DNA from: a virus
Reading direction: 5' to 3' (one strand)
Virus record (IMG/VR): IMGVR_UViG_3300033153_004384
Location: 1-25,306 of that record
Length of the DNA: 25,306 nt
Shown: one piece after another, positions 1-25,306 of the stretch
Layout of the letters: each line of letters starts with the position of its first letter
Position numbering within the stretch: the stretch's first letter is position 1
The notes under the pieces: model-generated
What the model saw: the letters and a program-made list of their open reading frames with translations, nothing else
Told to the model about the DNA's origin: nothing
The model's database searches: none
Position numbers and translations under genes: made by a program

Positions 1-1
1 T

Positions 2-154
2 GATAATATTCAATCCATGCAGATAGATACTTTTGCTATGAAATATAAAAATTATGTAAAAATAAAAGATAAAAATATTTTATCAAAAGGTCAAAAAAAA
101 CGGCTTGACTATCTTGAAAAGAAACAAGATAAATTGAAGTTTATTAAAAAATAA
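2..154 (+). CDS. 3' end of probable terminase small subunit (partial)
   Basis: An open frame enters from the left edge and ends with TAA at 152-154, giving 50 residues of C-terminus. The tail is strongly basic, rich in Lys, and ends KFIKK. It stops four bases before the large terminase start, which is where the small terminase subunit normally lies in HK97-type phages. The small subunit recognises the packaging site and hands DNA to the large subunit. The identification rests on position and basic composition only; no DNA-binding motif is visible in this fragment, so another small protein is possible. Confidence 0.5.
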   Translation, partial: DNIQSMQIDTFAMKYKNYVKIKDKNILSKGQKKRLDYLEKKQDKLKFIKK

Positions 155-158
155 ACAA

Positions 159-1880
159 ATGAATAAAGACAAATTCAACCCACCATCTCACTACCACAAA
201 ATAGCCAAAGACTATATTATCAAAAAAGATAAAGAACTCCAAAAAGAGGGTAAATATTATATTGATAAACAGTTAGCACTAAGGTGTATTAAATTTTCTA
301 GCTATCTTAGGCATACAGATGGAATACTCCTAGATATTAATTTTCAGTTCGTTGAGTGGCAAATTAAGGCTATTGTAGATATATTTTCCACTAAGTATTC
401 AAGTGGAGAGTATAAAGGTCTTAGGAGATATCAAAGAGCATTGTTTTTTATGCCAAAAAAGAATGGAAAAACAGAGTTAGGAGCGGTATTTCACTTGATA
501 ATGTTTTTTATTATTGATTCAGATAGGGTTAAAAATCAATTTAGTGTAGCTGGAGATAGTGAACAATCTCATATTCTACACTTAGCCATAGAAACCATGA
601 TTAGAGCAAGCAGAAACGACTTAGATTTGATGGAGTTCATAGAAAAAGTAACAATAAAGCCACCTCTGATAAAGAAAAAAAATGATATATATCCTCAAAC
701 AATGATGGCATTATCTAAACCAGTTGGGGATTCTGATTCAAAAGATGGCAAAAAGGTAACATTTTTTACATCGGACGAAGGACATTCACATCCTAGTAAA
801 TCACTATATCAACTTATAAAAAATGGTATGGCTTCACAATTAGAGCCTTTAGAAATAAACATTTCCACGGCAGGAAAATCAAAAACCACTTATTTTTATC
901 TTGATATTTATTTGTATGCTAAAAAAGTAAAAGATGGAACAATCAAAGATGAAAGATTTTATCCAGTAATCTTTGAGATAGATAATGTTGAAGATTTAGA
1001 ACAAAATGATGCTGATTTTTGGAAAAAAGAAAAATACTGGAAACTATGCAACCCTGCATATCCGATAAGCCCTACTAAGTCTTTTATGGAGGGATTGGTA
1101 TCAGAATCAGAGCATAGTGAAGAGTCTCTGGTAACATTTAAAATTAAGCATTTAAATATTTGGCAGGATAAAGCCGTAACATGGATAAAAAGCCATATAT
1201 GGACTGCAAATCAAACAAAAATAGGATTTACAAAACTAAAACAATTGAAAAACAGAAAATGCTATGGCGGCTTAGATTTATCTACAAGTATTGATATAAC
1301 CGCTCTTGTGCTAATATTTGAGGACATAGGGGATGGATACGATATTATTCCTATGTTTTGGATACCTAAAGATAATATGATTGCTAGAGTCAAGCGTGAC
1401 AAGGTGCCATATCTTGATTGGGTAAAAGATAAACTAATAAGAACTACAGAGGGAAATATAGTGGATTATGATTTTCTACAGAGGGACATAGAGAGGGTTT
1501 GTAGTTTCTTTAATGTGCAAATGATAGGATATGACCCATGGAACTCTAGTGATATTGTTAGAAGATTAACCGATAAAGATGTCGTAGAATTGATAAAAAT
1601 AAGACAAGGAATATCTCTAACGGCATCAAATAAACAAATAGAGATATTAGCAATTCAAGGAAAGCTAAATCACGGGAATAATGCTGTTTTAAACTGGATG
1701 TGTTCAAATGTAGTTATTGATACAGACTCAAACGATAATTATAAGATTGATAAAAAAATGTCCACTGAAAAAGTTGACGGGATTGTTGCAATGAGTATGG
1801 CTCTGAAACTTGCTATGCTTGATATTGAAGAAAAAGAAGACGAAAATGTATATGAGGGTAGAGGAATGAGAATATTATAA
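159..1880 (+). CDS. terL: Terminase large subunit (packaging ATPase-nuclease)
   Basis: This is the DNA-packaging motor, which hydrolyses ATP to pump DNA into the prohead and cuts the concatemer. The N-terminal ATPase has a Walker A-like loop MPKKNGKTE (residues 98-106) and a Walker B VTFFTSDEGHS (200-210) with the Asp-Glu pair at 206-207. The C-terminal RNase H-like nuclease shows its metal-binding acids in GLDLS (Asp373), GYDP (Asp459) and KVDG (Asp540). The 573-residue length is normal for the HK97/P27-like TerL family. The start follows the previous stop by four bases and has no clear Shine-Dalgarno, so translational coupling to the upstream gene is likely. All catalytic acids appear intact. 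Confidence 0.96.
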   Translation: MNKDKFNPPSHYHKIAKDYIIKKDKELQKEGKYYIDKQLALRCIKFSSYLRHTDGILLDINFQFVEWQIKAIVDIFSTKYSSGEYKGLRRYQRALFFMPKKNGKTELGAVFHLIMFFIIDSDRVKNQFSVAGDSEQSHILHLAIETMIRASRNDLDLMEFIEKVTIKPPLIKKKNDIYPQTMMALSKPVGDSDSKDGKKVTFFTSDEGHSHPSKSLYQLIKNGMASQLEPLEINISTAGKSKTTYFYLDIYLYAKKVKDGTIKDERFYPVIFEIDNVEDLEQNDADFWKKEKYWKLCNPAYPISPTKSFMEGLVSESEHSEESLVTFKIKHLNIWQDKAVTWIKSHIWTANQTKIGFTKLKQLKNRKCYGGLDLSTSIDITALVLIFEDIGDGYDIIPMFWIPKDNMIARVKRDKVPYLDWVKDKLIRTTEGNIVDYDFLQRDIERVCSFFNVQMIGYDPWNSSDIVRRLTDKDVVELIKIRQGISLTASNKQIEILAIQGKLNHGNNAVLNWMCSNVVIDTDSNDNYKIDKKMSTEKVDGIVAMSMALKLAMLDIEEKEDENVYEGRGMRIL

Positions 1881-1920
1881 TTTATGATATACTTTTGCAG
1901 ATTAAAAAAAAGGACAGAGG

Positions 1921-2838
1921 ATGAAAATGTTTAGATTTATGCTATTGAGCGTATTATTATTTAGTGGATTGTTTGCAGCGGATACATATTACGACCAAAC
2001 AATAGAGAACACTTCATGGAAAGAACAAGCCAAAATAAAGCTAGTTGATAGTGGAGATGGCAATGAAACGTTTTCTATATCAACAATCGATTATAACTCA
2101 CCTATAAATATTGCAAGAGGAAATATCAGCGGTTCCGAGCCTTTTGGTGCTTATGGTAAAATAGTTACAACTGGAGCGGTTACAAACAGATTGTTATGGG
2201 CTGATGGCGATTGGTACATTCCTAATCAAACCTCAGGGGAGCAAATATCTATCCAGAGCACAAACTCAGCGGATGGTATAGGTGGAGCAGGGATAAGAAG
2301 TCTTCATTTAATTTGTCTTGATGAAAACTTGACACCTTATGAAGAAACAGTGGATTTAAACGGTACTAATTCAGTATTGACAACAGCAACAAATATTAGA
2401 TTTATTCAATGTGCTCATATTAAAACCTTTGGAAGCACTAAGGCAGCTGTAGGTACTATTACATTAGAAAACATAGATGTAAATAAAACATATAACCAAA
2501 TAGATGCCCTTGAAAATAGATGTAGTTCTTCTGCAAGAATGGTTCCTAAAGGTAAAAGAGCTATTCTGGCAGGAGTTGTTGGATCTTCTATTAGTGGTAC
2601 TGCTGCATCTTCTTCTATTGTTGCGATAGCTTCTACTGTGTTTGCAGATCATGATTATACAAAAGATACAATACTTATACCGTTTGGAAGTATAGGGGTT
2701 CAAGATGGAGCAGTATCTTTTACATTACCAGTACCTGCTGTTTTTTATGAGGGTGCGATTATTGGTATGACGGTATCGACAGATAAGGCTGCAACAATAA
2801 CTGGCAACTGGTACGGTTGGCTAGAAGATGATAATTAA
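1921..2838 (+). CDS. Exported phage virion-like protein, paralog 1
   Basis: The N-terminus is a textbook Sec signal peptide: a basic start (MKMFR), a hydrophobic core of about 14 residues and a cleavage-type end LFAAD near residue 20. There is no lipobox Cys. The mature part begins YDQ-x-x-EN-x-SWK and later has VDLNGTNSV, followed by a beta-rich C-terminal half with PVPAVFYEGAIIG. These features match, from memory, a family of uncharacterised virion proteins common in aquatic phages. It is a paralog of the next gene. ATG 1921 has AGGA six bases upstream, but ATG 1927 is six bases after AGAGG and aligns with the start of the paralog, where the first ATG is ATT. Start 1927 is thus equally likely. 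Its role is unknown; it could decorate the virion or act at the cell envelope. Confidence 0.75.
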   Translation: MKMFRFMLLSVLLFSGLFAADTYYDQTIENTSWKEQAKIKLVDSGDGNETFSISTIDYNSPINIARGNISGSEPFGAYGKIVTTGAVTNRLLWADGDWYIPNQTSGEQISIQSTNSADGIGGAGIRSLHLICLDENLTPYEETVDLNGTNSVLTTATNIRFIQCAHIKTFGSTKAAVGTITLENIDVNKTYNQIDALENRCSSSARMVPKGKRAILAGVVGSSISGTAASSSIVAIASTVFADHDYTKDTILIPFGSIGVQDGAVSFTLPVPAVFYEGAIIGMTVSTDKAATITGNWYGWLEDDN

Positions 2839-2847
2839 GGGATTAAA

Positions 2848-3789
2848 ATGTTTAGATATATTTTATTAAGTGTACTATCATTTAGTGGATTGTTTGGAGC
2901 GGATACCGCTTATGACCAGGTGCTAGAGAATATTTCATGGAAAGATAGCGTAAAAGTAAGACTTGTTGAGAATAATGACAGTACTTATTCCATGTCTCCG
3001 AATTTAGCGGATGGCGCAGGGAATCCGCTATCTTCAACAGATGGAAATTTAGATATCAGCAACTTTTATCTAAATGTTGCAAAAGGTGAAGTTAATAGAC
3101 ATAGTGTAATCCATAAGTTTGGAAGAAATCCTGCAGTATCAACTAGTTCATTTAGTACTATTTGGAATGGTGGAGGTGTATATACTGGGTTTAATGCTAT
3201 CTCTGCTGAAATAGTAGAATTATATTCAGATGATGTTGATGATGGGAATTCAAGTACTGGACTAAACACTATTAGAATATTTGGACTAGATGCTGATTGG
3301 CACGAACAATATGAAGATGTAGATTTGAACGGTACAAACTCTGTATATTCTACTTTATCATATATAAGACTTGATAGAGCCAAAGGGTTAGATGCTGGGG
3401 CATCAGGACATAATGAGGGTGATATAACGATAAGACAAAGTGTTACAATAGCTAATGTGTTCGCAGTTGTACCAGCTACATACAATTCTACAATGATAGC
3501 AGCTTATACAATCCCAGCCGATAAAACAGGCTATTTAATGAGCTTATCTACAGCACTATCTAATAAGAATGCAGCAGTTGTTGAAGTTAGGTTTCAGATA
3601 AAACAGCCGGGCAATGTGTTTACTGTAGGTGGTGAAGCTGCTATGAATTCTGTAGGGTCTGGTTTTGCTACTTTTCCTTTTCCTGTTCCGATAAAGATAC
3701 AAGAAAAAACAGACATATATATAGAGGGCGAGGCATCAGCAAGTGTTGCAGTTTCTGCTTTTATGGATATTTTATTGGTGGATAATTAA
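2848..3789 (+). CDS. Exported phage virion-like protein, paralog 2
   Basis: This tandem copy of the preceding gene (313 residues) starts nine bases after its stop, with AAGGG six bases before ATG. The signal peptide MFRYILLSVLSFSGLFGADT closely matches that of paralog 1, as does the mature start YDQ-x-LEN-x-SWKD. The central part carries HKFGRNP, IWNGGGVYTGF, IFGLD and VDLNGTNSV, and the end has PVPIKIQEKTDI and a final VDN. From memory, these are hallmarks of an uncharacterised virion-protein family in marine and freshwater phages, which usually has no signal peptide. The export signal on a virion-like domain is unexpected, because heads and tails assemble in the cytoplasm. Function is unknown. 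Confidence 0.76.
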   Translation: MFRYILLSVLSFSGLFGADTAYDQVLENISWKDSVKVRLVENNDSTYSMSPNLADGAGNPLSSTDGNLDISNFYLNVAKGEVNRHSVIHKFGRNPAVSTSSFSTIWNGGGVYTGFNAISAEIVELYSDDVDDGNSSTGLNTIRIFGLDADWHEQYEDVDLNGTNSVYSTLSYIRLDRAKGLDAGASGHNEGDITIRQSVTIANVFAVVPATYNSTMIAAYTIPADKTGYLMSLSTALSNKNAAVVEVRFQIKQPGNVFTVGGEAAMNSVGSGFATFPFPVPIKIQEKTDIYIEGEASASVAVSAFMDILLVDN

Positions 3790-3804
3790 GGAATAAACTA
3801 AAGA

Positions 3805-3834
3805 TTATCATATTTTAAAAAACTATGATACAAT
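3805..3834 (+). promoter_or_regulatory. Putative sigma70 promoter with extended -10
   Basis: TGATACAAT at 3826-3834 is an extended -10 element (TGn plus TACAAT). TTATCA at 3805-3810 is a weak -35 (four of six matches) with 18-base spacing. Initiation would fall near 3841, just before an inverted repeat in the leader of the 62-residue membrane protein. It would drive the membrane protein, portal and downstream head genes separately from the terminase. This is a motif match only. Confidence 0.4.
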
Positions 3835-3841
3835 ACATTAA

Positions 3842-3891
3842 TTAAGTCGAGTAAAATCGCAACATTCAACGAGTCTGAAATTACGACTTAA
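3842..3891 (+). promoter_or_regulatory. Leader inverted repeat next to a ribosome-binding site
   Basis: TTAAGTCG (3842-3849) and CGACTTAA (3884-3891) are perfect 8-base complements separated by 34 bases. The right arm runs into the AAAGG Shine-Dalgarno (3890-3894), six bases before ATG 3901. Folding of the RNA could therefore change access to the ribosome-binding site, or the repeat could bind a dimeric regulator. There is no T-run, so it is not a terminator. Confidence 0.4.
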
Positions 3892-3900
3892 AGGTACAAC

Positions 3901-4089
3901 ATGAACATTACGAAAAAGATACTTATATTTTATTTTATTATTCTTATCTGTCTTGTAGTGTCTTCTTCAGGGGTGTATGTATTTAGCCCAATTGTGGGAG
4001 AAATATACTTCGCTACATGGGTATTCCTTATCCCATTAATCGCAATTAGTAAGCTATACGAACAAGTCCAAACAGAAGAGAGTCCATAA
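3901..4089 (+). CDS. Small two-helix membrane protein
   Basis: This 62-residue protein has two hydrophobic segments, roughly residues 7-31 (ILIFYFIILICLVVSSSGVY) and 36-50 (IYFATWVFLIPLIAI), and a short acidic tail. It is preceded by AAAGG at 3890-3894. Its stop overlaps the portal start (TAATG), so the two are translationally coupled. I do not recognise the family. Its place directly before the portal, behind a possible promoter of its own, could suit a membrane protein such as a superinfection-exclusion factor or an assembly aid. That is speculation. Confidence 0.7.
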   Translation: MNITKKILIFYFIILICLVVSSSGVYVFSPIVGEIYFATWVFLIPLIAISKLYEQVQTEESP

Positions 4090-5312
4090 TGGATTTTTCA
4101 AGAGTATGGCAAAGCGATGAAAGCTCAGATGATTTTTTAAGAATTTTCAATAATGCTGCAGAAACTTCGAGCGGTGTAAAAATTACAGCAAATACAGCAT
4201 TAAGAAATTCAGTCGTGTTTGCTTGTAATCGTGTATTAAGTGAATCAATTTCTAGTTTACCATTAGTGCTTTATAAAGAAGATGAAAAAGGTAATAGAGC
4301 TAAAGCAAAAGACCATCCTTTATATAAATTACTAAACAGCAATCCCAATAAAGAATCTACTACTATGCAGTGGCGAGAAACTATGATAACAAACCTCAAT
4401 CTAAGAGGTAATCATTTTACTCAAATAATCCGAAATAGAAAAAACGAAATAGTTTCATTATGGGGATTAGATACTGCGAGAATGACAGCTAAAAGACTTG
4501 AAAGCACTGGCGAAATAATCTTTATTTACAATTTAGGAACTAAAGAAATAGCATTTAAGTTCGATGATATTTTAAATGTAGCTGGATTATCACTTGATGG
4601 TATTTCAGGAATTAGTCCTATAGCCTACAATAGAGAGAGTTTAGGGGTATCAGTAGCATTAGAAGCTCATGCAGGTTCATTCTTTAAGAATAGTGCAAGT
4701 CCATCTGGTATTTTTTCTATCGAGGGCGAATTATCAGATATATCATTTAATAGAATGAAAAAAGACTTTGATTCAAGCTGGACTGGAATGAAAAACAGCA
4801 ACAAGCCAATGGTTTTAGAGGGTGGAGCAAAATTCTATCCAATAACTATGACAAATGTTGATTCTCAATTCTTAGAAGCTAGAAAGTTTCAAAAACAAGA
4901 TATTTCAGCTATTTTTAGAGTTCCATTGCACATGATAAACGACCTTGAAAAAGCTAATTACAATAGCATAGAGCAATTATCTTTAGGGTTTGTTATCTAT
5001 TCGCTTACTCCATCTTTGATTAGAGTAGAACAATGTATGCAACGTGATCTATTAACTGAAAAAGAGAGAGCAGATGGATATTACATCAAACATAATCTAT
5101 CAGCACTACTAAGAGGCGATATTAAGTCAAGAGCAGAATTATATAGCAAATTCGTATCAACTGGTATTTTCACTATAAATGATGTTCTAAAACTTGAAGA
5201 TATGAATGAAGTTGATAATGGTGGAAATAGATATATGCAAATGGCTATGACAACTATTAATAATATTAACGATGGTAAAAATCTAAAACAAGAGGTAAAA
5301 ACAAATGCTTAA
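4089..5312 (+). CDS. HK97-family portal protein
   Basis: This is the dodecameric ring at the head vertex through which DNA is packaged and to which the tail joins. The sequence shows the HK97 portal pattern: ALRNSVVFACNRVLSESISSLPLVLYK near residues 37-63, DHPLYKLLNSNPN, WRETMITNLNLRGNHF, and the later RVPLHMINDLEKANYNSIEQLSLGFV that lines the channel helix region. The 407-residue length is typical. The start overlaps the preceding stop by one base, and the end overlaps the protease gene by eight bases. Order portal, protease, capsid is the standard HK97 arrangement. Confidence 0.95.
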   Translation: MDFSRVWQSDESSDDFLRIFNNAAETSSGVKITANTALRNSVVFACNRVLSESISSLPLVLYKEDEKGNRAKAKDHPLYKLLNSNPNKESTTMQWRETMITNLNLRGNHFTQIIRNRKNEIVSLWGLDTARMTAKRLESTGEIIFIYNLGTKEIAFKFDDILNVAGLSLDGISGISPIAYNRESLGVSVALEAHAGSFFKNSASPSGIFSIEGELSDISFNRMKKDFDSSWTGMKNSNKPMVLEGGAKFYPITMTNVDSQFLEARKFQKQDISAIFRVPLHMINDLEKANYNSIEQLSLGFVIYSLTPSLIRVEQCMQRDLLTEKERADGYYIKHNLSALLRGDIKSRAELYSKFVSTGIFTINDVLKLEDMNEVDNGGNRYMQMAMTTINNINDGKNLKQEVKTNA

Positions 5313-6144
5313 TATTTTGACAGAGTATCCTTGGGCTATTACTGAAAAAGCACTTAAAGAGATAATCTTAGCAGTACAAAAGTTTGATATTAAAAGTGCA
5401 ATAAGTACGGGGTACGAGACAGTTCCATCAGAGAGAGTTCAGCTAATAAAAAATATTGCAGTTATATATGTGAAAGGTTCAATTTTTAGATACTCAAATA
5501 TCTTTACAGATTTTTACAACTTGACTACTATTGACAATTTAAAAGAAGATGTTAACTATGCTGAAAGTTTAGAGGATATTGATGAAGTTGTATTTTTCGT
5601 TGATTCTGGTGGCGGTCAAGCTAATGGAATAAGTGAGTTTTCTCAAATAGTGGCAAATATGAAAAAACCTACAACTTCTTATATCTCTGGAAGTGGTGCA
5701 AGTGCTGCTTATTGGATAGCAAGTGCAACTAATAAGATAGTCATTAACAAAACAGCAATAGCTGGAAGTATTGGTGCAATGCTAGAGGTTTATGATGATT
5801 CCAAAATGTTAGAAAAATTTGGAATTAAAAAAACTGTTTATAAATCAAAGGTTTCTCCAAATAAAAACAGTGATGAAGAGCTGCAAACAGTAGTCGATAG
5901 AGTAGGAGAAGAATTTGTTACAGATGTAGCAAAAAATAGAAATGTGTCTTTTGAGTTTGTTTTAGAAAATTATGGTCAAGGAGGTTTATTTGTTGGAGAA
6001 GATGCAGTTGATGCAGGGTTAGCGGATAAGGTTGGAACTTTTGAAGAGGTGTTAGCTTCTTTTGGAACGAGTAGCCAATCGAGCTTTAATGGTGCGAAAT
6101 TTAATGCACAACAAAGACAAATTAATCTATTAAAGGAGATTTAA
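5305..6144 (+). CDS. Head maturation protease, S49 (SppA-like)
   Basis: This protease would cleave the capsid's scaffolding region during head maturation. It belongs to the S49 (signal peptide peptidase A-like, lambda C-like) serine proteases that use a Ser-Lys dyad. The likely nucleophile is Ser133 in SGSGASAAYWIA, and the likely general base is Lys180 in VYKSKVSP. FFVDSGGGQANGISEF (residues 97-112) forms the oxyanion-side loop typical of the fold, and AGSIGAMLEVYDD lies between the two catalytic residues. There is no signal peptide, so it acts in the cytoplasm, unlike cellular SppA. It overlaps the portal by eight bases and the capsid gene by one. Confidence 0.92.
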   Translation: MLNILTEYPWAITEKALKEIILAVQKFDIKSAISTGYETVPSERVQLIKNIAVIYVKGSIFRYSNIFTDFYNLTTIDNLKEDVNYAESLEDIDEVVFFVDSGGGQANGISEFSQIVANMKKPTTSYISGSGASAAYWIASATNKIVINKTAIAGSIGAMLEVYDDSKMLEKFGIKKTVYKSKVSPNKNSDEELQTVVDRVGEEFVTDVAKNRNVSFEFVLENYGQGGLFVGEDAVDAGLADKVGTFEEVLASFGTSSQSSFNGAKFNAQQRQINLLKEI

Positions 6145-7394
6145 TGTTAAAAAAATTAATAGCAGCGAGAACAGTAGCAATCGCTAGTATGGGAACGCTA
6201 AACGATACAGCTTTAGCAGAAGAGAGAGAGTTCACAGCAGATGAGCAAACGCAATATAACGAGCTAAACGCTAAGCAAAACAGCCTAAAAGGTCAAATTT
6301 CAATAGCTGAAAATCAAGCTAGTTTAAACGCTGAAATGAATAAACCAACATCAACACCGTTTCATGCACCAGTTGCAGCACAAGAGCCTTTAGATGTTGA
6401 GTTGATGGATGATACTGGTGGATTTAAAGATTTAGGTGAGTTTATGGGTGCTGTTAAGTCTGGTGTTGATTCTCGTTTACAGTTTGTAGCTACTCAATCA
6501 GCAGGAACAGGTAGTGAGGGCGGTTATTTAATTCCTAAACAATTTGGTGCAATGATTAACGCATTTACTCCAGAGGGTTCAATTGTTAGATCACGTGCAA
6601 CAGTTATTCCTGGTGGAGAGTATCCAGATGCTGAAATTTCATTTCCAGCTTTAGACCAAAGTGGAGATAAAGGTGTTTATAGTGGTGTTGTTACTACTTG
6701 GTTAGCGGAAAATGAAGAGATTGATGAAACTTCATTCTCATTAAGAGAAATTGCAATGGCTCCAAAAGGTATCGCAGGATTTATCGCATTCTCTAATAAA
6801 CTATTGAGAAATGCACCAGCTGCATCAACTATGGGAACAATGCTACTAGGTCAAGCAATCGCAAAAGCAGAAGATGACGCATTTATTCAAGGCGATGGTG
6901 TTGGTAAGCCTATGGGATTTTTAAACCATGTATCAGCAAAAGCTTTAAATAGAAATACAGCTGATACTGTAAAATTTATTGATTTAACTCTCATGGTGCA
7001 AAACCATAAAGGCGATATGAAAGAATGGGTAATTTCTCAAACTTTATATTCAACTATTACAACAATGGTAGATGCTAACAATGGTTTAATTTTTACAAAC
7101 GGTGTTAATGGAGTATCTCCAATGATGTTTGGCTTTCCAGTTAGATGGTCTGAAAGAACTCCTACTAAAGGTGTTAAGGGTGATATTATGTTACTTGACC
7201 TTTCATACTACTATGTAAAAGATGGAAGTGGATTGTTATTATCTGCAAGTTCACACGTTAAGTTTACAAGTGATAAAACATTGTTCAAAGTTACAAAATC
7301 AGTTGATGGTCAATCATCTATGAACGGCACACTAAAACTAGAAAATGGCTCAACAGTATCACCTTTCGTGATTCTTGATGTACCATCAGCGTAA
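6144..7394 (+). CDS. Major capsid protein, HK97 fold
   Basis: This is the main shell protein. The N-terminal 60-70 residues are charged and helical (EEREFTADEQTQYNELNAKQ), as in the scaffolding delta domain that the upstream protease removes. The HK97-fold body follows, with GTGSEGGYLIPKQFG, TPEGSIVRSRATVIP and the typical motif EDDAFIQGDGVGKPMGFLNH near residue 245. A length of 416 residues is normal for a capsid with a fused delta domain. The start overlaps the protease stop (TAATG). The exact cleavage site cannot be read from sequence; it probably lies around residues 70-95. Confidence 0.95.
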   Translation: MLKKLIAARTVAIASMGTLNDTALAEEREFTADEQTQYNELNAKQNSLKGQISIAENQASLNAEMNKPTSTPFHAPVAAQEPLDVELMDDTGGFKDLGEFMGAVKSGVDSRLQFVATQSAGTGSEGGYLIPKQFGAMINAFTPEGSIVRSRATVIPGGEYPDAEISFPALDQSGDKGVYSGVVTTWLAENEEIDETSFSLREIAMAPKGIAGFIAFSNKLLRNAPAASTMGTMLLGQAIAKAEDDAFIQGDGVGKPMGFLNHVSAKALNRNTADTVKFIDLTLMVQNHKGDMKEWVISQTLYSTITTMVDANNGLIFTNGVNGVSPMMFGFPVRWSERTPTKGVKGDIMLLDLSYYYVKDGSGLLLSASSHVKFTSDKTLFKVTKSVDGQSSMNGTLKLENGSTVSPFVILDVPSA

Positions 7395-7405
7395 GGAGCT
7401 AAATT

Positions 7406-7753
7406 ATGGCAACAATAACACCAACAACAACATCATCATCAGGTGTAGTTTCTATTACAGAAACTACACTCGGAGCAAGTGATACTTTTGTATTTAAAAG
7501 AAATGCAAAGCAGAGACTCATTCTGAGAAATGATACAGTAGGCGCATTAACTCCTCTGATAGATGGAGATGGTTCAACTAGCGTAGGAATAGATGGAATA
7601 GGCTCCATTGATGTATCTGGCGGTTTTTCTGTAGGCGAAATGGCAGCGGATGCTGTTGTATCATTAAATACTGACTCAATTAGAGAGTATTTAAAAGGTA
7701 CGATAGAGATTACTGGTGGTACTGGAATAGTAGCCATCTTAATGGAGGGATAG
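7406..7753 (+). CDS. Small head-associated protein, unknown
   Basis: This 115-residue protein starts seven bases after AAGGAG and sits directly behind the capsid gene. It opens with a Thr/Ser-rich stretch (TITPTTTSSSG) followed by beta-rich sequence with many Gly (DGDGSTSVGIDGIGSID) and ends GTGIVAILMEG. Genes in this slot often encode head decoration or stabilising proteins. I see no diagnostic motif, so that role is inferred from position and composition alone. Confidence 0.6.
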   Translation: MATITPTTTSSSGVVSITETTLGASDTFVFKRNAKQRLILRNDTVGALTPLIDGDGSTSVGIDGIGSIDVSGGFSVGEMAADAVVSLNTDSIREYLKGTIEITGGTGIVAILMEG

Positions 7754-7757
7754 AAAT

Positions 7758-8150
7758 ATGCAATTATTAGAAGAAGAATTAGTAGTAGTAGCAGGAGTAG
7801 AACCACAGGACATAGGAACTGCTGATGTAACAGGTGATTATTTAGCAATGAGCGGTGCAGACCAGATTCTAGCTACATTTACAACAGAAGCACTTACAAC
7901 TGGTAAAATCGGAACAGTAGAGCTATTACAGGCTACTGATTCAAGCGGTACTGGTGCAAAAGCACTAGCTACAGCAGTAAGCGGAACATCAGTAGATAGT
8001 GGAGCGGTTACTGTTTCAGTTGGTGTTAAAAGTGATGATTTTGATACAAACAATGATTTTGCTTTTTATGCGGTTAAAGTTACTATTGATGAAGCTGGAA
8101 AACTTGGTGCTGCAACAGTAGCACGTGGACATTTAAGATATAGCGTTTAA
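7758..8150 (+). CDS. Probable virion protein (head decoration-like)
   Basis: This 130-residue protein follows the previous gene by four bases, behind GAGGGA. The sequence looks beta-rich (KIGTVELLQATDSSGTGAKAL, VTVSVGVKSDDFD, FAFYAVKVTIDE) and ends GHLRYSV. Such small beta proteins after the capsid are common in siphoviruses as decoration or head-stabilising proteins. There is no specific family match that I can defend. Confidence 0.6.
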   Translation: MQLLEEELVVVAGVEPQDIGTADVTGDYLAMSGADQILATFTTEALTTGKIGTVELLQATDSSGTGAKALATAVSGTSVDSGAVTVSVGVKSDDFDTNNDFAFYAVKVTIDEAGKLGAATVARGHLRYSV

Positions 8151-8174
8151 TCGCTGTATCTAAAGGAAAAAACT

Positions 8175-8417
8175 ATGAAAGTTATAATTTTAAACTCATA
8201 TTTTGACAAAGGTCTTAATAGACAAGTTGAAGTTGATGAAGTTCTTGATTTAGATGAAGATAGAATTGAAGTTTTAAAGTCTATTGGTGTTGGTGTCAAA
8301 GAGTACAATGAAGATTTGGACGATGATGAATCGGATGAAGATTTGGACGATGAAATAGCTAAAATGAAACTTTTAATGTCGACTACACAAATGTATCAGA
8401 TGCAAAAGAAGCATTAA
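8175..8417 (+). CDS. Small acidic head-region protein, possibly frame-disrupted
   Basis: The 80-residue product begins MKVIILNSYFDKGLNRQVEVDEVLD, a pattern seen in small phage head-region proteins with a short beta fold, and AAAGGA precedes the start. A very acidic stretch (residues 45-62) contains a 9-codon tandem duplication. After about residue 65 the frame reads LLMSTTQMYQMQKKH, which looks unlike coding sequence. One extra T near 8372 and one extra A near 8418 would instead give NVDYTNVSDAKEALK and then NDKLKE with a stop at 8443-8445, just before the next gene. The C-terminus may therefore be shifted by two small deletions or by sequencing errors in short base runs. Confidence 0.65.
   Translation: MKVIILNSYFDKGLNRQVEVDEVLDLDEDRIEVLKSIGVGVKEYNEDLDDDESDEDLDDEIAKMKLLMSTTQMYQMQKKH
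8308..8353 (+). repeat. In-frame 27-base tandem duplication
   Basis: The 19-base string starting ATGAAGATTTGGACGATG occurs perfectly at 8308-8326 and 8335-8353, a 27-base (nine-codon) period. It encodes EDLDDDE followed by EDLDDE in the acidic part of the small head-region protein. It looks like a recent slippage duplication. Confidence 0.8.
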
Positions 8418-8448
8418 AAATACTAACGATAAGCTAAAAGAGTAAAAA

Positions 8449-9003
8449 ATGAATTTAGTTCAAACCGTAGCACCAATAGACGAACCTTTAAGTTTGGCAG
8501 ATGCAAAAACTTTCATGCACATATTAGAATCTGATGAAGATGATTTAATCACATCAATGACAGTAAGTGCGAGAGAATATGCAGAAAACTACACTAATAG
8601 ACAGTTTGAAATTGCTACTTATGAACTAATTACAGATCGTATATATTCAGGTTTGATAATTCCAAAAAGTCCAGTTACTGAAATCTCAAAAATTGAGTAT
8701 ATGGACAGTGATGGAGCTTATCAGACTTTGAGTGCAGATGATTATTATTCTTATATTGAGTATGGTGCGACTAAACTATATATTGAAAGTATGCCATCTC
8801 ATAAAAGCGATAAGAGAGCCATTAAAATCACATTTAAAGCTGGATATACGACTGTTCCATCTTCAATAGTTTCTTATTTAAAAGTTCTTGTTTCTACAAT
8901 GTATGAAAATAGAGAGCAGTATATCGTGGGGGTGTCAGTTGAAACAATGGCAAACCCAGCTATTCATAAAATGCTTGATATGTACAAGGTTCAGACAGTA
9001 TGA
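8449..9003 (+). CDS. Head-tail connector, gp6-like
   Basis: This protein binds below the portal as the first ring of the head-tail connector. The sequence has the gp6-like pattern: PIDEPLSLADAKTFMHI near residue 10, LITSMTVSAREYAENYTNRQF with its long helix, a central beta part (YSGLIIPKSPVTEISKIEY) and the typical IKITFKAGYTTVPSSIVSYLK near residues 124-144. The length, 184 residues, fits the family. It overlaps the next gene by four bases (ATGA) and lies in the usual connector, closure, neck, terminator order. Confidence 0.9.
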   Translation: MNLVQTVAPIDEPLSLADAKTFMHILESDEDDLITSMTVSAREYAENYTNRQFEIATYELITDRIYSGLIIPKSPVTEISKIEYMDSDGAYQTLSADDYYSYIEYGATKLYIESMPSHKSDKRAIKITFKAGYTTVPSSIVSYLKVLVSTMYENREQYIVGVSVETMANPAIHKMLDMYKVQTV

Positions 9004-9326
9004 GAGCTGGAAACCTAAGAAATAAAGCTGTTATTCAAAAAGTAGGAACGACTACTAATGAATTTGGCGAAGTGGAAGAGGGAGATTTTGAAACTTTTAA
9101 AACTGTTTGGTGTTCGATTACACCGATTAGCGGAAAAGAATCTTTTTTATCGAATGCTGATTTTTCAAAGACTACGCATAAGATTAGATTTAGATACATA
9201 GCCGGAGTAAATGCTTCAATGCGTTTTGTTTGGCAAGGTAGATATTTTAATTTTATGAATCCGAGAAATATTAGTGAGCGTTTTAAAGTGATTGAAACTT
9301 TAGCATGGGAAGATAACAATGGCTAA
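9000..9326 (+). CDS. Head closure / head-tail adaptor, SPP1 gp16-like
   Basis: This 108-residue protein caps the filled head and forms the tail interface. It has the head-tail joining pattern MRAGNLRNKAVIQK, followed by NEFGEVEEGDFETFKTVWCSITPISGKE, HKIRFRYIAGVNASMRFVW and YFNFMNPRNISERFKVIET. It overlaps the connector gene by four bases and the next gene by eight. The family assignment rests on these motifs, on length and on gene order, which agree well. Confidence 0.92.
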   Translation: MRAGNLRNKAVIQKVGTTTNEFGEVEEGDFETFKTVWCSITPISGKESFLSNADFSKTTHKIRFRYIAGVNASMRFVWQGRYFNFMNPRNISERFKVIETLAWEDNNG

Positions 9327-9813
9327 TGGCATATCATCTAGTATTGACTCAAAAAAGCTTTTAAAAGCACTTAAAAAACTACCGTTAAATATTGAAAGAA
9401 ATGTGATGGTAGGTTCTACAAGAGCAGGGGCTACGGTCGTATCAGATGAAGCCAAAAGACTAGTGTCTAAAAATAGCGGTACTCTTAAAAAAAGTATCGG
9501 GATAATCAAACGAAAAACAAAAAAAGGCATTACGACATTTTCAGTAAGCCCTAGACGCGGTGGAAATAACGATGGCTTCTATGCGAAATTTTTAGAGTTT
9601 GGAACATTTGCACATTTTACAGGCACATTAAAAAAACCAAGATATGGAAGACTTGGCAGAATTAGAAAGCTAGTAGTTGCAAAAGGTGGAGGAATTAGAC
9701 CTAGACCATTTTTAAGACCAGCACTTGAAAAAAGCGTAGATGAAGTTTTAAAAGCTTCAAAAGAGTACATTGCAAAAAGACTTCCAAAAGAAGTAGCAAA
9801 GGCTAAAAAATGA
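9319..9813 (+). CDS. Neck/tail component, HK97 gp10-like
   Basis: This basic protein of 164 residues belongs to the HK97 gp10 family found at the head-tail joint. Recognisable parts are the opening helix KKLLKALKKLPLNIER, GATVVSDEAKRLVSKNSGTLKKSIG, the middle GFYAKFLEFGTFAHF and the end RPRPFLRPALEKSVDEVLK, which is a strong family signature. It is rich in Lys and Arg and overlaps its neighbours on both sides, so it is cotranslated with the connector genes. Confidence 0.92.
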   Translation: MANGISSSIDSKKLLKALKKLPLNIERNVMVGSTRAGATVVSDEAKRLVSKNSGTLKKSIGIIKRKTKKGITTFSVSPRRGGNNDGFYAKFLEFGTFAHFTGTLKKPRYGRLGRIRKLVVAKGGGIRPRPFLRPALEKSVDEVLKASKEYIAKRLPKEVAKAKK

Positions 9814-10166
9814 GTATTGAATCTGATTTAGTATCTCATTTAAAAAATGATAGTGCGATTACTGATTTAGTGGAAAATAGAATATCCCCTTTGATGGGGT
9901 TGCAAAATACAGCTTATCCATTTATTACTTATTTTGTAGTTAGTGATATTAGCAATCAATGTATAGGTGGTAGCGTGTATCAAAACGATACTAGGTTTCA
10001 AATTGATGTATGGGATACTAAATATTCCAAAGTCAAGGCGATAAAAGAAGCTGTATTAAGTGCGTTAAAAGGTTTTAAATCATCTTATGCGATAAGCAAC
10101 ATGGATGATTACGAACCAGATACAAAACTTTATAGACAGTTAGTTGATTTTAAACTTAAGGGGTAA
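9810..10166 (+). CDS. Tail terminator / completion protein, DUF3168
   Basis: This protein of 118 residues ends the tail tube and docks it to the head (HK97 gp11 / SPP1 gp17-like, DUF3168). Typical features are SIESDLVSHLKNDSAITDLV, ISPLMGLQNTAYPFITYFVV and TRFQIDVWDTKYSKVKAIKEAV, which is the family core. It overlaps gp10 by four bases and precedes the tail tube gene by three. Confidence 0.92.
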   Translation: MSIESDLVSHLKNDSAITDLVENRISPLMGLQNTAYPFITYFVVSDISNQCIGGSVYQNDTRFQIDVWDTKYSKVKAIKEAVLSALKGFKSSYAISNMDDYEPDTKLYRQLVDFKLKG

Positions 10167-10169
10167 ATC

Positions 10170-10652
10170 ATGGCTTTAGAAGTAACAGACGTTCAGGGAA
10201 CAAAAATATATTTAGTAGCAACTGGCACAGACGTATCAGATGCAGCAGCAATTGCAACAGCAATTTTAGGTGGCAAACAGATTGGATGCCTGCAAGCACT
10301 TGGAGATATTTCAGAAACAAGAGCAGTAACAGAGTATACATGTTTAAGTTCAGATGAAAGTACAAAATCATCAGGTTCAGTAAGTCTTGGTAATCAAGAA
10401 ATATCTACACTATTTAATGCAGCAGATACAGCTGGTCAGCAAGATATGATTGCTATGTGGGATGATAATTCTCGTAGAATATTTATTGTTGAAATGAATG
10501 ATCAAATTACACCAACAACCGGGAATCCTACATATATGACATATGAGATTTTCGTAAGTGGAAGAGTTATACCTTTTGCAAAAGATGCAGCAGTTTTATA
10601 TAATGCAACTTTTGAGCAATCTAGCAGAATGGTAATGACATTAGCGACTTAA
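10170..10652 (+). CDS. Major tail tube protein
   Basis: This 160-residue protein would polymerise to form the tail tube. It begins MALEVTDVQGTKIYLVATG, has the typical DISETRAVTEYTCLSSDES with the following SGSVSLGNQEI, and ends with a beta-strand region VSGRVIPFAKDAAVLYNATFEQSSRMVMT. Its place between the tail terminator and the tail chaperones is the standard one. A strong hairpin follows its stop, consistent with a highly expressed structural gene whose transcript is separated from what follows. Confidence 0.87.
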   Translation: MALEVTDVQGTKIYLVATGTDVSDAAAIATAILGGKQIGCLQALGDISETRAVTEYTCLSSDESTKSSGSVSLGNQEISTLFNAADTAGQQDMIAMWDDNSRRIFIVEMNDQITPTTGNPTYMTYEIFVSGRVIPFAKDAAVLYNATFEQSSRMVMTLAT

Positions 10653-10657
10653 TATAG

Positions 10658-10686
10658 GTGCCGGGTTTTGTAGTATATCCCGGCAC
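10658..10686 (+). terminator. GC-rich hairpin after tail tube gene
   Basis: GTGCCGGG (10658-10665) and CCCGGCAC (10679-10686) form a perfect 8-base stem with a 13-base loop, very GC-rich against the AT-rich surroundings. Only a short TTT follows, so it may be a partial terminator, or a 3' stabiliser of the head-tail mRNA, rather than a full stop. Confidence 0.6.
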
Positions 10687-10687
10687 T

Positions 10688-10718
10688 TTGACTTTAAAAC
10701 TACAGCAAAAACTATAAA
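10688..10718 (+). promoter_or_regulatory. Possible promoter for tail chaperone and tape measure
   Basis: TTGACT (10688-10693) and TATAAA (10713-10718) each match the sigma70 boxes at five of six positions, with a slightly long 19-base spacer. The site lies just after the hairpin and before the chaperone ribosome-binding site (AAGGA, 10722-10726). It could restart transcription after a partial terminator. Motif evidence only. Confidence 0.3.
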
Positions 10719-10734
10719 AACAAGGAAAAAAACT

Positions 10735-11151
10735 ATGAAAAAAGATTTATTAGCCCTATTAACTGTAAGAACTGAAATAGTTAAGATGGAATGTTTAAAA
10801 GGTACAGATTTTGAAGATACGGAATTTCAATTTAAAGAAATGAATATCGCGCAAAATCAAAAACATAGAGAAATTCTAAGCGATAAAAACAACGTTAATA
10901 GAGTTAATGATTCTATGGTGGAAGCCTGCCGTGCCGTTATGATAGAGCCTAAGTTTTTTACAGACAAAGAACTTGAAAATCTCAACGGATTAGGCGAAGT
11001 AATCATGAATGAAATTATAATGAAGATACCAACTATCGGAATGAGCGCAAAAGAAAAAAAAGAATATCTTAAAAAGGTCGAAGAGTTTGCCAAAAAACAA
11101 ATTGACGAACAATCAAAAGATACCAATGAGGTGGACGAAGAAAAAAAGTAA
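10735..11151 (+). CDS. Tail assembly chaperone, upstream frame (G-like)
   Basis: This 138-residue protein occupies the place of lambda gpG between the tail tube and the tape measure genes. It begins behind AAGGA and is highly charged and helical (KEKKEYLKKVEEFAKKQIDEQ) with an acidic Lys-rich end NEVDEEKK. Chaperones of this class coat the tape measure protein while the tube forms. The last codons lie on an A-AAA-AAG slippery site followed by UAA, so a minority of ribosomes should continue in the -1 frame. Sequence similarity to known chaperones is not obvious, as is normal for this fast-evolving group. Confidence 0.82.
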   Translation: MKKDLLALLTVRTEIVKMECLKGTDFEDTEFQFKEMNIAQNQKHREILSDKNNVNRVNDSMVEACRAVMIEPKFFTDKELENLNGLGEVIMNEIIMKIPTIGMSAKEKKEYLKKVEEFAKKQIDEQSKDTNEVDEEKK

Positions 11152-11174
11152 AAGAGGAGCGGAAATTCCTCTTT
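11128..11174 (+). promoter_or_regulatory. Programmed -1 ribosomal frameshift cassette
   Basis: Three parts are visible. (1) GAGG at 11128-11131, an internal Shine-Dalgarno-like element ten bases upstream. (2) The slippery heptamer A-AAA-AAG at 11142-11148, in the correct zero-frame phase (GAA-AAA-AAG), followed directly by UAA. (3) A hairpin of AAAGAGGA (11151-11158) with TCCTCTTT (11167-11174), an 8-base perfect stem and 8-base loop. The same heptamer and layout are used by E. coli dnaX. Slippage by -1 joins the upstream chaperone frame to the frame ending at 11459. Confidence 0.85.
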
Positions 11175-11459
11175 AAATTGGTTCAGCAGTTAAATTATAG
11201 AACTGTTACGGAACTTGAAAACACAATGAGCTTGAGAGAGCTTTATGAGTGGTATGAGTACTATTCAGAAGAGCCTTTTCTCGCTGATAGATTAGAAATT
11301 CAAATGGCAAATGTTTGTACTATGGTTGGAAGCTTTGGCGGTTCAAAAGCAAAACATAGCGATTATATGATTAGAAAAATAGAGAAAAAAGTGCAAACTG
11401 TAAAAGAGTTTGAAGATGATTTAAAGGCAAGATTTAAGCCTTTTGCTAAAATACAATAG
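11148..11459 (+). CDS. Tail chaperone -1 frame extension (T-like)
   Basis: This frame is read after -1 slippage, re-using base 11148 as the first base of GTA, and adds 103 residues to the upstream protein for a fusion of about 241. It contains LNYRTVTELENTMSLRELYEWYEYYSEEPF, the pattern typical of the T part of G-T chaperones and their one-gene equivalents. The only in-frame initiator with any claim is TTG at 11178, which lacks a Shine-Dalgarno at the right distance. Independent translation is therefore unlikely. The G-T fusion would link the tape measure to the tail tube protein. Confidence 0.85.
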   Translation, partial: VKEERKFLFKLVQQLNYRTVTELENTMSLRELYEWYEYYSEEPFLADRLEIQMANVCTMVGSFGGSKAKHSDYMIRKIEKKVQTVKEFEDDLKARFKPFAKIQ

Positions 11460-11468
11460 GAGTTTAAG

Positions 11469-14400
11469 ATGGCTATGTCACTCGGAGATATAATTGTTAA
11501 CGTCAAATCGGATACTTCTCAATTAGTAAAAGGTTTTAAACGAGCAGAAAATTCAGTAACAAAAACTGCAAAAAATATGAATAACGCTATCAAAATATTG
11601 ACAGCCGGGTTCATAGGTTTAAGTGTGGTAGATTTAGCTAAAAGTTTAGGCAGACAAGCTGATGAAATGACAAACATCGACAGTAAACTAAAACTTGTAA
11701 CTAAGTCTACAAAAGAATTAATAGATACCCAAGAAAAACTATTTAAAATCTCTCAAAAAACACGAAGCAATTTAGCCAACAATGTGGATTTATATCAAAA
11801 AATATCATTTTCCACAAAAGAATTAAACCTTACTCAAAAAAGACAATTAGATTTAACAGAACAAATAAACAAAGAATTGTTAATAAGTGGTACAACATCA
11901 GCAGGTGCGGCAACTCTAATAACTCAATTAGGTCAAGCATTTAGTAGTAATTTCAAAGCAGTATCTCAAGAACTCAACACACTAAAAGACCAAGCTCCAT
12001 CTCTATATCAAACTATTTTAGCAGGGATGGGTAAAACTGGAGCAGAATTTAAAAAGATGGCGGAAGCTGGTGAGCTATCCTCAGAAATGATTATTAGTGC
12101 CATCGAAAAACAAGCTATTAAAACAAATGAAAACTTTAGTAAAATCGCTACGACTATGGATAAAGCTTCTGGCAATGTAAGAAATTCTGCAGTTAGAATA
12201 ATAGGCGAATTTGATAAAATAACTGGTGCTAGTAAATTTGTATCTGATAGCATTTTAAATATTTCTAAATCAATGGACGAAATTGATTCACAACAAATAG
12301 AAATAATTGCTAATAACATATCTAAAACTTTTGACGACATGAGAGTGGTAGCATCTGCGCTAAATGGAGAAATTGAAAAAACAGGTAATTTGTTTGATGG
12401 CGCAACTAATCCACTAGATTCTTTCAATATAGAGCTTCTAAATTTGCAAAATTCAGCGGTTGGAGTAATCGCATTTATGTCAACGATAAATGCTTCACTT
12501 GAAAACACATCATTGTTGTTCAAAAATGCAGGAATCGGAGTAGCTTCTCTAATTAACTTTTTTTCATTAAGTAGTGACGAGTACCAAAAATATTCAATAG
12601 AAGCTCAAAAAGAAGTTGATTCAAATAGAGCAAGAATTAAAACACTTGAAGAAATTGGAAATGCCGGGATAGAAGCTGGAGAAAAACTAAGAAAATCGTT
12701 TTTAGAAGCGGATAAAGAAAGAGAAAAATTAGCAAAAAGCATATTAAACATTCCTAACATTGACGTATCAAAAAGTCCCATAACAAAAACAGAGGATTTT
12801 TCTGAATTTGATGAAGACTTATCAGGATTTAACGACAATATAGAATTTCAATTAGCACAGAATAAAGTATTATTTGATGATAGAGTAGCCAAAGAAGAAG
12901 AACTATCAGAAATAAAATTAACACTACAGGCACAAGCAACCGAACTTATCACAAGCGACATTGATAAGATAAATGAAAAAATGCTCCCGGTGTTTGAACT
13001 CATGCAAGATGTGTGGAATCCAAAGCAAATGGAAACATTCTTTGATGTTTGGAATAAACAACTTAAAAAAGTAACCAAAGAACAAAAGAAATATGATGGT
13101 ATAGGGTCTAGTGATTGGACTGCCGGATTAAAAGGTCAATCTAAAGATATTGCAAATCTAGGAAATGCTTTTAAGGATATAGGAGCAGAGCAGAAAAAAT
13201 GGAATAAATACAGTGCTGAAAATGTTGCAACAGAAGAGGACAAAAACAAACATTTAAAAGAACAGGTTGGTGTTTACGGCAACTTAGCAGGTGCAATGGT
13301 TAATATGGCAGAAGAGGGCAGTTCATCTGCTAAGGCACTCCAAGTAGTTCAAGCAGGGTTAGCATTAACAAGCCTAGCATTAGGGGCGATGGAACAGTCT
13401 AAACTACCTTACCCTTACAATCTCGTAGCAATGGCATCAACAGTAGCAACAGGAATATCCATAATGTCTTCACTCGGTGGCTCAGGTGGTGGTGGAGGTT
13501 CAGCATCCAGCATAAGCGGTGCGACAATGCAAGAGTCAGAATTTCAAACTTCTATGTTAGAGTTATCAAACCAGCCAATAATTGACGAGCTAGAGAGACA
13601 GACGGAACTTTTAGAATTAATAGGATTAGAGGGTACAGCAGGGAGAGCTAGATTAAAAGTAGGTGAAGCGCAATTTAACCAAGACATAGCACTTATTGCA
13701 GAAGAGATTATCAGAAGTACACAAACAGTATCGGCTAAAGCAGGTTATAAAGGTTCAACGGTTGAAGATGTACTTGCTATTTGGGAAAGTCAATTCTCAA
13801 AAGTAAATAAACAAGTCGAAGCAGATATTTTCATTCTTGCTGATAATTATAAAAGAATAACATTCAATGCACAGGCATTTAGAGAAAATGCACTAGCTGC
13901 ACTAGGTGCTGTTTTTGAGTTTGGTTTAACAAATCGTCTAGCAGATTGGAGAGAAGCAAAAGAAGACGGAGCTAGAACCGATGCGGAAATAGCATCATGG
14001 ACTACAGCAAAAAGTATAGACAACGCAAATAATATGCAAGAAGCAGCGCACGACTTTATAATGTCAATGAGTGATGTTGTAGATACGATGATAGGTGCTA
14101 AAGATAGTTTTAAAGATTTACATGATGATTTATCAACCTCTTTTAAATTTGTCGAAAGAGATTTGGAAAGAGCACAGAAAACAGTTAAAGGTTTAATAAC
14201 GGGAAGCGGAGCGGTAAGCTTCACGGACTATCTACAAAAACAAGTATTAGCCATAGAAGCAGTAGAGAGAGAATTTACAACAGACATAACAACCTTATTC
14301 CTAAGCAAAAGCCCTGCTGATTTAGAAGCACAGGCTGCAGCATTAAGCACTTTAAATAAAACAATGGATACTGCTTTTACAGTAGATAAAATCGAAGATG

Positions 14401-15641
14401 CAATAAATGCAGTAGATGCAATAGAGATGGTGGGCGAGGCTATGGCGGAAATAGCTGAGCAAGGACGCGAATTTAAAGATAGACTTGCTAGAATTGGCGC
14501 GAGTGAAGAGACGATTCTATTAATGGATAGAATAGAAGAACTCAGCAAAGTAACTGACAAATATAATCGCTCTCTACTAGAAGAAATTTATGCAAAAGAA
14601 GATGCTATAGAAGCATCAAATAATTACATAGAGCAGTTATCAAGTGACATTGACTCTCTTAACGGTGTACTGAGTTCACTTTCCGGAATCATTGACAAGT
14701 TAAAAGGTGCTACTCTTGGTACAGATTACAGTTTAAACAAATTTTATGACTCTATGAATACCACTTTAGAACTATCTAAAAGTGGCGATACGGATGCATT
14801 TACTAAATCACTTTCTCTAACAATTGGAGCATCTAATATCTTATTTAATAAAGATGCTTTTGATTTTAAAAGAGATATGTTATTCGCTCAAGCTGTAGCT
14901 GTTAATCAGTTCGAGGGAATAGAGATTGACACTAAAACACAAATTGACTATCTTCAAGAAATAGCTGATAACACCAAACAGCAGTTAGTCGTTTTCCAAG
15001 ATGGAGATTTTTCTAAGATGGTTAGTTACGCTTATGAAGTTGCTTTAGGAAGAACTCCCGATATTGCAGGTGCTGAATACTGGAACAAGCAATTAGAGAC
15101 AGGGGCTGTTTCTCCCGGTGATCTAACTTCTTCTATTGCAACAGCCGCTGTTAATTATACTGGTGGTGCTGTCGCAGGAGTGGATATTGAGGCGAGTAAA
15201 GCAAGTGCATCGAATTTATTAGTAAAAGACATATATAAAAAATATGATTTAGAAAAATACCAGACAGATGATAGTGGATATGACTACTGGGCTGGACTTG
15301 TAGCAAGTGGTGAATTGCCAATCTCACAATTAAATGAAGCGATAAGAACATCAGCAGAAGCTGCATTAGGCACTAGCCTTTTACCTCAGTTTGCAAACGG
15401 AACACCAAACGTGCCATCAGACATGGTAGCAGGTATCCATCAAGGTGAAATTATTGTCCCTGAGACATTCAGCAACGGGCTAAGAAATGGTGATTTAACA
15501 ATGGGTAATCAATCGGACGTGGTAGCACTTTTAAATGGCATACTATCAAAACTAGAAGAACAAAAAGTTGTTCAAGAGGATAGTAAAGATATTCAAGATG
15601 CATCACTTGAAAAATTAGAACAAATAGAGGAGGCGAGTTAA
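11469..15641 (+). CDS. Tape measure protein with C-terminal DUF4214-like unit
   Basis: At 1390 residues this is the longest protein here and sets the tail length. Residues about 55-235 form the tape measure N-terminal domain (KSLGRQADEMTNIDSKLK, FSSNFKAVSQELNTLKDQ, AGELSSEMIISAIEKQ). Long coiled-coil helices follow. Residues about 618-677 are hydrophobic (ALTSLALGAMEQ, AMASTVATGISIMSSLGG) and end in a Gly-rich linker, as for the membrane-inserting part. Residues about 1180-1230 match DUF4214 (YEVALGRTPDIAGAEYWN), with a second weaker unit near 1250-1300. The end has GTPNVPSDMVAGIHQGEIIVPE, a motif common at tape measure C-termini. The start is behind AGGAG. Confidence 0.94.
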   Translation: MAMSLGDIIVNVKSDTSQLVKGFKRAENSVTKTAKNMNNAIKILTAGFIGLSVVDLAKSLGRQADEMTNIDSKLKLVTKSTKELIDTQEKLFKISQKTRSNLANNVDLYQKISFSTKELNLTQKRQLDLTEQINKELLISGTTSAGAATLITQLGQAFSSNFKAVSQELNTLKDQAPSLYQTILAGMGKTGAEFKKMAEAGELSSEMIISAIEKQAIKTNENFSKIATTMDKASGNVRNSAVRIIGEFDKITGASKFVSDSILNISKSMDEIDSQQIEIIANNISKTFDDMRVVASALNGEIEKTGNLFDGATNPLDSFNIELLNLQNSAVGVIAFMSTINASLENTSLLFKNAGIGVASLINFFSLSSDEYQKYSIEAQKEVDSNRARIKTLEEIGNAGIEAGEKLRKSFLEADKEREKLAKSILNIPNIDVSKSPITKTEDFSEFDEDLSGFNDNIEFQLAQNKVLFDDRVAKEEELSEIKLTLQAQATELITSDIDKINEKMLPVFELMQDVWNPKQMETFFDVWNKQLKKVTKEQKKYDGIGSSDWTAGLKGQSKDIANLGNAFKDIGAEQKKWNKYSAENVATEEDKNKHLKEQVGVYGNLAGAMVNMAEEGSSSAKALQVVQAGLALTSLALGAMEQSKLPYPYNLVAMASTVATGISIMSSLGGSGGGGGSASSISGATMQESEFQTSMLELSNQPIIDELERQTELLELIGLEGTAGRARLKVGEAQFNQDIALIAEEIIRSTQTVSAKAGYKGSTVEDVLAIWESQFSKVNKQVEADIFILADNYKRITFNAQAFRENALAALGAVFEFGLTNRLADWREAKEDGARTDAEIASWTTAKSIDNANNMQEAAHDFIMSMSDVVDTMIGAKDSFKDLHDDLSTSFKFVERDLERAQKTVKGLITGSGAVSFTDYLQKQVLAIEAVEREFTTDITTLFLSKSPADLEAQAAALSTLNKTMDTAFTVDKIEDAINAVDAIEMVGEAMAEIAEQGREFKDRLARIGASEETILLMDRIEELSKVTDKYNRSLLEEIYAKEDAIEASNNYIEQLSSDIDSLNGVLSSLSGIIDKLKGATLGTDYSLNKFYDSMNTTLELSKSGDTDAFTKSLSLTIGASNILFNKDAFDFKRDMLFAQAVAVNQFEGIEIDTKTQIDYLQEIADNTKQQLVVFQDGDFSKMVSYAYEVALGRTPDIAGAEYWNKQLETGAVSPGDLTSSIATAAVNYTGGAVAGVDIEASKASASNLLVKDIYKKYDLEKYQTDDSGYDYWAGLVASGELPISQLNEAIRTSAEAALGTSLLPQFANGTPNVPSDMVAGIHQGEIIVPETFSNGLRNGDLTMGNQSDVVALLNGILSKLEEQKVVQEDSKDIQDASLEKLEQIEEAS

Positions 15642-16019
15642 ATGGCACAAGCACCAGTATTCAAGTCAGTCGGAGGGATTCAAGTTGTAAAGGGTCGTCC
15701 TTACACTAGTGCTGATTTACCAACTGTTCCAGTTACACCTATAGATACAATAAAAATATCCGAAGCTCCAAAAATATGGCGAAAAGTCTATAATCAAGAT
15801 GGAACTATAAAACAAGACTCTGGTGGGAAAGATGTTTATTCACGAGGAAGTCAAAGAGGCGTTTGGATTTTAATCGTTAGAGATGGTGTTTCTTATGACA
15901 CATCTGGCGAGGATGTGAATGTTCCTACCCTGCATAAAGAGGGCGAAGAAATAGGATTAGATGATGATAACACATATACATTTTTAAACGCTTGTAGAAT
16001 AGAGTACGGGAATTTATAA
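15642..16019 (+). CDS. Tail protein of unknown function
   Basis: This 125-residue protein starts directly after the tape measure stop and overlaps the next gene by one base (TAATG), so it belongs to the tail operon. It is beta-rich, with PKIWRKVYNQDGTIKQDSG, RGVWILIVRDGVSYD and an acidic segment HKEGEEIGLDDDNTYTFLN. In this position, genes usually encode distal tail or baseplate-like parts. I recognise no family. Confidence 0.6.
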   Translation: MAQAPVFKSVGGIQVVKGRPYTSADLPTVPVTPIDTIKISEAPKIWRKVYNQDGTIKQDSGGKDVYSRGSQRGVWILIVRDGVSYDTSGEDVNVPTLHKEGEEIGLDDDNTYTFLNACRIEYGNL

Positions 16020-16861
16020 TGATATCAATTAATCAATTAATAGATGAATTCTTAACATCAAATGCAGAAAATATAATAGCAGAATATGCACCAGCAACTA
16101 CATATGATACAGCAGATGAAGCAAGAGAATTAACCAGAATATATAAATCTATAGCAAGTGGAAATTTAGGAAACTACCCACCAAATAATATAGATGATTT
16201 TTGGATGGACTGGGAAGCATCTAATGAATATGCAATGCTTGATTTATTTGAAGAGACTACTACAACTTTTGCAGCAAATGGAATTGTAACTTTTAGTCGT
16301 GATAACAAAGAAGTAATAGCAATTGGCGAATTTCAAGCAACCCAGATAACAGTGGAGTATCAAGACGACATAGATGCGGTATTGGATACAGAAACATACG
16401 ACTTTTCATCATTGGGCGATAGAATAGACGGATATAGCTATATTTATGCAGACTTTGTTACATCTCAGTCAGAAGTTGTTTACAAACCACTTCAAAGATT
16501 AGGCACAAAGATAAGAGTTACTTTCAAAAGAGGCGGATTAAGCACATATTGCGGTTTCATGGTTGCTGGAAAATCAACATTTATGGGAAAAACACTAGAT
16601 AATGTCAGTTTCTCAAATAAAAAAATAGGTTTTACTGATAAGCGTGTTGCATCATTTAAAACAATCGTTCCTAAAACCTCACTAATGCTAACTCTTTCAA
16701 ATGGAGATGCTATCAAAGGTGTTCCACTGTTGTTTGTGATAGACCCTAGTGAAAATACCTCTCATCACAACATGGTATCTATAGCTAAAATCACAAAAGT
16801 GAACGGCACAGGCTCTAATAACGAAGAAAATCAAATATCATGGGAACTAACCCAAAACTAA
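16019..16861 (+). CDS. Probable distal tail / minor tail protein
   Basis: The protein has 280 residues. Near residues 52-76 it reads YPPNNIDDFWMDWEASNEYAMLDLF, matching a pattern (Trp, then N-R/E-W/Y-A-M-F/L-D) that recurs in phage distal-tail and carbohydrate-binding proteins. The rest is beta-rich (EVIAIGEFQATQITVEYQDD, TKIRVTFKRGG, ASFKTIVPKTSLMLTLSNGD). A position after the tape measure suits the hub or distal tail complex. The product is inferred from this pattern and location, so the exact role is open. Confidence 0.65.
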   Translation: MISINQLIDEFLTSNAENIIAEYAPATTYDTADEARELTRIYKSIASGNLGNYPPNNIDDFWMDWEASNEYAMLDLFEETTTTFAANGIVTFSRDNKEVIAIGEFQATQITVEYQDDIDAVLDTETYDFSSLGDRIDGYSYIYADFVTSQSEVVYKPLQRLGTKIRVTFKRGGLSTYCGFMVAGKSTFMGKTLDNVSFSNKKIGFTDKRVASFKTIVPKTSLMLTLSNGDAIKGVPLLFVIDPSENTSHHNMVSIAKITKVNGTGSNNEENQISWELTQN

Positions 16862-16870
16862 GGATAATAA

Positions 16871-17632
16871 ATGAGTACAATTACAACAGTAATCGGAGAC
16901 GTAACAGAACCACTAAAAGCTACAGAGGTTGACGCATCAAGTCCAGCATCAATAAGTGCATATGTGGCAAGTCAAGAAGCTCACAATGAAGACATTTCAG
17001 ATAATTTTGTCCCAGAAGTGAATGAAGTTGGCGAACAAATGAACACAGTCGCGAGTGAAGTTAATGACAATGCTGCAGCAGCAGCACAATCCGTAACAGA
17101 TGCAGAAACACAAGTTACTTTAGCTGAAGCAGCAGCAGCTCAATCAGCAGCATCGGCTAACAATCATGGGGCATGGAGTAATTTAACTGGTGCTTTTCCT
17201 ATAGGTGAGTCTGTAACCCATGACGGCGGTGTATGGATTTCAAACATAGCTATATCAGATGTAACTGCAAGTGAGCCAGATAGTGAAAATAGTGACTGGA
17301 CAGACATAAGTATAGATGATGCTGACTTGGCACTAAAGCTAGATAAACAAAACCCAGCAGTTGCGATTCCGGCACTTGAACTAAATCAAGCAAACGGTCT
17401 AAACCAAACAGATACAATGACAGGTGATAAAGAATACACCGATGGCTTATCTGATGGGGATGCTGTTACATTCACGCTTATAAACGGTGGGTATACGCCA
17501 ACATATCCTACAATAGAATGGTGGGATGGCGGAGATGGCACAACCGAGCCTACTCTCGGAACTAAAGACAAGATAGTGTTTTGGAAAGAGGGCAGCACAT
17601 TGTACGGCAAACACATAGGTAGTATAGTATGA
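16871..17632 (+). CDS. Tail fibre protein with coiled coil and carbohydrate-binding module
   Basis: The 253-residue protein has an Ala-rich coiled coil at about residues 50-96 (EVNDNAAAAAQSVTDAETQ). It is followed by GAWSNLTGAFPIGESVTHDGG and VWISN (about 99-125), a Trp-framed pattern like chitin/cellulose-binding type 5/12 modules. A beta-rich C-terminal end (YPTIEWWDGGDGTTEP, KIVFWKEGSTLYGKHIG) resembles a receptor-facing tip. Trimeric fibres are commonly built this way. It overlaps the following gene by four bases (ATGA). Confidence 0.75.
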   Translation: MSTITTVIGDVTEPLKATEVDASSPASISAYVASQEAHNEDISDNFVPEVNEVGEQMNTVASEVNDNAAAAAQSVTDAETQVTLAEAAAAQSAASANNHGAWSNLTGAFPIGESVTHDGGVWISNIAISDVTASEPDSENSDWTDISIDDADLALKLDKQNPAVAIPALELNQANGLNQTDTMTGDKEYTDGLSDGDAVTFTLINGGYTPTYPTIEWWDGGDGTTEPTLGTKDKIVFWKEGSTLYGKHIGSIV

Positions 17633-19425
17633 TACCTTTTCATTTGTTTCCTGATGTTTCTACTGAGGTTACAACAGTAGCACCAGAAGGCACATCATTC
17701 GATGGTGATACAGACTACCTTTCAAGAAGTAGTGACTTTGTAGGGAATACAGATAGTAAGACTTTTACTTTTAGTTGTTTGGTATACAGAGGGCAAGATG
17801 GAATAATAAGCTTTCCTATTAGGTCAAATGGTGGAGCTTTTCGTGTCGATGTTAGAGATACTACTATAAATATCGAGGCATACAATTCGAGCCTATCATT
17901 AATTTTATCATTAACAATTGACGCTTCAATAAGAGATACATGGTCAGAGGTTTTAGTTTCAGGAGATATGAACTCACAAAGTACAATAAAAGCATATCTT
18001 AGTGATGTATCTAACTTTACAATAAATACTTATGTAAATGATACAATAGACTTCACAAGGTCTGATTGGTATATAGGGTCAGGAAATGGTGCTTCAAACT
18101 TTGTAAAAGGCAGACTATCAAACCTATACCTAGACTACACATACAGAGATTTATCAATAGAAGCTAATAGACGTTTATTTATAACAGCAGATGGTAAACC
18201 AGCAGACTGGGCAACACTTGTAGCACTAAACCCTATACTAGCACTACAAATGAAAGATGCAAGTACAGCACACATCAATGATGGTACTGGTGGAAACATG
18301 ACACAAAACGGTACACTTGCTACAGCAGATAGAGGTGCAAATCAAGATAATTGTGTTGCTAGTGAGTTTGATGGGAGTGATGATAGTTTAAGTAATGCTG
18401 ATATTGGAGCTAGTGACGGAAAAGAATTTATTGTATCATTCAACTTCACAGTAGGGACATATAATAAAATATGCGAAATTGGCACAAGTGGTGGACTTCA
18501 TTCAATAACCACTGATACGGATGGTTCTATAGTTTTTACATTCATTGGTCCTCTTGCTTCTTCTGGTACTATTTTTGCGGATACTATCTTTACAGGAAGA
18601 GCCATTGGGACTCAATTAAGCGTTCAGGTAAGTGTTGATCTAACTGACTCCAATAACTATAAAGTCTTTGTAGAGGGTGTAAACATTGCAGTATCAGCTA
18701 CTACATACACTAACGAAACAATAGTTTTTGATAGTCAAAAAATTACACTTCTGGCTAATTATTCTGGCGGTACTTTTTACGCTGGGACAATAGGCGAACT
18801 ATACTTCGACACAACCTACATAGACATAGAAACATCTAATCCTTTCTGGGATACAGACACAAGCAAACCAATTCCAGTAAGAACAGCTATGGCTAACTTA
18901 GGGAGTAACCCTTTAATCTGTATGCCAATAGATGCTAGTAAACCTATTGCTAATTATGGTAGTGGAGGTTCATTCACACTCAATGGTGGCGGTTTACTTG
19001 GTGCTAGAGGTGCTAGTGAGGAGATTTCAAGAGGTGCAGTAGTCGACGGTACTGACTATTTAACAGGTTCTATCTATTGTGAAAGTTTGGTTAAATGGAA
19101 ATCAACAGATGGCGGTGCCACGTGGACACCAACATACGCAAATGCGACAACTGTAACAAATATTGGAAACGGTACAGATAACGGAGTAGTAGCTTTTTAT
19201 ATGGGCTTTAGTGATAATATAAACTGGGCTACAGAATCAAACAAAAACTTAATAACCAATCAAATGGGTTTCCCTCGGACAATGGCTACCGTAATTAGTG
19301 AAAGTGGATGGACTCCTGTTTTAGGTTTAGACTTCAAAGATACTGCAAACTTTGGAGCAAATCTTTACGGAGCAGATTACACAGAGACAGGAACAATCAC
19401 TGCTGGTGCAGATATTGTAGCTTAG
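17629..19425 (+). CDS. Tail fibre / receptor-binding protein with two LamG-like modules
   Basis: This protein of 598 residues carries two concanavalin-like (LamG) modules. Module 1 spans about residues 22-190 (GTSFDGDTDYLSRSSDFVG, then WYIGSGNGASNFVKGRLSN-LYLDYTY). Module 2 spans about 243-395 (SEFDGSDDSLSNADIGASDG, then GTIGELYFDTTY). Each is followed by a similar linker with GKPADWATLVALNPILALQM in the first and PIPVRTAMANLGSNPLICMP in the second, then a Gly-rich end. The C-terminal part (about 480-598) is different and may be the trimerising tip. Such proteins usually bind cell-surface sugars. It starts in an ATGA overlap with the previous gene. Confidence 0.8.
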   Translation: MIPFHLFPDVSTEVTTVAPEGTSFDGDTDYLSRSSDFVGNTDSKTFTFSCLVYRGQDGIISFPIRSNGGAFRVDVRDTTINIEAYNSSLSLILSLTIDASIRDTWSEVLVSGDMNSQSTIKAYLSDVSNFTINTYVNDTIDFTRSDWYIGSGNGASNFVKGRLSNLYLDYTYRDLSIEANRRLFITADGKPADWATLVALNPILALQMKDASTAHINDGTGGNMTQNGTLATADRGANQDNCVASEFDGSDDSLSNADIGASDGKEFIVSFNFTVGTYNKICEIGTSGGLHSITTDTDGSIVFTFIGPLASSGTIFADTIFTGRAIGTQLSVQVSVDLTDSNNYKVFVEGVNIAVSATTYTNETIVFDSQKITLLANYSGGTFYAGTIGELYFDTTYIDIETSNPFWDTDTSKPIPVRTAMANLGSNPLICMPIDASKPIANYGSGGSFTLNGGGLLGARGASEEISRGAVVDGTDYLTGSIYCESLVKWKSTDGGATWTPTYANATTVTNIGNGTDNGVVAFYMGFSDNINWATESNKNLITNQMGFPRTMATVISESGWTPVLGLDFKDTANFGANLYGADYTETGTITAGADIVA

Positions 19426-19440
19426 TAAAAGGAAAAAGAA

Positions 19441-20073
19441 ATGATAACAAAAGACTCAAAATTTGGCTTAGTTGAAAATGGCGAGATACTAAAATATAAT
19501 GTATCTCAAGTCAAAACCGGATTAGGTATAAACTCACCTATAGAAACATACAACAGTAGAGGATGGTATCTCATAGTAGATGCACCGCCAATACTTGAAA
19601 GTTGGCAGACAATGTCTAGTGATTATGTAGTTGATGAGCCTAGCAAGCAAATAGATAAAGTCTATACTGTCACGGATAAATCTGTAGCGGTCTTTGCGAA
19701 AGCAAAGATAGACGAACTTGCTAAAAAATCAAGTGAAGTTGAAGTAGCTGGAATAGATGTCGATGGTTTTGAGGTCGCAACAGATAGAAGCACACAAGCA
19801 TTATTAAACGGTGCTTTTGCTCATTCTGGAAGAAATCCAAACACACCGTTTAGCTTTAAGGGAAAAAATGGATGGGGCACGGTAGATAGTGCAGAAATAT
19901 ATCAGATTAACAATATGGTTGGTGAACACGTTAGAGATACCTTTGACAAAGAGAAGTTGCTCTATGATGCAATAACTGTTATTGCAGATGATGCAATCGC
20001 CACAGATAATGAAAAGCTCATACTCTTGGAAGAATTTGACATTAATGTGGAATGGGATAAGTTATGCGAATAA
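19441..20073 (+). CDS. Tail fibre-associated protein, DUF4376-like
   Basis: The C-terminal half (about residues 95-185) matches DUF4376, an accessory domain of phage tail fibre proteins: GIDVDGFEVATDRSTQALLN, NGWGTVDSAEIYQINNMVGEHVRDTFD. The N-terminal part (YNSRGWYLIVDAPPILESWQTMSSDYVVDE) looks like the connector region of tail-fibre assembly proteins. It starts behind AAAGGAAAAAG and overlaps the next gene by ten bases. It may help fold or attach the fibre encoded just upstream. Confidence 0.8.
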   Translation: MITKDSKFGLVENGEILKYNVSQVKTGLGINSPIETYNSRGWYLIVDAPPILESWQTMSSDYVVDEPSKQIDKVYTVTDKSVAVFAKAKIDELAKKSSEVEVAGIDVDGFEVATDRSTQALLNGAFAHSGRNPNTPFSFKGKNGWGTVDSAEIYQINNMVGEHVRDTFDKEKLLYDAITVIADDAIATDNEKLILLEEFDINVEWDKLCE

Positions 20074-20360
20074 TAGCAACAGAAAACAGAGACTTAGGAG
20101 AATTTGGAAGATTAGTTAACGAGCAAGAATATATCAGCAGCAATGAAACTCTTAAAGATTTATATGTTTTTTGGGGATATGCTAAATATTATGATGATAC
20201 AAAACCACGAAACAAGAAAGGTTGGTGGTTTTATGAAGAGATGGCGCATCCACCAGAGACGATGGTGCTAAAAGATAATGCCTTTTATTGCTCTAAAAAA
20301 GGTCAAGAAACATCAGCTACATGGGAACCAACGGAATGGATACTAGTCGGGCAAGGTTAG
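20064..20360 (+). CDS. Small Trp-rich protein of unknown function
   Basis: This 98-residue protein overlaps the DUF4376 gene and is followed after three bases by a membrane protein gene. It is rich in aromatic residues (YVFWGYAKYYDD, GWWFYEEMAHPPE) and ends ATWEPTEWILVGQG, a pattern found at the ends of small tail-tip or sugar-binding modules. It could belong to the tail fibre group. I recognise no named family. Confidence 0.55.
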   Translation: MRIIATENRDLGEFGRLVNEQEYISSNETLKDLYVFWGYAKYYDDTKPRNKKGWWFYEEMAHPPETMVLKDNAFYCSKKGQETSATWEPTEWILVGQG

Positions 20361-20363
20361 AAA

Positions 20364-20642
20364 ATGGAAAAAGACCCTTTAAAAAGAATAGAGATTCATT
20401 TAGTAGATTTAAGTCATAGATTTAAGTCTATTGGAAAACCTATCTTTTATATGAAAAATATTTTAATCTTCATCCTAAAATATAAAGATTTGTTCACCAA
20501 GGCTGTTTTTATTCTACTGGCATTATGGTATCTTGAATATTATAAAAACAGTATATTGACAGAGGTTAGAGAAATCACAAAAGAACAGGCTGATAGAGTC
20601 GTACAAAAAATAAGATATTCTATCCAGAAAAAAGGTTTATAA
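20364..20642 (+). CDS. Single-helix membrane protein, possible lysis component
   Basis: The 92-residue product has a hydrophobic stretch at about residues 31-60 (KNILIFILKYKDLF then KAVFILLALWYLEYY), flanked by charged segments, with a Lys/Arg-rich end. AAGG precedes the start. It is the first of three small membrane proteins near the M15 peptidase gene, a grouping that suits a holin or related lysis role. There is no sequence signature to prove this. Confidence 0.55.
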   Translation: MEKDPLKRIEIHLVDLSHRFKSIGKPIFYMKNILIFILKYKDLFTKAVFILLALWYLEYYKNSILTEVREITKEQADRVVQKIRYSIQKKGL

Positions 20643-20643
20643 T

Positions 20644-21033
20644 ATGGCTCACTTTGAAGAGAAAGAAATAATATTATCTGTACCAATAACAGGTGATATT
20701 CGTACTACACTAAGTTCTTTAACTTTTCATAGTGATATTGTAAAAGAAACAATTTGTGTGCCTTCAGGATTAAAAACAGATTTAGGCTCAATTCCTAGAG
20801 CGCTACAAGGCATTTTTCCTAAAGATGGTTTGGCTATGTTTGCTTACATATTGCACGACCATTTATACAAGGTTGGAAAATATACCAGAAAACAGAGTGA
20901 TGATATACTAGAAGAAGCTATGAAATTTCTAGGTGTTTCTTGGTGGAGACGTAAAGCAGTTAGAGAAGGTTTAAGAGTTGGTGGCTGGGTAGCTTGGAAT
21001 AAACACAGAAAAGGATTACCATGCATAAAATGA
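20644..21033 (+). CDS. DUF1353 family phage protein
   Basis: This 129-residue protein matches DUF1353: VPSGLKTDLGSIPRALQGIF near residues 39-58, ILHDHLYKVGKYTRKQSDDILEEAM, and SWWRRKAVREGLRVGGWVAW at the end. Conserved Asp, Arg and His-Asp residues suggest a metal-dependent fold, but the function is not known. In many phages it lies near the lysis genes, as here. It is separated from the previous gene by one base and overlaps the next by 13. Confidence 0.88.
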   Translation: MAHFEEKEIILSVPITGDIRTTLSSLTFHSDIVKETICVPSGLKTDLGSIPRALQGIFPKDGLAMFAYILHDHLYKVGKYTRKQSDDILEEAMKFLGVSWWRRKAVREGLRVGGWVAWNKHRKGLPCIK

Positions 21034-21218
21034 GAAAAGCAGAGTTAGGCACAATAGCAACAGCGGTAATTTTAGCGATAATCAGTTCAATAGCAAGTTT
21101 TTATGCTGAAAAAGAATACAACGTGACACTTCACTTTGAAAAGTCTTTTTGTTCAGAAGAAGTTAAAGTGAAGCCGTATCCCGACATTATAATAACAGAC
21201 AAACAAAACATGCTATAA
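21021..21218 (+). CDS. Small membrane protein, possible holin-like
   Basis: The 65-residue product has one hydrophobic segment at about residues 9-28 (LGTIATAVILAIISSIASFY) followed by a charged tail with one Cys (KSFCSEEVKVK). AAGGA at 21011-21015, five bases before ATG 21021, favours this start over ATG 21030, although the latter would give an ATGA overlap. N-terminal helix plus soluble tail resembles some holins, antiholins and inner-membrane spanins. The family is unrecognised. Confidence 0.55.
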   Translation: MHKMRKAELGTIATAVILAIISSIASFYAEKEYNVTLHFEKSFCSEEVKVKPYPDIIITDKQNML

Positions 21219-21251
21219 TAAACAAAAAAGATTCTAAAAGGTATGTCGATA

Positions 21252-21638
21252 ATGACTGAAGGTGAAAAGCAAACACAAGATTTATTTATAGCGTTGGCGA
21301 AATTGGAAAAGACTCAAGAAGCTGCTCTGAAAAACCAAGACATTACGACAGATAATGTGAACAAGCTTGTTACCCACATAGAGAAGCTTCTACCGGTTCA
21401 CACCGACATATCAAACATTAAAAAAATTCTATATTCATTCATTGCAGTAACAATGACTTATATATCATGGAACACATTATTTGTTGTGGAAATGCACGAA
21501 AAGCAATCTAATCTAATAATAGCTTCCGAAGAAATTAAAAAAAAATCAGACGATAATAAAAACCAAATAACATACCTAAAAGGTGCAAAACTAGTCAAGC
21601 CAAAGAGGTATAAAACTAGACAAGCCAAAGAGGTATAA
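21252..21638 (+). CDS. Holin-like membrane protein with coiled coil
   Basis: Residues about 5-60 are an amphipathic helix (LFIALAKLEKTQEAALKNQD, NKLVTHIEKLLPVHTDISNI). A membrane helix follows (ILYSFIAVTMTYISWNTLFVV) and then a Lys-rich tail. ATG 21252 has AAAAGG at 21237-21241, ten bases upstream; the alternative ATG 21243 is only one base from that motif. The size and one-helix layout fit a phage holin or accessory lysis protein. The last 17 residues are encoded by a 25-base tandem duplication that changes the reading frame between copies. Confidence 0.6.
   Translation: MTEGEKQTQDLFIALAKLEKTQEAALKNQDITTDNVNKLVTHIEKLLPVHTDISNIKKILYSFIAVTMTYISWNTLFVVEMHEKQSNLIIASEEIKKKSDDNKNQITYLKGAKLVKPKRYKTRQAKEV
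21587..21636 (+). repeat. 25-base tandem duplication at a gene end
   Basis: Two adjacent copies, 21587-21611 and 21612-21636, differ at one base (CTAGT versus CTAGA). Because 25 is not a multiple of three, copy 1 reads KLVKPKRY and copy 2 reads KTRQAKEV plus the stop. Removing one copy would instead end the gene at TGA overlapping the next ATG (ATGA). Confidence 0.85.
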
Positions 21639-21641
21639 ACA

Positions 21642-22016
21642 ATGAAAAACTATTTTCCTGTTAACGAAACTAAATGCCTTTGCGGTTGTGGTGAGAATAA
21701 TGTATCAGAAGTGTTTAGAATCAAACTAAACAAAACAAGAATAACGGCAGGAGTGCCATTTGTGCCGACATCTTTTTGTAGATGCGAGTCGCATAATAAA
21801 GCAGAGGGCGGTTCAGAAAACTCAGCACACATTTCAAACACTAAAAAAAGTATCAAATGTAAAGCTGTCGACATAAAAGCAACTTCCAGTAGACAAAGAT
21901 ATAGAATTATTCAAGCTGCTATAATAGTAGGCTTTAACAGAATCGGAATTGCTAGAGACTTTATACACTTAGACGATGATACATCAAAAAGCGAAGAAGT
22001 AGTATGGTTGTATTAA
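21642..22016 (+). CDS. M15-type peptidoglycan peptidase (endolysin candidate)
   Basis: The 124-residue enzyme matches the peptidase M15A / D-Ala-D-Ala carboxypeptidase-like fold. Zinc ligands are readable: His63 in SAHI, Asp77 in AVDI and His109 in FIHLDDD, with Asp111 nearby as in the family motif. The N-terminus NETKCLCGCGENN resembles the Cys-rich start of these phage enzymes, and the second Cys pair is at CRCESHN. It would cut peptide cross-links in the cell wall at lysis. It lacks a signal peptide, so release would depend on a holin. It is the last late gene before the convergent early operon. Confidence 0.88.
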   Translation: MKNYFPVNETKCLCGCGENNVSEVFRIKLNKTRITAGVPFVPTSFCRCESHNKAEGGSENSAHISNTKKSIKCKAVDIKATSSRQRYRIIQAAIIVGFNRIGIARDFIHLDDDTSKSEEVVWLY

Positions 22017-22060
22017 TCTTTAAAACAAATTCACAATAATATACTACTTTCAAAAACAAT
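22017..22060. other. Convergent intergenic gap, no structure seen
   Basis: This is the 44-base AT-rich gap between the late and early operons, which run toward each other. No hairpin with a T-run is visible on either strand, so no intrinsic terminator can be assigned. Confidence 0.6.
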
Positions 22061-22618
22061 TTAATGACATACATCAATTATCTCTTTTATTTTTTTCCTA
22101 TAAATTTTTATAACCTCTTGCAACTCTCCGACAGTCCAAGTTTTTAAAGTTGTCTTATTAGCCTCAAGGAACACGACTTGCTCCATCCCGACCTTTTGTA
22201 TCAACCCTAATCTATATTCGCCCACGTTACCGCTTAAATGGTCGTTACAGATATTACATTGTGTATTGATATTTCTTTCATCAAATCTAAGTAATGATGA
22301 TTTACTTCTAGGGATATAATGCCCTGCATGTTCTTGTCTGCCTTTTGAAAAATCGTGAGAGCAGCTTATACAGGGTTTGCCCTTGTCTCTCATTCTGATA
22401 TATTGGTTTACGAGCTTTTGTGCAAGTTGAAGCAATACCGGCTTATCATTTTTTTTAAACTCTCTTAGTGCAACTCTTGCTTCTGTTTTAGCTTCTTTAT
22501 CTTTTTTTTCAACAGCTTTTTTTCCATACTTCAAGCTGCATTCGTAAGAGCATACCATTTGAGAGTTGCTTTTTCTCTCGTACGGTGTTTTACATATTTT
22601 GCATTTAGGCAGTTTCAT
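22061..22618 (-). CDS. ninG: NinG (Rap) recombination protein
   Basis: This protein matches the lambda NinG/Rap family, structure-specific nucleases acting on recombination intermediates. Zinc sites are visible: a first set at Cys6, Cys9, Cys23 and Cys27 (KCKICK, MVCSYEC) and a second at Cys83, Cys86, Cys121 and Cys124 (PCISCSHDF, QCNICNDHL). Between them is HAGHYIPRSKSSLLRFDERNINTQ, the HNH-like core, with the long basic helix in the middle (EKKDKEAKTEARVALREFKK). The length, 185 residues, is close to lambda's 204. The start overlaps the upstream Cys-rich gene by four bases. It ends the minus-strand operon. Confidence 0.93.
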   Translation of the reverse strand: MKLPKCKICKTPYERKSNSQMVCSYECSLKYGKKAVEKKDKEAKTEARVALREFKKNDKPVLLQLAQKLVNQYIRMRDKGKPCISCSHDFSKGRQEHAGHYIPRSKSSLLRFDERNINTQCNICNDHLSGNVGEYRLGLIQKVGMEQVVFLEANKTTLKTWTVGELQEVIKIYRKKIKEIIDVCH

Positions 22619-22836
22619 TTTAAAGGACTCCCATCACTCAGTCTAAACCTGTCAAGACAATCAAAAGGATAAGGCACACTATCCATACAGTAAGCACTAT
22701 CAACTTCATCGACAAATCTATTTTCGGTGTATTGCTCTTTGACTGCTTCATCTTCATAGTTGCCTAACCATCTTCTGCAACCTCTTCTGTGTATACACGT
22801 GTCCTCGTTTATACAATAACTGTAATCATTTTTCAT
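22615..22836 (-). CDS. Cys-rich small early protein
   Basis: This 73-residue protein has five Cys (8, 14, 20, 50, 60), with CINEDTCIHRRGCRRWLGNY, a pattern that suggests a small zinc-binding fold. AAGGAG lies five bases before the start. Its stop overlaps the NinG start (ATGA), so the two are coupled. It may assist nucleic-acid binding, but no named family is recognised. Confidence 0.7.
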   Translation of the reverse strand: MKNDYSYCINEDTCIHRRGCRRWLGNYEDEAVKEQYTENRFVDEVDSAYCMDSVPYPFDCLDRFRLSDGSPLK

Positions 22837-22871
22837 CTTAGCTCCTTTTCAGTATAGTTATCTATAATTTT

Positions 22872-23093
22872 TTATTTATAATTTCTATCTTGCCATGACT
22901 GCTGATGAGATGGCAATCCCGGTCTAATGAACTTACGATAGTACTTTTCGTTAATCTCATCCACTTTAAACTTTTCTTGATCGTCCATTAAGGCAAACAT
23001 TTTATCAAGAATTTCAAAAGCATCTTGTGCATTTGAAACTCCTAGTTTTTTCTGTAGTTTTCTAATCTTGGGGTCAAATTCTTTTTTCGTCAT
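22872..23093 (-). CDS. Small helical early protein, unknown
   Basis: The 73-residue product begins MTKKEFDPKIRKLQKKLGVSN and is mainly helical and charged. AAGGAG sits five bases before ATG, so it is well translated. It lies in the early operon between the Cys-rich protein and a 117-residue protein. Function is not recognised. Confidence 0.65.
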   Translation of the reverse strand: MTKKEFDPKIRKLQKKLGVSNAQDAFEILDKMFALMDDQEKFKVDEINEKYYRKFIRPGLPSHQQSWQDRNYK

Positions 23094-23132
23094 CTAATCT
23101 CCTTTTTAATAAATATAGTAAAGAACTATTTT

Positions 23133-23486
23133 TTAATTGTTTTCGTCTAAAATTTCATTTATTCTAGTTGCTTGGCTAAAGTTTATGCCTAAATTATAAC
23201 TCTGGCTTAGTCTTTTTTGCAAATCACTAATGACAAAATAGCCATCCGCTAATTCAAGTGTCTCATAGAAGTCATAGCCACAATTGTGGTTGCTTAGACC
23301 TTCTTTTTTGTAAGTGGCACCATCTCTACCACTGTCACTTATAATTACATTTACCCGTGCAACTTTAATAACCAAAAATTCTTTTATTTGCTCTCGAAGA
23401 GGAGTACCTCTTTTAACAGAATTCGACAGAGGAATGCCATAAATATTTTTCCCTACCAATGTTTTGAATACCTTATTTTCTATCAT
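23133..23486 (-). CDS. Early protein of 117 residues, unknown
   Basis: The sequence is mixed alpha/beta, with EFLVIKVARVNVIISDSG followed by GLSNHNCGYDFYETLEL and a helical end. AAGG is close to the start, which overlaps the upstream gene by 14 bases. No motif allows assignment. Its place in the replication operon suggests a role in DNA metabolism, host takeover or regulation. Confidence 0.6.
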   Translation of the reverse strand: MIENKVFKTLVGKNIYGIPLSNSVKRGTPLREQIKEFLVIKVARVNVIISDSGRDGATYKKEGLSNHNCGYDFYETLELADGYFVISDLQKRLSQSYNLGINFSQATRINEILDENN

Positions 23487-23688
23487 AACCCTTCACCATA
23501 TCAGCGTTACCGCTGTCCTCAATTTTTGACATTTTTATATTAACACTCATTTGCTCCGATTGCCTCAATAGTATTTTTATTCTTGCTTTAGCTTTTCCAA
23601 TGTTCAAATCATTCAAATCGTCAAATGCTTCGATTAACGAATTGTAGATATTTTTATTAAACTCCTCAAGTTCTTCTTTACTTAACAT
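23473..23688 (-). CDS. Small helical early protein, unknown
   Basis: ATG at 23688 (71 residues) is preferred over TTG 23694 because AGAGG lies nine bases before the ATG but only three before the TTG. The protein is strongly helical and charged (KEELEEFNKNIYNSLIEAFDDLNDLN, IGKAKARIKILLRQSEQ). It follows the upstream gene by two bases and overlaps the next by 14. No family recognised. Confidence 0.6.
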   Translation of the reverse strand: MLSKEELEEFNKNIYNSLIEAFDDLNDLNIGKAKARIKILLRQSEQMSVNIKMSKIEDSGNADMVKGYDRK

Positions 23689-23690
23689 TT

Positions 23691-24242
23691 TCAATTACCT
23701 CTGCCCTTTATCATTTTTCTAACTTGACTATTTTCTATTGCACCTACATAACTGTTTGAATACTCAATCGCTCTTATAAACGCTTTCAGCTGCTCAACAC
23801 TTGTGGTATAGAGTCTTATGTTGATTATCAGTTGTTTGTGGTCTGAGTATGGCTTGACTTGATTCAGAATCGCCATATCACTTTCACTTACTCCGGGTAA
23901 TTTAACAATACTTACTAAATATTCAAAACCTTGCCCCATTTGTATAGCTTCTTTACCTATTTTAGTATTGATGCTTTCTACTAATCCGATAAGCTCTTTG
24001 GCTTTTATTTCGGTTAGGTCTATTCCTATTGGCTTAAACTGTTCAGCTGTCTCAATTATAGCCTTTACTCCATCCCCATAAGTGTTTCTTTTTCTGCACC
24101 CATTATAAAAATCCATAAAGTCCGCTTCTTTTATAAATTCTACTCCATCGACAACCGCTTGATATTCAAAAGGATTTTCCTCTACATCAATTTTTAATCC
24201 ACTTATTAATGATTTAATAAATATTTTTCTAGTTTCCGTCAT
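23691..24242 (-). CDS. Early protein in lambda P position, unknown
   Basis: The 183-residue protein begins behind a strong AAGGAGG nine bases upstream, inside the end of the initiator gene, and overlaps it by 14 bases. It is helical with alternating charged segments (KAKELIGLVESINTKIGKEAIQMGQG, VSESDMAILNQVKPYSDHKQ) and a basic end RKMIKGRGN. Its place directly after an O-like initiator is where lambda encodes the helicase loader P. I see no P or DnaC motif and no Walker A, so this role is only a positional guess. Confidence 0.6.
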   Translation of the reverse strand: MTETRKIFIKSLISGLKIDVEENPFEYQAVVDGVEFIKEADFMDFYNGCRKRNTYGDGVKAIIETAEQFKPIGIDLTEIKAKELIGLVESINTKIGKEAIQMGQGFEYLVSIVKLPGVSESDMAILNQVKPYSDHKQLIINIRLYTTSVEQLKAFIRAIEYSNSYVGAIENSQVRKMIKGRGN

Positions 24243-25053
24243 AGCCTATAGCCTCCTTTGTGCCAGATTGTTCTTCTGCACCTAAATGATCTCTTAAGTT
24301 AAAATCATTTTTCATGTAAGTATCAACTGTGCTATTTGCACGCTCTTTGTCTCGTTGTTTAAAGCTTTGCATTGGTTGGGGCTTTTGTATTTTAGTCTTT
24401 AATGGAAATAAACCCTGCCATCCATTCATAATAGAAATGTTTATTATCTCTATATGATATTGCCTCATATCACTAAGAAATTTTAATTGATTATCTATCA
24501 TTGTAGGGGTTAGTTTCTTTTTTATTTCACTCCTAAACTGTACCCACTTATTCCAAGTCTCAACATCTAACCACTCCTTTAAGTGATGGTTAATATGATG
24601 GTTAGAAGTAATAAGTGATGGTTCAAGGGGTATAACTTCTGAACTTTGGGTAGCGTTTTGTGGTTCAACTACTGAACTAGGGTAGTTCAACTTCTGAACT
24701 TTGGGGGGTAGTTCAACTTCTGAACTTTGGGTATATAAATCCTCAAAAATCAAGTAATCATCTTCATCTAAAATCTCTTTATTTTCATAAGGGAATATGA
24801 GATATTTGCTTGATGTCCTACTTCCATTTTTTCTATTTCTGTTCTTTTTAAATAGTAGTTTTTTATCTTCTAAGGTTTTAATCCATTTAGATATTGAACC
24901 TCTGCTCATTGATGTTTTTCTTATTAATTCATTCCAAGACGGAAAAGCAACACCACTATCATTACAGTTGTCTGCCAAAGCTAACATTAAAAGCTTTTCG
25001 TTGCCCTTTATGTCTTGACAATTAAAAACTATTGTCATTTGTTTAATACTCAT
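24229..25053 (-). CDS. Replication initiator, lambda O-like, with HTH
   Basis: The N-terminal half (about residues 15-90) is a winged helix-turn-helix of the HTH_36 type found in phage replication proteins (NEKLLMLALADNCNDSGVAF, PSWNELIRKTSMSRGSISKW, IKTLEDKKLLFKKNRNRKNG). The C-terminal half (about 165-220) has the common phage replication module WNKWVQFRSEIKKKLT, IEIINISIMNGWQGLF. Between them, residues about 107-145 are low-complexity and encoded by DNA repeats, placing a probable origin inside the gene as in lambda O. The start lies in an ATGA overlap with the partial upstream gene. There is no strong Shine-Dalgarno. Confidence 0.85.
   Translation of the reverse strand: MSIKQMTIVFNCQDIKGNEKLLMLALADNCNDSGVAFPSWNELIRKTSMSRGSISKWIKTLEDKKLLFKKNRNRKNGSRTSSKYLIFPYENKEILDEDDYLIFEDLYTQSSEVELPPKVQKLNYPSSVVEPQNATQSSEVIPLEPSLITSNHHINHHLKEWLDVETWNKWVQFRSEIKKKLTPTMIDNQLKFLSDMRQYHIEIINISIMNGWQGLFPLKTKIQKPQPMQSFKQRDKERANSTVDTYMKNDFNLRDHLGAEEQSGTKEAIGYDGN
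24580..24623. repeat. Second repeat set in the putative origin
   Basis: TGATGGTT occurs three times on the plus strand at 24584-24591, 24596-24603 and 24616-24623. The outer two belong to a perfect 12-base repeat TAAGTGATGGTT (24580-24591 and 24612-24623). The set lies next to the larger iterons and could bind a second replication factor. Confidence 0.55.
24634..24733. repeat. Iteron array inside the initiator gene (putative origin)
   Basis: Four copies of a motif with core GTTCAACTTCTGAAC followed by a GGGTA-like end are seen on the plus strand: partial copy 24634-24652, 24663-24684 (ACTAC variant), 24685-24710 and 24711-24733. Each full copy has internal dyad symmetry (GTTCA, five bases, TGAAC). 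Copies 24634, 24663 and 24711 are read in one protein frame and copy 24685 in another, so the DNA rather than the protein is conserved. AT-rich sequence lies next to the array. In lambda, four iterons in gene O form the origin bound by O protein. Confidence 0.75.
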
Positions 25054-25304
25054 TTGGATGCCCGTACGATGCTATTTTTCATAAAGTTAAGAAGAAATTT
25101 GTTGTGATAAAAATCAATGTGAATATCGTAAGAAATTAGCAAATTAAGATTATCGTTAATAAATACAATTTCATAAGACTCTAAAATATCAAAGTTTGTA
25201 TTATTGATTTCACAATATTCTTGACAATATACTATGCACCCCTCTGCAAGATTATCTTTATCAATAGATTCCGTAAAATCAACTAAGATGTTTTCTATTG
25301 GCTT
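25050..25304 (-). CDS. Partial gene upstream of initiator, unknown (3' end)
   Basis: An open frame enters from the right edge and ends with TGA at 25050-25052, overlapping the initiator start (ATGA). It gives 84 C-terminal residues, including YEIVFINDNLNLLISYDIHIDFYHN, and ends FMKNSIVRAS. The N-terminus lies outside the window. The overlap puts it in the same early operon. I recognise no family. Confidence 0.6.
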   Translation of the reverse strand, partial: KPIENILVDFTESIDKDNLAEGCIVYCQEYCEINNTNFDILESYEIVFINDNLNLLISYDIHIDFYHNKFLLNFMKNSIVRASK

Positions 25305-25306
25305 TA

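Follow-up and report, generated by a model that had tools for sequence, protein, structure and literature searches.

The gene pair between terminase and portal

The window, i.e. the whole stretch of 25,306 nucleotides that was analysed, carries two tandem open reading frames of 305 and 313 amino acids (gene 1 and gene 2) at the coordinates given by the initial annotation. As had been stated there, the pair at 1921-3789 is flanked by the genes for terminase (TerL) and portal, and the two genes are paralogs, with an identity of 32% and an hhalign probability of 99.8% for the comparison of alignment against alignment. The quoted motifs IWNGGG, IFGLD, VDLNGTNSV and PVPIKIQEKTDI are all present. 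The features of the locus are collected in Table 1.

Table 1. Features at and around the gene pair (positions in the window)
Feature	Position	Strand	Basis
TerL	159-1880		phrog_9, E 7e-123
Putative extended -10 promoter TATGATATACT, immediately preceding the pair	1883-1893	+	near-identical in aligned relatives; again before L154 gene
Gene 1, exported virion-type jelly-roll protein (predicted), 305 aa	1921-2838	+	ORF; homology to gene 2; AF2 jelly-roll model
Gene 1 Sec-type signal peptide, 19 aa, predicted cut after LFA	1921-1977	+	sequence; in relatives conserved or exchanged for another signal
Gene 1 linker/arm, common to gene 2 and to unrelated C-terminal domains in sister phages	1978-2076	+	sequence comparison
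Sequon DGNET, Asn48 of gene 1	2062-2064	+	motif; loop in AF2 model
Sequon DENLT, Asn136 of gene 1	2326-2328	+	motif; loop in AF2 model
Sequon DLNGT, Asn147 of gene 1	2359-2361	+	motif; turn in AF2 model
Sequon DVNKT, Asn188 of gene 1	2482-2484	+	motif; loop in AF2 model
Gene 2, exported virion-type jelly-roll protein (predicted), 313 aa, phrog_8198	2848-3789	+	phrog_8198, E 3.3e-39; AF2 model; fold search
Gene 2 Sec-type signal peptide, 17 aa, predicted cut after LFG	2848-2898	+	sequence; dN/dS ~0.1 or less in most pairs
Gene 2 shared linker/arm	2899-2991	+	sequence comparison
Sequon ENNDS, Asn43 of gene 2, in shared linker	2974-2976	+	motif; loop in AF2 model
Sequon DGNSS, Asn134 of gene 2	3247-3249	+	motif; loop in AF2 model
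Sequon DLNGT, Asn161 of gene 2	3328-3330	+	motif; turn in AF2 model
Second putative promoter TATGATACAAT, after pair, before small membrane protein and portal	3824-3834	+	alignment of relatives; motif search
Two-helix membrane protein, 62 aa, overlaps portal start	3901-4089	+	ORF; seen in relatives' slots
Portal (HK97-type)	4089-5312		phrog_12, E 3e-115

Residues 52-313 of gene 2 align to positions 23-262 of the 262 positions of the phrog_8198 profile (E 3.3e-39). Gene 1 did not match this profile directly; judged from its alignment with gene 2, it is a member of a sister subfamily. The proposed membership in a virion-protein family is supported by this match and by a relative, ORF176 of S-CREM2, which mass spectrometry detected in purified virions (20 unique peptides, coverage of 39.4%; PMC10665884). 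This protein corresponds to the homologue at 139308-140018, for which the coordinates in the paper and the sequence match agree. The homologue in S-SCSM1, a phage for which 45 virion proteins were determined by MS (PMC9602691), is likewise annotated as virion protein. In the loci examined, the homologues of cyanomyoviruses and other tailed phages share the jelly-roll domain and are mostly situated in head regions, close to the genes for terminase, portal or capsid. Cyanomyoviruses encode the homologue between terS and terL; in MW202879 it stands between TerL and portal, in OR003940 it follows the portal, and in L010 it follows a MuF-like gene.

The AF2 models of gene 1 (mean pLDDT of 79.6) and gene 2 (mean of 83, with most of residues 80-313 above 90) are poor only in the N-terminal part. 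The structure-based family search suggested initially returned a jelly-roll for each protein, resembling cement proteins, lectins and XepA. For gene 2 the VIA Z was 9.7 with the BC2L-C lectin domain (TNF-like lectins), 9.3 with the trimeric cement protein of KHP40 (7dou) and 9.0 with XepA, a phage jelly-roll/C2-like protein, all of which denote a likeness of fold only; overall, values of about 9-10 were obtained for gene 2 and of about 8 for gene 1. Foldseek matches in the PDB, with TM-scores of about 0.4 or less, were not taken as family membership. Searches by sequence gave nothing meaningful for the pair in the PDB, no relatives on plasmids and only two distant signal-less MAG relatives in the genome collection, and searches against Pfam, NCBIfam and PADLOC gave nothing useful (best PADLOC match: a weak SspB match, E 0.006).

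Downstream of the pair, the 3790-3900 gap showed no sign of an RNA element (fold z of -1.1, no Rfam match). The two-helix membrane protein which follows was considered as a partner of the exported pair and rejected, as relatives that lack exported genes have it at the same position. Since it is present with or without them, it belongs to the core and lies outside the cassette described below.

Signal peptides and the signal-linker cassette

The N-terminus of gene 1 reads MKMFRFMLLSVLLFSGLFA and that of gene 2 MFRYILLSVLSFSGLFG, in each case followed by the likely cut and the residues ADT. Both comprise a basic n-region, a hydrophobic h-region and a small residue at position -1. Signals were called from the n-, h- and c-regions, the residue at -1, and the conservation and selection across relatives; on these features both proteins are predicted to carry type I signals, and the clear Sec-type signals described before are borne out by the pattern of regions, by retention in relatives and by purifying selection in the gene 2 codons. 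Whether related phages keep the signal can be answered positively for every copy seen in close relatives, namely both copies of L003/L004, L009 and L017 as well as the copies of L031, L150, L154, L158 and L230. Gene 1 of L003 and L017 starts with a different but signal-like N-terminus (MKKILLIILATLTLFG), which is 31% identical to that of the window, compared to 77-86% for the remaining protein. The signal codons of gene 2 showed a dS of 0.5-1.2 and a dN of 0.03-0.11 and are therefore translated and constrained. Of the 801 non-redundant ORFs with 150 amino acids or more in the fetched loci, 31 have a comparable N-terminus, many of them from this lineage; among the late genes of the window with 80 amino acids or more, gene 1 and gene 2 are the only ones. 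A cysteine of a lipobox is absent from the cleavage region of both proteins, which rules out that they are bacterial lipoproteins.

We agree with the initial annotation that export of virion-family proteins is unexpected. The comparison with family members lacking a signal showed that it is missing in about 50 sampled members of phrog_8198, with a protein of one unrelated phage (L041) as the exception. This absence is a habit of the sampled members and not a formal criterion, and the pair of the window departs from it.

The assumption that the export signal predates the duplication is contradicted by the data. In a maximum-likelihood tree of 67 rows, comprising family members with and without signal, gene 1 and gene 2 form separate well-supported clades, each nested within signal-less relatives. 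Three changes in the presence of the signal are forced by well-supported branches, one each in the lineages of gene 1, gene 2 and L041. In addition, the identity between gene 1 and gene 2 is 76% in the signal, falls to 55% over the 31-33 residues that follow and is 24% over the remainder. The tree and the identities by region rule out a signal older than the paralogues; judged from both, the 5' module of signal and linker spread between genes that had already diverged.

The slot between TerL and portal was read in close relatives, which were retrieved with the portal as bait, and its content differs between them. L031 and L150 each carry one gene of the phrog_8198 type with the signal and linker of the window, and L230 carries two jelly-roll genes in swapped order. 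In L154, the window-type signal and linker precede a different domain of 400 residues, which matches phrog_1645 (E 5e-25), a family annotated as virion structural protein, head and packaging. In L158, another signal and a linker of the same type precede a second phrog_1645 domain (E 1e-8). The slot of L149, which has the closest portal (90%), contains no exported gene and is occupied by an unrelated CUB-domain protein of 481 amino acids without signal (3264-4709), while in the Campylobacter phage CJIE4 a gene annotated as MazF (toxin) was found. By sequence comparison, a constant cassette of signal and linker thus carries swappable domains from two virion families. Cyanophage members of phrog_8198 and phrog_1645 both start with MA(Q/I)WNK..., and this common start gives a hint of a shared docking arm.

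For the promoter-like sites, the motif TATGWTAYAMT has only two exact matches in the window, and a general promoter scan of the window was at chance.

Two further observations concern this region in relatives. In L154, an insert with reverse-strand reading frames (2074-3300) lies between TerL and the exported gene; the 3' end of TerL is apparently repeated beside the promoter, so that it looks like a mobile insertion. In L233, the gene for a small exported protein of 104 amino acids without sequons (2878-3192) directly precedes the exported slot gene.

Enrichment of glycosylation sequons

The acceptor sequon of PglB from Campylobacter jejuni is [D/E]-X-N-X-[S/T] (PMC6478998). Gene 1 contains four and gene 2 three such sequons, all seven in loops or turns of the AF2 models, and both proteins thereby combine a predicted signal with sequons, as PglB N-glycoproteins do. 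With expected counts taken from shuffles, 13 exported proteins (12 from the slot and one lipoprotein) showed 47 sequons in about 4,470 amino acids (10.5 per 1000, 6.6 sequons expected), although the number of true events is lower because the rows are partly homologous among relatives. For five non-redundant exported proteins, 22 sequons were determined compared to 2.24 expected, which is a 9.8-fold enrichment, while the maximum in 3000 shuffles was 8. The 52 signal-less homologues showed 12 sequons in 13,627 amino acids (0.88 per 1000, 14.2 expected), and 3 sequons were counted in the 6,210 amino acids of 23 further proteins from the window (0.48 per 1000, 7.0 expected).

Among 15 control motifs (reversed order, another central residue, the acid moved, another last residue), 14 were not enriched in the five non-redundant proteins, the exception being a mild increase of [DE]-N-X-[ST] (7 compared to 2.3). 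In the lineage contigs, with 152 ORFs of at least 100 amino acids, all 14 ORFs with at least three sequons carry an export signal, while 135 ORFs without signal contain 28 sequons in 35,147 amino acids (38 expected). The exported proteins of L154 and L158 have 4 and 7 sequons of their own in a domain unrelated to the jelly-roll, and none in the linker itself; in three signal-less phrog_1645 homologues from Synechococcus and Sulfitobacter phages no sequon was found. Some sites shift between relatives, and the number per protein stays mostly at 3-4 (two only for gene 1 of L230). Exported fibres of the unrelated phages L041, L134 and L141 showed no enrichment (6 sequons, 7.1 expected), so that export is by itself not sufficient to produce the motif. 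Altogether, the enrichment concerns this particular motif and goes together with the signal. The sequons point to glycosylation, an option absent from those listed initially (blocking or aiding later infection, decoy, decoration after lysis, host-type signal fusion).

The sequon-rich ORFs include an RCC1-repeat protein with a lipoprotein signal, which adjoins the tape-measure gene of the sister phage L031 (L146, 8072-10108, minus strand) and contains three sequons, of which two lie shortly behind the signal. The same locus encodes a class 3 lipase (PF01764; 5348-6004, minus strand) near the tail/lysis end, possibly a lysis or host-envelope enzyme.

Proposed export route and its alternatives

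The best TerL matches are Campylobacter phages (37.6%), and the GC content of the window is 0.35; the best matches of portal and capsid point elsewhere. Based on TerL, the low GC content and the style of the signals, the host probably belongs to the Campylobacterota. Taking signals and sequons together, we consider it quite likely that the two proteins are exported and cleaved by the Sec pathway and N-glycosylated by PglB of a PglB-bearing host.

The proposed mechanism would start from the constant 5' cassette (the signal and an arm of about 30 residues, preceded by the promoter-like site), which has been put onto interchangeable domains of the virion-surface type. Late in infection, as far as the timing can be inferred, the proteins would be exported by Sec, with removal of the signal. 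Folding would follow in the periplasm, to jelly-roll proteins that are probably trimeric, and there the host oligosaccharyltransferase PglB would add N-glycans at 3-7 sites per protein. Lysis would free the glycoproteins beside the new virions, and docking by the arm would provide a host-type sugar coat as their most likely use, while a fraction may also act in the envelope. To this explanation as a whole, from cassette to likely virion coat, we assign a probability of roughly 0.6. We lean to the virion coat because the domains belong to virion families and because the N-terminal arm is common to unrelated domains, both here and in cyanophages. Against the coat it counts that the proteins would have to dock after lysis out of a diluted periplasm, and that binding of the linker to the capsid is hypothetical. 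Virions after lysis are therefore given as destination with slightly less than even confidence, and the complete picture of Sec-routed, PglB-glycosylated structural proteins picked up at lysis as a particle coat, encoded by a modular and diversifying cassette, is put forward tentatively.

A role in the envelope is the strongest alternative, which we regard as somewhat less likely than the coat. Exported and perhaps glycosylated proteins in the periplasm or at the surface would block superinfection or the loss of progeny to debris, as known for exported exclusion proteins such as Llp of T5 and Ltp of TP-J34 (PMC9586334, PMC3952083). Both are exported during infection, but they are lipoproteins outside the virion families and no sequon enrichment has been described for them, whereas the proteins of the pair comprise neither a lipobox nor a membrane anchor. 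The variability of the slot between close relatives, with an accessory gene annotated as MazF toxin in CJIE4, and the RCC1-repeat lipoprotein with its three sequons in the tail region of a sister phage fit an envelope function. However, the families belong to the head cluster and are not receptor-binding, and the arm that is retained seems to precede the domain in the virion versions too. In favour of the envelope, XepA of PBSX, a beta-sandwich protein of similar fold, is exported and missing from virions (PMC6834076); it differs in being a pentamer from a lytic cassette, and the available part of its description reports no Sec signal.

Expression from a prophage as a lysogenic conversion module (moron) would agree with the promoter-like site of its own and with the accessory slot. 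It is improbable, since the sister contig of 40 kb showed no integrase match and its gene list comprises RecT, beta clamp and helicase with no evident repressor, and an untargeted search of the genome collection found no prophage relative from the Campylobacterota. The least probable explanation is a hydrophobic N-terminus that acts as a buried or membrane-tethering peptide on proteins staying with the cytoplasmic virions, with sequons as a by-product of DxNxT loops such as calcium-binding turns; the position of all seven Asn in loops or turns and a cleavage that is itself predicted would allow this, but calcium loops would take Asp for Asn, and neither [DE]xDx[ST] (2 compared to 2.2 expected) nor [DE]xNx[DEKR] (1 compared to 2.3) is enriched, and the signal-less members of both families have either no sequons or no more than expected by chance.

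Returning to the proposed glycosylated virion coat, its single elements have parallels in known systems. Cement proteins are assembled within the cell; the resemblance of the pair to those of the BPP-1 type and to that of KHP40, a trimer on the head of a Helicobacter phage, is confined to the jelly-roll fold. The Pgl system of C. jejuni uses the same sequon in exported proteins but is a host system, and its use on phage virion-family proteins was not found described in the part of the literature available. Mycobacteriophage virions are glycosylated as well; here, glycosyltransferases encoded by the phage produce the sugar-coated particle proteins in the cytoplasm. Virion glycosylation and exported exclusion proteins are thus already known separately for phages. 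Leaving aside the literature on phage use of Pgl, we are aware of no earlier case in which virion-family proteins of a phage are made for both Sec and a host oligosaccharyltransferase. If true, this would overturn the assumption that structural proteins of tailed phages are handled in the cytoplasm only, and a confirmed virion coat would be categorically new. The system would give a direct test of phages wearing host sugars, and the density of sequons could serve as a simple marker, from the genome only, for phage proteins that are truly exported and glycosylated and for a host with PglB.

Further unrelated phages also have cassettes of signal-bearing fibres, which suggests that appendage proteins are exported more widely than has been assumed. 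In L041, three nearby genes of the virion region carry signal peptides (235-735, 3953-5482 and 5782-6741), among them a fibre with LNTGQGxNELYDMNQ repeats and the independent signal-bearing phrog_8198 protein. L134 contains five consecutive genes, all with signal peptides (2151-8351), which include tail-fibre-type (phrog_863, E 6e-21) and Ig-domain proteins. The same holds true for four consecutive genes of L141 (673-10095), which encode proteins of 353, 1452, 249 and more than 1088 amino acids, the last one with LamG and Ig domains.
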